A DNA stretch of 64,000 nt from Thalassotalea agarivorans (lineage in GTDB: Bacteria > Pseudomonadota > Gammaproteobacteria > Enterobacterales > Alteromonadaceae), in assembly GCF_030295955.1 (NCBI RefSeq), contig NZ_AP027363.1, positions 62,001 to 126,000 of the forward strand, given 5' to 3'. The position numbers and the translations under genes were made by a program. Shown here one piece after another: positions 1 through 64,000 of this stretch (position 1 is its first letter; the number at the start of each line of letters is the position of its first letter). The notes beneath the pieces were generated by a model. The model ran no database searches, was not told where the DNA came from, and worked only from the letters and a program-made list of their open reading frames with translations.

Positions 1-1
1 G

Positions 2-145
<144 letters not shown>

Positions 146-146
146 A

Positions 147-174
147 AAAAGCCTTGGTTTTCCAAGGCTTTTTC
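147..174. terminator. Bidirectional intrinsic terminator between hemB and gppA
   Basis: The stem GCCTTGG/CCAAGGC (151-157 with 162-168) has an A-run before it and a T-run after it, so it can end transcription from hemB (+) and from gppA (-). Confidence 0.8.
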
Positions 175-198
175 TTTTTATATCATCGCTAAATTTTC

Positions 199-1683
199 TT
201 ATTCTTGTTCGAGTAGTTGCAAAGAAATTCCCATAGGCGATATTTGCTGTTGCTCAGTCTCGATCTGTGCTTTTATCAATGGCGACACATTTTCTATCGC
301 AATCGCAAGGTTTGCATCATCTTCAGCATATAGCTTAACTTTAGGTAGCAGCATGTTGTCTCGATGAACACTTAATTTGATCGCTAGTCTTAACAACACG
401 GTAAGCAGTTTTGCTTGCGCAAGTGGTAGTTCGACTTGCTCGGTTAAAAGCTTTTCGTTAATTTTGCCACTTTGATTGGCAAGCAGGGCGCACAGCAACT
501 GACGTTGGCTTACATTGAAACCTGCTAGCTCCATATGGTTAAGCAAATAGTAGGCATGGCGTTCATGATTCTTAAAGCCAATGCTTTTGCCTATTTCATG
601 CATTTTACAGGCAGCAGACAATATCTCTCTAATATCATTGTCAGCCAGAATTTGCGTATATTGCTCACTCGAAGCAAGCTGCTGCACCAGCATTTCTACT
701 CGTTGGCTTTGTTGAAGATCTAATGAAAAGCGAGCGGTGATTTGATTGCACGTTTTCATGCGCACCGGCATTGGCTTTTCGCCATTAATCATTTGATACA
801 ACAAGCCTTCGCGTATTGCGCCAGAAGACAACTGTATTTGTTCAAAGCCAAAGCTTTCAAAAGCCGCTGCTAAAATAGCTAATCCACTAACAAATACCGG
901 TACGCGTTCGACCTGCAGCCCTGCAATATCTATATCTTCAAAATTATCGAATGACAAAACTTGCTGTTTCATCTCTTCGATAAAAGATTTATTGATAAAT
1001 GCATTGTGGCCGCGATGTGCGAGAATTTCTGCTAGCGCTTGCATGGTGCCTGAGCCACCAAGGACACATTGCCAGCCAATGGTTTTGTAGCTATCGACAA
1101 ATACAGTCAACTGTTTTTTGGCTGCTGCTACAGCATCATTGAAACGTTGTTCAGTGATACCACCGTCTTCAAAAAATTGTTTATTAAAGGTGACACACCC
1201 TAATGCAAGACTGGTTGCTTTAAGAACAGAATATTTATGCCCGATCACAAGTTCGGTGCTGGCACCACCAATATCAATGACAAACCTTTGGTCGGCACTA
1301 CTGTTAGTGCGAGCGACGCCCTGATAAATATATTCGGCTTCTTTCTCACCAGAGAGCAGGGTAATTTCTCTGCCTAATATCGCTTCAGCTTGTTCAATAA
1401 AGTCTGGTGCATTTTTAGCTAGCCTTAATGTCGCTGTAGCGACAATTCTGACTTTATCAGCGGAGATAGTGGTGAGCCTGTCAGCAAATAAGGCGATGCA
1501 ATCGAGCCCGCGTTGCATCGACTCTTGTGACAAGTTGTTGTTTTCGTCTAAGCCGGAAGCTAGTCGGACTTTACGTTTTATTTTGTCAACAACCTGCATG
1601 CCAGATAGTGTATTGCGGACAATGAGCATGTGAAAGCTGTTAGAACCTAAATCTATAATGGCAAACAAGGGTTGTTGGGACAT
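199..1683 (-). CDS. gppA: Ppx/GppA phosphatase: guanosine pentaphosphatase / exopolyphosphatase
   Basis: A 494-residue protein, the same length as E. coli GppA. The N-terminal ASKHA motif AIIDLGSNSFHMLIV lies at residues 8-22, a second phosphate-binding motif is VIDIGGASTELVIG, and a C-terminal HD-like segment (KMHEIGKSIGF) is present. The family hydrolyses pppGpp to ppGpp and/or polyphosphate in the cytosol. It begins 6 bp after rhlB on the same strand, and the pair is divergent from trxA, which is the rhlB-gppA/trxA order of enterobacteria. That synteny favours gppA over ppx. Which substrate dominates cannot be read from sequence. Confidence 0.85.
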   Translation of the reverse strand: MSQQPLFAIIDLGSNSFHMLIVRNTLSGMQVVDKIKRKVRLASGLDENNNLSQESMQRGLDCIALFADRLTTISADKVRIVATATLRLAKNAPDFIEQAEAILGREITLLSGEKEAEYIYQGVARTNSSADQRFVIDIGGASTELVIGHKYSVLKATSLALGCVTFNKQFFEDGGITEQRFNDAVAAAKKQLTVFVDSYKTIGWQCVLGGSGTMQALAEILAHRGHNAFINKSFIEEMKQQVLSFDNFEDIDIAGLQVERVPVFVSGLAILAAAFESFGFEQIQLSSGAIREGLLYQMINGEKPMPVRMKTCNQITARFSLDLQQSQRVEMLVQQLASSEQYTQILADNDIREILSAACKMHEIGKSIGFKNHERHAYYLLNHMELAGFNVSQRQLLCALLANQSGKINEKLLTEQVELPLAQAKLLTVLLRLAIKLSVHRDNMLLPKVKLYAEDDANLAIAIENVSPLIKAQIETEQQQISPMGISLQLLEQE

Positions 1684-1689
1684 AATACG

Positions 1690-2943
1690 TTAACGTCTTC
1701 TTCTCGATTGATTGTTATTGTTTTTATTAGTCGAATGAGGTTTATGTCGACGAGTTCTTGGTTTCGGTTTTGGTAAATCGTTTAACAGTGACGATGGGTC
1801 GTATTTGCTTACTGGTAACGAATGACCGATGTAGTCTTCTATCGCTGGTAAGTTAAATACATACTGTTCACACGCAAGGCTAATAGCATGACCCGTCGCG
1901 CCGGCTCTACCCGTGCGGCCAATACGATGGACATAATCTTCACAATCGTCAGGCAAATCATAATTAAACACGTGTGTTACCGCTGGTATATGTAAACCTC
2001 TAGCCGCAACATCGGTTGCAACTAACACATCCAACTGGCCTTTAGAAAACTGCTCTAATATTTTTAGTCGCTTATTCTGTGCAACATCGCCGGTTAATAA
2101 ACCTACACGAATCTTGTCGGCACGTAAATGGGCGTAAATGTTTTCACAGGTATGCTTAGTATTGGCAAATACGATGGCTTTATCTGGCCACTCTTCTTCA
2201 AGTAAGGTTTGAAAAAGCGCCATTTTGTCATCGTTTGATGGGTAGAATAATTCCTCGGTGATGCGCACATTAGTTTTTTGTTCTGGCTCAACTTCTACAC
2301 TAACTGGGCTATTCATATGCTCAAAAGCGAGCTCTTTAACGCGTAGTGACAAGGTGGCAGAAAACAGCATGCTAATACGCTTTTCCGCAGGAGGCATACG
2401 CTTGAACATATATCGAATGTCTTTGATAAAACCTAAATCAAACATTCTGTCTGCTTCATCTAGTACGACAACTTCAATATTATCAAGGCGATACACACCT
2501 TGTTTGTAGTAATCAATTAAACGACCGCAGGTACCTATTAAGATATCGACGCCTTTTTCTAGGGTCTGACGTTGACTTTCATAGCCTTCGCCCCCATATA
2601 CAACAGCAAGACGCAATCCTGTGCTTTTCGCCATTTCGATGGCGTCGCGTTGAATTTGAATCGCAAGTTCACGCGTAGGTGCCATGATAATCGCTCTAGG
2701 CTGATTATGTTCTGGCGTTGGATTGTTTAATAATTGATGAAAGGTAGCGGCTAAAAAAGCGATTGTTTTGCCTTCACCAGTTTGCGCTTGACCCGCGATA
2801 TCTTTACCTAGTAATAGTACTGGTAGAGACTTTGCTTGAATATTAGTACAGTTTTCAAAGCCTTTTGCAGCAAGCCCTGCAAGGACTTTTTCATCAAGTC
2901 CTAGCGCTGAGAATTTAATATCTGTTAAGTGTGTTTTGTTCAT
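1690..2943 (-). CDS. rhlB: ATP-dependent RNA helicase RhlB (DEAD-box)
   Basis: A 417-residue DEAD-box helicase that closely follows E. coli RhlB, an RNA-degradosome helicase that unwinds mRNA for RNase E/PNPase. Visible motifs are the Q-motif region with NIQAKSLP, motif I AQTGEGKT (53-60; Glu replaces the usual Thr), DEAD (162-165), SAT (195-197) and HRIGRTGR. The tail is basic and Arg/Lys/Asn rich, as expected for RNA binding. It starts [12 protein letters not shown], like the family. It is the first gene of an rhlB-gppA transcription unit divergent from trxA. Confidence 0.93.
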
Positions 2944-3084
2944 GGGGACTTAGCTTAACAGGTTCTATGTGCAATAAGAATGTTTAGTTTTTGGAAATTT
3001 TTATTATCTTGTAACGGTTTATAGCATTGATATAAAAAATATCGGCTATATATCAGCCAACACTAGCAAGGAATAAATAGTTAT

Positions 3085-3113
3085 TTTCATTGCGAAAAAG
3101 TTACGTTTATAAT
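3085..3113 (+). promoter_or_regulatory. Candidate sigma-70 promoter for trxA
   Basis: A perfect -10 hexamer TATAAT (3108-3113) lies 17 bp after a weak -35 TTTCAT (3085-3090), about 60 bp upstream of the trxA start. The -35 match is poor, so the exact promoter is uncertain. Confidence 0.45.
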
Positions 3114-3174
3114 GGCACTCGAAATCATTGCCATTGTTTAGATGGCCTATGGCCTAAATGTTTTGGAGAAAAAA

Positions 3175-3501
3175 ATGAGCGATAAAATTGTTCAATTAAC
3201 CGATGCTGGTTTTGACGCGGATGTTTTGAATGCGTCTGGTCCTGTTTTAGTAGACTTTTGGGCAGAGTGGTGTGGACCGTGTAAGATGATTGCACCGATC
3301 CTTAATGACGTTGCTGAAGAGTACGCTGGTCAGGTAACAATTGGTAAATTAAACATTGACCAAAACCCAGATACAGCACCTAAATACGGTGTGCGCGGCA
3401 TCCCAACTTTAATCTTGTTTAAAGATGGCGCTGTTGTAGACACTAAGGTTGGCGCATTATCGAAGACTCAACTTAAAGAGTTTTTAGACGCGAATATTTA
3501 G
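3175..3501 (+). CDS. trxA: Thioredoxin 1
   Basis: A 108-residue thioredoxin, the general cytosolic dithiol reductant. The active site WCGPC is at residues 32-36 (redox Cys33 and Cys36), followed by the cis-proline loop GIPTL and the usual end EFLDANI. I chose the ATG at 3175 because it gives the family N-terminus [10 protein letters not shown] and has a GGAG ribosome site at 3165-3168. An in-frame start at 3142 would add 11 unrelated residues. The gene has its own terminator and lies between divergent rhlB and rho, the classical arrangement. Confidence 0.95.
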
Positions 3502-3510
3502 TATTCTAAA

Positions 3511-3540
3511 TAAGGCCTGCAAATTTGCAGGCCTTTATTT
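3511..3540 (+). terminator. Intrinsic terminator of trxA
   Basis: A long stem AAGGCCTGC/GCAGGCCTT with a short AAATTT loop, followed by TTATTTT, 10 bp after the stop. Confidence 0.85.
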
Positions 3541-3666
3541 TAATTGACCTTTACCCAGCATATTTTTAGTGCTAAATTTACTACTCATATAATATACACA
3601 TCAGAAGCGAACTTCTTTCGTATCTTTGCCAACAGGCATTAAACAATAACTTTTAGAATCCTCACT

Positions 3667-4926
3667 ATGAATCTTACCGAACTTAAAGATAAATCAATCA
3701 ATGAATTACTTGCTCTAGCAGAATCTATGAAGCTTGAGCATTTAGGGCGTAGCCGCAAGCAAGACATCATTTTTGCCATCTTAAAAGCACATGCTAAAAG
3801 TGGTGAAGATATCTTCGGCGGTGGCGTATTAGAAATACTACAAGATGGCTTTGGGTTCTTACGTTCTTCCGACTCCTCCTATTTGGCAGGTCCTGACGAT
3901 ATCTATGTATCGCCAAGCCAAATTCGCCGATTCAGTATGCGAACGGGTGATACGATTCAAGGTAAAATTCGTCCGCCAAAAGATGGTGAACGCTATTTTG
4001 CTTTGCTAAAAGTAAATGAAGTTAACTTCGACAAACCAGAAAATTCTCGCAATAAAGTCCTTTTTGAAAACTTAACACCGATCCATGCCAACAATCGTAT
4101 CGTAATGGAACGTGGTAATGGCTCTACTGAAGACATTACTGCTCGTGTGTTAGATTTAGCTTCACCTATTGGTAAAGGTCAGCGTGGTTTGATAGTTGCA
4201 CCGCCGAAAGCCGGTAAAACCTTGCTTCTGCAAAACATCGCACAAAGCATCGCGCACAACCATCCAGAGTGTGAGTTAATGGTGTTGTTAATCGATGAGC
4301 GTCCAGAAGAAGTTACTGAGATGCAGCGATTAGTTAAAGGTGAAGTCGTTGCTTCTACCTTCGACGAACCAGCAAGCCGTCACGTTCAGGTTGCTGAAAT
4401 GGTGATTGAAAAAGCCAAGCGCTTAGTTGAACACAAGAAAGATGTGGTCATTCTATTAGATTCAATCACTCGTTTAGCACGTGCGTATAACACGGTTATA
4501 CCTTCATCAGGTAAAATCCTAACCGGTGGTGTTGATGCGAATGCATTGCATCGTCCGAAACGCTTCTTTGGTGCAGCTCGTAATATTGAAGAAGGCGGTA
4601 GCTTAACGATTATTGCGACAGCATTGATTGAAACCGGCTCGAAAATGGATGAAGTTATCTATGAGGAGTTTAAAGGTACAGGTAACATGGAATTACACCT
4701 GTCTCGTAAGATAGCAGAAAAACGAGTTTTCCCTGCAATCCACTTTAACCGCAGTGGTACGCGTCGTGAAGAGCTACTGACAAAAGCGGATGAGCTACAG
4801 AAAATGTGGATATTGCGTAAGATTGTCCATGAAATGGGCGAAATCGACGCAATGGAGTTTATGATAGATAAACTGGCAATGACAAAGACCAATGATGAGT
4901 TCTTTGATGCAATGAAACGCAAATAG
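3667..4926 (+). CDS. rho: Transcription termination factor Rho
   Basis: A 419-residue protein, identical in length to E. coli Rho, the hexameric RNA-dependent ATPase that ends transcription. The N-terminal Rho-N and cold-shock-like RNA-binding regions include GFGFLRSS (61-68). The Walker A motif PPKAGKT is at 179-185 with the same residue numbers as E. coli (Lys181, Lys184), and Walker B is [16 protein letters not shown]. The start ATG gives the standard [10 protein letters not shown]. It follows trxA, as in enterobacteria. The 160-bp leader could hold Rho autoregulation signals, but I identified none. Confidence 0.96.
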
Positions 4927-4941
4927 CGCTTCAAGATTTTC

Positions 4942-4970
4942 AAAAGCCAGCAATTTGCTGGCTTTTTATT
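4942..4970 (+). terminator. Intrinsic terminator of rho
   Basis: The stem AAAAGCCAGCAA/TTGCTGGCTTTT ends in a T-rich tract just after rho and just before ubiD. Confidence 0.8.
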
Positions 4971-4985
4971 ACCTCAAAAGAAACG

Positions 4986-6461
4986 ATGAAATATAAAGAC
5001 TTAAGAGATTTTATTGATCAGCTAGAAAAGCTTGGTCAGTTAAAAAGAATCAAGCAACCGATTTCAACGCATTTGGCGATGACAGAAATCAGTGATCGTA
5101 CTTTGCGTGCGCAAGGGCCAGCGTTGTTGTTTGAAAACCCTGAAGGTTTTGACACACCTGTACTGGCGAACTTGTTTGGCACACCCGAACGAGTTGCATT
5201 GGCAATGGGGCAAACCGAAGTAAGCGCGCTTCGAGATGTTGGTAAGCTGCTGGCGACGCTAAAAGAGCCTGAGCCACCAAAGGGTTTTAAAGACGCCATC
5301 GATAAACTGCCTTTGTTCAAACAAGTGTTGAACATGCCGGTAAAAACGGTACGTAAAGCGCCTTGCCAAAAAGTGGTATTAACAGGTGATGACGTTGATT
5401 TAACTAAGCTGCCAATTCAAACGTGTTGGCCTGGCGATGTTGCGCCGCTGATTACGTGGGGATTAACGATTACTAAAGGCCCTCACAAAAAGCGTCAGAA
5501 CTTAGGTATTTATCGTCAGCAATTATTAGGTAAAAACAAAGTCATTATGCGCTGGCTATCGCATCGTGGTGGCGCTATCGACTTTTTCGAATTTAAAAAG
5601 CAATTTCCAGGCGAAAAATTTCCAGTATCTGTTGCGTTAGGCGCTGATCCGGCAACTATTTTAGGAGCAGTAACGCCAGTGCCAGACACCTTGTCTGAAT
5701 ACGCCTTTGCAGGTTTGTTGCGCGGTAGTAAAACAGAAGTGACTAAATGTGTAAGTAACGATCTGGAAGTGCCAGCTTCTGCTGAAATCGTGCTTGAAGG
5801 CTATATTGATCCAGATGAATTGGCGCCTGAAGGCCCGTATGGCGATCACACCGGTTACTACAACGAAGTGGATAACTTCCCAGTATTTACCGTGACTCAC
5901 ATGACCATGCGTGAAAACCCAATTTATCACAGTACTTATACCGGCAGGCCACCTGATGAACCTGCTATCTTAGGTGTTGCGCTAAATGAAGTATTTGTGC
6001 CTATTCTTCAAAAGCAGTTTCCTGAAATTGTCGACTTTTATCTGCCGCCAGAGGGCTGTTCTTATCGCTTAGCTGTGGTCACAATTAAGAAGCAATATCC
6101 GGGGCATGCCAAGCGCGTTATGCTCGGGGTATGGTCTTTCCTAAGGCAGTTCATGTACACCAAATTCGTTATTGTCTGTGACGATGATATCAATGCACGT
6201 GATTGGCAAGATGTGATTTGGGCTATGACCACGCGTATGGATCCGGCGCGTGATACTACGATGATTGAACATACGCCAATCGATTACCTCGACTTCGCCT
6301 CGCCAGTATCTGGTTTGGGCAGCAAGATGGGGATGGATGCCACCAATAAATGGCCGGGTGAAACCGACCGCGAATGGGGCGAACCTATCGTTATGGATGA
6401 ATCGATTAAACGTTATGTTGATGATATCTGGGATGAGCTTGATATCTTCGGTGAACAATAA
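4986..6461 (+). CDS. ubiD: 4-hydroxy-3-polyprenylbenzoate decarboxylase UbiD
   Basis: A 491-residue prenylated-FMN-dependent decarboxylase (E. coli 497 residues). In ubiquinone synthesis it removes the carboxylate of 3-polyprenyl-4-hydroxybenzoate. Family signatures are the start [10 protein letters not shown], the segment [13 protein letters not shown], and [13 protein letters not shown], which carries residues of the prFMN/metal site. The cofactor would come from UbiX, which is not in the window. It precedes fre by 134 bp, the same ubiD-fre pairing as in E. coli. The ATG lies 15 bp past the rho terminator. Confidence 0.93.
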
Positions 6462-6595
6462 ACCTATCGACTAAGTCGCTTTTACAGTTCATTTGCATAG
6501 TTTTATTAGCTGACTAAAAAAAAATCGGTTACAATGTCGCCCTTTTTGTGTCCGGGCTCAATGTAGCCGATTTAATTGAAGGTGATGGATAGGTC

Positions 6596-7291
6596 ATGCA
6601 AGCGGTAAAGTGTCAGGTTGAATCGTTAAGCAATTTAACAGCTCATGTGTTCAAAGTGATGTTAAAGCCAAGTGAGAAAGTAAACTTTCTTGCTGGGCAG
6701 TATCTTAATTTTGTCATGAGTGAAGACGACAAACGTCCATTCTCTATTGCCAGCTCTCCAAACAGCGATCTAATCGAACTTCAAATTGGTGCATTTGGCG
6801 AAGACAGCTATGCGATGCAAGTGATTGACCGTATCCGTGAAAGTGACACTGTGACTGTTGAAGTAGCCAATGGTAATGCTTATTTACGTGAGGAAAGTGA
6901 GCGCCCACTTATACTTTTGGCCGGTGGGACAGGCTTCTCTTTCATTAAATCTATATTTGAATACTTAGTAGACACAAATTCATCACGCCCAGTAAAAGTG
7001 TATTGGGGCCTGCGTGACGAAAGTGCCGTATACGAATTGTCAGAAACTAAAACTGCGATAGAGTCACTTCCCAATGGTTCATTTGTGCCAGTGGTTGAGA
7101 ACGCTTCAACACAGTGGCAAGGTAAAACAGGTTTAGTGCACAAAGCGGCAATGGCAGATTTTGATACTCTTGCTGGTTACGACATCTATCTTGCCGGTCG
7201 TTTTGATATGATCGGTGTGTTACGAGATGATTTTGTTGCACATGGCGCAGATATCGACCATATGTATGCCGATGCTTTTGCGTTTATCTAA
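6596..7291 (+). CDS. fre: NAD(P)H-flavin reductase
   Basis: A 231-residue ferredoxin-reductase-like protein (E. coli Fre 233). It reduces free flavins with NAD(P)H, supplying FMNH2/FADH2, and can reduce ferric complexes. The flavin-contact motif RPFSIAS is at 47-53, the nucleotide-binding AGGTGFS at 109-115, and the end YADAFAFI is typical. No 2Fe-2S domain follows, which separates it from larger oxygenase reductases. It sits downstream of ubiD with a possible promoter in the AT-rich gap and has a strong terminator. Confidence 0.9.
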   Translation: MQAVKCQVESLSNLTAHVFKVMLKPSEKVNFLAGQYLNFVMSEDDKRPFSIASSPNSDLIELQIGAFGEDSYAMQVIDRIRESDTVTVEVANGNAYLREESERPLILLAGGTGFSFIKSIFEYLVDTNSSRPVKVYWGLRDESAVYELSETKTAIESLPNGSFVPVVENASTQWQGKTGLVHKAAMADFDTLAGYDIYLAGRFDMIGVLRDDFVAHGADIDHMYADAFAFI

Positions 7292-7313
7292 CGCAGCAAT
7301 ATCACAATATTGA

Positions 7314-7341
7314 TAAAAAAAGGGCTGACGCCCTTTTTTTG
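7314..7341. terminator. Bidirectional terminator between fre and the cyclophilin gene
   Basis: A7-GGGC-TGAC-GCCC-T7: a short GC stem flanked by A and T runs, usable from both convergent genes. Confidence 0.85.
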
Positions 7342-7347
7342 TGCTCG

Positions 7348-8190
7348 CTATTTGCTTACCGGCGCTACTCTAGAATGCACTTGCACTTGGCATACATCCA
7401 ATACCGCTGGTGGCGTGTGATAGAAGAATGGGTGTGTTCTGTTCGCGCGATTAAATAAACGCTTTGCGAAGGCATCAGTATCTGTGCGTTCAACTTCTAT
7501 CGTTAGTTGTTTCTTTTGGGGCAAATCAGCCATTACGTCGAAAGATACAATGTCGGTAAAACCTTTTTCAGCAATAATATCATCACCTTTATAGTCTTTA
7601 GTTCTGGCAATACCTTGCACATTGTCCATGCCATAAATAACACGACCGAATATCGCCATGTTACGATCTAAATAGCGCGGCGCTTGACCGATGACAAAAT
7701 AAAAGTGATGTGTGCCACTGTCTTTATCGGTCTCCCTTGCCAGTGCGATTGTTCCAGGGCAATGAGTTAACCAAGCTGATGATTTGTCCGCATCAAGTGC
7801 CACAGCAAAGCCGTCTTTAAAGCCTGTTTCAGCGGCGAACATATCTGTTTTTGATACAGAAGTGTATGGCCATTGCTTATCGATCTTAATGCTGTCTTCC
7901 ATGGCAATAGTTTTACTTTCCGTTGGGTCTTCAAGAGGACCCGCCTGCGCAACAAAGCCATCTACAACACGATAGAACTTGCTTTGGTGATAGAACCCAG
8001 CACGCACTAGCGATTTAATATGGGCTACGTGATTTGGTGCGAACTCTGGGGCAAGCTCGATGACTACTAATCCATTAGCGAGGTTTAACAGCAACGTATT
8101 TTCTTTGTCTGGCGTGCGCCATAACGACTCACTTTCTGCGCTTTGGCTAGAAAAGGTCAGTAAAGTTAACAACACTAGCGTTAGTTTCAT
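7348..8190 (-). CDS. Exported cyclophilin-type peptidyl-prolyl cis-trans isomerase
   Basis: A 280-residue protein with a cleavable-looking signal peptide (MKLTLVLLTLLTFSSQSAES), so probably periplasmic. The cyclophilin fold is indicated by APNHVAHIKSLVRAGFYHQSKFYRVVDGFVAQ in the first third (residues about 49-80), then GTIALARETD and FYFVIGQAPRYLD. It is longer than PpiA (about 190 residues), with extra C-terminal sequence of unknown role. Isomerisation of X-Pro bonds during envelope protein folding is the family role. The gene is monocistronic, convergent with fre and divergent from the DUF445 gene. Confidence 0.8.
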   Translation of the reverse strand: MKLTLVLLTLLTFSSQSAESESLWRTPDKENTLLLNLANGLVVIELAPEFAPNHVAHIKSLVRAGFYHQSKFYRVVDGFVAQAGPLEDPTESKTIAMEDSIKIDKQWPYTSVSKTDMFAAETGFKDGFAVALDADKSSAWLTHCPGTIALARETDKDSGTHHFYFVIGQAPRYLDRNMAIFGRVIYGMDNVQGIARTKDYKGDDIIAEKGFTDIVSFDVMADLPQKKQLTIEVERTDTDAFAKRLFNRANRTHPFFYHTPPAVLDVCQVQVHSRVAPVSK

Positions 8191-8295
8191 CTGTTTTTTC
8201 TATGTTTTGGTTTTACTGTATCGAACCATTTATTGGAGCGAATGGCAAGGGACTGGTATTATGCGGTCAAAAATATCGTCGAAAAGGATTGTCCC

Positions 8296-9006
8296 TTGAA
8301 CAAAAGCTTAGCCACAAATCTTATTGCCTTGGCCGCGCTACTTGCAGGCTTTTTGCTAGAACAACACATTGTATTCACCGTTGGCTTATTCGCCCTTTCC
8401 GGGGCTGTGACTAATTGGATAGCCGTGCATATGCTATTTGAAAAAGTTCCGTTTTTGTATGGCTCTGGTGTCGTGCCAGCGCGCTTTGAAGAGTTTAAAG
8501 CCGGTATCAAACATTTGATGATGACCCAGTTCTTTACCGAGCAAAACATTGATCGATTCCTCTCTACAAAAAGTGGTGATGCCGCTGCTATTGACCTGCA
8601 AGGGATTATCCAAAAAGTAGACTTGTCGCCGGCTTTTGACAAACTGGTGGAGGTTATCGAAAACAGTAGCTTTGGCGGAATGTTAGCAATGTTTGGTGGT
8701 AGTGAAGCCTTGCAACCTATGCGTGAACCTTTTGTAGAAAAAATGCAACAGGCATTGGCTGAGATAACAGAAAAAGACGACTTTGCTGAACTTGTAAGAG
8801 CCGAATTAGAACAGCCTAATATACTTGATAATATGCAGCAAAAAGTCGCTGATATTATTGAGCAACGGTTAAACGAATTAACGCCGCAAATAGTGAAAGA
8901 CATTGTGCAGGATATGATACGAAAACACTTAGGTTGGCTCGTTGTTTGGGGCGGCGTGTTTGGCGGTTTGATTGGCTTAATAGCGGCATTAACCACAGGC
9001 TTTTAA
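8296..9006 (+). CDS. DUF445 family membrane protein
   Basis: A protein of about 236 residues. It has an N-terminal hydrophobic helix (LATNLIALAALLAGFLLEQ), a second helix followed by TNWIAVHMLFEKVPF typical of DUF445, a long charged amphipathic middle and a C-terminal transmembrane helix (LVVWGGVFGGLIGLIAAL). No biochemical role is established. The start is uncertain: TTG at 8296 has AAGGA at 8284-8288 with 7-nt spacing and gives the family-like NKSLATNLIAL. ATG at 8242 would add 18 polar residues and has a GGAG only 3 nt away. A 245-codon open frame on the opposite strand is a shadow. Confidence 0.75.
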   Translation: MNKSLATNLIALAALLAGFLLEQHIVFTVGLFALSGAVTNWIAVHMLFEKVPFLYGSGVVPARFEEFKAGIKHLMMTQFFTEQNIDRFLSTKSGDAAAIDLQGIIQKVDLSPAFDKLVEVIENSSFGGMLAMFGGSEALQPMREPFVEKMQQALAEITEKDDFAELVRAELEQPNILDNMQQKVADIIEQRLNELTPQIVKDIVQDMIRKHLGWLVVWGGVFGGLIGLIAALTTGF

Positions 9007-9200
9007 TTGGTTTTTTTTATGGCTTAAAGACGTGTAAAGATCGAAGCGAGCTAAGTCATTTTAAAAAAGCATGAATAACTCGAAAAATTATCTGTTTCGG
9101 TATTACTTGTTACTCTGATTTGGGGTATGCTTTCGCTTTACGTCACACCGCAAGGCGTGGCCTTTTTTGAACACTTAATAAATGCAACAGGAAAACAATC

Positions 9201-10391
9201 ATGTTTGGTAGTTTACAAGCGTTACCAGCAGACCCTATTTTAGGACTTTTGGCAAAATATCGTGAAGATACAAATCCGCAAAAAATCGACTTAGGTGTTG
9301 GTGTATATAAGGATGAATCTGGACACACAGCGATATTAGACTGCGTTAAAAAAGCAGAACAACATCGCTTGGAAACTGAAGACACTAAAGTTTACATTGG
9401 CCCAACAGGATCGCCATTGTTTAACCAAACAATGAGTGAGCTTATTTTTGGTGCAAGCCACCCTGTGCTTTTATCAAACCGTGCACGTACAGTTTCGGCG
9501 CCAGGTGGCACCGGTGCTTTGCGCGTAGCGGGTGAATTTATTAACAACGTAAAGTCTGGTGCAACGATTTGGGTGAGCAACCCAACGTGGGCAAACCACA
9601 CAGGTTTGTTTGAAGCGGCTGGCTTAGAAGTTAAAACATACCCGTACTATGATTACGAGAACAAGTGTTTAGACTTCGACGGCATGCTGGCGCAATTGAA
9701 GCAGTTAAGCAGTGACGACGTTGTTTTATTACATGCATGTTGTCACAACCCTAGTGGCATGGATTTATCGCAAGAACAATGGCAACAAGTCGTTGAAGTA
9801 GCGAAATCAGTTGGTTTCTTACCTGTTATCGATATGGCATATCAAGGTTTTGGTGACGGCTTAGACGCTGACGCTTATGGCCTTCGTTTAATGGCTGAGT
9901 CTGTGGATGAACTCGTGATTTGTAGTTCTTGTTCGAAAAACTTCGGTTTGTACCGCGAACGTATTGGTGCGTGTACTGTTATTGCAGCAAGTGCAAGCGC
10001 AGCTGATGTTGCAAATTCTGTGCTGTTATCGACGGTACGTTGTATCTACTCTATGCCACCAGCGCATGGTGCAGCGATTGTAGAAACGATTCTAAGCAGC
10101 GAAGAATTAACGGCACAATGGCATCAAGAACTTGCTGAAATGCGTGATCGCATTAATGGCAATCGTAAGCTAATTGTAGACAAGCTTGTTGAAAACGGTG
10201 TAACACGCGACTTCTCATTTATTACGCGTCAAAAAGGGATGTTTTCATTCCTAGGTATTACCCCAGAGCAAGTACAGCAGCTACAAGACGAGTACTCAAT
10301 TTATATGGTGGGTTCTAGCCGTATGAGTATTGCAGGTATCGCCAATAGCAATGTTGATTACCTAGCAGCGTCAATTGCCAAAGTATTGTAA
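9201..10391 (+). CDS. Aspartate/aromatic amino acid aminotransferase (class I)
   Basis: A 396-residue PLP enzyme whose numbering matches E. coli AspC. The PLP lysine is Lys246 in SSCSKNFGLYRERIG, the PLP phosphate/ring contacts fall in PGGTGALR and DMAYQGF (211-217), and the motif HNPSGMD is present. It moves amino groups between aspartate or aromatic amino acids and 2-oxoglutarate. AspC and TyrB are close paralogues and I cannot assign one safely. The ATG has AGGAAA upstream. The 194-bp gap before it holds the presumed promoter, and a GC-rich terminator follows. Confidence 0.88.
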   Translation: MFGSLQALPADPILGLLAKYREDTNPQKIDLGVGVYKDESGHTAILDCVKKAEQHRLETEDTKVYIGPTGSPLFNQTMSELIFGASHPVLLSNRARTVSAPGGTGALRVAGEFINNVKSGATIWVSNPTWANHTGLFEAAGLEVKTYPYYDYENKCLDFDGMLAQLKQLSSDDVVLLHACCHNPSGMDLSQEQWQQVVEVAKSVGFLPVIDMAYQGFGDGLDADAYGLRLMAESVDELVICSSCSKNFGLYRERIGACTVIAASASAADVANSVLLSTVRCIYSMPPAHGAAIVETILSSEELTAQWHQELAEMRDRINGNRKLIVDKLVENGVTRDFSFITRQKGMFSFLGITPEQVQQLQDEYSIYMVGSSRMSIAGIANSNVDYLAASIAKVL

Positions 10392-10409
10392 TCAACCAAT
10401 AAGCTAAGT

Positions 10410-10442
10410 AAACGCCGGCGCTATTTAGTGCTGGCGTTTTTG
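10410..10442 (+). terminator. Intrinsic terminator after the aminotransferase gene
   Basis: AAACGCCGGCGC pairs, with wobble, with GTGCTGGCGTTT across a TATTTA loop. A T-rich tail follows. Confidence 0.8.
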
Positions 10443-10544
10443 TTTGTAGCCGTTAGCGTATACGCAACAAACCTAGAAATACCCAGTAAAATTGGGTATA
10501 GTGCGCGGCTATATTTACGTCCAAAATGTTTTTAGGAGCTCAAC

Positions 10545-11168
10545 GTGACGGACAGTGGTAATTTATTTGTTTTGTCGGCACCAAGCGGTGCAGGTAAATC
10601 GAGTTTAATCGCAGCATTGCTGAAACAAGGTTCAAGCCGCCCTCTTCAGGTGTCGGTTTCAACAACAACGCGCGACGCTCGTCCGGGTGAAAATGATGGT
10701 GAGCACTATCATTTCGTATCAAAGCAGCAATTTGAGCAACAAATTGAAGACGGCGTGTTTTACGAATGGGCAGAAGTCTTTGGTAACTATTACGGCACTT
10801 CAGCTGCTGCGATAGATGAACAACTAGGGAAAGGCATCGATGTTTTTCTTGATATCGATTGGCAAGGCGCGCAGCAAGTGCGCATGAAAAAGCCAAATGT
10901 TACTACTATCTTTATAACACCACCGTCGAAGCAAATATTGGAAAAACGATTGCGTGATCGCGGACAAGACAGCGAAGAAGTGATCCTTGATCGTATGTCG
11001 AAAGCGCAAGCGGAAATATCGCACTATAATGAGTTCGATTACATCATTGTTAATGAAGACTTCGATACCGCCTTGTCAGAATTAACGACAATTGTTGAAA
11101 ACCAGCGTTTAAAAAGAAGCCAGCAAGTACAAAAACATAAAGATCTCTTTGATCAATTACTTGCTTAA
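10545..11168 (+). CDS. gmk: Guanylate kinase
   Basis: A 207-residue nucleotide kinase that converts GMP to GDP with ATP. The P-loop [10 protein letters not shown] is at residues 11-20, followed by the GMP-binding signature [19 protein letters not shown]. The start is GTG at 10545 with AGGAG at 10534-10538. It heads the conserved gmk-rpoZ-spoT block, which couples guanine nucleotide supply with the stringent response. The gap to rpoZ is 63 bp. Confidence 0.95.
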
Positions 11169-11231
11169 AACATAGGCTAAACGTAAAATAGCCTACTATT
11201 TTGTCATTTTTACTATATTTGGAGAAACCAA

Positions 11232-11507
11232 ATGGCTCGCGTAACCGTACAAGGTGCAGTAGATAAAATCGGTAACCGTTTTGATTTAGTTCTGATATCA
11301 GCACGTCGTGCTCGTCAGATCGCAACAGGTGGTAAAGACCCATTGGTTGAAGTTGAAAACGACAAGCCAACAGTATTAGCGCTTCGTGAAATTGAAGAAG
11401 GTTTAATTACCACTGAAATCATGGACGAAACAGATCGCAACGAACAAGTTCAGCAAGAATCAGCTGAATTAGCAGCGGTTGCAGCCATTGTTGGTGGTCA
11501 AGGCTAA
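11232..11507 (+). CDS. rpoZ: RNA polymerase omega subunit
   Basis: A 91-residue protein with the standard omega N-terminus [20 protein letters not shown] and the segment SARRARQI. Omega helps assemble the beta-prime subunit and contributes to a ppGpp-binding site on RNA polymerase. TTGGAG at 11219-11224 serves as ribosome site. It lies between gmk and spoT, but a hairpin terminator follows, so spoT is probably transcribed at least partly on its own. Confidence 0.95.
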
Positions 11508-11538
11508 TAAAACGTTAACGTTTTTATTCAAATTTTAA

Positions 11539-11576
11539 GAACGCGTAATAATTTTTTGTTATTACGCGTTTTTTCT
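11539..11576 (+). terminator. Intrinsic terminator between rpoZ and spoT
   Basis: A 12-bp stem AACGCGTAATAA/TTATTACGCGTT with a T-rich loop, then TTTT. A second, loopless palindrome AAAACGTTAACGTTTT lies just upstream. Confidence 0.75.
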
Positions 11577-11679
11577 ATCCAAAATTTAGTATTATTCAGG
11601 TATAGCAAGATTTGACGCTATGATTCCTTGCCAAATAGTTGGCAGTAGTTGTACATCAGCGAAAATAAAGAGGTTATAG

Positions 11680-13785
11680 GTGTATCTATTTGAACCCCTA
11701 AAAGAACAGGTTTCGACTTATTTATCTAAAGTTCAAATTGATCTGTTAAAACAAGCATATGTGGTTGCACGCGATGCCCATGAAGGACAGATGCGCTCTT
11801 CAGGTGATCCTTATATCACCCACCCTGTTGCTGTTGCACAGAATCTTGCCAAAATGCACCTCGATCACGAAACTTTGATGGCCGCCCTACTCCATGATGT
11901 TATCGAAGACACCGAGGTCACCAAAGAAGATCTCGCTAATTTATTTGGTGATACCGTTGCTGAGCTTGTCGAAGGCGTAAGTAAACTCGACAAAATCAAA
12001 TTTAATAGCAAAGAAGAAATGCAGGCGGAAAACTTCCGCAAGATGGTCCTTGCCATGGTGCAAGACATTCGCGTTATTTTAATCAAACTTGCTGATAGAA
12101 CGCACAATATGCGCACGTTAGAATCATTACGCCCAGATAAAAGGCGACGTATTGCGCGAGAAACACTAGAGATTTATGCATCGATAGCTAACCGCTTGGG
12201 TATTCATGATATTAAGAATGAGCTAGAGGTTTTGGGTTTTGAAGCCCTGCATCCAATGCGAGCACGTGCACTTAAAAGTGCTGTTAAGCAAGCGCGCGGT
12301 AACCGCAAAGAAATCATCAATAATATTCAAACAGAGATTATTCAGCGCCTTGAAGAATCTTCTATTTCGGCGCAAGTTAACGGTCGTGAAAAGCATTTGT
12401 ATTCTATCTACCGCAAGATGAAGAACAAAGAGCTAGTGTTCAATGAAGTCATGGACATCTATGCCTTTAGAATCATTGTCGATAACAAGCTTGACGACTG
12501 TTATCGTGCCTTGGGTGCAGTACATAACTTGTTTAAGCCCATTGAAACGCGCTTTAAAGACTATATCGCCATTCCAAAAACCAATGGTTATCAATCATTA
12601 CATACCTCACTTATTGGTCCGCACGGTATTCCTGTAGAGATTCAAATTCGTACCAATGACATGGATCAAATGGCAGATAAAGGTGTTGCGGCGCACTGGT
12701 TATACAAACAAAGCGGTGACGACGGCGGAACAACCGCGCAAATGAAAGCACGTCGCTGGATGCAAAGTTTATTGGAACTGCAGCAAAGTGCCGGTAGCTC
12801 ATTTGAGTTTATCGAAAACGTTAAAACAGAGCTGTTTCCAGACGAAATCTATGTGTTTACTCCCGATGGTAAAATTATCGAATTGCCAATGGGCGCTACC
12901 GCAGTAGATTTTGCTTATGCCGTACATACTGATGTAGGTAATTCTTGCGTGGGAGTGCGCGTTGATCGCAAACCTTATCCACTTAGTCAACCCCTTGATT
13001 CAGGGCAAACCATAGAGGTTGTTACCTCGTCTGCGGCAAGACCAAACGCTACTTGGTTGAACTTTGTTGTGACCGGTAAGGCGCGAATGCAGATTCGTTC
13101 TTACTTGCGCTCTCAAGAGCAAAATGAATCACTTGCGCTGGGTAAACGCTTGTTAAGCCACGCACTTGGTGACAAATCGCTGGAAGATATTGGCGAAGAG
13201 AAGATACAAGACGTATTGGTCAAAAGCGGTTATCAATCAAAAGACGAAATGTTCGTCAATATTGGTTTAGGTAATACATTGGCATTGGGTATCGCCAAGC
13301 TTTTAACTGACGAGTTTACCGAAGAAGAAGCATTTGAGCATAGCAAGAAAGCGAATATTGCTATCAAAGGCACTGAAGGCATGGTGGTTAATTTTGGTAA
13401 ATGTTGCCGCCCTATTCCGGGCGATCATATCGTTGCCTACTTAAACCCAGGCAAAGGCATGATGGTGCATCAACAAGACTGCCGTAATATTAAGAATCAT
13501 GAACAAGGCAGTGTTTTCCCGGTACGTTGGGATAATGATATCGATAGAGAGTTTATCGCTCGTCTGCGTATTGAGATCATCAACCACCAAGGTGCCTTAG
13601 CTGCACTAACCAACGTTGTGGCAAAAAGTGATTCCAATGTACATTCTTTGAATTCTGGTGAAAAAGAACCAGGTATTTACGCGATTGACGTTGAAATTGG
13701 CGTTCGCGACCGTATTCATTTAGCAGATATCATTAGAAAGATAAAAGTAATGGTAGATGTTCAAAAAGTATCAAGAAATAAGTAA
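11680..13785 (+). CDS. spoT: Bifunctional (p)ppGpp synthetase/hydrolase SpoT
   Basis: A 701-residue RelA/SpoT enzyme (E. coli SpoT 702). The N-terminal HD hydrolase is intact: HEGQMRSSGDPYITHP (34-49), and HD at 72-73 in LLHDVIEDT. The synthetase region with GYQSLHTSL follows, then TGS (DEIYVFTPDGKIIELP), a conserved CC motif (GKCCRPIPGD) and a C-terminal ACT domain. The intact HD motif separates it from RelA. The start is GTG at 11680 with AAAGAGG 6 nt upstream. It sits at the expected place after rpoZ, and ridA follows 32 bp later. Confidence 0.95.
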   Translation: MYLFEPLKEQVSTYLSKVQIDLLKQAYVVARDAHEGQMRSSGDPYITHPVAVAQNLAKMHLDHETLMAALLHDVIEDTEVTKEDLANLFGDTVAELVEGVSKLDKIKFNSKEEMQAENFRKMVLAMVQDIRVILIKLADRTHNMRTLESLRPDKRRRIARETLEIYASIANRLGIHDIKNELEVLGFEALHPMRARALKSAVKQARGNRKEIINNIQTEIIQRLEESSISAQVNGREKHLYSIYRKMKNKELVFNEVMDIYAFRIIVDNKLDDCYRALGAVHNLFKPIETRFKDYIAIPKTNGYQSLHTSLIGPHGIPVEIQIRTNDMDQMADKGVAAHWLYKQSGDDGGTTAQMKARRWMQSLLELQQSAGSSFEFIENVKTELFPDEIYVFTPDGKIIELPMGATAVDFAYAVHTDVGNSCVGVRVDRKPYPLSQPLDSGQTIEVVTSSAARPNATWLNFVVTGKARMQIRSYLRSQEQNESLALGKRLLSHALGDKSLEDIGEEKIQDVLVKSGYQSKDEMFVNIGLGNTLALGIAKLLTDEFTEEEAFEHSKKANIAIKGTEGMVVNFGKCCRPIPGDHIVAYLNPGKGMMVHQQDCRNIKNHEQGSVFPVRWDNDIDREFIARLRIEIINHQGALAALTNVVAKSDSNVHSLNSGEKEPGIYAIDVEIGVRDRIHLADIIRKIKVMVDVQKVSRNK

Positions 13786-13817
13786 AACAAACGATTACAA
13801 CAAGGATTTACACTAGC

Positions 13818-14207
13818 ATGAAATCAATCATCTCTACAGAACATGCGCCAAGTGCCATAGGCACTTATAGTCAGGCAGTTAAGGTTAACAACACCGTCTA
13901 CTTGTCTGGTCAAATACCGCTTGTACCGGAAACCATGGAAGTGGTTAGTGATGACTTCGAGCAACAAGCTCATCAGGTGTTTAAAAATCTGTCTGCCGTA
14001 TGTGAGGCAGCCGGTGGCAATATCAATGATATGGTCAAGGTTAATATTTTCATGATTGACTTATCTAACTTCGCGACAGTTAACGAAGTAATGAGTCAGT
14101 ATTTCCAAGAACCTTATCCAGCTAGAGCCGCTATTCAAGTGTCGCGTTTACCTAAAGACGTAGCAATTGAAATAGATGGCGTCATGGAACTGCCAAACGT
14201 TTCTTAA
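13818..14207 (+). CDS. ridA: RidA family enamine/imine deaminase
   Basis: A 129-residue YjgF/YER057c/UK114 protein. Signatures are the start with APSAIGTYSQAVKVNNTVYLSGQIP, and PARAAIQVSRLP, whose arginine binds the substrate carboxylate. RidA hydrolyses reactive 2-aminoacrylate and other enamines made by PLP enzymes such as threonine dehydratase, whose gene ilvA is also in this window. Its place between spoT and trmH is an addition to the enterobacterial order. Spacing (32 bp before, 16 bp after) suggests co-transcription. Confidence 0.92.
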   Translation: MKSIISTEHAPSAIGTYSQAVKVNNTVYLSGQIPLVPETMEVVSDDFEQQAHQVFKNLSAVCEAAGGNINDMVKVNIFMIDLSNFATVNEVMSQYFQEPYPARAAIQVSRLPKDVAIEIDGVMELPNVS

Positions 14208-14223
14208 TTTTAAAGGTAATAGT

Positions 14224-14931
14224 ATGACCCCAGAACGTTTTCAACGTATTAATGAAATGTTAGATCAGCGCCAACCTGATCTGACGGTCTGCATGGAAGG
14301 CGTGCACAAAAATCACAATCTTGCCGCTGTGGTAAGAACATGTGATGCCATTGGGGTTAGTGACGTGCATGCCGTTTGGAAAAACGAGCAAATGCGTGTT
14401 TCTGGTGGCAGTGCTGCGGGTAGCCAAAATTGGATTGACGTGCACAACTACTCATCGACAAAAGATGCAATATCTAAGCTAAAAGAACAAAACATGCAGG
14501 TATTAGTCACGAACTTGTCTGATACTGCTGTAGATTTTAGAGAAGTTGATTACACCAAACCTACTGCCATTATTTTAGGGCAAGAAAAATTCGGTGCATC
14601 TGAAACAGCGCTAGAGATGGCTGATCAAGATATCATTATCCCGATGGTCGGCATGGTGCAATCACTTAACGTTTCTGTTGCATGCGCGGTTGTACTGTAC
14701 GAAGCGCAACGCCAGAGACAGCTAGCGGGCATGTACGATACACCGTCAATTGATGAAGAGCGTCGTCAACGTTTTCTGTTTGAAGGTGGTCATCCGATAT
14801 TCGCTAAAGCGTGTAAACGCAAAGGACTACCTTACCCCGCTATAGACGAAGAGGGACATATTGTTGCATCTGATCAGTGGTGGCAAAAGATGCAAATGAC
14901 ACAAGAGTCTTGGGAAGAACTCGACCAATAG
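14224..14931 (+). CDS. trmH: tRNA (guanosine(18)-2'-O)-methyltransferase TrmH
   Basis: A 235-residue SPOUT methyltransferase that methylates the 2'-OH of G18 in tRNA using SAM. The N-terminus PERFQRINEMLDQRQPDLTV, the LGQEKFG motif and the C-terminal knot IPMVGMVQSLNVSVA match E. coli TrmH closely. I chose ATG 14224, preceded by AAAGG (14212-14216). An earlier in-frame ATG at 14176 lies inside ridA and adds unrelated residues. It is part of the spoT-ridA-trmH-recG unit. Confidence 0.93.
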   Translation: MTPERFQRINEMLDQRQPDLTVCMEGVHKNHNLAAVVRTCDAIGVSDVHAVWKNEQMRVSGGSAAGSQNWIDVHNYSSTKDAISKLKEQNMQVLVTNLSDTAVDFREVDYTKPTAIILGQEKFGASETALEMADQDIIIPMVGMVQSLNVSVACAVVLYEAQRQRQLAGMYDTPSIDEERRQRFLFEGGHPIFAKACKRKGLPYPAIDEEGHIVASDQWWQKMQMTQESWEELDQ

Positions 14932-14961
14932 CATTAATATCACGTATTTTAAGGACATATT

Positions 14962-17055
14962 ATCAACATATCTGCGCTTGAGAATTTAGCCAATACTAAA
15001 ATTTCTGTGCTCAAAGGTGTGGGTCCTAGCATGGAGCAGAAGTTAGCCAAACTTGGATTATATAGTTTGCAGGACTTACTGTTTCACTTACCAACTCGGT
15101 ATGAAGATCGCACGCGCATAACAGCGATTCGTGATCTTCAACCCAAAATATATACCAATGTCATAGGCGAGGTCGTCGCCAGTAATATCGTACATGGTCG
15201 CAAACGCATGATGTTAGTGACTATTAATGACGGCAGCGGTGTGCTTACCTTACGCTTTTTTCATTTTTCAGCGGCGCAAAAAAATAATCTATCACCTGGT
15301 ACCGAAATTCGTTGTTATGGCGAAGTTAATCGTGGCCCGAAAGGTTATGAAATGGTGCATCCGGAGTACAAGGCTTTAGATAATGACCACGCATTAACGC
15401 CAGTGGAAGAAACTTTAACACCAGTGTACGCCACAACCGATGGACTAAGACAACTCACCCTACGACAGTTAACACAGCAGGCGCTTATTCGATTGCAACG
15501 TGGACAAGTACAAGATCTGTTGCCCGCGGATTTTGTCAATGAGCCTTTTACTCTAGCCGAAGCGCTTGCGTTTATTCATCGGCCAACGCCAGATACATCT
15601 ACCGCAATGCTAGAAGAAGGTAAACATCCGGCGCAGCTGCGTCTGATAAAAGAAGAGCTACTAGCTTATAATTTGAGTATGTTAAAGCTGCGTCAAAGCG
15701 CTGATAAACACAACGCGGTGTCACTTGAGGTTACGCCAAGTTTGGAGCAAGCCTTTTTATCGCAATTACCGTTCTCGCCCACCAATGCACAGCAACGTGT
15801 TGTTAAAGAACTTAGGCAAGATATGTCTAAAAATGTGCCAATGATGCGGTTAGTGCAAGGGGATGTTGGTTCAGGTAAAACATTAGTTGCCGCGCTAGCT
15901 GCGCTAACCGCCATTAGCCAAGGATATCAAGTGGCGTTGATGGCGCCGACTGAAATATTGGCAGAGCAACATGCCATTAATTTTGATCGCTGGCTAAGTC
16001 CTTTGTCGATTAAAGTGGGTTGGCTTGCAGGTAAATCAAAGGCAAAGGAACGCAGAGAAGCATTAGCGGGTATGGAAAGTGGCGACTTGCAAATGCTTGT
16101 TGGCACACATGCGCTGTTTCAAGATGATGTTGTATTCAAAAAGCTAGCGTTAATCATCATTGATGAACAACATCGATTTGGCGTCCACCAAAGACTTACT
16201 TTACGAGAAAAAGGCGCCTTTGAGGGCAATTACCCGCATCAACTTATTATGACGGCTACGCCTATTCCGCGCACGTTAGCAATGACGGCGTACGCAGATC
16301 TAGACACCTCTGTGATTGACGAATTACCACCAGGGCGAACACCAATCACAACAGTAGCATTACCCGATTTACGCAGAGACGAAGTAATCGCCCGTATTGA
16401 ACAAGCGTGCCAACAGGAAAACAGGCAGGCCTATTGGGTATGTACGCTGATTGAAGAATCAGAAGTGCTGCAGTGTCAGGCTGCAGAAGATACTGCGCTG
16501 TATCTGCAACAGCAATTGCCGGCGCTAAGCATAGGATTAGTGCATGGGCGCATGAAGGCGGCAGAAAAACAACAAGTGATGGATGCCTTCAAACAAGGTG
16601 AAGTAGACTTGTTAGTTGCTACCACAGTGATAGAAGTTGGCGTTGACGTTCCTAATGCCAGTTTAATGGTTATTGAGAATCCCGAACGCCTAGGTTTGGC
16701 GCAACTACATCAATTGCGCGGACGTGTTGGTAGAGGCAGTGTCGCATCACATTGTGTGCTGATGTATAAAACACCACTGTCGAAAACGGCTACTAAACGT
16801 TTAGCCGTGCTAAGAGACAGTAACGATGGATTTGTTATTGCACAAAAAGACCTAGAAATTAGAGGCCCTGGTGAAATGCTAGGCACTAAACAAACAGGTT
16901 TAGCAGAACTTAAAATAGCCGATTTAGTTAGAGATGGCGCGCTTGTACCGGAAGTGCAGCAGCACGCCTATTTGCTTTGGCAGAAATATCCAGATGCTGC
17001 ACAAGCATTAATAAATCGTTGGCTTGGCAACAAAGAGGCATATTCTAATGCTTAA
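14962..17055 (+). CDS. recG: ATP-dependent DNA helicase RecG (start codon uncertain)
   Basis: A branch-migration helicase that remodels stalled forks and R-loops. Counting from GTG 15007, Walker A GDVGSGKT is at 285-292 and DEQH at 386-389. The helicase C-terminal half (VIEVGVDVPNASLMVIENPERLGLAQ, LRGRVGRG) and C-terminal TRG-type motif region are complete. The first usual start, GTG 15007, gives MLKGVGPSME and lacks the dozen or so residues that precede GVG in RecG proteins. The frame stays RecG-like back to 14959, just after an in-frame TAA (14950), with no ATG, GTG or TTG. AAGGA (14951-14955) sits 6 nt before ATC 14962 and 3 nt before ATT 14959. I list the ATC as the most likely start. Confidence 0.85.
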   Translation: MNISALENLANTKISVLKGVGPSMEQKLAKLGLYSLQDLLFHLPTRYEDRTRITAIRDLQPKIYTNVIGEVVASNIVHGRKRMMLVTINDGSGVLTLRFFHFSAAQKNNLSPGTEIRCYGEVNRGPKGYEMVHPEYKALDNDHALTPVEETLTPVYATTDGLRQLTLRQLTQQALIRLQRGQVQDLLPADFVNEPFTLAEALAFIHRPTPDTSTAMLEEGKHPAQLRLIKEELLAYNLSMLKLRQSADKHNAVSLEVTPSLEQAFLSQLPFSPTNAQQRVVKELRQDMSKNVPMMRLVQGDVGSGKTLVAALAALTAISQGYQVALMAPTEILAEQHAINFDRWLSPLSIKVGWLAGKSKAKERREALAGMESGDLQMLVGTHALFQDDVVFKKLALIIIDEQHRFGVHQRLTLREKGAFEGNYPHQLIMTATPIPRTLAMTAYADLDTSVIDELPPGRTPITTVALPDLRRDEVIARIEQACQQENRQAYWVCTLIEESEVLQCQAAEDTALYLQQQLPALSIGLVHGRMKAAEKQQVMDAFKQGEVDLLVATTVIEVGVDVPNASLMVIENPERLGLAQLHQLRGRVGRGSVASHCVLMYKTPLSKTATKRLAVLRDSNDGFVIAQKDLEIRGPGEMLGTKQTGLAELKIADLVRDGALVPEVQQHAYLLWQKYPDAAQALINRWLGNKEAYSNA

Positions 17056-19051
17056 GCGAGCTAAGATATCGATCTAACGCTAACATCTCTGCGATTTTGA
17101 TGTTAGTAGCAGGCATGAGGTTTCTTCTTAGATGGTGCTCATCTCGATATATCAGTTGATTGTTGATAATTGTTTTACATTGCCCTTCTGCACACAAGTG
17201 TTGCGAGGGAACGATCACTGAGACACGCGAGAAAGTATCAGCAACACTTATCAGCGCATTGTCGGTAATTTTGTGCCATTTGAGGACAGTATCGTAGTCT
17301 AAGTAATGATAATTTTGCTGGCATTGTTGCCTAAACAAAGACTGCTCCTCTGCAAATCTACATTCATTTAGATCCCTATTAGGTCTTGGTACGTCAGACA
17401 GCAGTAAAATAGGTAACTTTTTTATTTTTTGAATGGTTGCCGTCAACCCTTGAACGGTTAAATGAGCACCAATAGCTTGATCTTTGAGTTCATCAGCTAT
17501 GTCTTGTTTGTTATTCGGAAATTCCTCGTTGTACAGCTTTAACGTTTGAATAGACCAAGCTGAGGCAAATATTACTGCGTCAATATCATCCGATTGATTT
17601 ATCCATTCAATCGTATGCGTGTTACGCGTTTTACAGTCTTCATTAAACCTAGGGTATTTAGGGTAGTATGAGCGAACTAGCTGATTGTCGATATATGCGG
17701 GACATTTTCTAGGGGCTATAGCGATAGCTATGCTTTTTCCTGACGATACGCTATGTAAAATAGAAGCCCAGTGCTGAGAATGACTATCGCCCCAAATGAC
17801 CACTCTTAAATCCGATGAATGCCAATCATCGCCAACCGTGCAAAATGTTTCATCAATTTGATCGATAAGTTTGAGTTGATTAGTGCAACTTATTTTTCTC
17901 ATTTCACGCTTATCTGTGAAGCCTGCAACTCGGTCACTAAACCTTTCAGGTAAGCCTTTAGTAGAGAGTATTACTACACAAATAGACAATAAGCCGACAT
18001 AGGCAAAGCCAGCATTTTTGTACACGGTTTTAACGCTGTATTGAGGTCGTCTAAAGCGCTCCTCTATGTATTTCCAAGATAAAAATGCGACTATCAAAGT
18101 AACACATGTCAAAGCTACTACTTCGTATACATTAAAAGCTCTTTGATTAATATAAATGCGATAAAAAACCACAATTGGCCAATGCCATAGATAGGCTGAA
18201 TAGGATATTTTTCCAACAAATACCAGCGCCTTAAGCGATAGCAATCTTTTGATAATGTTTTCTTGGTGGCATGCTTGAATCAACAAAAACGTTGAAGCGG
18301 TAGGCAACAAAGCCAAATATCCAGGGTAAATATTGTTGTGATGAATAATAAAAAAACTTGTAACTAAAGTTATGGCAGATAGAGCTGCGACCCCGGTAGC
18401 TGTTTTCTTAGTTAACGTTAATGGATAAAAAACAATAAGGGCACCTAATGCTAATTCCCACGCTCTTGTGGGCAACATGTAAAACGCGAAATCAGGATAA
18501 AATTCAGACAACGCTACACTTGCAACAAATGACGTAGCAAACAGGGTCAAGAGAGCTAATTTCGCTTTGTTAATGCCAAAGCAGCGAGTCAAACATACGA
18601 TAATAAACGGATGTATTATGTAAAATTGCTCTTCAATTGCTAAAGACCACATGTGCACTAATGGTGCTATTTGAGTCGATGTATCAAAGTAACCTGCGTT
18701 TTCCATAAACCAAAAATTGGCAATGAAAAAAATCGATGCGACGGCGCTTTTTGCTAATTCATAGTAGCTTGCAGGAGACAATATGAGCGAAAAGCTGGCT
18801 AGCGTCACCAATATTACAACTAGCGCAGCGGGCATCAGCCTTTTGATACGTCGCAAATAAAATTCAGAAAACGAAAAAGTCCCTTTTTCAGTATCCGATA
18901 CTAGTATGCGGGTAATTAAATAGCCTGATATTACGTAAAAAACATCAACGCCAACAAAGCCACCTGAGAGGCTTTCCAAGCCAGCATGAAAAATGATGAC
19001 ACTGAGTACAGCTATTGCTCTCAATCCGTCTATTTCAGCTCTATACTGCAA
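17045..19051 (-). CDS. OafA/YrhL-type acyltransferase 3 with C-terminal SGNH domain
   Basis: A 668-residue integral membrane O-acyltransferase. The start YRAEIDGLRAIAVLSVIIFHAG and the conserved RR of YLRRIKRLMPA define the acyltransferase-3 domain of about 10 helices (residues 1-360). A periplasmic SGNH hydrolase-like domain carries GDSH at 421-424 and a late DEHHLRRN His motif. Such proteins acetylate O-antigen or other surface sugars. The start is TTG at 19051 with AAGGGA upstream. Its 3' end overlaps the convergent recG by 11 bp. It is similar in layout to the acyltransferase at 23885-25840. The sugar target is unknown. Confidence 0.85.
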   Translation of the reverse strand: MQYRAEIDGLRAIAVLSVIIFHAGLESLSGGFVGVDVFYVISGYLITRILVSDTEKGTFSFSEFYLRRIKRLMPAALVVILVTLASFSLILSPASYYELAKSAVASIFFIANFWFMENAGYFDTSTQIAPLVHMWSLAIEEQFYIIHPFIIVCLTRCFGINKAKLALLTLFATSFVASVALSEFYPDFAFYMLPTRAWELALGALIVFYPLTLTKKTATGVAALSAITLVTSFFIIHHNNIYPGYLALLPTASTFLLIQACHQENIIKRLLSLKALVFVGKISYSAYLWHWPIVVFYRIYINQRAFNVYEVVALTCVTLIVAFLSWKYIEERFRRPQYSVKTVYKNAGFAYVGLLSICVVILSTKGLPERFSDRVAGFTDKREMRKISCTNQLKLIDQIDETFCTVGDDWHSSDLRVVIWGDSHSQHWASILHSVSSGKSIAIAIAPRKCPAYIDNQLVRSYYPKYPRFNEDCKTRNTHTIEWINQSDDIDAVIFASAWSIQTLKLYNEEFPNNKQDIADELKDQAIGAHLTVQGLTATIQKIKKLPILLLSDVPRPNRDLNECRFAEEQSLFRQQCQQNYHYLDYDTVLKWHKITDNALISVADTFSRVSVIVPSQHLCAEGQCKTIINNQLIYRDEHHLRRNLMPATNIKIAEMLALDRYLSSLKH

Positions 19052-19192
19052 ATGATTTCCCTTTTGTTTTATGAACAGGCTTATCTTGTTTGTGTAAAGT
19101 ATTGTTCGACCTAGAATAAGTTTGTCGACATAGCTTTATCCATCCGATTACTGGACGTATAATGATGTTAACTTGAATTAATGCGATATTCT

Positions 19193-20308
19193 ATGAAAGT
19201 TCTTACGGTTTTTGGCACGCGGCCAGAAGCGATAAAAATGGCACCTTTGGTGCACGCATTGGCAAACAACCCAGCGATAGACGCTAAAGTGTGTGTAACA
19301 GCGCAGCATCGCGATATGTTGGACCAAGTGCTTGCATTGTTTGATATTACACCTGACTTTGACTTGAACGTAATGAAGCCGGGCCAAAGCTTAACCGACG
19401 TTACAACCAATATTATAACTGGTCTTGCGCCGGTGTTGGCCGACGTTAAACCTGACGTGGTGTTGGTGCATGGCGATACAGCAACAACCTTTGCCACTAG
19501 CCTAGCTGCCTATTACCAGCAAATAGATGTTGGTCATGTAGAAGCCGGGCTAAGAACAGGTAACATCTACTCACCATGGCCGGAAGAAGCAAACCGTAAA
19601 CTGACAGGTGTATTGACCAAATATCACTTTGCGCCAACAGAACAATCGAAGCAAAATTTACTTGCTGAAGGCATTGCGGCGAGTGATGTAATTGTGACAG
19701 GCAATACCGTGATTGATGCCTTGTTTATGATGCGGGAGAAAATCAGCGCTAATCCTGCCCTTGCAGATGAACTAAGTGCACAGTTTCCGATGCTAGATGC
19801 AGACAAACGCCTCATACTAGTGACAGGGCATCGTCGAGAGAATTTTGGTGCAGGCTTTGAATCTATTTGTCAGTCATTAGTTGATATTGCAAAGAAGTAC
19901 CCAGACTGCCAGATACTCTATCCGGTGCATTTAAACCCTAACGTTCGCGAGCCAGTAAATCGTTTGTTGCAGGGAATAGACAATGTGCTTCTGATTGAAC
20001 CACAGCAATATTTGCCGTTTATTTACTTGATGAATCAGGCTCATATTATTTTGACTGATTCGGGTGGCATTCAAGAAGAAGCGCCGTCACTAGGAAAACC
20101 AGTGCTGGTGATGCGTGATACTACAGAGCGGCCAGAAGCAGTTAGTGCGGGCACGGTACAACTTGTCGGTACTGATCGCGATAAGATTTTAGCTGAAGTT
20201 AGCAAATTAATGGACGATAAAGCTGCCTATGAGCAAATGAGTTTTGCCCATAATCCATATGGAGATGGCACCGCTTGCCAACAAATTGTGGCGCATTTAC
20301 TAGCATAA
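19193..20308 (+). CDS. wecB: UDP-N-acetylglucosamine 2-epimerase (non-hydrolysing)
   Basis: A 371-residue cytosolic enzyme that interconverts UDP-GlcNAc and UDP-ManNAc for ECA, O-antigen or capsule. The start [20 protein letters not shown] and the motifs [28 protein letters not shown] and [15 protein letters not shown] are near-identical to E. coli WecB. I chose ATG 19193; an in-frame ATG at 19181 would add four residues (MRYS). It is divergent from one acyltransferase and convergent with a glycosyltransferase cluster, so it probably supplies a ManNAc-type precursor. wecC is not in the window. Confidence 0.92.
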
Positions 20309-20338
20309 AAAAAGGAGCGTTTAAGATCCTTTTTTTAT
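20306..20338. terminator. Bidirectional terminator between wecB and the glycosyltransferase cluster
   Basis: A7GGA (20307-20316) pairs with TCCT7 (20327-20336) across a 10-nt loop. It fits both convergent units. Confidence 0.75.
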
Positions 20339-21921
20339 TACCAAACACAGCTGTGTTCTATTTGTTTGCTGTTACCTTTTAGATATCTTCTGGTTTTACC
20401 TAACGAAAAATACACGTCAAATACCGACCCTACATCTAGATAGGTATTGTTAGGAAAACGCTCGGTTAAGGTGCAAATTAGCATGTTACTAAGCGCACCC
20501 GAGCAAAAGATAAAGACTTCATTTTCCACTTGATTGGTTTCGATATAGTCAGCCATTTCAGCGATGGTTTTGTCGTAATCGTCAGCCCATGCATTCATGC
20601 CAACGCGAAAGTCTTTTTTGATGGGGAACGGCAAGTGTTCCAAGCGTGCTTTTTCGAAGCAAATCATGTTAAGTATGCGCCCTTGTAACGCTTTTAAGGT
20701 AACTTCCATAAAAGGTTTATAGTTAGCATTAATAAACACCGACGCCCAGGTTAACTGCGCTTGAGGAATACCCGCCGCTTCGATAATAGCATCACAATAA
20801 TCATCACCAACACAGCAACGCCCCGGCACACCTACAAAATAGTTGGGGTTATCAAAGGTTAATGATTTATTTAAAATTATGCGATTACGCTCATGTTTCT
20901 CGTCACCAGGATTGTAGAAAAAGCGGGATGTTTTAATGGTTTCGCCTTTCACAATCTTCATTTCGCCGTCACCCACACGGATAACAGAAAAATTCTCATG
21001 ATTAAGTAGTTTATCGGTAAAAAAGTATAGCTCTTCACGAAAGCTTCTACGCTCTTTTGATGCGGGTAATAGCGTTTTGATACGTGGCCAGTCAGCGCTG
21101 GTTTTGTCGGCTATCGAACGCAGTTCGCGTTGCCTGTATGTTTGGTTAAACTGAAGACGACTATGGTATAGGCTGTGTTCTACATCAGTAGCGGCTGAAT
21201 GCACAAAAGGTGTGGCTAACACATCAATATTAATTTGCTGGGCAAATACGCCAAGTAGCACATCGGGGCTATATTGTTCTTTGTCAGACGCTGTCACGCT
21301 CGCCAAAAACGCAGAGGCTGTTTTGGTTGGCAATAAGGTTGCGTGTCTAACATAATCAACTGCTTCAAAGTTTGCTGTTTTTATACCATCCCAACCAACT
21401 ATTTGATGTTCATCTTGCTGGGCTATAACGCCGCTGGCACCAAAAATAGCGGTTTTTTTATTGAGCTGATTAATGGTCGCACTGAGCCAACCTTTTTGAG
21501 GTAGCATGAAATGATCTAACCACAGTACTAAGTCTGTGCGCGCAAGGCCTGACAATGCAACTTTTTGCCACTGCGCGAAATCGGCATTAACCACAAAAGC
21601 AACGTCAACTTCATTTGATAAGTCGTAAAATGCTTTATCTTCGTTACTTTGGCAGATAACCCAAATGGTAGACGCTACCGTCGTTTGATGCTTGATGTTG
21701 TCAATAAGTGCCAATGTTGAGTCTTCATAAACAGTCGCATCGACAATAACAGTTACAACAGCATCGTCTTGCACAGATGACACTTTTCCTTGTGCATCTA
21801 TATGCTTCAAACGCTTACTTTGCTTTTGAGTAGTTGTTTTTCTTGCAAGCACAAAGCGAAAAAATCGGACAATGTTGGTTTGATACCAGGTCTTAATAGA
21901 TTGTTTTAAATTTTGTTTCAT
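20338..21921 (-). CDS. Two-domain glycosyltransferase-like protein: degenerate GT2 fused to GT-D (DUF1792)
   Basis: A 527-residue protein with no signal peptide. Residues about 1-25 carry a short Trp/Tyr-rich motif (SIKTWYQTNIVRFF) shared with two neighbours. Residues about 50-260 align by eye with the GT2 protein at 22945-23856 (GLARTDLVLWLDHFMLPQKGW against NLARTGYVAFFDDDILPQPKW), but the metal-binding DDD is replaced by DHF. Residues about 290-527 are a GT-D fold domain with RVGDGEM and a C-terminus like the adjacent gene at 22109-22924. It appears to be a fusion of neighbours with an inactive GT2 half. A gap of 187 bp precedes it, so it may have its own promoter. Confidence 0.75.
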   Translation of the reverse strand: MKQNLKQSIKTWYQTNIVRFFRFVLARKTTTQKQSKRLKHIDAQGKVSSVQDDAVVTVIVDATVYEDSTLALIDNIKHQTTVASTIWVICQSNEDKAFYDLSNEVDVAFVVNADFAQWQKVALSGLARTDLVLWLDHFMLPQKGWLSATINQLNKKTAIFGASGVIAQQDEHQIVGWDGIKTANFEAVDYVRHATLLPTKTASAFLASVTASDKEQYSPDVLLGVFAQQINIDVLATPFVHSAATDVEHSLYHSRLQFNQTYRQRELRSIADKTSADWPRIKTLLPASKERRSFREELYFFTDKLLNHENFSVIRVGDGEMKIVKGETIKTSRFFYNPGDEKHERNRIILNKSLTFDNPNYFVGVPGRCCVGDDYCDAIIEAAGIPQAQLTWASVFINANYKPFMEVTLKALQGRILNMICFEKARLEHLPFPIKKDFRVGMNAWADDYDKTIAEMADYIETNQVENEVFIFCSGALSNMLICTLTERFPNNTYLDVGSVFDVYFSLGKTRRYLKGNSKQIEHSCVW

Positions 21922-22108
21922 ATAACTGCTTTAACTTGTTTTATGTAAGCTTTTACTTTTTTAGTATTGCCTACTAATTTACTGACAATATTGATTTCAT
22001 ATTGCTGTGTTTGCAGGCAACGATTAACCAATATTGTACTCGTGTTAAATATATAATTGAGTTTGCATCAAAACGGTTTTTAGAATGCAATTGCACCATG
22101 CATACAGT

Positions 22109-22924
22109 TTACCAGATACACACTTTCCTTAATCTTTTTCTGCTTCCTTTTAAGTACTTTCGCGTTTTCCCTAATTTCATCATTTCGTCAAAAACTGAAC
22201 CAACGTCAATATACGTATTATTAGGGAAAGACTCAGTAAGCTTATAAATAAGCATATTGCTTAATACGCCAGCGCAAAAGATAAATACCTCGCCTTCAAT
22301 ATTGTTTTCATTTAAATAGTTAGTCATTTGAAGTAACAATTCGTCATAATCATCGACCCAAGCGTTAGCGCCTACACGGAAATCTTGATTGACAGAAAAT
22401 GGCAGCCCAGACAGATCAGATTTTTCGTGACAAACCATATTAACTTTTTTGTCTTTTAGAATAGTTACTGTGTTAGACAAAAATCTGGGGTAATTGGAAT
22501 TGACGAAAATATTGGCCCAGGTTAATTGCTGCTCGTCCTGCTTAGATTGCTCTCTAAGCTCGTTACAATGCTCATTGCCAACACAGCACCTGCAAGGTAG
22601 GCCTACGAAATATTGTGGGTGTTTAAACAATAAAGAAGACTCTAAAATATCGCGATAATGCTCATCTTTAGTGTTGTCAGGGGAATATTTGTGCTCGCCG
22701 TTATGCTTTGAAGATAAATCTATTGCCTGACCATTAATCACCATCATTTCTCCATCACCAAAGCGCACCAAAGAGAAGGGTTCATTGGTCTGAAGTTTTT
22801 TGTTGAAATCGTCTAGCTCACGATTAAATTGCTTACCATCGCCGCTGTCTGCAGTGAAACCAATGTAAGGAACAATATTGTTTCTGTACCATGATTTAAC
22901 TGACTGCACTAGATTCTGTTTCAT
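22109..22924 (-). CDS. GT-D fold (DUF1792-type) glycosyltransferase
   Basis: A 271-residue single-domain protein. The signature RFGDGEM near residue 54 is the GT-D nucleotide-sugar motif, and NNTYIDVGSVFDEMM with KTRKYLKG near the end repeats in the C-terminal half of the neighbouring fusion protein. The N-terminus MKQNLVQSVKSWYRNNIV is close to that of the fusion protein. Known GT-D enzymes transfer glucose onto glycoprotein or polysaccharide glycans; the acceptor here is unknown. It lies 20 bp after the GT2 gene on the same strand. Confidence 0.75.
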   Translation of the reverse strand: MKQNLVQSVKSWYRNNIVPYIGFTADSGDGKQFNRELDDFNKKLQTNEPFSLVRFGDGEMMVINGQAIDLSSKHNGEHKYSPDNTKDEHYRDILESSLLFKHPQYFVGLPCRCCVGNEHCNELREQSKQDEQQLTWANIFVNSNYPRFLSNTVTILKDKKVNMVCHEKSDLSGLPFSVNQDFRVGANAWVDDYDELLLQMTNYLNENNIEGEVFIFCAGVLSNMLIYKLTESFPNNTYIDVGSVFDEMMKLGKTRKYLKGSRKRLRKVCIW

Positions 22925-22944
22925 AAGGCCTGTTTACTTTTAGG

Positions 22945-23856
22945 TTATGGTTTAGTGTCTTGTTTAGCTACAACTTCCCAGCCATCTTCAGTATACGTAT
23001 CAACAATCATAGAGCGCGTGTCTTTATGATCGACCGTTTTATACGTAGCTACTTTTAATCGGCCTACGGCCTTACCAAAGTCAGGTCGGCAGCTCCAGCC
23101 GCTCATGTCATCTTCAACATGCGGCGGCACATATGTTTTGATACCGCCATGCTTAAGCGCCATATAACTTAAATGAATGTCTTCACCGTTGTCCCAAGAC
23201 GCAGGTTCTTCTCGCCACATGTAGTTGACGTATTCCTTGCGCATAAACCAAGCATGACCAACAAGGTCGACCGCAATGGGTTGTTCGCTGTGAACACCAT
23301 TCCAGCCAGCTTTTGTTTTACTCGAATAACCACCTGTGGTCGGCAAGATAACACCAGAACCACCTAAAATACCATCATGGCCATTGGCTATGGTATTGAG
23401 ACAATTCTCAAACCATTTAGGTTGCGGCAAAATATCATCGTCAAAAAAGGCGACATAACCTGTTCTAGCTAAGTTCGCTAGGGCAAATCGGCCCCAGAAT
23501 AAATAGTTGGTGTTGGACACGACAACTCTATCGGCAAGATCAGAAACGTCGAGTAGCTCTTCTTCACTGCGGTTTGACCAAACCCAAATTTCTTTTGGTG
23601 GCACCGTTTGAGCGCGTAAAGCTTTGATTTGCTCTGCCAAATATTCAGCACGTCGATAGGCTGTCAGAATGACGGTAATGCCGTCATCTGTTGGTGCGGG
23701 CATCGGCTTAGCATCCTGATTAAATGAAACCGTGTCGGTATTCTTATTGACTGCGCGCTCTACGTGCCCTTTAACTTTGATGCGCCAAAAGCCAACTACG
23801 CGGGTATTCCACCACCATTTGATTGCTTGAGTTATTGTTTTCTTTTTCTTAACCAT
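22945..23856 (-). CDS. Family 2 glycosyltransferase
   Basis: A 303-residue cytosolic GT-A enzyme. A basic, Trp-rich N-terminus (TQAIKWWWNTRVVGFW) is followed by the GT2 start GITVILTAYRRAEYLAEQI near residue 54, a DxD-type metal site FFDDDILPQPKW, and a later WDNGEDIHLSYMALKHGG that resembles the acceptor/catalytic region. It should use a nucleotide-diphospho sugar to extend a surface glycan. It lies in a minus-strand operon: 28 bp after the acyltransferase and 20 bp before the GT-D gene. Confidence 0.8.
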   Translation of the reverse strand: MVKKKKTITQAIKWWWNTRVVGFWRIKVKGHVERAVNKNTDTVSFNQDAKPMPAPTDDGITVILTAYRRAEYLAEQIKALRAQTVPPKEIWVWSNRSEEELLDVSDLADRVVVSNTNYLFWGRFALANLARTGYVAFFDDDILPQPKWFENCLNTIANGHDGILGGSGVILPTTGGYSSKTKAGWNGVHSEQPIAVDLVGHAWFMRKEYVNYMWREEPASWDNGEDIHLSYMALKHGGIKTYVPPHVEDDMSGWSCRPDFGKAVGRLKVATYKTVDHKDTRSMIVDTYTEDGWEVVAKQDTKP

Positions 23857-23884
23857 AAGTAATATTTCGTGTGATTAGACGTGC

Positions 23885-25840
23885 TTAATGTAATGGTATC
23901 AATGAAATGACAGCCTTTGCACCATCTAAGCTTAGATGATTATTGTCAAAGTACATCGATTTGTTTTTTAGTACCGCTGCGCAATGTGATTGCGAGCATA
24001 AAGCCTTGGTAGGCTTTAACGGTTTTAATTGCTCATCAAAGGGCAACGCTCTTAGCTTGGACAAAACAAAGGCATTTCTCTGTTCATAATAGCTTAGCGG
24101 CGTGGTTTTTGTGAGATCATAACTATAACTTCCACCAAAAATAGAAAATGGCGTTAGTATCGTATTAATGTCATCCGGGATTTCAGGCACGGGAAACAAC
24201 ACATAAACTTGTTTGCCGCTATCTAGCAATTTTTGTAGCGCTTTAACATAATCTTGCCAGTACATTTCTGCGGCTTGCTCGCTGGACAACTGGTGAAATT
24301 CATTTGTTAATCTGTGATTGGCATTTTCTGCAGGGATATGTGGATAGACTTTGTCGTGTTCTCCATATAAAAAACTGCTAGTTCTAAAGCCAAACAGCAC
24401 GTGCTTGATTTGCTTGTTATTAACTAAAAACTCCAGAGATTCTCTAAACCAGCGATGGCAACCGGGTTTAATGACTTCAAATGATAGCGCTGGTGCACAG
24501 CCACTAAAGGTTAGGTGCAGCAGGCTTTGATCTTGCTCGTTAAGTCTATCGGCTAGGGCAAACCCAAGTTCAACTAAATGGCTATCGCCAAACAAGGCCC
24601 AGGTTGTTGTTCCTTGATTGTATTGGCAGGCCTTTTGGGCCGGAAGGTAATCTTCACTGAAGGTATGGCATTGTTTACGCATCGGGCTGGCAACAATTGA
24701 ATCTTGATAGGCATTCTCAAAGCGCTGCGGGAAGCCTTTCCCAGCTAAAATAATGCCGGCAAGTATCATAACGCTTAGCAGTGCGACACCTGAACCTTTT
24801 AATATTGATAGCGACCCGACAGAGGTTTTACGACGAAAAGGTGTTTCCACGTATCGATAGCTTAAATAAGCCAATAAACCACTTAGTGCAATTGCAAAAA
24901 CAAAGGCTTCAACACTTGGTTCTCCAAACGTTTTCATCCGCAAGAACGCAAAAATAGGTTGGTGCCAAAGGTACAAGGAATACGATAATAGCCCGACGTA
25001 AACGATGGCTTTGATGGAAAGCACTTTGCCAACAATATTGTTTTTATCTGCACAGCAGATAACAAGGCAAGTGCCCAAAACTGGCAAAATCGTGTAAATA
25101 CTAGGAAATGGAGTGGCGTGATCAAACAAGACATAAGAGCCAATAATCATCACCAATCCCACTATAGCTAGCACTGACTTAACTGCTTTATGTGTTGAGG
25201 TTTTATCTAGGTGCCAGTAGGCAATGAGCGCACCAAAGAACAATTCCCAAGCGCGCGAAAAAATAAGATAAAAGTTGGCATCTACATAGTGTAATGTTGC
25301 TAACGTTTGTGCAAACAATAAAGAGCAAAGTGTTAAGCCTACCAGTACCCAACCAAGTTTACGTTTTTTGCTATACAAGGCGGCGAGTAAGAGAGGGAAG
25401 AACAAATAGTATTGTTCTTCAACAGCAAGGCTCCACGTGTGTAACAAAGGTTTTTGTTCAGCAGCTGTTGAAAAATAATCGCTAACGGCAAAAAAGTGAA
25501 AATTAGAGGTAAAAGTGAGAACAGCTAACACACTGTTCGCGTATGACTTAAGCAACTCTGTCGGCATTATGGCTAATGCAACTAGCGTCGTTACAATGAC
25601 CATAGCTAAGAGTGCAGGTAATATTCTTCTGGCGCGGCGTTCGTAAAAGTTCACAAGACTATAACGACCCGCGTCCAAATCCTTTAGCAGGATAGAAGTA
25701 ATTAAGTAACCGCTAATAACAAAGAAAACGTCAACGCCTGCGTAGCCGCCGCTAACGCCTAATAAACCGGCATGAAACAACACTACAGGGATTACAGCAA
25801 ATGCACGTAATCCATCGATTTCAGGTCGATACGTTAACAC
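23885..25840 (-). CDS. OafA/YrhL-type acyltransferase 3 with C-terminal SGNH domain
   Basis: A 651-residue membrane acyltransferase. YRPEIDGLRAFAVIPVVLFHAG begins the acyltransferase-3 domain, with RRARRILPAL and EEQYYLFFP, and about ten helices to residue 360. The periplasmic SGNH domain has GDSH at 418-421 and a terminal DNNHLSLDGA. Probable role: O-acetylation of a surface polysaccharide made by the flanking glycosyltransferases. The start is GTG, 15 bp after the stop of the upstream glycosyltransferase, which indicates an operon. Confidence 0.85.
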   Translation of the reverse strand: MLTYRPEIDGLRAFAVIPVVLFHAGLLGVSGGYAGVDVFFVISGYLITSILLKDLDAGRYSLVNFYERRARRILPALLAMVIVTTLVALAIMPTELLKSYANSVLAVLTFTSNFHFFAVSDYFSTAAEQKPLLHTWSLAVEEQYYLFFPLLLAALYSKKRKLGWVLVGLTLCSLLFAQTLATLHYVDANFYLIFSRAWELFFGALIAYWHLDKTSTHKAVKSVLAIVGLVMIIGSYVLFDHATPFPSIYTILPVLGTCLVICCADKNNIVGKVLSIKAIVYVGLLSYSLYLWHQPIFAFLRMKTFGEPSVEAFVFAIALSGLLAYLSYRYVETPFRRKTSVGSLSILKGSGVALLSVMILAGIILAGKGFPQRFENAYQDSIVASPMRKQCHTFSEDYLPAQKACQYNQGTTTWALFGDSHLVELGFALADRLNEQDQSLLHLTFSGCAPALSFEVIKPGCHRWFRESLEFLVNNKQIKHVLFGFRTSSFLYGEHDKVYPHIPAENANHRLTNEFHQLSSEQAAEMYWQDYVKALQKLLDSGKQVYVLFPVPEIPDDINTILTPFSIFGGSYSYDLTKTTPLSYYEQRNAFVLSKLRALPFDEQLKPLKPTKALCSQSHCAAVLKNKSMYFDNNHLSLDGAKAVISLIPLH

Positions 25841-25855
25841 CTATAAAGTCTCTTA

Positions 25856-26749
25856 CTATTCTTGCATCCTACGGATTTTACTTCTTACCTTTGAAATACT
25901 TGAATCTTGCGCATAACGGCCTTTAGTGACATGGCGGATTTGATAAACGCCATCAACATCAATAGGAATACCTTCGCTACCAATCAGCCATTTAAACGCG
26001 GTATCTTCATAGGTTTTGCGCCAGCGTGTATCTTCTGTTTGAAACATTTTAAGCTTTTCACAGTATCCAATAGCGCGCGCAACATCAGCATGCACAATTT
26101 GAAAAGCGCCTTTGGCTTTATCACGAGAATGTTGAGAGAAATTCTCGGTAGAAATATCGACCACTTGAGGCTCACTTTCTTTACGGAGCATTGGGTCGTC
26201 ATCCGTTAGCATCTCTGTCGTACATTCTGTGCGCGGGTAATACAAAATTTCTTGCTTACCTTGCAGTGCATCTGCCAGAGAGTCTATACAGTTTTCGTGG
26301 AAAATAATGTCGCAATCTGTAAACCAGAGCCAATCAGCGTTAGTAGACCGAGCCGCCATATTGCGACCAATACCACGTCGGAACAATTTCTCTTTAGAAA
26401 TAGCGGTAAAATTCCATACCACGTTTTCAACAGCAATGTTATTGAAAAACTCGACCACGGCTTTTGTTTTTTCATCTTCTTCTGAATAAAACACAGTGAC
26501 CGTCACTGTTGCTTTTGTCGGTGGGTTGTTCACAAATGAACTGAGCTGATAGGTCAGCATGTTACCGTAGCCCCAGCAATGACTGACAATTTCTAGATTT
26601 AAATGTCCGTCTAGCGCCTTTCTGTCTTCTTTTTTAGGAATCGCTTCTCTAAACCAAGAAGGTGGCAATATTTTTTCCATCACCAGTCGAAAAAACTGGA
26701 TGGCATGCTGGTTGTAACGTCGAGGTGGGTATGTTTTTGTTATTTTCAT
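25856..26749 (-). CDS. Predicted GT-A (family 2-like) glycosyltransferase
   Basis: A 297-residue protein. The middle RRGIGRNMAARSTNADWLWFTDCDIIF carries the RN..A and DCD (DxD) features of GT-A glycosyltransferases that bind a sugar nucleotide and metal. The C-terminus EDTRWRKTYEDTAFKWLIG may supply the acid/acceptor region. It is the first gene of the minus-strand cluster GT, acyltransferase, GT2, GT-D, GT2/GT-D fusion, which converges on wecB. The 134-bp gap to the divergent ubiE holds both promoters. Substrate unknown. Confidence 0.7.
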   Translation of the reverse strand: MKITKTYPPRRYNQHAIQFFRLVMEKILPPSWFREAIPKKEDRKALDGHLNLEIVSHCWGYGNMLTYQLSSFVNNPPTKATVTVTVFYSEEDEKTKAVVEFFNNIAVENVVWNFTAISKEKLFRRGIGRNMAARSTNADWLWFTDCDIIFHENCIDSLADALQGKQEILYYPRTECTTEMLTDDDPMLRKESEPQVVDISTENFSQHSRDKAKGAFQIVHADVARAIGYCEKLKMFQTEDTRWRKTYEDTAFKWLIGSEGIPIDVDGVYQIRHVTKGRYAQDSSISKVRSKIRRMQE

Positions 26750-26883
26750 GCTCAGGTCACATTAAGCTTAGGGAGTAAACACATAGAATAATACCATAGA
26801 GGTTGCATTTATTGGTATAAGCCTAGTTAATTATTTACAGAATTGGTATACACTAAGCGCAGAGATATTCACAGTAAACTGTT

Positions 26884-27666
26884 ATGACATCAGCAAAAGA
26901 TCAAAAGCCGGAGCAATCGGCATCAGATTCAACCACTCACTTTGGTTTTCAAACGGTAGATAAAGGCGATAAAGCGTCTATGGTTGCCGGCGTTTTTCAT
27001 TCTGTCGCAAAACAATATGACATTATGAACGACCTTATGTCACTAGGTATTCACCGCTTATGGAAGCGTTTTACGATAGATGCTAGTGGTGTAAGGCCAG
27101 GTAATAAGGTGTTAGACCTTGCGGGTGGTACCGGAGATTTAACGGCAAAGTTTTCTAAAATTGTTGGCCAAGAAGGTAAAGTTATTCTAGCCGACATTAA
27201 CAGTTCTATGCTCAATGTTGGCCGCGATAAACTGCGTGATAAAGGCCTAGTGCAAAATATCGAGTACGTGCAAGCTAATGCTGAAGCTTTGCCCTTTGAA
27301 GACAACTCATTTGATATCGTGACGATCGCTTTTGGCTTAAGAAACGTAACAGATAAAGATAAAGCGCTACGTTCTATTTACCGTGTACTAAAACCAGGTG
27401 GTCGTTTGTTGGTGTTAGAGTTTTCAAAACCTGAACACGAGATTTTAAACAAAGTATACGACTTTTATAGTTTCAATATACTGCCGAAAATGGGCGAGTT
27501 TGTTGCGAAAGACAGCGAAAGTTACCAATATTTAGCGGAATCTATTCGTATGCATCCAGATCAGGATACGTTAAAAGCGATGATGGACGACGCAGGTTTT
27601 GAACAAACGACCTATCACAATTTAACCGGTGGTATCGTTGCATTACATAAAGGCTTTAAGTTTTAA
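26884..27666 (+). CDS. ubiE: Ubiquinone/menaquinone C-methyltransferase UbiE
   Basis: A 260-residue SAM-dependent methyltransferase acting on demethylmenaquinol and on 2-methoxy-6-polyprenylbenzoquinol. Motif I is [14 protein letters not shown], followed by the family signature [34 protein letters not shown]. It is a little longer than E. coli UbiE (251) because of a polar N-terminal tail. It leads ubiE-ubiJ-ubiB with gaps of 3 and 2 bp, so translation is likely coupled. Confidence 0.94.
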
Positions 27667-27669
27667 GCA

Positions 27670-28302
27670 ATGGCGCAAACAATGTTCGTTCAGGGAATAA
27701 CGCTTTTAATCGAAAAGGCGATAGCCAAAGTATTGGTGATGAATACAGCGGGCTATCCATTTGCGCAGCTAAAGGGTAAACAACTCGGGCTTGCGTTCAA
27801 TGAACTTGAGCAATGCTTCTTGCTGTCCTTCAGCGAAAACGATGTTTCAGTGCACGCAGTTGATGCAACACAATTTGCGCAAACAGACTGCGCGGTGAAA
27901 ACAAGCATTTCTGGTTTAAGTGAACTTAAGCAAGGGGCGCAAATTACCGATTTAATCAAGTCTGAACAAATTGTTGTTACTGGCGACATTAAAATCGCGC
28001 AGCAGTTAACCAGCGAAATCGATAAACTTAATATCGATTGGCAATCAGAAGTAGCCAAGCATATTGGTGATGTTGCAATGTATAAGCTGTGGCGAGGCAA
28101 CAAGTTTATTGCCCAAAAGATTGGCTTTTTTGGTAAAACTGTAGCCGCTGACGCGTCTGAATATCTGCTACATGAGCAAAAGCTAGTGGTGTCTAGTTCA
28201 GAACTAACAGCGTTTAATGAACAAGTGGATTATACCGTCAAGCTACTTCAAGACATTGAACAACGCATTGTCGCGATAGATCAAAAAATTAAGGGACAGT
28301 AA
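27670..28302 (+). CDS. ubiJ: Ubiquinone biosynthesis accessory factor UbiJ (SCP2 domain)
   Basis: A 210-residue protein between ubiE and ubiB, the position of ubiJ in E. coli. It has an N-terminal SCP2-like lipid-binding domain (residues about 10-115), the segment [20 protein letters not shown], and a helical C-terminus ending in a coiled-coil-like stretch. UbiJ and UbiK form an accessory part of the soluble Ubi complex that binds hydrophobic intermediates. Sequence identity in this family is low, so position carries much of the call. Confidence 0.85.
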
Positions 28303-28304
28303 CA

Positions 28305-29954
28305 GTGAGTTTTGCTCGTTTGTTTCGCATTTTTAGCACGTTTTTGCAGTTTGGTTTAGACAAACTCATTCCTGCACGATTTTTACCTTGGTATGCCAAG
28401 GTGTTTCGCATGTGTTTCTTTTGGATAGGTAACAAACACAAAGATAAAACGCCCGCCCAACGCTTTCGTTTAGCTATTGAATCACTTGGCCCTGTATTTA
28501 TTAAATTTGGTCAAATGCTCTCTACTCGCCGTGATCTATTGCCAGAAGACTTCGCCAACGAACTAGCTTTGCTACAAGATCAAGTTGAGCCCTTTTCAGG
28601 TGAACAAGCAGAAAAAATCGTTAGAAAGGCGATTGGAGAAAGTCTGTATAACGAACATTTCGCAGAATTTGATACCAACCCATTGGCATCTGCGTCTATT
28701 GCGCAAGTACATGCCGCCTCGATGACTTTAGATGGTGAAACACATCAAATCGTCGTTAAAGTGCTTAGGCCTGGCATCGAAAAAATTATTCGCGCTGATA
28801 TTAAACTGATGTCGGTTATTGCATCGCTAGTTGCTAAATGGTTGCCAGACGGTAAACGTTTGCGCCCTGTTGAGGTAGTTAAAGAATATGAAAGAACTAT
28901 CATCGACGAACTAGATTTAATGCGTGAAGGCGCCAATGCCATTCAACTAAAACGCAATTTTTCACAAGGTGATGCCAGCGACAAGATTCTTTATGTGCCA
29001 GAAGTGTACAGCAAGTTTTGCCACAAAAATGTGCTGGTAATGGAACGTATTTATGGCATTGGCGTGGGTGAGGTTGAAAAACTGAAAAGCCTTAACGTCA
29101 ACATGAAAGTGCTTGCTGATAGGGGCGTGGAAGTCTTTTTTACTCAGGTTTTTCGAGATAGCTTTTTTCATGCGGACATGCATCCAGGCAACGTCTTTGT
29201 GGATGTGACCAACCCTGACGATCCAACGTGGATAGCGATAGACTGCGGTATCGTAGGTACGCTAAACCGCGAAGATAAACGCTACTTAGCAGAAAACTTT
29301 GTCGCCTTTTTCAATCGTGATTATCGAAAAGTCGCGGAGCTTCATGTAGATTCAGGTTGGGTGCCTGCCAATACCAGCGTAGATGAGTTCGAGTTTGCTA
29401 TTCGCACGGTTTGCGAGCCCATTTTCAATAAACCACTAGCCGAAATTTCATTTGGCCAAGTATTGGTGAATCTGTTCAATACCGCCCGTCGATTTAATAT
29501 GGAAGTGCAGCCGCAACTGGTGTTGTTGCAAAAAACCTTACTTTATATCGAAGGTCTGGGTCGTCAGTTGTATCCACAACTGGATTTATGGCAAACAGCT
29601 AAGCCTTACCTAGAATCATGGGTCAAAGAGCAAATGGGTGTGAAGGCGGTGTTTGAAAAAATCAAAGATAACCTGCCGTTTTGGAACGAAAAACTGCCTG
29701 AAATACCAGATCTTGTTTACGATTACTTGCGCGTAGGTAAACAGGCGCATGAAACGCAAAAAGAGCTCATCAACCAAGCGTTGGCCAAGCAAGACAGCCA
29801 ACATAAACAACTGCTTAATAGTGTTATTGGAGCAGGCTTTGTTGTTAGTGCAGCGCTGCTGGCGGTGGCTAAACTACCGATTATTGCGGCAATTACCGGT
29901 GTTGTCGGTGGTGTTTTTGTGATTAAAGCTTTAACTGCATCAACTCGTGACTAA
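28305..29954 (+). CDS. ubiB: Ubiquinone biosynthesis protein UbiB (ADCK/ABC1-type kinase-like ATPase)
   Basis: A 549-residue protein (E. coli 546) needed for aerobic ubiquinone synthesis. The ABC1 signature [14 protein letters not shown], the Ala-rich nucleotide loop [11 protein letters not shown], the catalytic-like [11 protein letters not shown] and IDCGIVG are visible, and two C-terminal hydrophobic helices ([32 protein letters not shown]) anchor it in the inner membrane. The start is GTG, 2 bp after ubiJ. Its 3' end overlaps the convergent GNAT gene by 32 bp. Confidence 0.94.
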
Positions 29955-30537
29955 CACCACGGCCAAAACGATTTTGTAAACGCCCTGTTTTAGCATCAAT
30001 GACCTGATAGCCTTGCCTCAAATACAAAGCTTTCGCTTTTGGGTTTGTCTCTGCAACATCTAACACCACAGCGCTGTAACCTTGTTGTTTCGCTTTTTCA
30101 GCGACCATAGTCATCATGCGCGCACCTATACCTTGGCCACGGACGCTATTGCTTACCCCAAAGTTATGCAAGCACGCTGTATTTTTAGGTGGTGGCGGTA
30201 CAATTTTTTCAAATGCTAGTCCACGTTTAATAACCTTGAGGCCGCTTAAAAGGCCGTAATAGACAAAAATACGTTTGATAGCAGATAGTGTGTATCGCAA
30301 GTTGTCCTGGGCGGGTCGATAGCCTACTAGCCCAACAACTTCACCGTTAATTTCAGCAACGAAATGATCCTGATAACCGAACTCACCGTCACCTTTTTTA
30401 TAGGCATAACTTAAAAACTCTATCGATTGACTCTCATGGGTCACAGAAAACACATAGTTAAATGCTTCAGGGCCAGATGAGTACATTAAGGGGATTGCTT
30501 GTTTTATGTCGTCAGGTGTCGCAGGGCGAATAAGCAT
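29923..30537 (-). CDS. GNAT family N-acetyltransferase
   Basis: A 204-residue acetyl-CoA-dependent acetyltransferase. The start [18 protein letters not shown] is typical, and the acetyl-CoA motif A is [20 protein letters not shown] (about 123-142), followed by [20 protein letters not shown], the classical motif B. The substrate is unknown. It is a single gene whose stop lies inside the 3' end of ubiB on the other strand. Confidence 0.82.
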
Positions 30538-30697
30538 CTAAAAATTCCGTTGTGTAAGTCCATGATTAAGTGTAACTTTAGTTTGTATTGTCTCAATCAT
30601 AAATCGATACGAATTCTTTAAAATACCGATGTATTTTAAAAATAAAGCGCTCATCTAGATGAAGTGCGTATTAACAATAAATATTAGGGAAAATTTG

Positions 30698-31264
30698 ATG
30701 AAGTCTATTTTAACAGGGTTGGCGCTCACTGCGCTTTTATTCTCGTTTCAATCCTCTGCAGAAGAATACGAAGATGCCGTATTTGGTAAACACGCCACTT
30801 TAGGTGCAGGTTATTATGTGCTTGAAGTTAATGCAGATAGTGAAGATTTTGGCGACGACCAATTCACCGGCTACGTGTTGTCGGGTGGTTACGCATTTAG
30901 CAACGAAGTTGGCGTTCGCGTTAATTACTATATGACCGAGCATTCGGATTTAAGCAGTCTTGAAAATGACGGTTTTGATCTGCTTGGTTTATGGGGTTCA
31001 GGCCTAACAGAAGAAGGTTTTAAAGCTTACATTGGCGGTGGTTTCTATAGTGAAAAGTGGGAATTATCTGAGTTGAGCTTCAGCGAATCATTTTCTGGCT
31101 TGCAGCTTGCTGGCGGTTTAGGTTATTCGTGGGAAGCGTTCACGCTTGATGGTATTTTAACATTGCGTGAAACCAGCAAATATGAAGATTTCTTTGAAGA
31201 TGCAGGTATTAATGCTGATGCATCTGCTGTGACCTTTGCTTTGGTAGCGTCTATTCGTTTCTAA
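30698..31264 (+). CDS. Small outer-membrane beta-barrel protein
   Basis: A 188-residue exported protein with a clear signal peptide (MKSILTGLALTALLFSFQSSA, cut before EEYE). Alternating hydrophobic/aromatic strands with turns of Gly, Asp and Ser follow, and the last strand VTFALVASIRF ends in Phe, the usual barrel signal for BAM. Length fits an 8-stranded barrel. I chose ATG 30698 (AGGGA at 30686-30690) because it begins the signal peptide. It has its own terminator. Function unknown. Confidence 0.75.
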   Translation: MKSILTGLALTALLFSFQSSAEEYEDAVFGKHATLGAGYYVLEVNADSEDFGDDQFTGYVLSGGYAFSNEVGVRVNYYMTEHSDLSSLENDGFDLLGLWGSGLTEEGFKAYIGGGFYSEKWELSELSFSESFSGLQLAGGLGYSWEAFTLDGILTLRETSKYEDFFEDAGINADASAVTFALVASIRF

Positions 31265-31280
31265 GGCTTGTCACCATAGA

Positions 31281-31309
31281 TAAAAAGGCCACTGATGTGG
31301 CCTTTTTTA
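31281..31309 (+). terminator. Intrinsic terminator after the beta-barrel gene
   Basis: AAAAAGGCCAC/GTGGCCTTTTTT with a TGAT loop, 17 bp after the stop. Confidence 0.85.
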
Positions 31310-31389
31310 ATTGCTTGTTCAAATTTCGGTTGTTGCCGTATCGTCTATATTTCACAATGGGATTATCAGTTGTTAGTTAACGATAAAAC

Positions 31390-32433
31390 ATGTGGATTAC
31401 TCAACCTCAGCTTATAGAAGAATATTACCAAGCCCTTGTTGCTAAGGATTCACACTACCTTGGCACTTTTTATGTAGGCGTTACATCAACGGGCATATTC
31501 TGCATTCCTACCTGCACGGCTAGAAAGCCTAAGTTAGCCAATGTTAAATTTTACAGTGAGTTAAAAGATGCACTAGATGAGGGGTTTAGGCCTTGCAAGG
31601 TTTGTAACCCTGGACAAAATGCATTTTCTGCACCCGAGGCGGTTACTGCTGCAATGTCGTTAGTAAAAGCAAACCCGCAAATTAAAGTAGGCGACAGTAT
31701 GCTGCGACAGCATAACATTGCGCCAGAAAAGGTGCGTCGATGGTTTAACAAGCATTACGGTATGACGTTTCAAGCATATCAACGGATGTCACGCATTAAC
31801 CAAGCTTTTCAACAAGTACAAGCGGGCGAAAAAACGGCGGATCTGGCGATGGATAGTGGCTATGATTCGTTAAGTGGTTTTGGTTATACCTTCAAGAAGT
31901 TAGTAGGAAAATCGCCACAAAAAAATCGCAAAAATCGCTTGCTTCTTGATCGATTTGATACACCCCTAGGTCCAATGTTTGTGTGTGCTTCTGACGACGG
32001 CATTTGCTTACTTGAGTTTGTTGACAGGAGAGGATTAGAGAATGAATTTAAAGATATTCAGCGCAAACTTGATGCGGTTATATTGGCGGGAGAAAACAAC
32101 CATATTCAGCAATGCAAGCAAGAGCTAGCACAATACTTTGCGCATAAGCGCCAATCATTTTCAGTAGCGCTTGATGCGCCTGGTAGCGAATTTCAGCAAA
32201 GAGTATGGTACCAGTTGCAACAGATCCCTTATGGTCAAACGCGCAGTTATCAACAACAGGCGGAGCATATCGGGCAACCTACGGCGACTCGAGCGGTGGC
32301 CAATGCCAACGGCCATAATCGCATTGCCATTATTATTCCTTGCCACCGCGTTATAGGGAAAGACGGTTCGCTTACTGGATATGGCGGCGGACTAGCTCGT
32401 AAGCAATGGTTGTTAAACCTAGAGCAGGGCTAG
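31390..32433 (+). CDS. ada: Bifunctional Ada: methyl-DNA repair methyltransferase and transcriptional activator
   Basis: A 347-residue protein with the full Ada layout. The N-terminal zinc domain has Cys38, Cys42, Cys69 and Cys72 at exactly the E. coli positions (GIFCIPTC; FRPCKVC); Cys38 would accept methyl groups from phosphotriesters. An AraC-type helix-turn-helix follows (about 85-180), then the O6-methylguanine methyltransferase domain with IPCHRVIG, the acceptor being Cys318. Methylated Ada activates alkylation-repair genes. No alkB is adjacent. The upstream 125 bp should hold an Ada box, which I did not identify. Confidence 0.92.
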   Translation: MWITQPQLIEEYYQALVAKDSHYLGTFYVGVTSTGIFCIPTCTARKPKLANVKFYSELKDALDEGFRPCKVCNPGQNAFSAPEAVTAAMSLVKANPQIKVGDSMLRQHNIAPEKVRRWFNKHYGMTFQAYQRMSRINQAFQQVQAGEKTADLAMDSGYDSLSGFGYTFKKLVGKSPQKNRKNRLLLDRFDTPLGPMFVCASDDGICLLEFVDRRGLENEFKDIQRKLDAVILAGENNHIQQCKQELAQYFAHKRQSFSVALDAPGSEFQQRVWYQLQQIPYGQTRSYQQQAEHIGQPTATRAVANANGHNRIAIIIPCHRVIGKDGSLTGYGGGLARKQWLLNLEQG

Positions 32434-32448
32434 CCCATAGTATTGGTG

Positions 32449-32877
32449 TTAGTTAATGCTTTTAGGGGGTTGTTTGGGTTTTGCTGGCTGTTGTCCTGCG
32501 CCGCTAGGACAGCTGGTTTTTTCAAAGCCTAAACCTCTTTCTTGTAACGTGCCAACTGGCTTGAAGCCTGCTTCAGTTGCTTTGTCCAAATTGACCGATT
32601 TTATTTGATGCACGTGAATAATACCCGTTTCTGCACCGCACATGCTTATATAGCTGATGCCGGTTACCATGGCGCAACTAGAGGTTGAAACAAGTACCTC
32701 TTGTTCGGTTAACAGCGCTTTAGATTGTGCTAGCGTCATGCCGTCATTGTTACATTGCGTTTGGCCAGACGAGATATAGACTTGTACGTCACTTGGCATT
32801 GTTTTATCTGCACTTGCACAGGCGGTAAACAGGGCCGTGGCTGCGGCGGCTAAAAAAAATGAGGATTTTATATTCAT
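32449..32877 (-). CDS. Hypothetical lipoprotein
   Basis: A 142-residue protein with a lipoprotein signal: MNIKSSFFLAAAATALFTAC, where LFTAC is the lipobox, so Cys20 would be lipidated. The mature part has six more cysteines, which hints at disulfides in the periplasm, and a Pro/Lys-rich tail. I recognise no family. Its start shares one base with the stop of the CPBP gene, so the two are translationally coupled. Confidence 0.7.
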   Translation of the reverse strand: MNIKSSFFLAAAATALFTACASADKTMPSDVQVYISSGQTQCNNDGMTLAQSKALLTEQEVLVSTSSCAMVTGISYISMCGAETGIIHVHQIKSVNLDKATEAGFKPVGTLQERGLGFEKTSCPSGAGQQPAKPKQPPKSIN

Positions 32878-33467
32878 TATGCTTCCTTTTGCATGTCGGC
32901 ACCCAACAAATGAGGCTTTTTAACGATCACCGTTAGCGCGATAAAATCGTAAACGGCGTGCCAAACGGCTACTAGCAATAAGCTATCACTATAAATATAG
33001 CCTAGCCCAAGCAATAACCCGATAAAAAACGTTAACGCGAAATAAACAAAATTAAGCGCATGCATAGCGCCAAAAATGAGGGAAGTGATTAATATTGCTG
33101 GCCACATCCCAAGCTTCTCGGTGAGAGGCGACTGCATAACGCCTCGAAACAATAACTCTTCAGAAATACCTGCCAACAACGAAATAACGGCAATAGCGGG
33201 CCATTGCAGTCCTTTAAACATCGGCACTAATGAATTAGTCAGCGCGGAAATAGGTTTTTGCAATGGATTAGGAATTTTGACCAGTGCCGCAAAAAACAAA
33301 TAGGTAAGCACAGCTAGTCCAACCCCTGCTGTTACATCAAAACTTAAGCTCGACGAATAAAGATCCATTTCTATGCTGAATACAACCGCTAACGTTAAGG
33401 CAATAACGGTTAAGATAATCTGACTGATAATTATATGATGAGCTTTTAGTTGTTTGCTTGAATCCAT
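32877..33467 (-). CDS. CPBP family intramembrane glutamic endopeptidase
   Basis: A 196-residue membrane protein with about six hydrophobic helices. The CPBP/Rce1 motifs are present: EExxxR as E103-E104-R108 in SEELLFRG, His136 in FGAMHALNF, and His169 in VAVWHAVYDF. Rce1-like enzymes cut within the membrane; bacterial members also include bacteriocin-immunity proteins. Divergent from the DUF808 gene and coupled to a downstream lipoprotein, which may be a partner by inference only. Confidence 0.82.
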   Translation of the reverse strand: MDSSKQLKAHHIIISQIILTVIALTLAVVFSIEMDLYSSSLSFDVTAGVGLAVLTYLFFAALVKIPNPLQKPISALTNSLVPMFKGLQWPAIAVISLLAGISEELLFRGVMQSPLTEKLGMWPAILITSLIFGAMHALNFVYFALTFFIGLLLGLGYIYSDSLLLVAVWHAVYDFIALTVIVKKPHLLGADMQKEA

Positions 33468-33602
33468 AAATCTACAACCGATAAAACGAATAGTTTTAAT
33501 CTACCCTATTGTTCACTAAATCCCTATTATTTTTCGTTGGTCATTCAAGCAATTATCTTGTTACACTTTTTGCTATTAGCAATTGCATAAAAAGGAAATG
33601 AG

Positions 33603-34526
33603 ATGGCAGGTGCGAGTTTACTGACCCTACTAGATGATATAGCAACGATGATGGATGATGTTGCCGCAATGTCGAAAGTCGCTGCACGAAAAACTGCGGG
33701 TGTATTGGGCGATGATCTGGCATTAAACGCGCAACAGGTCTCTGGTGTGAAAGCTGATAGGGAACTTCCCGTGGTATGGGCGGTAACCAAAGGCTCATTT
33801 CTTAATAAGCTCATTTTAGTACCGGCAGCTTTGTTAATTAGCGCGGTTTATCCGCCCCTGATCACTGTGCTTTTGGTTATTGGTGGTTTGTTTCTCTGCT
33901 TCGAAGGAGCCGAGAAAGTTATTGAAAAAGTACATGGCAAAAAACATCACACGCCGCAAGCAACAACACAAACAAGTACCCCAGAGGCGATTACAGCGCT
34001 AGAACAAACCAAGATAAAAGGGGCAATTAGAACCGACTTTATTTTATCCGCAGAAATTGTCGTCATTATCCTAGGTACGGTAGCGAGTGAATCGTTTCAA
34101 ATGCAGGTAATGGTACTGTCTTCCATGGCTGTACTGTTTACCATTGGCGTTTACGGTTTAGTTGCTGCCATCGTGAAACTCGATGATCTAGGTCTATATC
34201 TGCTCAAAAAATCATTTACTGGTCAGTTTAATCGATTCCAGTTATATACGGGTCGCGCTATTTTAGTTACCGCGCCTTGGCTGATGAAGACGCTGGCATT
34301 TGTCGGTACTTTAGCGATGTTTTTAGTTGGTGGCGGCATATTAACGCACAGCTTTCATAGCCTAGCTGAAGTATCTGGGCAGGTTACTGCGGCATTGTTG
34401 CCGATAGTAGGTGAATGGAGCCATTGGTTATTACCTATTTTGTTTGATGGCATCATAGGGTTAATCGCTGGCTTAATTGTGGTTGCGATGTTTATCTTTG
34501 CTACTAAGCTAGTTAAAAAACGCTAA
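33603..34526 (+). CDS. DUF808 family membrane protein (YedI-like)
   Basis: A 307-residue inner-membrane protein. The N-terminus AGASLLTLLDDIATMMDDVAAMSKVAARKT is the DUF808 signature, followed by several hydrophobic helices and the conserved KGSFLNKLILVPAAL. Function is not established for the family. It is 28 bp upstream of a DUF2235 gene and likely co-transcribed. Confidence 0.85.
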   Translation: MAGASLLTLLDDIATMMDDVAAMSKVAARKTAGVLGDDLALNAQQVSGVKADRELPVVWAVTKGSFLNKLILVPAALLISAVYPPLITVLLVIGGLFLCFEGAEKVIEKVHGKKHHTPQATTQTSTPEAITALEQTKIKGAIRTDFILSAEIVVIILGTVASESFQMQVMVLSSMAVLFTIGVYGLVAAIVKLDDLGLYLLKKSFTGQFNRFQLYTGRAILVTAPWLMKTLAFVGTLAMFLVGGGILTHSFHSLAEVSGQVTAALLPIVGEWSHWLLPILFDGIIGLIAGLIVVAMFIFATKLVKKR

Positions 34527-34554
34527 AACTAATAACAAAACAATGGAGTGAACC

Positions 34555-35601
34555 ATGGCAAAGCGAATTGTGATTTGTTGTGACGGTACCTGGAATAGAC
34601 CCGAGCGCTTAAACAAAAACGATCACCCAACCAATGTTTTAAAGTTTGCACGTGCAATCTCACCTGAGGATAGCCATGGCAACAAACAAGTAGTGTTTTA
34701 TGATTGGGGTATTGGTTCGTATCATAATAAATTGCTTGGTGGTGCAATTGGTGCGGGCTTAGATAAAAACATTAAAGACGCATACCGTTTCTTGGTGCAC
34801 AACTATAGTGAGGGTGATGAAATCTTTTTGTTTGGTTTTAGTCGTGGCGCCTATACTGTGCGCAGTTTGTGCGGCATGCTGAATAATTGCGGTATTTTAA
34901 AGAGTGTTCATGGCAATAAAATTGAGCAAGCTTTTGAGTTATACAAAACCAAGAAATACAAGCCGTCTTCAGATTATGCCAAGCAATGGCGAAGCCAATA
35001 TGCGATAGCAGTAGATAGTAAAGTTGACTTTGTCGGTGTGTTTGACACCGTTGGTGCAATGGGTCTGCCGTTTACCATTTTTGGTTTAATCGACGATAAA
35101 GACTTATTCTACGATCGTAAACTGGGTGGCAATATTAAGGTGGCGCGACATGCATTGTCGCTTGATGAACTGCGAAGTGATTTTGAACCGACAGTTTGGC
35201 TACCAAGAGAAGGCGTCGACCTGCAACAGGTATGGTTTACCGGTAGTCATTCAGATATTGGTGGTGGCTATGCACCAGACAAAGATGACAGTGTTTTGTC
35301 GGACATTCCAATGCGATGGATGCAATCGCAAGCAAACGCTCATGGTCTGCAATTTGACCCTTATCTAACAAACGTCAGTTCCAATACGTTTGCCTCGATT
35401 CACAACGAATACAAAGGTAAGTTTAAATTAATGGGAAAACTGGTGCGCGAAATCCCCGCGCAACATAAGATTCCTACGAGCATTCATGCTAGTGTGTTTG
35501 AGCGTATGCAACAAAGCGATTACAACAATGAATCAGTTCAAAAATACAAGCAGCGCTATGGCGACCTGCCGCCTATTGCTGAAGACGAGCCATCACAATA
35601 G
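34555..35601 (+). CDS. DUF2235 alpha/beta-hydrolase-like protein
   Basis: A 348-residue protein. It begins KRIVICCDGTWN, the DUF2235 hallmark, and has the nucleophile elbow GFSRGA (94-99, Ser96) and SHSDIGGGY with a possible catalytic Asp. DUF2235 includes Tle1 phospholipase effectors of type VI secretion, but here there is no VgrG, PAAR or immunity gene beside it. The partner is the DUF808 membrane protein. A housekeeping lipid or ester hydrolase is therefore at least as likely. The 3' end overlaps ldhA by 9 bp, convergent. Confidence 0.82.
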   Translation: MAKRIVICCDGTWNRPERLNKNDHPTNVLKFARAISPEDSHGNKQVVFYDWGIGSYHNKLLGGAIGAGLDKNIKDAYRFLVHNYSEGDEIFLFGFSRGAYTVRSLCGMLNNCGILKSVHGNKIEQAFELYKTKKYKPSSDYAKQWRSQYAIAVDSKVDFVGVFDTVGAMGLPFTIFGLIDDKDLFYDRKLGGNIKVARHALSLDELRSDFEPTVWLPREGVDLQQVWFTGSHSDIGGGYAPDKDDSVLSDIPMRWMQSQANAHGLQFDPYLTNVSSNTFASIHNEYKGKFKLMGKLVREIPAQHKIPTSIHASVFERMQQSDYNNESVQKYKQRYGDLPPIAEDEPSQ

Positions 35602-36585
35602 GTTTTCGCACGGTTGCTTGTTAAACAGCTGATGCAAGTTACCTAAGGTTGTTTCTGCAATGGTGGTTAGCGCTTCCTCAGTAAAGAAACCTTGATGACC
35701 GGTGATCAAAACGTTAGGGAAGGTGAGTAGTCGCTGAAACACGTCATCATCAATAACTTCTGAAGATAAGTCTTCAAAAAAGAGTTCGCTTTCTAGTTCA
35801 TACACATCCAAACCCAAATAACCGAGTTGCTTATCTTTTAGCGCAGAAATTACCGCTTCACTATCAATTAAGCCACCACGACTAGTGTTAATTAGCATAG
35901 CACCACGTTTCATTTGAGTGAGTGTAGCCTTATTGATCATATATTGCGTTTGTGGCATTAACGGGCAATGCAAACTAATAATGTCGGCACATTGCAACAA
36001 ATCTGTTAGGTCGAGATACTCAGCACCTAGCGCAATAGCTTGTTCATTTTGATATGGGTCATAGCATACTAGTTTGCAACCAAACCCCTTGAAGATTCGC
36101 ATTGTGGCAATGCCGATTTTACCTGTGCCGATAATGCCAACGGTTTTATTGTGAAAGTTAAAACCGCGCAAGCCTGATAATGAAAAGTTGTTTTCACGCA
36201 CACGATTATAGGCTTTATGAAATTTTCGACTTAAGGTTAGCGCTAGGCCTACCGCATGTTCTGCAACAGCTTCTGGCGAGTACTCGGGCACACGGCAAAC
36301 AGCTATATCTAGCGCTTTCGCTTTTTGTAGATCTAGGTTGTTAAACCCAGCGCAGCGCAGTGCTATCACGTTGACATTAAAACTGGCGAGTTTTTCTAAT
36401 ACGAAGGCATCGACTTCATCATTAACAAAAATACAGACCGCGTCAAAGCCATTGGCTAGCTCAACAGTTTCTCGGCTGAGTTTGCTTTCAAAAAACGTTA
36501 ACGCAATAGCATCGTTTTTGTTATATCGGGTTAAAAAGCGCTCGTCATACTTCTTCGAACTAAACACCGCAACCTTGTGACCCAT
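35593..36585 (-). CDS. ldhA: D-lactate dehydrogenase (2-hydroxyacid dehydrogenase)
   Basis: A 330-residue NAD-dependent enzyme similar in length and pattern to fermentative LdhA. The Rossmann motif GIIGTGKIG follows HNKTVG. The catalytic region shows NTSRGGLIDSEA, a Glu-rich segment (DVYELESELFFED) and a late His in ITGHQGFFTEEA. It reduces pyruvate to D-lactate during fermentation. It is a single gene, and a repeat-rich 0.58-kb gap lies upstream. Confidence 0.85.
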   Translation of the reverse strand: MGHKVAVFSSKKYDERFLTRYNKNDAIALTFFESKLSRETVELANGFDAVCIFVNDEVDAFVLEKLASFNVNVIALRCAGFNNLDLQKAKALDIAVCRVPEYSPEAVAEHAVGLALTLSRKFHKAYNRVRENNFSLSGLRGFNFHNKTVGIIGTGKIGIATMRIFKGFGCKLVCYDPYQNEQAIALGAEYLDLTDLLQCADIISLHCPLMPQTQYMINKATLTQMKRGAMLINTSRGGLIDSEAVISALKDKQLGYLGLDVYELESELFFEDLSSEVIDDDVFQRLLTFPNVLITGHQGFFTEEALTTIAETTLGNLHQLFNKQPCENLL

Positions 36586-36656
36586 GATTTTCCCTTAATA
36601 ATCAGACGCATTGATGAAAGTAAAGATAGCACGGAAGTTCCACTATTTGAAAACAG

Positions 36657-36677
36657 ATTCCGTGTCAGTCACGGAAT
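36657..36677 (+). repeat. REP-like hairpin 1
   Basis: ATTCCGTG-TCAGT-CACGGAAT, a perfect 8-bp stem followed by GATGG. It belongs to a set of hairpins in this window ending in GGAATGACG or GGATGACG. Confidence 0.7.
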
Positions 36678-36771
36678 GATGGAGATGTTTGATTATTGAG
36701 CTATAAGCTTCAGGGCTAAAAGCCATAAAGTAAAAATTGCATAAACCTTCTTCCTTTGCTACTCAACATTT

Positions 36772-37022
36772 AGCCAACACAACGAGCATTGCAACATGAC
36801 CGATTCCCCATTGAGGTTTGCCGCTAGTGTTTTTTGATGATCACGCATAAGTTCTTCATGGACGAAGAACAAGGTGAAATAGGACAGGGATGTGCTATTG
36901 AGACGGTGCGTCGACATCATTAAAAAACAATAGCGGGGTTTTCAAATCGAATTTGGGGCGTGGGGGTATGTCCTAGGGGTGTCACGCAACACCCCTGGAC
37001 TATTACTCCTTTAGGAGTGATA
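36772..37022 (+). repeat. Structured 250-bp repeat, copy A
   Basis: This stretch matches, in opposite orientation, 53617-53866 at roughly 90% by eye. It holds a hairpin GTTCTTC/GAAGAAC around 36850-36870, a perfect 8-bp stem AGGGGTGT/ACACCCCT (36975-36996) and a stem ACTCC/GGAGT (37005-37018). Imperfect inverted repeats (around TTTTTTGATGATCA and CATCATTAAAAAA) bracket the inner part, as in a MITE. No credible gene lies within. It occupies most of the 580-bp gap between ldhA and the next gene. Confidence 0.75.
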
Positions 37023-37058
37023 GATAAATTGCAGATCAAACCGTGAAATTTAAAACAG

Positions 37059-37079
37059 ATTTCGTGTCTGGCACAGAAT
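37059..37079 (+). repeat. REP-like hairpin 2 (imperfect)
   Basis: ATTTCGTG-TCTGG-CACAGAAT followed by GACG, a diverged relative of hairpin 1. Confidence 0.55.
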
Positions 37080-37171
37080 GACGATAATCAAACTATCCCT
37101 TTTCCCCATACAAAGAATTTGTGTATGGTAGAAACCCTATGGATTCAAATTATTATAATTGGACAATGTTT

Positions 37172-37927
37172 ATGAAGTTTTTTGTTTTTTTGACGGCATT
37201 TTTATCATTTCAGTCATATGCCTATGACGCTAACAATCAAAACTGTTATTCAGTGGGTAAGTATTTTGATGCGGTGGTTAACCCTGTGCTGGGTGACGAT
37301 GCATGGCCAAGCAAAGCTGCCATGCAATTGTCGAGCAGAGGCAACAGTAGTTTAGATAATTGGTTGCGTAAGAATATAGGTAAAAACACCAGCGAATTTA
37401 GTCGAAAGTTCCAGTCTTCAAGCCTATCGTCAGCGGATCAGAAAGCGTTAGACAAGTTTATTAAGCTGAAAGAAGGTTGCGAAGATTTAATTCGTGATGT
37501 CGAGCAACAAAAAACAATGGGTAAACCTCATTCCGATACAACACGTGGACAAGTAGTTGCAGAGCAAGCACTGGGTGATATCTTTTTCCAAGGTTCAAAG
37601 AAGAAAAGTGACTCAACAGTATGGCTAGGCACAAATCGCAACTACCGCATCGTTGGACAAATGGCACCCTATTGTGATGATTATTACGACCAAAGTTTAA
37701 TAGGATCTAATTGTGGCCAAGGCTTTCATTTTTTATCCAACCAACGAACGGCAGAGCAAGTGTGTTGGCAATTTGCTAAGCGCTCTAATGCTAAAGTTAT
37801 CACCAACATTGAACACAGTGACAGCGCGAAAAGTACTATGCTGTGGTCTTATGAAGGCGGCAAAAAATGGGTGTTAAGATCTTATAGCGATGCAGCGATT
37901 AAAATCTTAGCGTTAAAATGTTCTTAA
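37172..37927 (+). CDS. Hypothetical exported protein
   Basis: A 251-residue protein beginning with a signal peptide (MKFFVFLTAFLSFQSYAYD). The mature protein is polar with six cysteines and ends in LALKCS. I recognise no domain. I chose ATG 37172, with GGA 8 nt upstream; the frame is open upstream to GTG 37121, which would place 17 polar residues before the signal peptide. It is flanked by repeats on the 5' side and a terminator on the 3' side. Confidence 0.6.
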   Translation: MKFFVFLTAFLSFQSYAYDANNQNCYSVGKYFDAVVNPVLGDDAWPSKAAMQLSSRGNSSLDNWLRKNIGKNTSEFSRKFQSSSLSSADQKALDKFIKLKEGCEDLIRDVEQQKTMGKPHSDTTRGQVVAEQALGDIFFQGSKKKSDSTVWLGTNRNYRIVGQMAPYCDDYYDQSLIGSNCGQGFHFLSNQRTAEQVCWQFAKRSNAKVITNIEHSDSAKSTMLWSYEGGKKWVLRSYSDAAIKILALKCS

Positions 37928-37946
37928 ACATCTAAACAAATGAAAA

Positions 37947-37979
37947 AACCAGTTGATTTATATCAACTGGCTTTTTTAT
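37947..37979 (+). terminator. Intrinsic terminator after the exported protein gene
   Basis: CCAGTTGAT-TTAT-ATCAACTGG followed by CTTTTTT. A near-identical hairpin recurs at 38474-38505. Confidence 0.8.
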
Positions 37980-38020
37980 CTAACGGGAAGCGATAAACCC
38001 CTTCCTTTCAGAAGATTGTA

Positions 38021-38419
38021 CTAACTTGCAACTAAATGGATTGCTGTAGGCATTACAAAAGCTATTACTGAAAATAGTAAAAAGCCATGAAAGGTAATAA
38101 TAAAAAAGAGCTTAGCTACTTTTGCAAAAGGCTTAGACACCGCATCAAATAAAGAGGACGAAATCACTTTTTCAAGGAGTGGAGTGGAGGCGTTTTGTTC
38201 AGATTTCTCGCGGTAATGATGAGCGGATGCGAATCCTGCTAACACTATTGATACAATAGCCATTCCGTTAAAAAATACCAATTCACCTAAAAACTGAGAC
38301 TTTGAACCAGCGATAGAACTCGCAATCGCTACACAAAAAAGTAGTCCAAATAGTTTTATGTGTGCATAAGAAGTATAGGGAGAGAACTTTTTTGCAAATA
38401 ACTTAGGTAAAAATTCCAT
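38021..38419 (-). CDS. Hypothetical membrane protein
   Basis: A 132-residue protein with three likely membrane helices (about 20-38, 45-64 and 103-126) and a charged middle loop (HHYREKSEQN). No family recognised. It is bracketed by two near-identical terminator hairpins in the same orientation, which is opposite to its own transcription, suggesting that the gene sits in a duplicated or inserted segment. Confidence 0.55.
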   Translation of the reverse strand: MEFLPKLFAKKFSPYTSYAHIKLFGLLFCVAIASSIAGSKSQFLGELVFFNGMAIVSIVLAGFASAHHYREKSEQNASTPLLEKVISSSLFDAVSKPFAKVAKLFFIITFHGFLLFSVIAFVMPTAIHLVAS

Positions 38420-38473
38420 TTTTATTCCTTCGCTTAGTCTGTAGCAAAATCAAATAGATTTAGTGCTTCATTT

Positions 38474-38505
38474 TGCCAGTTGATTTACATCAACTGGCTT
38501 TTTTA
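38474..38505 (+). terminator. Orphan terminator hairpin, second copy
   Basis: GCCAGTTGAT-TTAC-ATCAACTGGC followed by TTTTTT on the plus strand. No plus-strand gene lies directly upstream, and it differs from the copy at 37947-37979 by a base or two. Confidence 0.6.
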
Positions 38506-38512
38506 TGAGATA

Positions 38513-38528
38513 CCGTGTCGCAGCACGG
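38513..38528 (+). repeat. REP-like hairpin 3
   Basis: CCGTG-TCGCAG-CACGG followed by AATGACGA, the same tail as the other REP-like hairpins. Confidence 0.55.
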
Positions 38529-38559
38529 AATGACGAATCGATAAAAGACTCGCCTTCAA

Positions 38560-40836
38560 TTATTCACCAAACGAAAACTCTTTCGGTGGATTAACGCCCA
38601 TCAAATGCTGTACAAAATAATCCCAACGTTTACGCATCATATACGGTTCGTTAGCAAAGCCGTGACCACGGTTTGGCAGCATCAGCATATCAAAATCTTT
38701 ATTGGCAGCAATTAATGCATCTACCACAAGCAAACTACTGTAATGCGGTACGTTTGTGTCTAATGTGCCATGAGCAATCAACAGTTTACCTTTAAGGTTT
38801 TTAGCAATTAATTGGTTGGCTTGGCTGTCATAGTTGGTCGTGCCGTCTTCGTTGTTCACTAGCATGCCATGCCATTTCTCACCCCACTCATCAGCGTAGT
38901 TTCTGTTGTCATGGTTACCCGCTTGAGATACTGCCACTTTAAAGAAATCAGGGAAGAGCAAAAGTGCGCGTGTAGAGGCAAAGCCACCACCTGAATGGCC
39001 CCAAATACCAACGCGGTTTAGGTCCATGTATGGACGCTCTTTAGCAAGTTGCTTAATGGCTGCAACTTGATCTGGAATACCGCTATCGCCCATGTTGCCA
39101 TAGTAGAATTCATGGAAGCTTTTACTGCGCCCCGGTGTGCCGAGCGCATCAAGTACAACCACAACAAAACCGAGTTCCGCTAGCGCTTGATGGTCGCGAC
39201 GCGCAATATTAAAGTGACGACCACGCACTGAACCCACTTGCGGGCCTGGGTATAAATAATTGACCACAGGATAAGATTTGCTGGCGTCAAAGTTATGTGG
39301 TTTGAACACAAGACCATATAAATCGAAGTTACCGTCTCTGTCTTTTACCACAAAGTTCTCGGGTGCTTTCCAACCTGTTGCGGTTAATGCACTAATATCC
39401 ATTTCGGCGATAGTGCCAACAGTTTTACCGCTGATGTGTCTAAGTTTAACCACTTCAGGTAGCTGTGGCGTTGACATGCGGTCAACGAAATAACCTGTTT
39501 CTTTGTTCAGAACCACACGGTGATGTAGCTTTTCAGGTGTTAAAAGGGTGAGGTTGTCACCTGATTTGTTTACTTTGTATAGGTACTGATAGTAAGGGTC
39601 GCCGCCTTCTTTACCCGCACCAGTGAAGACGATATCGCCTGAAGCTTGGTCAACATGCAACACTTCACGAACAGTCCATTCACCTTGTGTGATTTGGCGC
39701 TTCAACTTACCTGATTTAGCGTCAAACAAGTATAAGTGGCCCCAGTCATCCCGTTGTGAAAACCATAAGATTTCGTCGGATTTGTCTAAGTAACGCCAGC
39801 TTATGCCATCTACGCCTGACTCAAAAAAGGTCTCTTCGGTTTCAGTAAATAAAGTCGTTACTTTTCCGGTATTGGCGTTAGCAAGGCGTAATGTCGCTTT
39901 TTTGTGATCTCTGCTAGACGATACAAAGGCAAAGCCTGCGCTGTCTTGTGCCCAATAGACATCTAAAAATTCACCACCCCAACCAGCAACATGGTCTGTA
40001 ATTGTGCTGCGATGGTCGTCTGCTGGCATGTCTAGCTTAGTGACTTTGGCGTTAGTAACGTCAACCACAACGCGGGTAATTTTAAAGATATGTTCGTCAC
40101 CAGGCAGTGGATATTTCCAATGGTGCAAAGTAGGGTGGCCGACATTAGTTGAAGCCATCGACATCGTCCCAACGTTTCTGCTATCGTGTTTAAATGTGGC
40201 GATTTTGCTAGAATCCGGCGACCATAAAAGCACCGGCTTTTCACTGGTTATCCAACCGGCATTGTTAGTGCCATAGCCAAAGTCTTCAATGCCATCACGG
40301 GTTAACTGAACTTCTTTATTGTCAGCGAGTGTGCGCATCCAAAGATTATGTTCGCGAATGAAAACGGCTTTTTTACCATCAGGTGATAAAAATTCTTTCT
40401 TGCTGACAGCGTTACCGTCTTTCGCACATTGATAGGCGCTGGTGTCACAAATGAAACGAGTGCCAGTAATGCTAAGCGCTACGTTGGTGTTATCAATAAA
40501 ATCAGCGTATCGCGCTGGGATTTTATCTGCAGCAATGTCTTTTTCTGCCGCTTTTGCTAATGCAGTTGCAAGCTTTTGATGATCAAACGCAAGCTGTTTT
40601 ACACCAGTGTTTACATCGACGGTATAAAACCTTTGTTGCGCTTGTTCTTGCATTTTTAGCGTTAGTACACCATTTTTAGACCAATGTGCATTTAACACTT
40701 GTTGGTCGACGTACTTAGATAGTTTGCTATTTAATTGATTTTCAGCGCGTTTATAGTCTTCTACGGTTAAGTCTTTGGCAACCGCGTGGGCCGCTATAAA
40801 CGAGGCAAGTGCCGTTACATAAAGTTGTTTCAACAC
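38560..40836 (-). CDS. Exported dipeptidyl peptidase IV (S9B)
   Basis: About 758 residues with a signal peptide (LKQLYVTALASFIAAHAVA), so it acts in the periplasm or outside. An N-terminal beta-propeller region is followed by an alpha/beta-hydrolase domain: nucleophile GHSGGG (Ser615), acid in HGTLDTNVP and His in NRGHGFANEP. DPP-IV releases X-Pro or X-Ala dipeptides. I prefer GTG at 40836, with AAGGA 8 nt upstream and the signal peptide right after. The frame is open 14 codons further to GTG 40878, which would bury the signal. It is one of three exported peptidases in a row. Confidence 0.87.
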   Translation of the reverse strand: MLKQLYVTALASFIAAHAVAKDLTVEDYKRAENQLNSKLSKYVDQQVLNAHWSKNGVLTLKMQEQAQQRFYTVDVNTGVKQLAFDHQKLATALAKAAEKDIAADKIPARYADFIDNTNVALSITGTRFICDTSAYQCAKDGNAVSKKEFLSPDGKKAVFIREHNLWMRTLADNKEVQLTRDGIEDFGYGTNNAGWITSEKPVLLWSPDSSKIATFKHDSRNVGTMSMASTNVGHPTLHHWKYPLPGDEHIFKITRVVVDVTNAKVTKLDMPADDHRSTITDHVAGWGGEFLDVYWAQDSAGFAFVSSSRDHKKATLRLANANTGKVTTLFTETEETFFESGVDGISWRYLDKSDEILWFSQRDDWGHLYLFDAKSGKLKRQITQGEWTVREVLHVDQASGDIVFTGAGKEGGDPYYQYLYKVNKSGDNLTLLTPEKLHHRVVLNKETGYFVDRMSTPQLPEVVKLRHISGKTVGTIAEMDISALTATGWKAPENFVVKDRDGNFDLYGLVFKPHNFDASKSYPVVNYLYPGPQVGSVRGRHFNIARRDHQALAELGFVVVVLDALGTPGRSKSFHEFYYGNMGDSGIPDQVAAIKQLAKERPYMDLNRVGIWGHSGGGFASTRALLLFPDFFKVAVSQAGNHDNRNYADEWGEKWHGMLVNNEDGTTNYDSQANQLIAKNLKGKLLIAHGTLDTNVPHYSSLLVVDALIAANKDFDMLMLPNRGHGFANEPYMMRKRWDYFVQHLMGVNPPKEFSFGE

Positions 40837-41122
40837 AATGGAATTCCTTGATTTATTTTGCTGACTGAAAGGTATCACATTCGCAGTGGCTTAAAAAGTT
40901 AGCCTTGTTATTAGCTTGTAAAAAACACGCATTGGCGAAGAAATGTGTCGCTTTATACATATTTCTTTACAAATTCCTTTGTGTCGTTGTGTACAAATTA
41001 TTTCAATGTCAGTTTCATTTGTTAGAATCAGTATGTTAATGCTTGTGGTAATTGGCTGATAATGATTAGAAAAATCATCGGTCTAAAGCAAAAAGAAATA
41101 ATAACCTCAGGAATAGTCAAAA

Positions 41123-43285
41123 ATGAAGAAAACCCCTACTTTAGTTGCTGCCGGTGTATTGGCAACTATGCTGATGGGCTGTAATAGCGATTCAGCATCG
41201 AAGCAATCTAGCGCAGCCGAACTAGCAACGGACGTAATTACAGTGCAGTACCCTCAAACCAGAAAAGACGACACAGTAGATACCTATTTTGGCGACCAAG
41301 TTGCCGACCCATATCGTTGGTTAGAAGACGATATGAGTGACGAAACTGCAGCTTGGGTAAAAGCAGAGAATGCGGTTACTTTTGGCTACCTTGATCAAAT
41401 TCCTTATAGAGACGCGTTAAAAGACAAGTTAACCGATATTTGGAACTACGAAAAAGTAGGCGCGCCATTCAAAGAAGGCAAATATACCTATTTTTATAAG
41501 AACGATGGCCTACAAAACCAATACGTCGTTTATCGCCAGCTTGACGGTGGCGAACCAGAAGTCTTTTTAGATCCAAACAAGTTTAGTGAAGATGGCACGA
41601 CATCGTTAGCGGGTTTAAGCTTTTCAAAAGATGGCTCGCTTGCTGCGTATAGTATTTCTGAAGGTGGTAGTGACTGGCGTAAAATCATTGTGATTAATGC
41701 CGAAACCAAAGAACAAATTGAAGATACGTTAGTTGACGTAAAATTCTCTGGCATTTCATGGCAAGGTACAGAAGGTTTTTACTATTCTAGCTACGACAAG
41801 CCAGAAGGTAGTGAGCTTTCCGCTAAAACAGACCAACACAAGCTGTACTTCCATAAGCTAGGTACCAAACAAAGCGACGACAAAGTTATTTTTGGTGGTA
41901 CTGATGCAGAGAAACACCGTTATGTAGGTGGTTACTTAACAGAAGATGAAAAATTCCTTGTCGTTACTGCTTCTGTATCGACATCAGGTAACAAGTTATT
42001 CATCAAAGACTTGTCGAAACCAGGCAGCAAGTTAGTGACTGTGCTAGACCATACAAATTCAGATACGTATGTGTTTGATCATCAAGACGGCAAGCTCATG
42101 CTTGTGACCAACTTAGACGCGCCAAATAAAAAGATGGTGATTGTGGATGCAGCTGCGCCGGGCGTTGAAAACTGGACTGATTTTATTGCTGAAACAGAGC
42201 ATGTGTTGAGCGCATCAGGTGGCGCAGGCTACATTTTTGCAGAATATATGGTTGACGCTATTTCTAAAGTGTATCAATACGACTATAGCGGCAAGAAAGT
42301 AAGAGAAATTGCCTTACCAGGTGTTGGTAGTTCAAGTGCCATTTCAGGTAAGAAAGAAGCAACGACGCTTTACTACTCGTTCACTAACTACAAAACACCG
42401 GGCACTATATATGCGTTTGAACCAAAAGCGGGTGAATCAAGCGTATATCGTAAATCTGGTGCAAAGTTTGATGCTGACAAGTTCGAGTCTAAGCAAGTGT
42501 TCTACACGTCAAAAGACGGCACTAAAGTACCGATGATTATTACCCATAAGAAAGGGTTAAAGCTTGACGGTACCAACCCAACAATTTTATACGGCTATGG
42601 TGGTTTCAATGTCAGCTTAACGCCTTCATTTAGCGTTACTCGCGCCGTTTGGATGGAAGCGGGTGGTATTTATGCTGTTGCAAACCTTCGTGGTGGCGGT
42701 GAATACGGTAAGAAATGGCACAATGCTGGCACACAAATGAACAAACAAAATGTGTTTGACGATTTCATTGCAGCAGCAGAGTACCTAATTGCTGAAAACT
42801 ACACGTCTAGCGATTACTTAGCGACTATGGGTGGTTCTAACGGTGGTTTATTAGTGGGTGCGGTTATGACACAGCGCCCTGAACTTCAACGTGTTGCCCT
42901 GCCAGCTGTTGGTGTACTAGATATGTTGCGTTACCACACCTTTACTGCTGGTGCAGGTTGGGCATATGACTACGGCACGTCAGAGCAAAGCAAAGAAATG
43001 TATGAGTACCTAAAAGGTTATTCGCCACTGCACAACGTTAAAGCGGGTGTAAGCTACCCTGCTACTATGATCACTACAGGTGATCACGATGACCGTGTAG
43101 TACCGGCACATTCATTTAAATTTGCTGCAGAACTTCAGGCAAAACAAGCTGGTCCATTACCAACATTGATTCGTATAGAAACCAATGCTGGTCATGGCGC
43201 GGGTACGCCAGTGTCGAAAACTATCGACCAGTACGCCGACATATTTGCCTTTACACTGTGGAATATGGGTGTTAAAAATTTGTAA
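41123..43285 (+). CDS. Prolyl oligopeptidase family lipoprotein (S9A)
   Basis: A 720-residue serine peptidase with a lipoprotein signal (LATMLMGC; Cys20 lipidated). The propeller domain starts at DPYRWLED, and the catalytic domain has GGSNGG (Ser572), Asp in GDHDDRVVP and His in NAGHGAGTP. The family cleaves after proline in short peptides. It would be anchored on the envelope. Divergent from the DPP-IV gene across 286 bp that must hold both promoters, and followed by an M16 peptidase gene. Confidence 0.9.
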
Positions 43286-43290
43286 ATAAA

Positions 43291-43321
43291 GCGAGGTTCC
43301 CATAGTGGAACCTCATTTTTA
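43291..43321 (+). terminator. Hairpin after the prolyl oligopeptidase gene
   Basis: GAGGTTCC/GGAACCTC (43293-43300 with 43307-43314) then ATTTTTA. Confidence 0.75.
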
Positions 43322-43329
43322 TCGAAAAT

Positions 43330-43360
43330 AGCGACAAGCAATGTGTCGCTCTTTTTTATT
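43330..43360 (+). terminator. Second hairpin before the M16 peptidase gene
   Basis: AGCGACA-AGCAATG-TGTCGCT then CTTTTTTATT. It is just upstream of the ribosome site of the next gene, so it may act as a second terminator or a leader structure. Confidence 0.6.
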
Positions 43361-43376
43361 ATTCTTGGAGAATTTT

Positions 43377-46226
43377 ATGAAGAAATGGACGGTGGCTTTA
43401 TTGCTCACAGGCGTTGTGGCTTGTCAGCAATCGCCTTCAACAGACGAATCAAACCCAGCACAAAACATTGCTGGCGTGTCATTTGTTGAAGAAGTAAAAG
43501 CGCAAGCGGGAAAAACAGTCATTCCTTACCAAAAATATGTGTTAGACAATGGCTTAACAGTTATTCTACATCAAGATATGTCTGATCCATTGGCACACGT
43601 TGACGTGACTTATCACGTTGGTAGTGCGCGTGAAGACATTGGTAAATCGGGTTTTGCTCACTTTTTTGAACACATGATGTTCCAAGGTAGTGAAAACGTA
43701 GCAGACGAAGAGCATTTCAAAATCATCACCGAAGCAGGTGGTACCTTAAACGGTACAACTAATACTGACCGTACTAACTACTTCGAAACAGTACCTTCAA
43801 ATCAACTTGAAAAAATGTTGTGGCTAGAAGCGGACCGCATGGGTTTCTTACTTGATGCGGTAACTGAGAAGAAATTCGAAAACCAACGTGAAACTGTAAA
43901 GAACGAACGTGGTCAGCGTGTTGATAACCGCCCATATGGTCGCCTTTGGGAAACGGTAAGTGCGGCAATGTACCCAGAAGGGCATCCATATTCTTGGCCT
44001 GTCATTGGTTACATGGATGATCTAAACCGCGCCAATGTGAACGACATGAAAGCCTTCTTTTCGCGCTGGTATGGTCCAAACAATGCAACGCTAACGATTG
44101 GTGGTGACATTGATGTTGAACAAACACTGGTACTAGTGAACAAGTACTTCGGCACAATTCCTCGTGGCCCAGAAGTCGTTGACCAAGAACCACAACCAGC
44201 TGTGTTAGAAGCAGACCGTTATGTATCTTTTGAAGATAATATTCACTTACCACTTATCTACATGAGCTTCCCAACAGTGAGCCTTCGTGACGAAGACGAA
44301 GCGCCATTGGACGTGTTAGCGAGTATTTTAGGTGGCGGTAAAACATCACTGTTATACAAAAACTTAGTGAAGAACCAATTAGCGGTTCAAGCGTCTACCA
44401 ACCATCCATGTGCTGAATTAGCATGTACCTTTACTTTACTTGCATTGCCTCATCCGGCATCAGGTAAGTCGTTAGCGGATATGGAAAAAGTTATCCGTGA
44501 CACCTTAGTTGAATTTGAACAACGTGGTGTTGAAGACGACGATCTACTTAAAGTAAAAGCAGAGATGGAGTCTAACTTTATCTTTGGTTTACAAAGTGTG
44601 AGTGGCAAAGTGAGCCAACTTGCGGCAAACGAGACCTTCTCAAAAGATCCTAACTATATCGAAAAAGATATCGCGCGTTACAACAACGTAACCAAAGAAG
44701 ATGTTATGCGTGTGTATAACACTTACATCAAAGATAAATCAGCGGTTATCGTAAGTGTAGTGCCTAACGGCAAGCCAGAAACAGCGGCTAAAGCAGACAA
44801 CTGGGAAATCAAGCCTCGCACGATTCCAGAGTACGCAGAAACAAAAGCTGACGACGTTGTGATTCGCCGTGCAAAAGATACGTTCGACCGCAGTGTAATG
44901 CCTCAAGCGGGCGTAGCTAAAGCGGTATCTGTACCGGTAATGTGGAACCAAAAACTAAGCAATGGCATTAAAGTGCTTGGTACACAAAGTCTTGAAACAC
45001 CAACGACTAGCTTACTGATTAAACTACCAGCGGGTAACTACTACCAAGATAAATCACAAGCGGGTATTGCTAGCTTAACTGCACAAATGTTGAATGAATC
45101 AACAACAGAGCGCAGCGCCGAAGATATGTCTAAGGAATTACGTAAGTTAGGTAGTTCTGTAAACATCAGCGCATCAGCTAACTACCTCAACATTAACATT
45201 AATGCATTAACCAAAAACCTTGATGCAACCTTAGCGTTAGTGAATGAGAAGCTACAAAAGCCAGCGTTTAAAGCAGATGAATTCGCTCGCCTTCAAGGCC
45301 AAACGATTCAGGGCATTATCAACAACAAGAAAGATGCAGGTTACTTAGCATCTCGCGCTTACGACGCATTACTTAATGCAGACAACATTGCAGCACTACC
45401 TTCTTCAGGTACGCAAGCAACAGTAAGCGCACTTAAAGTTGAAGACGCTAAAGCGTATTACGACAAGTTTGTTAAGCCAGCCAATGGTCAAATCATTGCT
45501 GTATCAGACTTAACGCAAGCGCAATTAGTGGTAAGCCTTAAGTCAATGGAAAGCTGGCAAGGTGAAGGTCCGGCATTAGACATTACGTTGCCGGCGTCAG
45601 ACGCTAAAACAGGCGTTATTTACCTAGTGAACAAAGACGGTGCTGCACAGTCAGCCATTCGTATTGGTAAGCGCTCATTAACACGTGACTTCACGGGTGA
45701 ATTCTACAAATCTTACTTAATGAACTTCCCATTAGGTGGTGCGTTTAACAGCCGTATCAACTTAAATCTACGTGAAGATAAAGGCTACACTTACGGTGCA
45801 GGCGCTTACTTCTCGGGTGATAAAGAGGCCGGTCGTTACACAGCATACGGTGAAGTACGCGCAGACGCGACTGATGCTTCTATCGTAGAGTTTGTGAAAG
45901 AAATCGATAACTATGCAGCAAACGGTATTACCGACGAAGAGCTAAGTTTTATGCGCGCTGCGGTTAACCAACGTGATGCACGTAAGTATGAAACGCCGCG
46001 CGCTAAATTAGGTTTCTTAGGCCAAATTTTAGAATATGACCTATCACCAAGTTTTGTTGCAGAACAAGCTAAAATCGTTGAAACCATCTCTAAAGATGAA
46101 ATCAATGGCCTAGCGAAGAAGCATCTTAATTTGAAAGAAATGGTGTTTGTTGTAGTTGGTGACGCGAAGACGTTGAGACCACAACTTGAAGCACTTGGTT
46201 ATGAAGTGATTGATTATAAGATTTAA
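43377..46226 (+). CDS. M16 family zinc metallopeptidase lipoprotein (pitrilysin/insulinase type)
   Basis: A 949-residue protein with a lipoprotein signal (LLLTGVVAC). The inverted zinc motif HxxEH is HFFEH at 95-99, with the distal Glu expected near ENQRETVKNERG. Two M16 repeats are present; the second half lacks the motif, as in the family, and has the substrate-clamp region LREDKGYTYGAGAYFSG. It degrades oligopeptides in the envelope. I chose ATG 43377 (TTGGAG at 43365-43370). A UUCG-type terminator follows. Confidence 0.9.
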   Translation: MKKWTVALLLTGVVACQQSPSTDESNPAQNIAGVSFVEEVKAQAGKTVIPYQKYVLDNGLTVILHQDMSDPLAHVDVTYHVGSAREDIGKSGFAHFFEHMMFQGSENVADEEHFKIITEAGGTLNGTTNTDRTNYFETVPSNQLEKMLWLEADRMGFLLDAVTEKKFENQRETVKNERGQRVDNRPYGRLWETVSAAMYPEGHPYSWPVIGYMDDLNRANVNDMKAFFSRWYGPNNATLTIGGDIDVEQTLVLVNKYFGTIPRGPEVVDQEPQPAVLEADRYVSFEDNIHLPLIYMSFPTVSLRDEDEAPLDVLASILGGGKTSLLYKNLVKNQLAVQASTNHPCAELACTFTLLALPHPASGKSLADMEKVIRDTLVEFEQRGVEDDDLLKVKAEMESNFIFGLQSVSGKVSQLAANETFSKDPNYIEKDIARYNNVTKEDVMRVYNTYIKDKSAVIVSVVPNGKPETAAKADNWEIKPRTIPEYAETKADDVVIRRAKDTFDRSVMPQAGVAKAVSVPVMWNQKLSNGIKVLGTQSLETPTTSLLIKLPAGNYYQDKSQAGIASLTAQMLNESTTERSAEDMSKELRKLGSSVNISASANYLNININALTKNLDATLALVNEKLQKPAFKADEFARLQGQTIQGIINNKKDAGYLASRAYDALLNADNIAALPSSGTQATVSALKVEDAKAYYDKFVKPANGQIIAVSDLTQAQLVVSLKSMESWQGEGPALDITLPASDAKTGVIYLVNKDGAAQSAIRIGKRSLTRDFTGEFYKSYLMNFPLGGAFNSRINLNLREDKGYTYGAGAYFSGDKEAGRYTAYGEVRADATDASIVEFVKEIDNYAANGITDEELSFMRAAVNQRDARKYETPRAKLGFLGQILEYDLSPSFVAEQAKIVETISKDEINGLAKKHLNLKEMVFVVVGDAKTLRPQLEALGYEVIDYKI

Positions 46227-46243
46227 TCTTTGCTTCACATGTT

Positions 46244-46270
46244 AAAAAGCACCTTCGGGTGCTTTTTTTG
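46244..46270 (+). terminator. Intrinsic terminator of the M16 peptidase gene
   Basis: AAAAAGCACC-TTCG-GGTGCTTTTTTT. Confidence 0.9.
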
Positions 46271-46413
46271 TGTTTGGAAGCAGCTTAGCTGCAGGGAAAG
46301 AGGTACGCTTCATTGACGTAAATGGATTTACTAATACTGCGAAAGATGGATGCGTAGCAGCAGTGAAAGGGGCGCAGCACTATCGTTTTCTAGGTATGCG
46401 GGATCTCGTTTTA

Positions 46414-46439
46414 TATATATCACCCCTAAAGGGGTAATA
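46414..46439. repeat. Fragment of the structured repeat, copy C (hairpin only)
   Basis: ACCCC-TAAA-GGGGT with flanks TATATC and AATAA, like the terminal hairpin of copies A and B but with one base pair changed on both sides. It lies in the 280-bp gap between the M16 gene and the minus-strand ilv operon, where I otherwise see only a short sequence resembling 53508-53540 (about 46449-46482). Confidence 0.6.
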
Positions 46440-46506
46440 AGAAGGGCAGCTCGACTGCGCGTCCCTTGTTCTTGTTCCTAGGCACGTCAGTAACGAGTCC
46501 CCATAA

Positions 46507-46776
46507 TCACGCACGGAATGACGTGATGAAACGCTTTAACAAACGCGAGGTTATAAACGCAAGCACGATAGCAACAATAAAATTAAAGGCGACAAGATAG
46601 GGCGTTTTATCCCACACATAAATCTCACCATTAGCTAACAAACAATGACCTTGTTCATAGTCAAAAGAGCCACCTTGTTCTAAACAGCGATCGACTATAG
46701 TGAAGTCGTTAAGCACGAGTATCACGATGATGGCGACAATAGCGCCAACAAATAAAGGTAGCGTATTTTTGTTCAT
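46507..46776 (-). CDS. Hypothetical small membrane protein at the end of the ilv operon
   Basis: An 89-residue protein with two likely membrane helices (about 7-25 and 62-80) and a loop with two cysteines (DRCLEQGGSFDYEQGHC). It starts 7 bp after the ilvA stop, so it is probably co-transcribed. No family recognised, and no link to amino acid synthesis is evident beyond position. Confidence 0.6.
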   Translation of the reverse strand: MNKNTLPLFVGAIVAIIVILVLNDFTIVDRCLEQGGSFDYEQGHCLLANGEIYVWDKTPYLVAFNFIVAIVLAFITSRLLKRFITSFRA

Positions 46777-46783
46777 GCGATGG

Positions 46784-48343
46784 TTAATCTAAAAACGCTT
46801 GATAGGCTAGGTTGTCAGTTTCTTCGCTATAAACATAACCTAGTGAAGCGAGATGTTCGAAGAACTGGCTGTGATCGCTATCGTCTAATTCAAAACCTGC
46901 AAGTACTTGTCCAAAGGCAGCGCCATGGTTGCGATAATGAAATAGGGTAATGTTCCAATGTTCACCTAGCATGTCGAGAAAGTTTTCGAGCGCACCCGGG
47001 TATTCTGGAAATTGAAAACGGAATATACGTTCATTCAAAGCACTTGGGCTGTGACCACCAATCATGTAACGTACATGCAGTTTTGCCAGTTCGTTGTCGG
47101 TAAAATCTCTAACAAAAAAGCTTGAAGATAAACTTTCAACAAGGGCATGTCGCTGCTGGCTATCGGCTACGCGCACGCCAACAAAGATATTAGCGCTCGC
47201 ATTCTTTTCAGCCGACTGCTGGTTATAACGATAGTTAAATTCGGTAATCACCTTACCGCCAAGCGACTTACAAAAGCGCCTAAAGCTGCCTTTTTGCTCT
47301 GGAATAGTGACTGCGAGTACCGCTTCTTTTTGCTCACCTAATTCACAACGTTCACTGACGTAACGTAAGCTATGAAAATTCATGTTAGCGCCAGATAAAA
47401 TAGCCACTAAATTTTCTTGGCCAGCGCTATTAGCACAATATTTTTGTAGACCTGCAAGTGAAAGCGCACCAGCGGGCTCGGCAATCACACGCGTTTGTTC
47501 AAAAATGTCTTTGATTGAGGCACAGATTTCGTCGATATTGACGGTAATAACATCGTCACAGTAACGCTCAATTAGGCCAAAGGTGGTTTCACCAATACGC
47601 TTAACCGCGACGCCATCGGCAAATAGGCCAACTTGCGCTAGGTCGGTCGGTTGTCCTGCTTCTAATGCTGCTTTTAAACAAGCGGAATCTTCGGCTTCTA
47701 CACCAATCACACGAACGTGTGGTGCCATTTGTTTCAAATACACCGCCATACCAGCAAGCAATCCGCCGCCGCCAACCGGGACAAAAACAACATCCGCATT
47801 AGGATTTTGCTGCAAAATCTCTTTCGCTACCGTCCCTTGTCCAACAAGCACATCTTCATCGTCAAAAGGATGAATGACGGTCTTACCTTCTTTTTTGGCA
47901 ACATCATGCATCGCGGCTTGCGCTTCGTTGTAGCTTTTGCCTATAAGTCTAACGTCAGCGCCATAACGGCGAACGTTATCCACTTTTATATCAGGCGTTG
48001 TAATTGGCATCACGATAGTTGCCGCAATATTGAGCTTTTTAGCGGCGAGTGCTAGCCCTTGCGCGTGGTTACCTGCAGATGCTGCAACCACACCTTGCTG
48101 TTTAGACTGTTCATCGAGCATCGACAATTTATTATAGGCACCACGCAGTTTAAACGAATGCACGGGTTGCTGATCTTCGCGCTTGAGCCAAATGTCATTG
48201 TTTAACTTATCTGACAATTTGGTTAATGGCGTTAAATCAGACTCAACCGCTACATCGTATACCGGTGATGTCATAATACTGCGCAGATAAGACAAAGCTT
48301 TGTCTTTTTCTGCCAGTAATTGTTCGCGCTCGGCTTCGGTCAT
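46784..48343 (-). CDS. ilvA: Threonine dehydratase (threonine ammonia-lyase), biosynthetic
   Basis: A 519-residue PLP enzyme (E. coli 514) converting threonine to 2-oxobutanoate, the first step to isoleucine. The PLP lysine is Lys65 in HSFKLRGAY, and the glycine loop is PVGGGGLLAGM. Two ACT-like regulatory subdomains in the C-terminal part (from about residue 330) are the site of isoleucine feedback inhibition in the family. It overlaps ilvD by one base. Confidence 0.94.
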   Translation of the reverse strand: MTEAEREQLLAEKDKALSYLRSIMTSPVYDVAVESDLTPLTKLSDKLNNDIWLKREDQQPVHSFKLRGAYNKLSMLDEQSKQQGVVAASAGNHAQGLALAAKKLNIAATIVMPITTPDIKVDNVRRYGADVRLIGKSYNEAQAAMHDVAKKEGKTVIHPFDDEDVLVGQGTVAKEILQQNPNADVVFVPVGGGGLLAGMAVYLKQMAPHVRVIGVEAEDSACLKAALEAGQPTDLAQVGLFADGVAVKRIGETTFGLIERYCDDVITVNIDEICASIKDIFEQTRVIAEPAGALSLAGLQKYCANSAGQENLVAILSGANMNFHSLRYVSERCELGEQKEAVLAVTIPEQKGSFRRFCKSLGGKVITEFNYRYNQQSAEKNASANIFVGVRVADSQQRHALVESLSSSFFVRDFTDNELAKLHVRYMIGGHSPSALNERIFRFQFPEYPGALENFLDMLGEHWNITLFHYRNHGAAFGQVLAGFELDDSDHSQFFEHLASLGYVYSEETDNLAYQAFLD

Positions 48344-50196
48344 TAGCCTTCTCCATCTAGGAGTTTACGGTTTCTTACAGCCCCTTTGTCGGCACTTGTT
48401 GCCAGCATCGCATAATTTTTTAATGCATAGCTGATAGGGCGAACACGATCAGCAGGCTGCCATTTTGCTGGTTTTGCATCCATGGCTGCGCGTCGCTCAG
48501 CAAGCACTTCATCGCTAACTTGTAGCTCGATAACGCGTTTTGGAATGTCGATATGAATGATATCGCCTTGCTCTACTAATCCGATGGCACCACCATCTGC
48601 TGCTTCAGGCGAAATATGACCAATCGATAAACCAGACGTACCGCCAGAAAAACGGCCATCGGTGATCAAGGCGCACTTAGTGCCCAAGCCCATCGATTTA
48701 AGGTAAGTGGTTGGGTAAAGCATTTCTTGCATACCTGGGCCACCTTTAGGGCCTTCATAGCGAATAACAACAACTTCACCCGCCACGACTTTGCCGGACA
48801 AAATGCCGTCAACCGCATCGTCTTGGCTTTCGAAAATATGGGCAGGTCCGGTAAAGGTTAGGTTTTCTTCTGCAACGCCGGCAGTTTTAACAATACAACC
48901 ATCTAGTGCGACGTTACCTGATAACACCGCTAAGCCACCGTCTTGAGAAAAGGCGTGTTCTTTACTTCGAATACAGCCATTTTCGCGGTCGTCATCGAGC
49001 GTATCCCATCGTGTATCTTGGCTAAAGGCTTGTGTTGTGCGAATACCCGCTGGGCCTGCACGATAAAAGGTTTTAACGTCTTCGTCTTCGGTTACTTTAA
49101 CGTCGTAGCGCGAAAGATGTTCAGCAAGCGATGTTCCCAGTACGTTTTTAACACTGGTATCAAGCAAGTTTGCACGTGCTAACTCACCTAAAATACCGAT
49201 AACACCACCAGCGCGATGGACATCTTCCATATGATATTTTTGCGTAGACGGTGCCACTTTACATAAATGAGGAACGATGCGAGATAAACGGTCGATATCG
49301 TCCATAGTAAAATCTATACCAGCTTCTTGTGCTGCGGCTAATAAATGCAATACCGTGTTGGTTGAACCGCCCATGGCGATATCCAAGCACATCGCGTTTT
49401 CAAACGCAGCTTTACTAGCAATATTGCGAGGCAGGGCAGACTCGTCTTCGTCTTGATAATAACGCTTAGTTAGCTTAACGATTTCGTCACCTGCTTTAAG
49501 GAAAAGCTGTTTACGATCCGCATGGGTTGCCAACATTGAGCCGTTACCCGGTAACGCAATCCCTAATGCTTCAGCCAAGCAGTTCATCGAGTTTGCGGTG
49601 AACATACCAGAACATGAACCACAGGTTGGGCAAGCACTGCGTTCTACTTGTGCGGCTTGCTCGTCTGATACGTTTGGATCGGCACCTTGAATCATGGCAT
49701 CAACAAGGTCTAATTTGATGATTTGATCCGATAGCTTGGTTTTACCCGCTTCCATTGGGCCACCTGAAACAAAAATCACCGGTATGTTTAATCGCATTGC
49801 CGCCATCATCATACCCGGCGTGATTTTGTCACAGTTGGAAATACACACCATAGCATCAGCACAGTGCGCATTGACCATGTATTCCACTGAATCAGCAATA
49901 AGATCGCGAGAAGGTAAGCTATACAACATACCGCTATGGCCCATTGCAATGCCATCGTCAACAGCAATGGTATTAAACTCTTTTGCTACGCCGCCTGCTT
50001 CTTCAATCGCACCAGCAACGAGTTGCCCCATATCTTTCAAGTGAACGTGACCTGGAACAAACTGTGTAAACGAGTTTACAACCGCAATAATCGGCTTGCC
50101 AAAGTCGCCATCGGTCATGCCGGTGGCTCGCCACAGTGCACGTGCACCTGCCATATTACGGCCTTGCGTTGATGTGGCTGATCTTAATTTTGGCAT
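48343..50196 (-). CDS. ilvD: Dihydroxy-acid dehydratase
   Basis: A 617-residue Fe-S enzyme (E. coli 616) that dehydrates 2,3-dihydroxy-isovalerate and its isoleucine-pathway homologue. Cluster cysteines are visible in [11 protein letters not shown] and in [19 protein letters not shown], and the late signature [11 protein letters not shown] is present. It is third of the biosynthetic genes ilvG-M-E-D-A, with a 49-bp gap after ilvE and a one-base overlap with ilvA. Confidence 0.95.
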
Positions 50197-50245
50197 TATA
50201 TAACTTCCTTCTATCTAACTTTTTTGCTTGTTTTTAGGGCGCTCG

Positions 50246-51175
50246 TTAGTCGTTAACTGACTCTAACCAGCCCCATTTGTCTTCTGTACTGCCGTCGAAA
50301 ATACCGAAAAAGGCTTCTTGCAACGCTTTAGTTACAGGGCCTCTGCTGCCAGTACCTACGGCAATACCATCTACTGATTTCACTGGCACGATTTCAGTTG
50401 CTGTACCTGTCATGAAAAATTCATCGGCAAGGTATAGTGATTCGCGTGAAATCGGCTCTTCTCTTACTTCGTACCCTAGATCGCGTGCAAGCGTAATTAC
50501 TGTGTCGCGCGTTAAACCTGGCAGAATTGATGCCGTGCTAAATGGCGTGTAGATCACACCCTTGCGCACTAGGAATAAGTTTTGACCCGCTCCTTCACTG
50601 ACCATGTTGTTAACATCGAGTGCGATACCTTCAGTGTAACCGTGGCGCGCAGCTTCCATAGAGATAAGCTGTGACGATAAATAGTTTCCGCCTGCTTTAG
50701 CCGCTGTAGGCATAGTGTTTGGTGCTAGGCGATTCCAACTTGATACGCCAACTTCAACGCCACCTTCAATCGCATCTGCGCCTAAATAAGCTTCCCAGCC
50801 AAAAGCCGCGACCATTAGGTCTGCTTTTGCATCTAGCGGTGGACGAAGTCCCATACCAATATCACCAAGAAATGCTAACGGGCGAAGGTAAGCGGCATTT
50901 AGCTTGTTTTTTACCACAGCGTCTTTACACGCTTGCTTTACTTCTTCGTTAGTGAAAGGGATATCCATACGATAAACTTTTGCTGAATCAAACAAACGAT
51001 CGATGTGTTCTTGTAGTCTGAAAATGCAGGTGCCTTTGTGCGTGTTGTATGCGCGAATACCTTCAAAAACAGAAGAACCGTAATGCAGGGCGTGGCTCAT
51101 CACATGAACTGTTGCATTCTCCCAAGGCATGAGCTCACCATTGAACCAAATTAAATCTGCATGTACTTTAGCCAT
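50246..51175 (-). CDS. ilvE: Branched-chain amino acid aminotransferase
   Basis: A 309-residue fold-IV PLP enzyme, the same size as E. coli IlvE. The PLP lysine is Lys160 in TAAKAGGNYLSS, and the signature EGIALDVNNMVSEGAGQNLF follows. It performs the last transamination to valine, isoleucine and leucine. A 109-bp gap with two hairpins separates it from ilvM. Confidence 0.95.
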   Translation of the reverse strand: MAKVHADLIWFNGELMPWENATVHVMSHALHYGSSVFEGIRAYNTHKGTCIFRLQEHIDRLFDSAKVYRMDIPFTNEEVKQACKDAVVKNKLNAAYLRPLAFLGDIGMGLRPPLDAKADLMVAAFGWEAYLGADAIEGGVEVGVSSWNRLAPNTMPTAAKAGGNYLSSQLISMEAARHGYTEGIALDVNNMVSEGAGQNLFLVRKGVIYTPFSTASILPGLTRDTVITLARDLGYEVREEPISRESLYLADEFFMTGTATEIVPVKSVDGIAVGTGSRGPVTKALQEAFFGIFDGSTEDKWGWLESVND

Positions 51176-51203
51176 AATATGTTTCCTAAAATGTATTGAA
51201 TCT

Positions 51204-51243
51204 AACGCCGAAGCGTTTTCGTTACGCCTGTGTGTGGCGTAAA
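51204..51243 (-). promoter_or_regulatory. Tandem hairpins between ilvM and ilvE
   Basis: On the minus-strand transcript, TTACGCC-ACACACA-GGCGTAA is followed by AACGC-TTCG-GCGTT. There is no T-run, so mRNA stabilisation or processing is more likely than termination. Confidence 0.5.
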
Positions 51244-51284
51244 AAGTGCAAAAATTATCCCTTAGCGCCAGTAAAAATAAAAGG

Positions 51285-51509
51285 TTAAAAGCGCTCTATT
51301 TGCTCAATATCGACAATCTTTTGCAGTTGTGTTGTTAATTTAGAAAGACACTTATCGCTTTCTAATACTAATTTTATCTGCCAATGGCTATTTTCAAGCG
51401 TCATATCGGCGCCAACGACGTCAAACCCACGATAGCGAGAGACCTGTAAAATACGTTCTAAAACAGTGCTTTCCTGCGCTGCTTGAATGTTTAGCTGATA
51501 ACTATTCAT
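51285..51509 (-). CDS. ilvM: Acetolactate synthase II small subunit
   Basis: A 74-residue ACT-domain protein, the size of E. coli IlvM and shorter than IlvN or IlvH. YQLNIQAAQESTVLERILQVSRYRGFDV shows the ACT pattern across residues 4-31. It activates and stabilises the catalytic subunit IlvG. Start and stop overlap ilvG by one base, indicating translational coupling and stoichiometric production. Confidence 0.88.
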   Translation of the reverse strand: MNSYQLNIQAAQESTVLERILQVSRYRGFDVVGADMTLENSHWQIKLVLESDKCLSKLTTQLQKIVDIEQIERF

Positions 51510-53164
51510 TAGGTACTCTCCAACATTTTGTCGTTTGCGGTTTCAGGTGGTACTAGTGGCCAAACATTTTCTAGGGCGTCGATACACACTTGTAATAAAT
51601 ATGGTCCTTTATGCGCCAACATGTCGTCGATTGCGTCTTCTACTTCGACTTTTTCGGTTACGCGTTTTGCTTGCATGCCAAACGCTTGCGCTAGCGCGAC
51701 AAAGTCGGGGTTATCCGACAGGTCGGTTTCGCTGTAGCGTTGGTCAAAAAATAGTTGTTGCCACTGCCTAACCATGCCAAGTCGTTCGTTATCTATCAGC
51801 ACAATTTTTACCGGTAAATTAAAGCGTTTTATGGTGCTTAGTTCTTGTACGTTCATCATGAACGAACCGTCGCCAGTAACAGCAATAACCGTGTCATTTG
51901 GGCGCGATACTTGAGCACCAATCGCTGCTGGCAAACCAAAGCCCATAGTGCCAAGGCCACCGCTAGTTAAGAAGTTTTTAGGGTTAGTAAAAAGCATGTG
52001 CTGTGCTGCCCACATTTGGTGTTGGCCAACATCAGTCGTTACTACTGCATTTTCGCCCATTTTAATGCTAAGTTGCTTCAACATAGCAGGAGCAAAAATG
52101 CCTTTATGTGGCGTTTCATATTGCCACTTAAAATCACGCTTATATTGTTCGCAACGCTCACGCCAGTCGTTGATATCTAGCGGGATCGCTAACGCGTTTA
52201 AATTGACCTTTAAATCGCCCAACATGCTGGCGTCAGCTACACGGCGTTTGTTCACTTCAGCAGGGTCGATATCAAGGTGAATTATTTTGGCATTTGGCGC
52301 AAATTCTGCCAATTTTCCAGTAACTCGATCATCAAATCGCGCGCCGACAGCAAGCAGTAAGTCCGCCTCTTGTACCGCTAAATTTGCTGCTTTGGTGCCA
52401 TGCATCCCTAACATGCCCAAGTAATATGGACAAAATGGATTGGCGGTGCCAAGCCCTTTCAATGTAGATACGCTAGGCATGTTGGTGGTTTTCATAAAAG
52501 CGCGCAATTCTGGTACCGCTTCAGCCATTCCCACGCCGCCGCCGACATACAAAATTGGCTTCTTCGCTTGTGCCAGTAAAGCCAGTGCTTTGCCTGCATT
52601 TGCTGGCTCTTTACTTTGTTTTTGAGCATGACCTAAAGGAAACGCTGGAGCGTCAAATTTAGCGATTTGTAAATCTTTTGGAATATCAATCAACACCGGA
52701 CCTTGGCGACCGCTAGTCGCTATTTCAAACGCTTTGGCTACGATGCTTGGAATGTCTTCGGCGCGTTTTACTTGGAAACAATGTTTGGTGCAGGCAAGTG
52801 ATAAGCCGATAATATCAACTTCCTGAAAGGCGTCGCCGCCCATTGCTGCGGTGGCTACTTGGCCAGTTATGGCGATAACTGGAATAGAATCGGCCATAGC
52901 ATCTGCAAGGCCCGTGATTAGGTTGGTAGCACCTGGGCCTGATGTGGCGAAACAAACACCGACTTTACCGCTAGCTCTGGCATAACCCACCGCAGAAAAT
53001 GACGCACCTTGTTCGTGGCGACACAAAAAATGTTTGATCTCACTGTCGTAGAGCGCATCGTAGATTGGCATGATAGCGCCGCCGGGATAACCGAATACGT
53101 GCGCAACACCATGATGCTGCAATGCTTTTAATAGAGCCTGACTTCCTGTGATTTGCTGTGCCAT
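51509..53164 (-). CDS. ilvG: Acetolactate synthase II large (catalytic) subunit
   Basis: A 551-residue thiamine-diphosphate enzyme that makes 2-acetolactate or 2-aceto-2-hydroxybutanoate. The catalytic Glu is in [21 protein letters not shown], and the ThDP-Mg motif is [12 protein letters not shown]. The frame is intact, unlike the frameshifted ilvG of E. coli K-12. It is the first structural gene after the ilvL leader and attenuator and is coupled to ilvM. Confidence 0.94.
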
Positions 53165-53183
53165 TTTTGTTGCCTTTAAGAAC

Positions 53184-53219
53184 TAAAAAACCCCCGGTCC
53201 TTTGTGGAGCGAGGGTTTA
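53184..53219 (-). terminator. ilvGMEDA attenuator terminator
   Basis: On the minus strand AAACCCTCGCTCC pairs with GGACCGGGGGTTT around an ACAAA loop (13 bp with one mismatch and one wobble), followed by six T. It lies between the leader peptide stop and ilvG. Confidence 0.88.
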
Positions 53220-53236
53220 TCGAATATGCTTTTTCT

Positions 53237-53317
53237 TTAGCTCGAAAACATCCCTCGCGTTGATTTAATAATCACCACGACAAGAATGTTAATAATAATG
53301 AGGCTAAAGTTTTTCAT
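53237..53317 (-). CDS. ilvL: ilv operon leader peptide
   Basis: A 26-codon open frame starting ATG AAA AAC, with the run LIIINILVVVII at residues 6-17 and ending GMFSS before TAA. Eleven of those twelve residues are Ile, Leu or Val, so stalling on scarce charged tRNAs would block formation of the downstream terminator. Position, size and composition match the attenuation peptide of E. coli ilvGMEDA. The ribosome site is weak (AGAGA about 5 nt upstream). Confidence 0.88.
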   Translation of the reverse strand: MKNFSLIIINILVVVIIKSTRGMFSS

Positions 53318-53360
53318 TGTTTCTCTGTTTGTTTCTTGGTCAATTGACCATCTATTTAAA

Positions 53361-53390
53361 TTAGTAGCACAGGTTTCTTGGCTTTAACAA
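53361..53390 (-). promoter_or_regulatory. Candidate promoter of the ilvLGMEDA operon
   Basis: On the minus strand TTGTTA (-35) and TACTAA (-10, preceded by TGC as an extended -10) are 18 bp apart, about 45 bp before the ilvL start. Assigned by eye; moderate match. Confidence 0.45.
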
Positions 53391-53616
53391 GCTTTTTTTA
53401 GAACAAACTTATACCTTTTTGGGTTTTTACTCTAAAAAGTGGTTATAAGGGAGGGGGTAGTGCTCATGGTTATTTCGCTTTGATGGGGCACGTCACTGTT
53501 GTTCATAGGAACGAGGGACACGCAGGCGAGCTGCTGGGAACAGGGGACGTGAAAAATGTCGTCATCCCGACCTTATCGCGAAACATTCTTAGTTAAACTG
53601 AGAGTACTTGCGTACA

Positions 53617-53866
53617 TATATCACTCCTAAAGGAGTAATAGTCCAGGGGTGTTGCGTGACACCCCTAGGACATACCCCCACGCCCCAATTCGGTTTGACG
53701 ACCCCGCTATCATTTTTTAATGATGTCGATGTACCGTCTCAATAGCACATCCCTGTCCTATTTCACCTTGTTCTTCGTCCATGAAGAACTTATACATGAT
53801 CATCAAAAAATGCTATCGGCAACCCTCAATGGGGACACGGTTATGTTGCACTGCTCGTTTTGTTTG
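53617..53866 (-). repeat. Structured 250-bp repeat, copy B
   Basis: Inverted relative to copy A at 36772-37022, with the same internal hairpins: ACTCC/GGAGT (53623-53636), AGGGGTGT/ACACCCCT (53645-53666) and GTTCTTC/GAAGAAC. It fills most of the 600-bp gap between the ilv promoter and the next gene. Upstream, about 53508-53540, is a short segment resembling 46449-46482. Confidence 0.75.
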
Positions 53867-53926
53867 CTTAGTTTCGATGTTTAAGGGCTTTATAGCCAAA
53901 ATACGATAGAGTGCGTCGCCTCGTCA

Positions 53927-53945
53927 TTCCGCACTTGATACGGAA
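53927..53945 (-). repeat. REP-like hairpin 4 (minus orientation)
   Basis: Read on the minus strand, TTCCG...CGGAA is followed by TGACGAGG, the tail shared by the other REP-like hairpins. Confidence 0.55.
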
Positions 53946-53990
53946 CTCATTTTATTTTGCGTTGTTTTTCTGATTTACTAAGATTTTAGT

Positions 53991-54359
53991 TTGGAGCGTT
54001 ACCGTCTATTAGGCGGGTGTCTCTTGGTTGGTCGTATCAACAAAAATTTATTTGCCTTGGATGAAGTCAATTTTTTCAGTGTTATTTTAGTTTTGTTTTT
54101 AGTTCATGTTTTATGCGCTTGTATCGTATTCGTGCTAATTCTAAAGAGAATCGATGGTTTGAAAAAGCTAAAGCGCAACAAGTATATTGTCGCGCATATT
54201 GATAGGCTTGAAAGCTACAAATTGTTAGTCCTAGTGTTGCCAGTTATTGGCCCAATCATTGGTTGGGCTATATCGAACGGGCTTGACACTGGAATCACTG
54301 AAACTGGATTAAAAGTAAATGATTCTGGTGGAACTAGTGCAGATTTCGATTCGGAGTAA
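53991..54359 (+). CDS. Hypothetical small membrane protein (island gene 1)
   Basis: Up to 122 residues with two hydrophobic segments (about 28-52 and 78-94), a basic loop (KRIDGLKKLKRNKY) and an acidic tail. No family recognised. The start is uncertain: TTG 53991 is the first in frame, and TTG 54024, preceded by GGCGGG, is an alternative. It opens the accessory island between ilvL and comM. Confidence 0.5.
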   Translation: MERYRLLGGCLLVGRINKNLFALDEVNFFSVILVLFLVHVLCACIVFVLILKRIDGLKKLKRNKYIVAHIDRLESYKLLVLVLPVIGPIIGWAISNGLDTGITETGLKVNDSGGTSADFDSE

Positions 54360-54405
54360 TAGCTTTTATAGATGGGTCTTAACTTACAATGGTTGAAGTA
54401 TCATC

Positions 54406-54597
54406 ATGAATAAAAACAAACATGCGATTGTTGTTCCATTTGGGCTGATTATCGGTACAACGATAGGACTTTTTCTAGATATTTATCAGATAAATGTCTT
54501 CGGAGACGTAGGTTTGGGCATTGTATTTATGCCTTTGGTAGGCCTGTTTTTAGGTATTGTAGTTAGTCACTTTTTAGATAAGAAATCTAGTTTATAG
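54406..54597 (+). CDS. Hypothetical small membrane protein (island gene 2)
   Basis: A 63-residue protein made almost wholly of two Gly-rich hydrophobic helices (about 8-26 and 34-56) with a basic C-terminus. It starts 46 bp after the previous gene. The ribosome site is weak. No family recognised. Confidence 0.5.
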   Translation: MNKNKHAIVVPFGLIIGTTIGLFLDIYQINVFGDVGLGIVFMPLVGLFLGIVVSHFLDKKSSL

Positions 54598-54653
54598 ACT
54601 GGCTGTAAGCGATAACCATTTATCGCCCATCAGTCCATCATTCATCAATTCAC

Positions 54654-54683
54654 AGCAAACGTAACGAGCAGTGCAACATAACC
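54654..54683 (-). repeat. Edge fragment of the 250-bp repeat, copy D
   Basis: Thirty bases matching the outer edge of copy B (53837-53866, reverse complement) at about 28 of 30 positions, starting AGCAAAC and containing GAGCAGTGCAACATAACC. Confidence 0.6.
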
Positions 54684-54808
54684 AAGACATAACAATAGGT
54701 GAGTACAGGGACTTGCAGGCGCTTTGTGGTTATGAGTTTGATGAGCAACTAGAGGCTAACGACTGGGTTAGCCAGAGTTACGATAACAATGATTGGTTGT
54801 TTGATTAG
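54671..54808 (+). CDS. Possible 45-residue acidic peptide
   Basis: GTG 54671 opens a 45-codon frame rich in Asp, Glu, Gln, Asn and Trp (for example SYDNNDWLFD at the end). The composition looks like protein rather than noise. The start lies inside the copy D repeat fragment, there is no clear ribosome site, and the end overlaps the next gene on the other strand. It may be a remnant of a gene cut by the repeat. Confidence 0.3.
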   Translation: MQHNQDITIGEYRDLQALCGYEFDEQLEANDWVSQSYDNNDWLFD

Positions 54809-55767
54809 GCGAGACCTATATCTGCTGGGTGAGACACTTTTACTATGCTTGTTGGGGAGTTTGTATCTTGAGTGTTATATGACAATCTAAAGCCCTGTTC
54901 TCTGGAGCATACAATCTTCGCTTTGGAGTTAAAAGAAAGCGTTAGGAAATCTTCAATGTAAGATGGGGGCTTTGAGTTAGGCGTAAACTTCATAACATCT
55001 GTGTACAAACTTGCAAACTCAGTAAACGGATTTAAGAAGGAATACAAGTGAGGGGCTTTACTTGCTTGGAGGCTCTCTGACCCTGTAACAGCCTCATTAA
55101 CATAGTGCTGCAACTTGACCCAGCATGTGTTGGAGTAGCTTTTGACACCTGTATAATTCTCAAGGTTTTTTATAGATTCCTGAATCTTAGAAGCCATATT
55201 AAAAATAGCTATTCTAGTCTCTTCATCATCTTGCTTAGAATCTAATTTCATTAGTCCATGTATAAATTCAAAAGCCTCCTCATAGTATCCCTTTATTTCT
55301 AGTTTTACAGAGTCGTCAATCGCTAAATGCCCATCCTTGGCTAGAGGAAAAAACACATTGTGAAGCATTCTTGCATCCATCATTTCATAGGTTTTTGCAG
55401 CATACTTAGGCTTTGCGTTGTGGATGTATTTTTCGAACTCTTCGAGATGCTTGTAATAGTTGCTGAAGTTGTTCTGGACTTGAGATAACTCTATTTGTCT
55501 TTTGGTTTGCTCGCTTCTGTGATTGGCTGCAAAGACAGCTATGATAGGGATAAGCAAGGAGAGGACACCTAAAGGTACTTTAAAGTTAGATACAGAAACG
55601 TTAAAGCAAGAAGATGTAAAGCAACTAGAGTAATCTCCGTTAATCAGAATAAGGCAAGCAACGACAACAGCTGAAATTATTACAAGAACAAACGTACACC
55701 TAACAACAGCAAGCTCAAAGAATGCTTTATCTGGGTCAAACCAATTTGTTTTCTTAATATCTGTCAT
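54805..55767 (-). CDS. Membrane-anchored protein of unknown function (island gene 3)
   Basis: A 320-residue protein. Two N-terminal helices (about 23-43 and 66-86) flank a short Cys-containing loop, then a charged helical stretch (HRSEQTKRQIELSQVQNNFSNYYKHLEEFEKY) leads into a soluble, probably cytosolic helical domain. I recognise no named family, though the SEQT..QI....QNNF.NYYKH pattern is the kind seen in membrane-anchored accessory or defence-island proteins. Codon use and AT-rich character differ from the ilv genes beside it. It is 105 bp downstream of the next minus-strand gene. Confidence 0.6.
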   Translation of the reverse strand: MTDIKKTNWFDPDKAFFELAVVRCTFVLVIISAVVVACLILINGDYSSCFTSSCFNVSVSNFKVPLGVLSLLIPIIAVFAANHRSEQTKRQIELSQVQNNFSNYYKHLEEFEKYIHNAKPKYAAKTYEMMDARMLHNVFFPLAKDGHLAIDDSVKLEIKGYYEEAFEFIHGLMKLDSKQDDEETRIAIFNMASKIQESIKNLENYTGVKSYSNTCWVKLQHYVNEAVTGSESLQASKAPHLYSFLNPFTEFASLYTDVMKFTPNSKPPSYIEDFLTLSFNSKAKIVCSREQGFRLSYNTQDTNSPTSIVKVSHPADIGLA

Positions 55768-55872
55768 CTCAATTCCTATAGTCCTTTATCGGATTGGGTA
55801 TGTTAACTGAAGATAGCTACTTATTTTTAAAGGGATTGCTCACCGTTAGAATAAACCGTTACGGTTGGAGGT

Positions 55873-56859
55873 CTATGACCACACAGCTTTTACTTTATTG
55901 TTTTGAAGAATGTCCGTTAGGAACCTTTTGCCTTCGTCAGTAAGTTTGTAGTAATTAAAACCGTCTTTCTTATCTAATTTTTCTAAATATCCAATAATAC
56001 GAAGTTTATCTAAGGCAGCATTTACAGCTGAAGTAACAAGACCTTTATTCTTGCCATTCACATTTATATCAAACCCAACTTCTTTTACAGTTTCGTCTTC
56101 TGACCTCATTGCACGCTCTAAAAGCACTGAGGAAAGCTCTATATCCTTTGCGTGATTTGGGTTCTCTCTGGATAGATTTAGTTTATCTGCTACTGAATTT
56201 CTCAAATAGTGCTGACCATCAGCCGTTGTGAAGTACCTTCTAACAGACTCGTTGTACTCCATTCTATCCTGCTTACTCTCTTTTGGTGTAGCTGACTTCG
56301 ATGCAGATTTAATTATGTCTTTAAACAGTTCACTAGGAGGAACAGCTGGGATATCGGTTCCATTTGTCAAATCATTATCTTTTTCAGACTCTTCGCTACG
56401 AACCAAGCTTTGTAGGGCTTCTATCTGCTCATCTTTCTCTCTAAGCTTTTCCTTAAACTCCTTTTCCTTTGTATTCATTAAGTTGATTAGAGCTGCCTTT
56501 TCCGCTTTGGATATTGGCGCTAGGTTGGGAACTGACCATCTTGAAAGAGACTTACCTAAATTCTCTGCAATCGTCCATAAGCTAATAGCAATCTCTTTTA
56601 CTAGAGGGAAGAGGGTTACGTACAAAAAGGAAACAAGTAATGGGTAATAAAAGTTTGTATTTATATCAGAATAAACTGACTCAATATGGGTAATTTTTTG
56701 AATAGTTGTACCATCTCCTGTCATGAAGAAATAGATACCTTTCCAGTTGAAAAAAATCCAAGCAACTAAGAAGCCACTGGTGAAGGGGTTTACAATACGC
56801 TCTTTAGCGCCATCTATGATTGAGTCAAACAATCCTTTTACTGAACTTAAGAAATCCAT
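55873..56859 (-). CDS. Membrane protein with coiled coil and C-terminal winged-helix-like domain (island gene 4)
   Basis: A 328-residue protein. Two or three N-terminal hydrophobic helices (about 28-47 and 70-95, with NPFTSGFLVAWIFFNWKG) are followed by a charged coiled coil (residues about 120-155, KEFKEKLREKDEQIEALQSL), a linker, and a C-terminal segment LDKLRIIGYLEKLDKKDGFNYYKLTDEGKRFL that has the pattern of a winged-helix domain ending in a wing and TDEGKRFL. No named family recognised. Divergent from the T5orf172-like gene across 116 bp. Confidence 0.6.
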   Translation of the reverse strand: MDFLSSVKGLFDSIIDGAKERIVNPFTSGFLVAWIFFNWKGIYFFMTGDGTTIQKITHIESVYSDINTNFYYPLLVSFLYVTLFPLVKEIAISLWTIAENLGKSLSRWSVPNLAPISKAEKAALINLMNTKEKEFKEKLREKDEQIEALQSLVRSEESEKDNDLTNGTDIPAVPPSELFKDIIKSASKSATPKESKQDRMEYNESVRRYFTTADGQHYLRNSVADKLNLSRENPNHAKDIELSSVLLERAMRSEDETVKEVGFDINVNGKNKGLVTSAVNAALDKLRIIGYLEKLDKKDGFNYYKLTDEGKRFLTDILQNNKVKAVWS

Positions 56860-56975
56860 GTCTTTGATATTATTGTTGGTTTGAGTTGATTATGACATAA
56901 GTGATTGAAATGTGTATACCTTTACATTTGAATTGGGTGTAATCTAGGAATAGATTTGAAGTAGAGATAGTGATT

Positions 56976-57488
56976 ATGAAGTCTGGTTTTTTATTTGTCT
57001 GTAGACACCCCTCCGATCCATTGTTAATTAAAGTTGGTTATACAACTGGAACAATAAAGAAGGCTTTAGAGCGCATTAACACTAATGCTTCAAAAGAAGC
57101 TGGTCAGATAGTTAAAGATACAGGTAAGGACTGGAAAGTAAGCAAGAAGATTAAAGTTGATGACCCTTCTTACGCTAAGTCTGCTTTTTGGGATGCTTCT
57201 AGCCAACATGCTTTACGAGGAAACTTTGATGTATCTCGTATGGCTGATGAAGAAGTTGATATGTGTCTCAATGAAGCTCAGAAAGCTAGGAGAAAGGTAG
57301 AGACCAAGCCTAAAAGAGACAAGAACTGGATGCTACAGCAATTGGAAGGGACAGGAATTAAACTGATAGGGAATTACAGAGGTCTTATCACAAGAGTAGA
57401 GTTCGAATACCCTGATGGAGAGCGTTTTGTAGAAGTCCCTGCAAGACTTGTTCAAATGCTTAACAGACTTAGGGAAGAAACAGAATAG
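56976..57488 (+). CDS. T5orf172 / GIY-YIG-like domain protein (island gene 5)
   Basis: About 170 residues. The N-terminus GFLFVCRHPSDPLLIKVGYTTGTIKKALERINTNA fits the T5orf172/GIY-YIG pattern, in which a strand with VYV-like residues is followed by KIGYT and a helix with R. A basic middle (KARRKVETKPKRDKNW) and a small C-terminal domain follow. GIY-YIG proteins are often nucleases of mobile elements or defence systems, but activity here is inference. Most arginines use AGA or AGG codons, unlike ilvC or comM nearby. I chose ATG 56976; GTG 56970 is two codons earlier. Confidence 0.6.
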   Translation: MKSGFLFVCRHPSDPLLIKVGYTTGTIKKALERINTNASKEAGQIVKDTGKDWKVSKKIKVDDPSYAKSAFWDASSQHALRGNFDVSRMADEEVDMCLNEAQKARRKVETKPKRDKNWMLQQLEGTGIKLIGNYRGLITRVEFEYPDGERFVEVPARLVQMLNRLREETE

Positions 57489-57621
57489 ATAGCCTCAGGA
57501 AGGGATATAAACGGCTCATATTGAAGATCTTATCTGTTAGATGATCTACCACCTTGGAAAGGGCGTACCTCTGGGAAATCGTTTTATATTAAGCCGTTGT
57601 TTTTAGGTTTGCTTGAGAGTT

Positions 57622-58083
57622 CTACAAGTTATACTTGGTTTTCAATGACTTCATTATGAAGTCAACGCTGTAAGAAAATCCCTCTGGCTTTTCACTGAAG
57701 CACATTATTGTGTTCGAAGTGCTTGGAGCAGCTATTGAGTATGTATATCCACCTGATGTAGTTGTTTGAGCTACGCCACTGTAATAGTTGGTTGATGTTG
57801 TTTTAGGGGTGGTTACAGTGCTTTGAGTTACTTGTTGTGATGAACCTAAGATAATGAAATGACTACATCTATGCTGCCATGAGATCTCTGCGCTTCTTAA
57901 TAAGGCAAAATCTTTAGCTCTTTGAATATCTGTAGAACCATCACCCTGAAAGCTAACAGAGAACACTTTATCTCCTAACTGAGATGAGCTGTAACCGGTA
58001 CCTGAAGCCCAAGAATACTTAGCATACGGTGTTGCACACGACGCAATGAGAAAAACAGAAGCAATAGCTATAGCGTATTTCAT
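57622..58083 (-). CDS. CC0125/CC1285-like family lipoprotein (island gene 6)
   Basis: A 153-residue protein with a lipoprotein signal (MKYAIAIASVFLIASC). The mature start contains TGYSSSQLGDKVFSVSFQGDGSTDIQRAKDFALLRSAE, the pattern of CC0125/CC1285-type lipoproteins of unknown function. A Thr/Ser-rich low-complexity stretch (about 86-120) follows. It is convergent with the GIY-YIG-like gene and is the last gene before comM. Confidence 0.6.
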   Translation of the reverse strand: MKYAIAIASVFLIASCATPYAKYSWASGTGYSSSQLGDKVFSVSFQGDGSTDIQRAKDFALLRSAEISWQHRCSHFIILGSSQQVTQSTVTTPKTTSTNYYSGVAQTTTSGGYTYSIAAPSTSNTIMCFSEKPEGFSYSVDFIMKSLKTKYNL

Positions 58084-58227
58084 AAATTCACCATTTGATA
58101 TTTGGGAGCGAAATGTAACAATTACTGCTGTAATTTTCTGTTGTGAACTTGTTGCTATTTGTCAAATGTGTGTTCAGAATATCAACCATCACTATGGTGT
58201 CAGCCACCATTGTTTCCATAGGACGAG

Positions 58228-58248
58228 ATCCTGAATCAAGTTCAGGAT
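58228..58248 (+). repeat. REP-like hairpin 5
   Basis: ATCCTGAA-TCAAG-TTCAGGAT, perfect 8-bp stem, preceded by GAG and followed by GACGAG. It lies in the 300-bp gap before comM. The rest of that gap shows only short repeats of AGCACTT. Confidence 0.7.
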
Positions 58249-58387
58249 GACGAGTCAAAACCTTAGCACTTCGGTCTTAGCACTTAAAAAGCACTTTAAA
58301 AATGCTGTGCTACACTTTTTAGTTAGCGAATATTGACGCTATTCAAGTTTTTACAAGGAGTGTAAAAACAATAACATGGAGGTTTGT

Positions 58388-59908
58388 ATGGCACTTGCCT
58401 GTGTATATTCTAGGGCCCGTCTTGGGCTACATTCACCACTTGTCACCATAGAAGTTCATTTAGCCAACGGTTTACCGGCATTTAATATTGTTGGTTTGCC
58501 TGAAACATCGGTTAAAGAATCAAAAGATAGGGTGCGTAGCGCCCTGATAAATTGCGGCTATGAATTCCCAAGTAAACGTATCACGGTTAATTTAGCGCCC
58601 GCTGATCTACCCAAAGAAGGCGGAAGATTCGACTTGCCTATCGCTGTCGGCATACTTGCGGCATCAGGGCAATTACCCGCGCATTGCACGCAAGATGTTG
58701 AATATGCTGGCGAGCTAGCATTGTCTGGCGAACTAAGACCCATTGTTGGCGAAATACCGTTAGCGTTAGCATCAGCAAAGGCTGAGCGGCCGTTGTTCAT
58801 GCCTTATCAGAATGCATCAATGGCTAGTCGTGTTAGCAATGCAACCATCTTTGGGGTCGAACATTTAGTACAGTTGTTTCCTCATTTTATGGGGCAAAAG
58901 CAGCTATTGCCGCAGGAACATGAGCAAGTAGTAGAGCAGCCGAGTTACTGTAGTGAGGATATGGCCGATGTTATCGGCCAGCCACTAGCAAAGCGTGCAC
59001 TTGAAATCGCCGCAAGTGGCAATCACAACTTACTTTTTGTGGGCCCGCCAGGCACAGGTAAAACCATGCTAGCAACTCGGCTTAATAGCATTTTGCCACA
59101 CATGACAGAAGCTGAAGCAATAGAAACCTCAGCAATCCGATCGATTACGCAACACGTGGAAGCGAATAATTGGTACAAAAGACCGTTTCGTTCACCACAT
59201 CATACTGCTTCAGCGGCAGCACTCATTGGCGGTGGCAGCCACCCTAAACCGGGAGAAGTTAGCTTGGCGCACAATGGCGTATTGTTTCTTGATGAATTGC
59301 CAGAATTTGAACGCAAAGTGCTTGATGTGCTGCGCGAACCGATGGAATCTGGCGAGGTTACTATTTCACGAGCGCTGCAAAAACAAACCTTTCCTGCCAA
59401 TTTTCAATTAGTGGCGGCGATGAATCCTTCGCCTACCGGATTTTACAATGACAACCGTTCAACACCTGAGCAGGTATTACGTTATTTAAATCGCCTATCG
59501 GGCCCGTTTTTAGATCGTATTGATATTCAAATAGAAGTGACAAGGCTGCCTAAGGGGCTTTTTGGCGATACTGCAGTGCAAGAAGAGTCGAGCGCTTGTG
59601 TGCGCGAACGTGTGCTGCAGTGTCGAGAGATACAAATAGCGCGGCAAGGGATGCCGAATGCAGATCTTAGTGCTAGCGATATTCGTCAATACTGCATGCT
59701 GTCAAAAGCTGATCATGAATTTCTAGAACTTGCTGTTGAAAAACTTGGTTTGTCGACGCGCACGCATCACAAGATTATTAAAATTGCCCGTACCATCGCG
59801 GATATGGCAAAGCACACAAAGATTAATCAACAGCACCTAATGGAGGCGCTGTCATACCGAGCTATGGATAGAATTTTAAGGCATTTAACCGAAGCGGTAT
59901 CAGCGTAG
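58388..59908 (+). CDS. comM: YifB/ComM family Mg-chelatase-like AAA+ helicase
   Basis: A 506-residue protein. The N-terminal LonC-like domain starts LACVYSRARLGLHSPLV, the AAA+ Walker A is FVGPPGTGKTML, Walker B is VLFLDELPEFE, and a C-terminal Mg-chelatase domain closes with YRAMDRILR. In Vibrio and Haemophilus ComM is a hexameric helicase that extends branch migration during natural transformation. I chose ATG 58388, with GGAGG at 58378-58382; an ATG at 58376 overlaps that ribosome site. In E. coli this gene adjoins ilvL. Confidence 0.92.
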   Translation: MALACVYSRARLGLHSPLVTIEVHLANGLPAFNIVGLPETSVKESKDRVRSALINCGYEFPSKRITVNLAPADLPKEGGRFDLPIAVGILAASGQLPAHCTQDVEYAGELALSGELRPIVGEIPLALASAKAERPLFMPYQNASMASRVSNATIFGVEHLVQLFPHFMGQKQLLPQEHEQVVEQPSYCSEDMADVIGQPLAKRALEIAASGNHNLLFVGPPGTGKTMLATRLNSILPHMTEAEAIETSAIRSITQHVEANNWYKRPFRSPHHTASAAALIGGGSHPKPGEVSLAHNGVLFLDELPEFERKVLDVLREPMESGEVTISRALQKQTFPANFQLVAAMNPSPTGFYNDNRSTPEQVLRYLNRLSGPFLDRIDIQIEVTRLPKGLFGDTAVQEESSACVRERVLQCREIQIARQGMPNADLSASDIRQYCMLSKADHEFLELAVEKLGLSTRTHHKIIKIARTIADMAKHTKINQQHLMEALSYRAMDRILRHLTEAVSA

Positions 59909-60778
59909 CGCCTCAACAAATGCGTTTATCAAGGGTTGGTCTTTTTGTTGTCTTAAATGCACTAACCCTAGTTCGAATGGCGCAATAGCGTTATTGTCAC
60001 TGATTTCAAACACCTTATCTTTAACCGGGCTGTTTTCAACCACTACCACTGGGGCAATGCCAACACCACAACCTAGTGCAACCATAGAAACAAGTGCTTC
60101 ATGGCCTGACACAGTCGCGTAAATGGTCGGTTTACCCAGTTGCTTGTGCCTGTACCAAGATTCGAATCGTTTTCGGGCGGGACCATGTTCGGGCAAAATA
60201 AACGGAATTTCTCGCCAATCAATCGGTTGGTTATTAACGAGTTGGTGGACATGGCAAGCGATTTTGGGTGCGATGATGGTCATTGGAATTTTCGCAATCG
60301 GCAGAAATTGTAGCTTGTTGCCAATGGTGTCTGGCTTCGCCGCTATCGCTATGTCGGCCCCCTGGTGAGCCACTTGTTCAATGGCGTCTGACGCGTCACC
60401 GGTGGTTAGCACGATTTCCACTAACGGATGCTGAGCACGAAACTTTTCTAGTAGGCTGGGCAAGTGACTATAGGCGGCAGTCACGGAACAATAGATATGA
60501 AGCTTTCCTGTTAGCCTTGCCTGTTGTTGGTTTAAGCCATGTTGAAACAGTTGCCATTGCTCAATTTGCGTTAAACAAAACTGTTCAAAGGTTTTACCTG
60601 CCTGCGTTAATGCAACACTGCGATTGTCACGGGCGAACAAGGTAACACCAAGTTCTTCTTCCATGCGCGTAATCGCGCGACTCAAGGTCGATGGGCTTAA
60701 GTGAAAATGCTCTGCTGTTTTGCCGAAATGAAGATGTTGCGCTAAATGGGAAAACATCTGCATTGATTTAAAGTCCAA
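59900..60778 (-). CDS. ilvY: LysR-type regulator IlvY
   Basis: A 292-residue LysR-family protein. The N-terminal helix-turn-helix is seen in AEHFHLSPSTLSRAITRMEEELG (about 18-40), followed by a periplasmic-binding-like effector domain. It is divergent from ilvC, as in E. coli, where IlvY activates ilvC in response to acetolactate or acetohydroxybutyrate. Its 3' end overlaps comM by 9 bp, convergent. Confidence 0.9.
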   Translation of the reverse strand: MDFKSMQMFSHLAQHLHFGKTAEHFHLSPSTLSRAITRMEEELGVTLFARDNRSVALTQAGKTFEQFCLTQIEQWQLFQHGLNQQQARLTGKLHIYCSVTAAYSHLPSLLEKFRAQHPLVEIVLTTGDASDAIEQVAHQGADIAIAAKPDTIGNKLQFLPIAKIPMTIIAPKIACHVHQLVNNQPIDWREIPFILPEHGPARKRFESWYRHKQLGKPTIYATVSGHEALVSMVALGCGVGIAPVVVVENSPVKDKVFEISDNNAIAPFELGLVHLRQQKDQPLINAFVEALR

Positions 60779-60812
60779 AAGAATTACCTAAATCCAATAT
60801 GTGTTGCGTTTT

Positions 60813-60831
60813 TTGCAATATTGTTATGCAA
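60813..60831. promoter_or_regulatory. Candidate IlvY operator
   Basis: TTGC-N11-GCAA, a perfect LysR-type T-N11-A palindrome, midway in the 140-bp ilvY/ilvC gap. A second TTGC at 60804-60807 makes an overlapping shorter palindrome. Confidence 0.55.
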
Positions 60832-60918
60832 ATATATCACTTTAAGCAACAAAAGCCATCAAGTATATTTCAGCTATACCTTGCTCGTGTTAGGTCCTAA
60901 GTATTTTTGGAGAAGCCC

Positions 60919-62400
60919 ATGGCTAATTATTTTAATTCTATTTCGTTGCGTGAACAGTTAGCGCAATTAGGCAAATGTCGTTTTATGAAGCGCGAAGAAT
61001 TCGCAAATGGTTGTGAATTCATTAAAGACTGGAACATTGTCATTGTTGGTTGTGGTGCTCAAGGATTAAACCAAGGTTTGAACATGCGTGATTCGGGTTT
61101 AAATATCTCTTATGCACTGCGTGAAGCCGCTATCGCAGAAAAGCGTCAGTCGTATCAATGGGCAAGTGAAAATGGTTTTACTGTGGGTACATACGATGAA
61201 TTGATTCCAGCAGCTGATCTAGTGCTTAACTTAACACCAGACAAGCAGCATACATCTGCAGTAAGCGCGGTAATGCCACTAATGAAACAAGGCGCTACCT
61301 TGGCATATTCTCATGGTTTCAACATTGTTGAAGAGGGCATGCAGATTCGTGAAGACATTACCGTGGTTATGGTTGCACCTAAGTGCCCAGGTACAGAAGT
61401 ACGTGAAGAATACAAGCGTGGCTTTGGTGTACCAACGTTAATCGCCGTTCACCCAGAAAATGACCCACAAGGTTTTGGTTTAGACGTAGCAAAAGCTTAT
61501 GCGTCGGCTACAGGTGGTGACCGTGCTGGTGTACTTGAGTCGAGCTTTATTGCAGAAGTTAAGTCAGACTTAATGGGCGAACAAACGATTCTTTGCGGCA
61601 TGTTACAAACAGGCGCAATTTTGGGCCACAAGCATCTTGTAGCGCAAGGCGTTGATGCGGGCTACGCGCGTAAACTAATTCAGTACGGCTGGGAAGTTGT
61701 TACAGAAGGCTTGAAGCACGGCGGTATTACCAACATGATGGACCGTTTATCAAACCCTGCGAAAATTCGTGCGTTTGATATGTCAGAGCAATTAAAAGAT
61801 ATCTTACGTCCTCTATTTGAGAAGCACATGGATGACATTATCGATGGCACGTTCTCATCAACCATGATGGCGGACTGGGCTAATGATGATGTAAACCTTT
61901 TAACATGGCGCGCACAAACGGCCGAAACTACTTTTGAACAAGCACCAGATAGTGATGCTGCCATTAGTGAACAAGATTACTATGACAAAGGTATTTTCTT
62001 AGTAGCTATGATCAAAGCGGGTGTAGAACTAGCGTTCGAATCTATGGTTGCTGCTGGTATCATTGAAGAGTCGGCATACTATGAATCGCTGCACGAAACA
62101 CCATTAATTGCCAACTGTATTGCACGCAACAAGCTATACGAAATGAATGTGGTTATTTCTGATACAGCAGAATACGGTAACTACTTATTCTCACATGCAG
62201 CAGTGCCTTTATTGGAAGACTTTGTTAGCAGTCTAAGCTTGGAAGATTTAGGTGAAGGCCTAAAAGATGCAAGCAATGAAGTTGACAATGTGCGCTTAAT
62301 TGAAGTGAACGAAGCGATTAGAAGCCATGGCGTTGAAGCGATTGGTAAAGAGCTTCGCGGTTACATGACAGCAATGAAGAAAATTGTCACTGACGCATAA
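60919..62400 (+). CDS. ilvC: Ketol-acid reductoisomerase (class II)
   Basis: A 493-residue enzyme, close to the E. coli class II length (491). It rearranges and reduces acetolactate with NADPH, the second common step to valine and isoleucine. The Rossmann motif is [13 protein letters not shown], and catalytic-region motifs are [18 protein letters not shown] and [20 protein letters not shown] chose ATG 60919 ([14 protein letters not shown]); a TTG at 60907 lies in the ribosome site TTTGGAGA. A UUCG terminator follows. Confidence 0.96.
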
Positions 62401-62478
62401 TGTTTAACGCCTGCCTCAAAGATAACGATTTGCGGTAGGTGTTAGAAACCATGTTGTAAATTGTCTTTAGCCAGACAA

Positions 62479-62507
62479 AGAAACGCCCTTCGGGGCGTTT
62501 TTTATTG
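62479..62507 (+). terminator. Intrinsic terminator of ilvC
   Basis: AAACGCCC-TTCG-GGGCGTTT followed by TTTATT. Confidence 0.9.
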
Positions 62508-62567
62508 TAAAAAAACCACTAAGTTATTATATTTTTAGTTACTTTCGACAAAAAGAATGGATAAAAG

Positions 62568-63404
62568 ATGCGCTTAGTTGCTTTAGGTTTGCTGGTGTTT
62601 ATTGCGGGTTGCGATGACGACGATGAAACCAATCCGTTGTTACGATACAACTATGCCGATGATGCGATAGCACAATGTATTGCCGATGCCGTTGCTAATG
62701 ACAGCAGTTTGAGCGCATTCGAGCAAGTCACTTCCTTAAGCTGCAATGCAACTGCCATTAAATACACCGTCGATTTTTCCCTGTTTCCAGCGCTTAGTAG
62801 CTTAGAATTGTTTGGCGACAATCCTGGCTCGGGCACGCATTTGCGTTTTAACGGCATTAATATGCCGCAGGTAAATACGCTGACAATGAACAACCTAACA
62901 CCGCATTTTCTGTCTTTTGCTGGCATGACAACAGCCACTAACATTACGCTAGATAATATTACGTATCCGCAAATGGTGGTGTTTGAAAACCTAGTGATTT
63001 TGCAATCCCTGACTTTCACAAATAGTGAAATAAAAGGCATAAATCTAAGTAACAATGCGACAATTAGCAGTATTACACTAAACAATATGACGCGGTTACG
63101 CAGTTTACGTTTGGAAAGCCAGCCACTGCTGAGCAATTTAACGGTGACTAATGGCGAGCTCACAAATGCTACATTAGAGCTACCGAGGCTCACCAACTTA
63201 GTGATGAGTAATAATGCCATTGAAGGCATTAGCATGGGGTTGCTACCAGCATTAACCTCAGTCAATTTATCGCAAAATAAGATCACTGCGATTCGCTTTG
63301 ACAACAACCCAGACTTAACCAGTATCGACCTTACCGACAATGAGTTGTCAGAAGCGACCATCAGTTATCTGGAATCGCTCCCTATTGATGATGTTAAGTA
63401 TTAG
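62568..63404 (+). CDS. Leucine-rich-repeat-like lipoprotein
   Basis: A 278-residue protein with a lipoprotein signal (LGLLVFIAGC) followed by a run of Asp. From about residue 70 it has repeats of roughly 20-22 residues such as LPALTSVNLSQNKITAI and NPDLTSIDLTDNELSEA, which match internalin-type LRRs (LxxLxLxxNxI). The short N-terminal part with IAQCIADAV and one later Cys could be a cap. It is probably a surface binding protein; ligand unknown. Single gene between ilvC and a convergent HupE-like gene. Confidence 0.72.
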   Translation: MRLVALGLLVFIAGCDDDDETNPLLRYNYADDAIAQCIADAVANDSSLSAFEQVTSLSCNATAIKYTVDFSLFPALSSLELFGDNPGSGTHLRFNGINMPQVNTLTMNNLTPHFLSFAGMTTATNITLDNITYPQMVVFENLVILQSLTFTNSEIKGINLSNNATISSITLNNMTRLRSLRLESQPLLSNLTVTNGELTNATLELPRLTNLVMSNNAIEGISMGLLPALTSVNLSQNKITAIRFDNNPDLTSIDLTDNELSEATISYLESLPIDDVKY

Positions 63405-63416
63405 GAAGATGGGTGC

Positions 63417-64000
63417 TTAAAGCACCCGTTGAATCATCCAAAACGTCGCAATAATGCCGCAAATATAGCTGATTGGAAAACGCAGCGTTTCTTTTGACAG
63501 TGAGCGCACCGCTGCTTTTGCCGAGATGAACAAGATAAAGAGCACCGCAACAAACAATAATTGCCCAATCTCAACGCCAATATTGAAACTCAGCAAAGCG
63601 GCTATCTTTTCATTTGCCGGTAAGCCAAATTCTGCCAGCACAGCGGCAAAGCCAAAGCCATGTAGCAACCCAAAACTAGAAGACACTAGCACTGGGTAGC
63701 GCATGCTTAAACTGTTTTGTTTGTTTTTGGCAATTTCCCAAGCAAGAAATACGATACTGAGCGCTATCACCGCCTCTACTGGTTTTATTGGAACAACCAC
63801 AACGTTGGTTGCAGACAGAATCAAGGTAACAGAGTGGGCTAGGGTAAAACCGGTAATGGTATAAATCAGTTTGCGCTTGGTATTTGATATATACACCAAA
63901 CAGGCTACAAAAAGTAAATGATCCAGGCCAATTAAAATGTGCTCAACACCTAATATAATGTATTGAATGATGGTATCGATTTTAGATGCGGTCGTTGGCG
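63417..64000 (-). CDS. HupE/UreJ-family membrane protein, N-terminus beyond the window
   Basis: The last 194 or so codons of a membrane protein. From the window edge the frame reads through IILGVEHILIGLDHLLFVACL, then GFTLAHSVTLILSA and HGFGFAAVLAEFG, all HupE/UreJ_2 motifs with conserved His. The frame has no stop up to position 64000, so the internal start near 63899 is not the true one. HupE/UreJ proteins are linked to nickel or cobalt uptake, but this longer subfamily often sits alone with unknown cargo. Confidence 0.78.
   Translation of the reverse strand, partial: PTTASKIDTIIQYIILGVEHILIGLDHLLFVACLVYISNTKRKLIYTITGFTLAHSVTLILSATNVVVVPIKPVEAVIALSIVFLAWEIAKNKQNSLSMRYPVLVSSSFGLLHGFGFAAVLAEFGLPANEKIAALLSFNIGVEIGQLLFVAVLFILFISAKAAVRSLSKETLRFPISYICGIIATFWMIQRVL

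Follow-up and report, generated by a model that had tools for sequence, protein, structure and literature searches.

Do three adjacent genes between ilvG and comM of Thalassotalea agarivorans constitute a single antiviral system, or are they unrelated genes that share one acquired patch of DNA? They lie in a 64,000-nt stretch of contig NZ_AP027363.1 (hereinafter, the window), the positions of which are used throughout. The preliminary description presented them as a possible three-gene defence module, and three open reading frames (ORFs) are indeed present: gene A (54805..55767, minus strand; 320 aa), gene B (55873..56859, minus strand; 328 aa) and gene C (56970..57488, plus strand; starting with GTG at 56970 or ATG at 56976). 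In our assessment, there is about an even chance that the stretch carries independently acquired superinfection-exclusion or abortive-infection genes, with A, B and C being separate rather than components of a conserved three-gene system.

The three genes sit in an acquired insertion of roughly 4.6–4.9 kb. The ilvG–comM interval that contains it (53165..58375) spans 5211 nt, whereas this interval measures 348–630 nt in 26 of the 30 relatives with ilvG beside comM, and the GC content at positions 53616–58083 is 38.4% versus 42.5% for the whole window. The site had also been described as a likely insertion hot spot; the insertion is confirmed, but the hot spot is not, given that only 4 of the 30 relatives have more than 1 kb there. 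The contents of these longer gaps, judged by eye, are not defence-like (a histidine kinase with a response regulator, a chemotaxis receptor, an AraC-type and a GyrI-like protein, and a small channel-like membrane protein, respectively), and a defence hot spot is not borne out. The left side of the stretch holds a copy of a dispersed repeat of ~253 nt (53616..53868, plus strand), one of 16 full or partial matches genome-wide. Two small ORFs for hydrophobic proteins on the plus strand presumably belong to the stretch as well: one of 122 aa (53991..54359), with no match above chance level in family searches, and one of 63 aa (54406..54597), with no family match above the curated cut-off. On the right side, a lipoprotein of the CC0125/CC1285 family (57622..58083, minus strand; NF047637, 70.3 bits against a cut-off of 40) gives no hint of a defence role. 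An integron or cassette origin of the inverted arms at 53839–53879 and 54643–54683 is not established; the end of the dispersed repeat runs into the left arm, and part of the repeat recurs in inverted orientation within the right arm.

Consistent with the preliminary description, genes A and B each encode two N-terminal hydrophobic helices followed by helical parts, as seen in both the sequences and the predicted models. Residues 20–159 of gene A match the profile of the Ec48-type retron effector (NF038235, E = 5e-9), with 36 bits falling under the curated NCBIfam cut-off of 65, and the gene also matches the PADLOC profile 2TM_IV (E = 8e-9), suggesting that it is only a distant relative of the retron Ec48 effector. 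The model (pLDDT 82, pTM 0.74) combines the two membrane helices with a helical part, presumably cytosolic, which corresponds to the anatomy of such effectors; structural comparisons with the PDB (best Z 6.8) and BFVD (best E 0.66) yielded nothing informative. An alignment of 31 A-family sequences revealed a conserved helix directly downstream of the second membrane helix (residues 83–113; 55429..55521, minus strand; HRSEQT...QNxFSNYYKHxEEFEK), in which Q87, N99, F101, N103, K106, H107, E109 and F111 are invariant and H83, R84, S85, Q98, E110 and K113 are at least 90% conserved. Gene A retains every invariant residue of the family, and its C-terminal half is divergent. In all four PM2-like Vibrio prophages that were read, the A relative directly follows, with no gap, a CI-type repressor gene (Peptidase_S24/Phage_CI_repr), and in three other loci it lies behind an integrase; no repressor adjoins gene A in the window. 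No ORF resembling a reverse transcriptase (RT) was seen within 6 kb of A relatives in 48 loci, some of which have shorter flanks. A scan of viral contigs with gene A alone as the query recovered one relative. Distant kinship with a known anti-phage effector and the repressor-adjacent positions of prophage relatives make the defence-type label a fitting one for gene A.

In gene B, residues 4–93 match phrog_4780 (E = 6e-17), within a two-helix membrane domain (residues 1–107; 56539..56859, minus strand) that is common to lone prophage genes. The invariant columns of a 17-sequence alignment of B relatives and the window's copy include A18, R21, N24, P25, F30, W34, F37, N38, W39, P73 and P85. The coiled coil and winged helix-like end predicted earlier for one of the genes were recovered in the model of gene B, as a long helix at residues 116–165 and a C-terminal end at residues 272–320 (55900..56046, minus strand). 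The latter resembles PadR, LmrR and AF1382 chains in the PDB at Z 6.2–6.5 over 78–89 residues, a similarity graded as weak and tied, within 1, with that to eS10 ribosomal proteins (Z 5.9); furthermore, phrog_2440, annotated as a transcriptional regulator, matches residues 274–320 (E = 8e-5). A sequence search of the PDB with the B profile gave 139 matches at E ≤ 1 (best 6.5e-6), which lie in the coiled coil and were disregarded; tape-measure PHROG hits obtained with individual B relatives were likewise disregarded. Structural comparison with BFVD was uninformative (best E 0.30), PADLOC profiles gave no match to gene B, and a viral-contig scan with gene B alone as the query returned no relative.

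Relatives of gene B were found in 47 viral contigs, 38 of which carry the gene flanked on both sides by opposite-strand ORFs, that is, as a lone gene; the window's copy is not located within a prophage. The relatives are 50–79% identical over residues 1–160 and only 13–24% beyond, indicating a conserved anchor with a variable C-terminus. One B relative follows type I restriction–modification and GmrSD-type genes. Given this recurrent lone, opposite-strand position in prophages, the variable C-terminus and the single relative next to defence genes, the defence-type label appears plausible for gene B. The anchor as such is not specific to defence, because a genome from the same family as the window encodes it joined to a GGDEF domain (E = 4e-29). 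This fusion, together with the winged helix-like end, is what would be expected if B were a membrane-bound regulator or a general signalling protein with no part in defence, in which case A alone might defend and the rest would be passenger DNA. The abundance of B relatives in viral contigs, mostly as lone genes with a variable end, speaks against this possibility, which we regard as unlikely. Counting against the reading of A and B as exclusion genes, their chromosomal relatives mostly have no prophage assignment.

Gene C is a divergent T5orf172/GIY-YIG-like protein. It scores below the cut-off of 20 bits against Pfam T5orf172 (13.2 bits, E = 0.13), so that Pfam alone would not have borne out the description of a small GIY-YIG-like protein. 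A profile built from eight T5orf172-type proteins, which excludes C but includes one protein found through likeness to it, gave C 22.8 bits, while none of 1000 shuffled copies scored above 8.6 bits; this upholds that description. At three conserved positions in the second half of the domain, the sampled proteins carry E (7/8), H (8/8) and E (8/8); the corresponding positions in gene C hold K, a gap and G, respectively. Gene C is probably a nuclease-dead, DNA-binding T5orf172 protein. Across 369 genomes of the class, no other relative reached E ≤ 0.001; the best match outside its own genome (L176, E = 0.0012) covers residues 79–170 of C, lies in a protein that by eye is GspL-like and was taken as chance. 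A search for phage matches, a viral-contig scan with gene C alone as the query and PADLOC profiles all returned nothing for this gene. The absence of the family-conserved residues from C would be in line with the three genes being passengers, either decayed or selfish, left by a mobile element that has since disappeared and devoid of present function, as would the dispersed repeat at the left side and a startless open frame of 47 codons (54665–54808) that resembles the tail of a broken gene. However, A and B are intact ORFs, and A has kept the full set of invariant residues, which renders this explanation unlikely.

Genes B and A share a strand, with 105 nt between them, and may be co-transcribed; B and C are divergent; given this arrangement, joint regulation of the three is possible. 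Promoter-like sites (14 versus 13.4 in shuffled sequences) and terminator-like sites (5 versus 3.7) are about as numerous as in shuffles. The presence of three defence-type genes side by side might exceed chance. Among 295 genomes of the order, matches at E ≤ 0.001 were found in 15 for A, 12 for B and 1 for C, and co-occurrence, the measure set in advance, was confined to the window's genome, with none of the other 294 holding more than one of the genes. Nor did the flanks retrieved for 48 A loci and 47 viral B loci contain any partner gene. Hence, a conserved A/B/C trio is rejected, and the three genes do not look like one unit. The proposed defence character survives for A and, as a plausible assignment, for B, but not for a three-gene system; C lacks residues conserved in the T5orf172 sample. 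A lineage-specific anti-phage system, in which C would sense phage nucleic acid, B would couple it to the membrane and A would kill, could account for the gene arrangement and the shared low-GC insertion, but is improbable in view of this lack of co-occurrence and the missing relatives of C.

We therefore return to separately acquired exclusion or abortive-infection genes. A and B look like the kinds of membrane gene found singly, as accessory cargo, in temperate phages, here neighbours in one patch; in a phage, they would probably be expressed in the lysogen and serve exclusion. Building on the anatomy, homology, prophage contexts, lack of co-occurrence and insertion established in this analysis, we infer the membrane topology, the expression in lysogens, the activity against phages and all steps of the mechanism that follows. 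Gene A would span the inner membrane with its N- and C-termini both facing the cytoplasm, where its variable C-terminal helical part may sense either damage or a product of the phage. The signal would then travel through the conserved helix that follows the second membrane helix to the membrane-spanning pair; these two helices might assemble and depolarise or permeabilise the membrane, ending the infection. Gene A would thereby act as the effector does in retron Ec48, but with no reverse transcriptase or msDNA involved. Gene B may be a membrane-tethered sensor or DNA-binding protein, the coiled coil and C-terminus of which would detect the DNA or a protein of an incoming phage at the membrane, in the manner of AbiP and PdpSau (PMC10127798).

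More tentatively, and with somewhat less than even confidence, the A family can be envisioned as a widespread group of immune effectors that act on their own and are in part carried by phages; the Ec48 retron would have drawn its toxin from this group, or the group would have escaped from the retron. The two helices and the HRSEQT...NxFxNYYKHxEEF core would be the killing and switching part, the C-terminal half would be swapped for each trigger, and control by RT and msDNA would be only one of several checks; another unnamed family of prophage exclusion proteins, with a fixed anchor and a variable recognition end, would be represented by B. Should A act as an effector in the absence of a retron, the family of Ec48 toxins would extend beyond retrons, and what triggers it could be studied in a one-gene system, for which the repressor-adjacent prophage copies would provide natural material. 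Likewise, the B family, present in dozens of viral contigs with no function assigned in PHROGs, would be a common exclusion factor that has yet to be named. The lack of co-occurrence is instructive as well: genes that sit side by side in acquired DNA call for co-occurrence data before they are interpreted as a single system.

Several known systems invite comparison. In phage lambda, rexAB exemplifies the repressor-linked position of exclusion genes in temperate phages, and the A relatives behind CI-type repressors are similar to it in position; the window's gene A differs in having no adjoining repressor. Gene C aligns with T5orf172/MUG113 GIY-YIG proteins over its first 115 residues, including GF.F and VGYT, but departs from them in its sub-threshold Pfam score, ~9 inserted residues and the K/gap/G substitution for E/H/E. 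According to PMC13190303, SNIPE (PD-lambda-1) is a membrane-bound GIY-YIG nuclease with DUF4041 in a single chain. The window likewise places membrane proteins next to a GIY-YIG-like domain, but as separate polypeptides, with C lacking the family-conserved residues; these residues, the absence of any DUF4041 match in A, B or C up to E = 1 and the lack of PADLOC matches for B and C led us to reject a split SNIPE-like system. AbiP and PdpSau are described in PMC10127798 as membrane-anchored, nucleic acid-binding Abi proteins. Gene B, with its membrane anchor and putative nucleic acid-binding end, is likened to them by architecture, and its two membrane helices, coiled coil and winged helix differ from the one helix and OB-like fold of PdpSau. 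Retron identity was rejected: RVT_1 has no match in the window's genome (with a positive E. coli control), and no Rfam family matches the window at gathering thresholds, which would cover the msr-msd RNA if Rfam has a model for it. Among open PMC papers, surveyed as listings and some passages, none on RT-less Ec48-type effectors or the B family turned up, which is no proof of novelty. Although gene A scores below the NF038235 cut-off and diverges in its C-terminal half, the likeness to the retron Ec48 effector (PADLOC type IV) covers residues 20–159 and extends through its family, in which 15 of the 31 members match 2TM_IV by themselves and 9 match NF038235 (E ≤ 1e-3).

The genes that we take to be ilvG (51509-53164, minus strand) and comM (58376-59908, plus strand) flank a stretch in which the three open reading frames of the preliminary description are indeed present: genes A (54805-55767) and B (55873-56859) on the minus strand and the divergent gene C (56970-57488) on the plus strand. 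comM was detected in all 118 genomes of the family, and its ilvG side was compared in 40 of the 117 relatives, picked among those with better comM matches and longer contigs and all from outside the host's genus. ilvG adjoins comM in 30 of the 40 and is absent there in ten. Whereas the gap between the two genes is 348-630 nt in 26 of the 30, it measures 5211 nt in the window; tblastn (E<=1e-3) of A, B, C, a CC0125/CC1285-family lipoprotein gene (57622-58083, minus strand) and two small ORFs (53991-54359 and 54406-54597, plus strand) yielded no match in the 30 ilvG-comM regions; and the GC content of A (38.2%), B (37.0%) and C (39.5%) is below that of the window (42.5%). The A-B-C stretch is therefore very probably an acquired insertion. 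The data do not establish a hot spot for defence genes, as the contents of the four longer gaps (1137, 2113, 2115 and 2735 nt) resemble, judged by eye, signalling or regulatory genes.

A dispersed repeat of ~253 nt has copies at 53616-53868 and 36772-37025. There are 16 full or partial matches (L227-L242) in the host genome, a single contig of 3.35 Mb, and eight of them, including the copy at 53616-53868, cover at least 246 of the 253 positions. The last 30 nt of the repeat recur, inverted, at 54654-54683. An open frame of 47 codons on the plus strand (54665-54808), which has no start codon at its head and ends where gene A ends on the opposite strand, resembles the 3' remnant of a disrupted gene. 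In several relatives comM is in two pieces, 18-34 kb apart in four genomes (G006, G340, G344 and G366), ~4 kb apart in G332 and 7 kb apart in G329, which suggests insertions into comM.

The evidence supports A and B being separate prophage-type membrane genes; it does not support the new three-gene system, or module, that A, B and C had been proposed to form. Among 295 genomes of the order, relatives at E<=0.001 were found in 15 for A, 12 for B and one for C, and only the host genome carries more than one of the three. No B or C relatives (blastp E<=0.01) were found in stretches fetched around 48 A loci, and no A or T5orf172 relatives in those around 47 viral B loci, the stretches spanning ~4 to 17 kb, with more distant or very diverged partners beyond reach. 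A PADLOC scan (E<=1e-5), which covered 30 of the window's 51 ORFs that are 90 aa or longer, matched A and nothing else. The parts worth following are an Ec48-like family devoid of reverse transcriptase (RT) and the B family.

Gene C scores only 13.2 bits against Pfam T5orf172, below the cut-off of 20, and a search of 369 genomes of the class gave no further match to it that reaches E 0.001. L176, which comes closest (E 0.0012), appears to be a chance match. Next in rank is L177 (E 0.0035), a genuine T5orf172/MUG113 protein (44 and 34 bits), whose alignment with C spans residues 4-115. When a T5orf172-type profile was built from L177 together with seven phage proteins (from seven of 194 records), C scored 22.8 bits against it and the top-scoring of 1000 shuffled copies 8.6, although L177 was chosen via C, which flatters the score. 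C retains GF.F and VGYT, but at the positions where the eight profile proteins show E (7/8), H (8/8) and E (8/8) it carries K, a gap and G, so that, judged by these residues, it probably has no nuclease activity.

Gene A has no Pfam match above chance, but matches two models of the retron Ec48 membrane effector, PADLOC 2TM_IV (E 8e-9) and NCBIfam NF038235 (E 5e-9; 36 bits, cut-off 65). When the family members were scanned singly (E<=1e-3), 2TM_IV matched 15 of 31 and NF038235 nine, leaving 16 and 22, respectively, without a match. In an alignment of A with 30 relatives, from which L083 and L097 (near-identical to L096) were left out, P65, Q87, N99, F101, N103, K106, H107, E109 and F111 are invariant. 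In the structure model, which is good (pLDDT 82, pTM 0.74), the two membrane helices are followed by one spanning 72-123, and the rest of the chain is likewise helical; none of the solved and viral structures stands out as similar.

No sign of a retron was found: the RVT_1 search of the host genome gave no match. RT matches are present in six of the 14 other genomes that carry an A relative; on the contig of that relative, none lies closer than 240 kb. Seven of 34 further genomes or records (L081 left out) have one: none of 16 viral contigs, one of six phage or plasmid records, where 34 kb separate it from the A relative, and six of 12 genomes, counted per genome irrespective of the distance to the A locus. 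The 48 A loci, some with shorter flanks and with redundancy kept (L035 and L074 are apparently one contig; L096 and L097 are near-identical), were also searched for an RT-type YxDD motif in ORFs of 180 aa or longer up to 6 kb from A; this returned 12 rows, none RT-like by eye.

Nine phage records matched A by tblastn, eight of them from Vibrio cyclitrophicus. In all four of these eight that were read in detail, each classed as Vinavirales, the start of the A relative follows, with no base in between, the stop codon of a gene with Peptidase_S24 and Phage_CI_repr domains (Pfam), a repressor-adjacent position from which it may be expressed in the lysogen. A phage integrase is the upstream neighbour in L067, L092 and L093 (overlaps of 11 and 4 nt, gap of 129 nt). 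Directly upstream of other A relatives lies an Abi_C gene (L085 1660-2493 and L086 3282-4115, two closely similar loci) or a DUF2971 gene (L060 727-1596; L088 3261-4103), and L064 (6200-7120) has one or the other; these neighbours are possibly changing partners. A genes are in tandem in L082 and L094. Neighbours at the remaining loci were characterised by strand and length, a few by Pfam (NYN/OST-HTH, DUF4062, SH3_3, DnaJ-type zinc motif). Because partners vary between loci, A probably works by itself or with partners that differ from case to case. In the PM2-like Vibrio prophage PQ189340.1 (L019), the gene at 1316-2338 adjoins the integrase and carries the depositor annotation PD-T4-5, a defence name; this small prophage therefore has an A relative at one end and another possible defence gene at the other.

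Gene B matches phrog_4780, of unknown function, over residues 4-93 (E 6e-17) and a transcriptional-regulator PHROG over 274-320 (E 8e-5). Its model is poor overall (pLDDT 65, pTM 0.28), confident at 31-100 and fair at 281-310. Among phages, relatives occur in lambdoid and further tailed genomes and in a filamentous one from Vibrio, where the gene is co-stranded with most others. Plasmid-borne relatives lie on a phage-like E. coli plasmid, on a Leptospira plasmid, with a DUF2971 gene, possibly a changing partner, downstream, and on a Vibrio aerogenes plasmid, after a type I RM system and two GmrSD-type genes. A viral-contig scan, for which the window protein and three phage- or plasmid-type relatives served as seeds and the Klebsiella phage relative L021 as confirmation, recovered 47 loci; with a simple ORF caller, opposite-strand ORFs flank the gene on both sides in 38, on one side in six and on neither in three. 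phrog_4780 is matched by all 17 aligned members (the window protein and 16 viral-contig relatives). Mean pairwise identity among 33 distinct proteins, gaps counted as differences, is 50-79% over residues 1-160 and 13-24% over 161-264. B thus has a fixed anchor with a changing end, the latter as would be expected of a recognition part. Counting against a purely defensive role, L049 of G263 (8780-9868), from a genome of the host's family, fuses a B-type anchor with a GGDEF domain (E 4e-29). The motif of that domain reads GGESF.

The retron Ec48 effector causes membrane damage, and A, a two-helix membrane protein, would likewise damage the membrane once triggered. As msDNA cannot be the trigger here, the C-terminal part of A is likely the sensor. 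Ec48 itself is described as responding to RecBCD inhibition (PMC10162544; PMC11676413; PMC9952470). Prophage-mediated immunity is described for non-tailed temperate vibriophages, the available portion of the text naming no exclusion gene (PMC9966536). SNIPE illustrates how a GIY-YIG domain tethered to the membrane can be active during injection (PMC13190303); in the window, however, the parts are separate genes, C is missing conserved residues and DUF4041 is absent. B, in turn, may work as a membrane-anchored nucleic-acid-binding Abi protein, like PdpSau or AbiP (PMC10127798).
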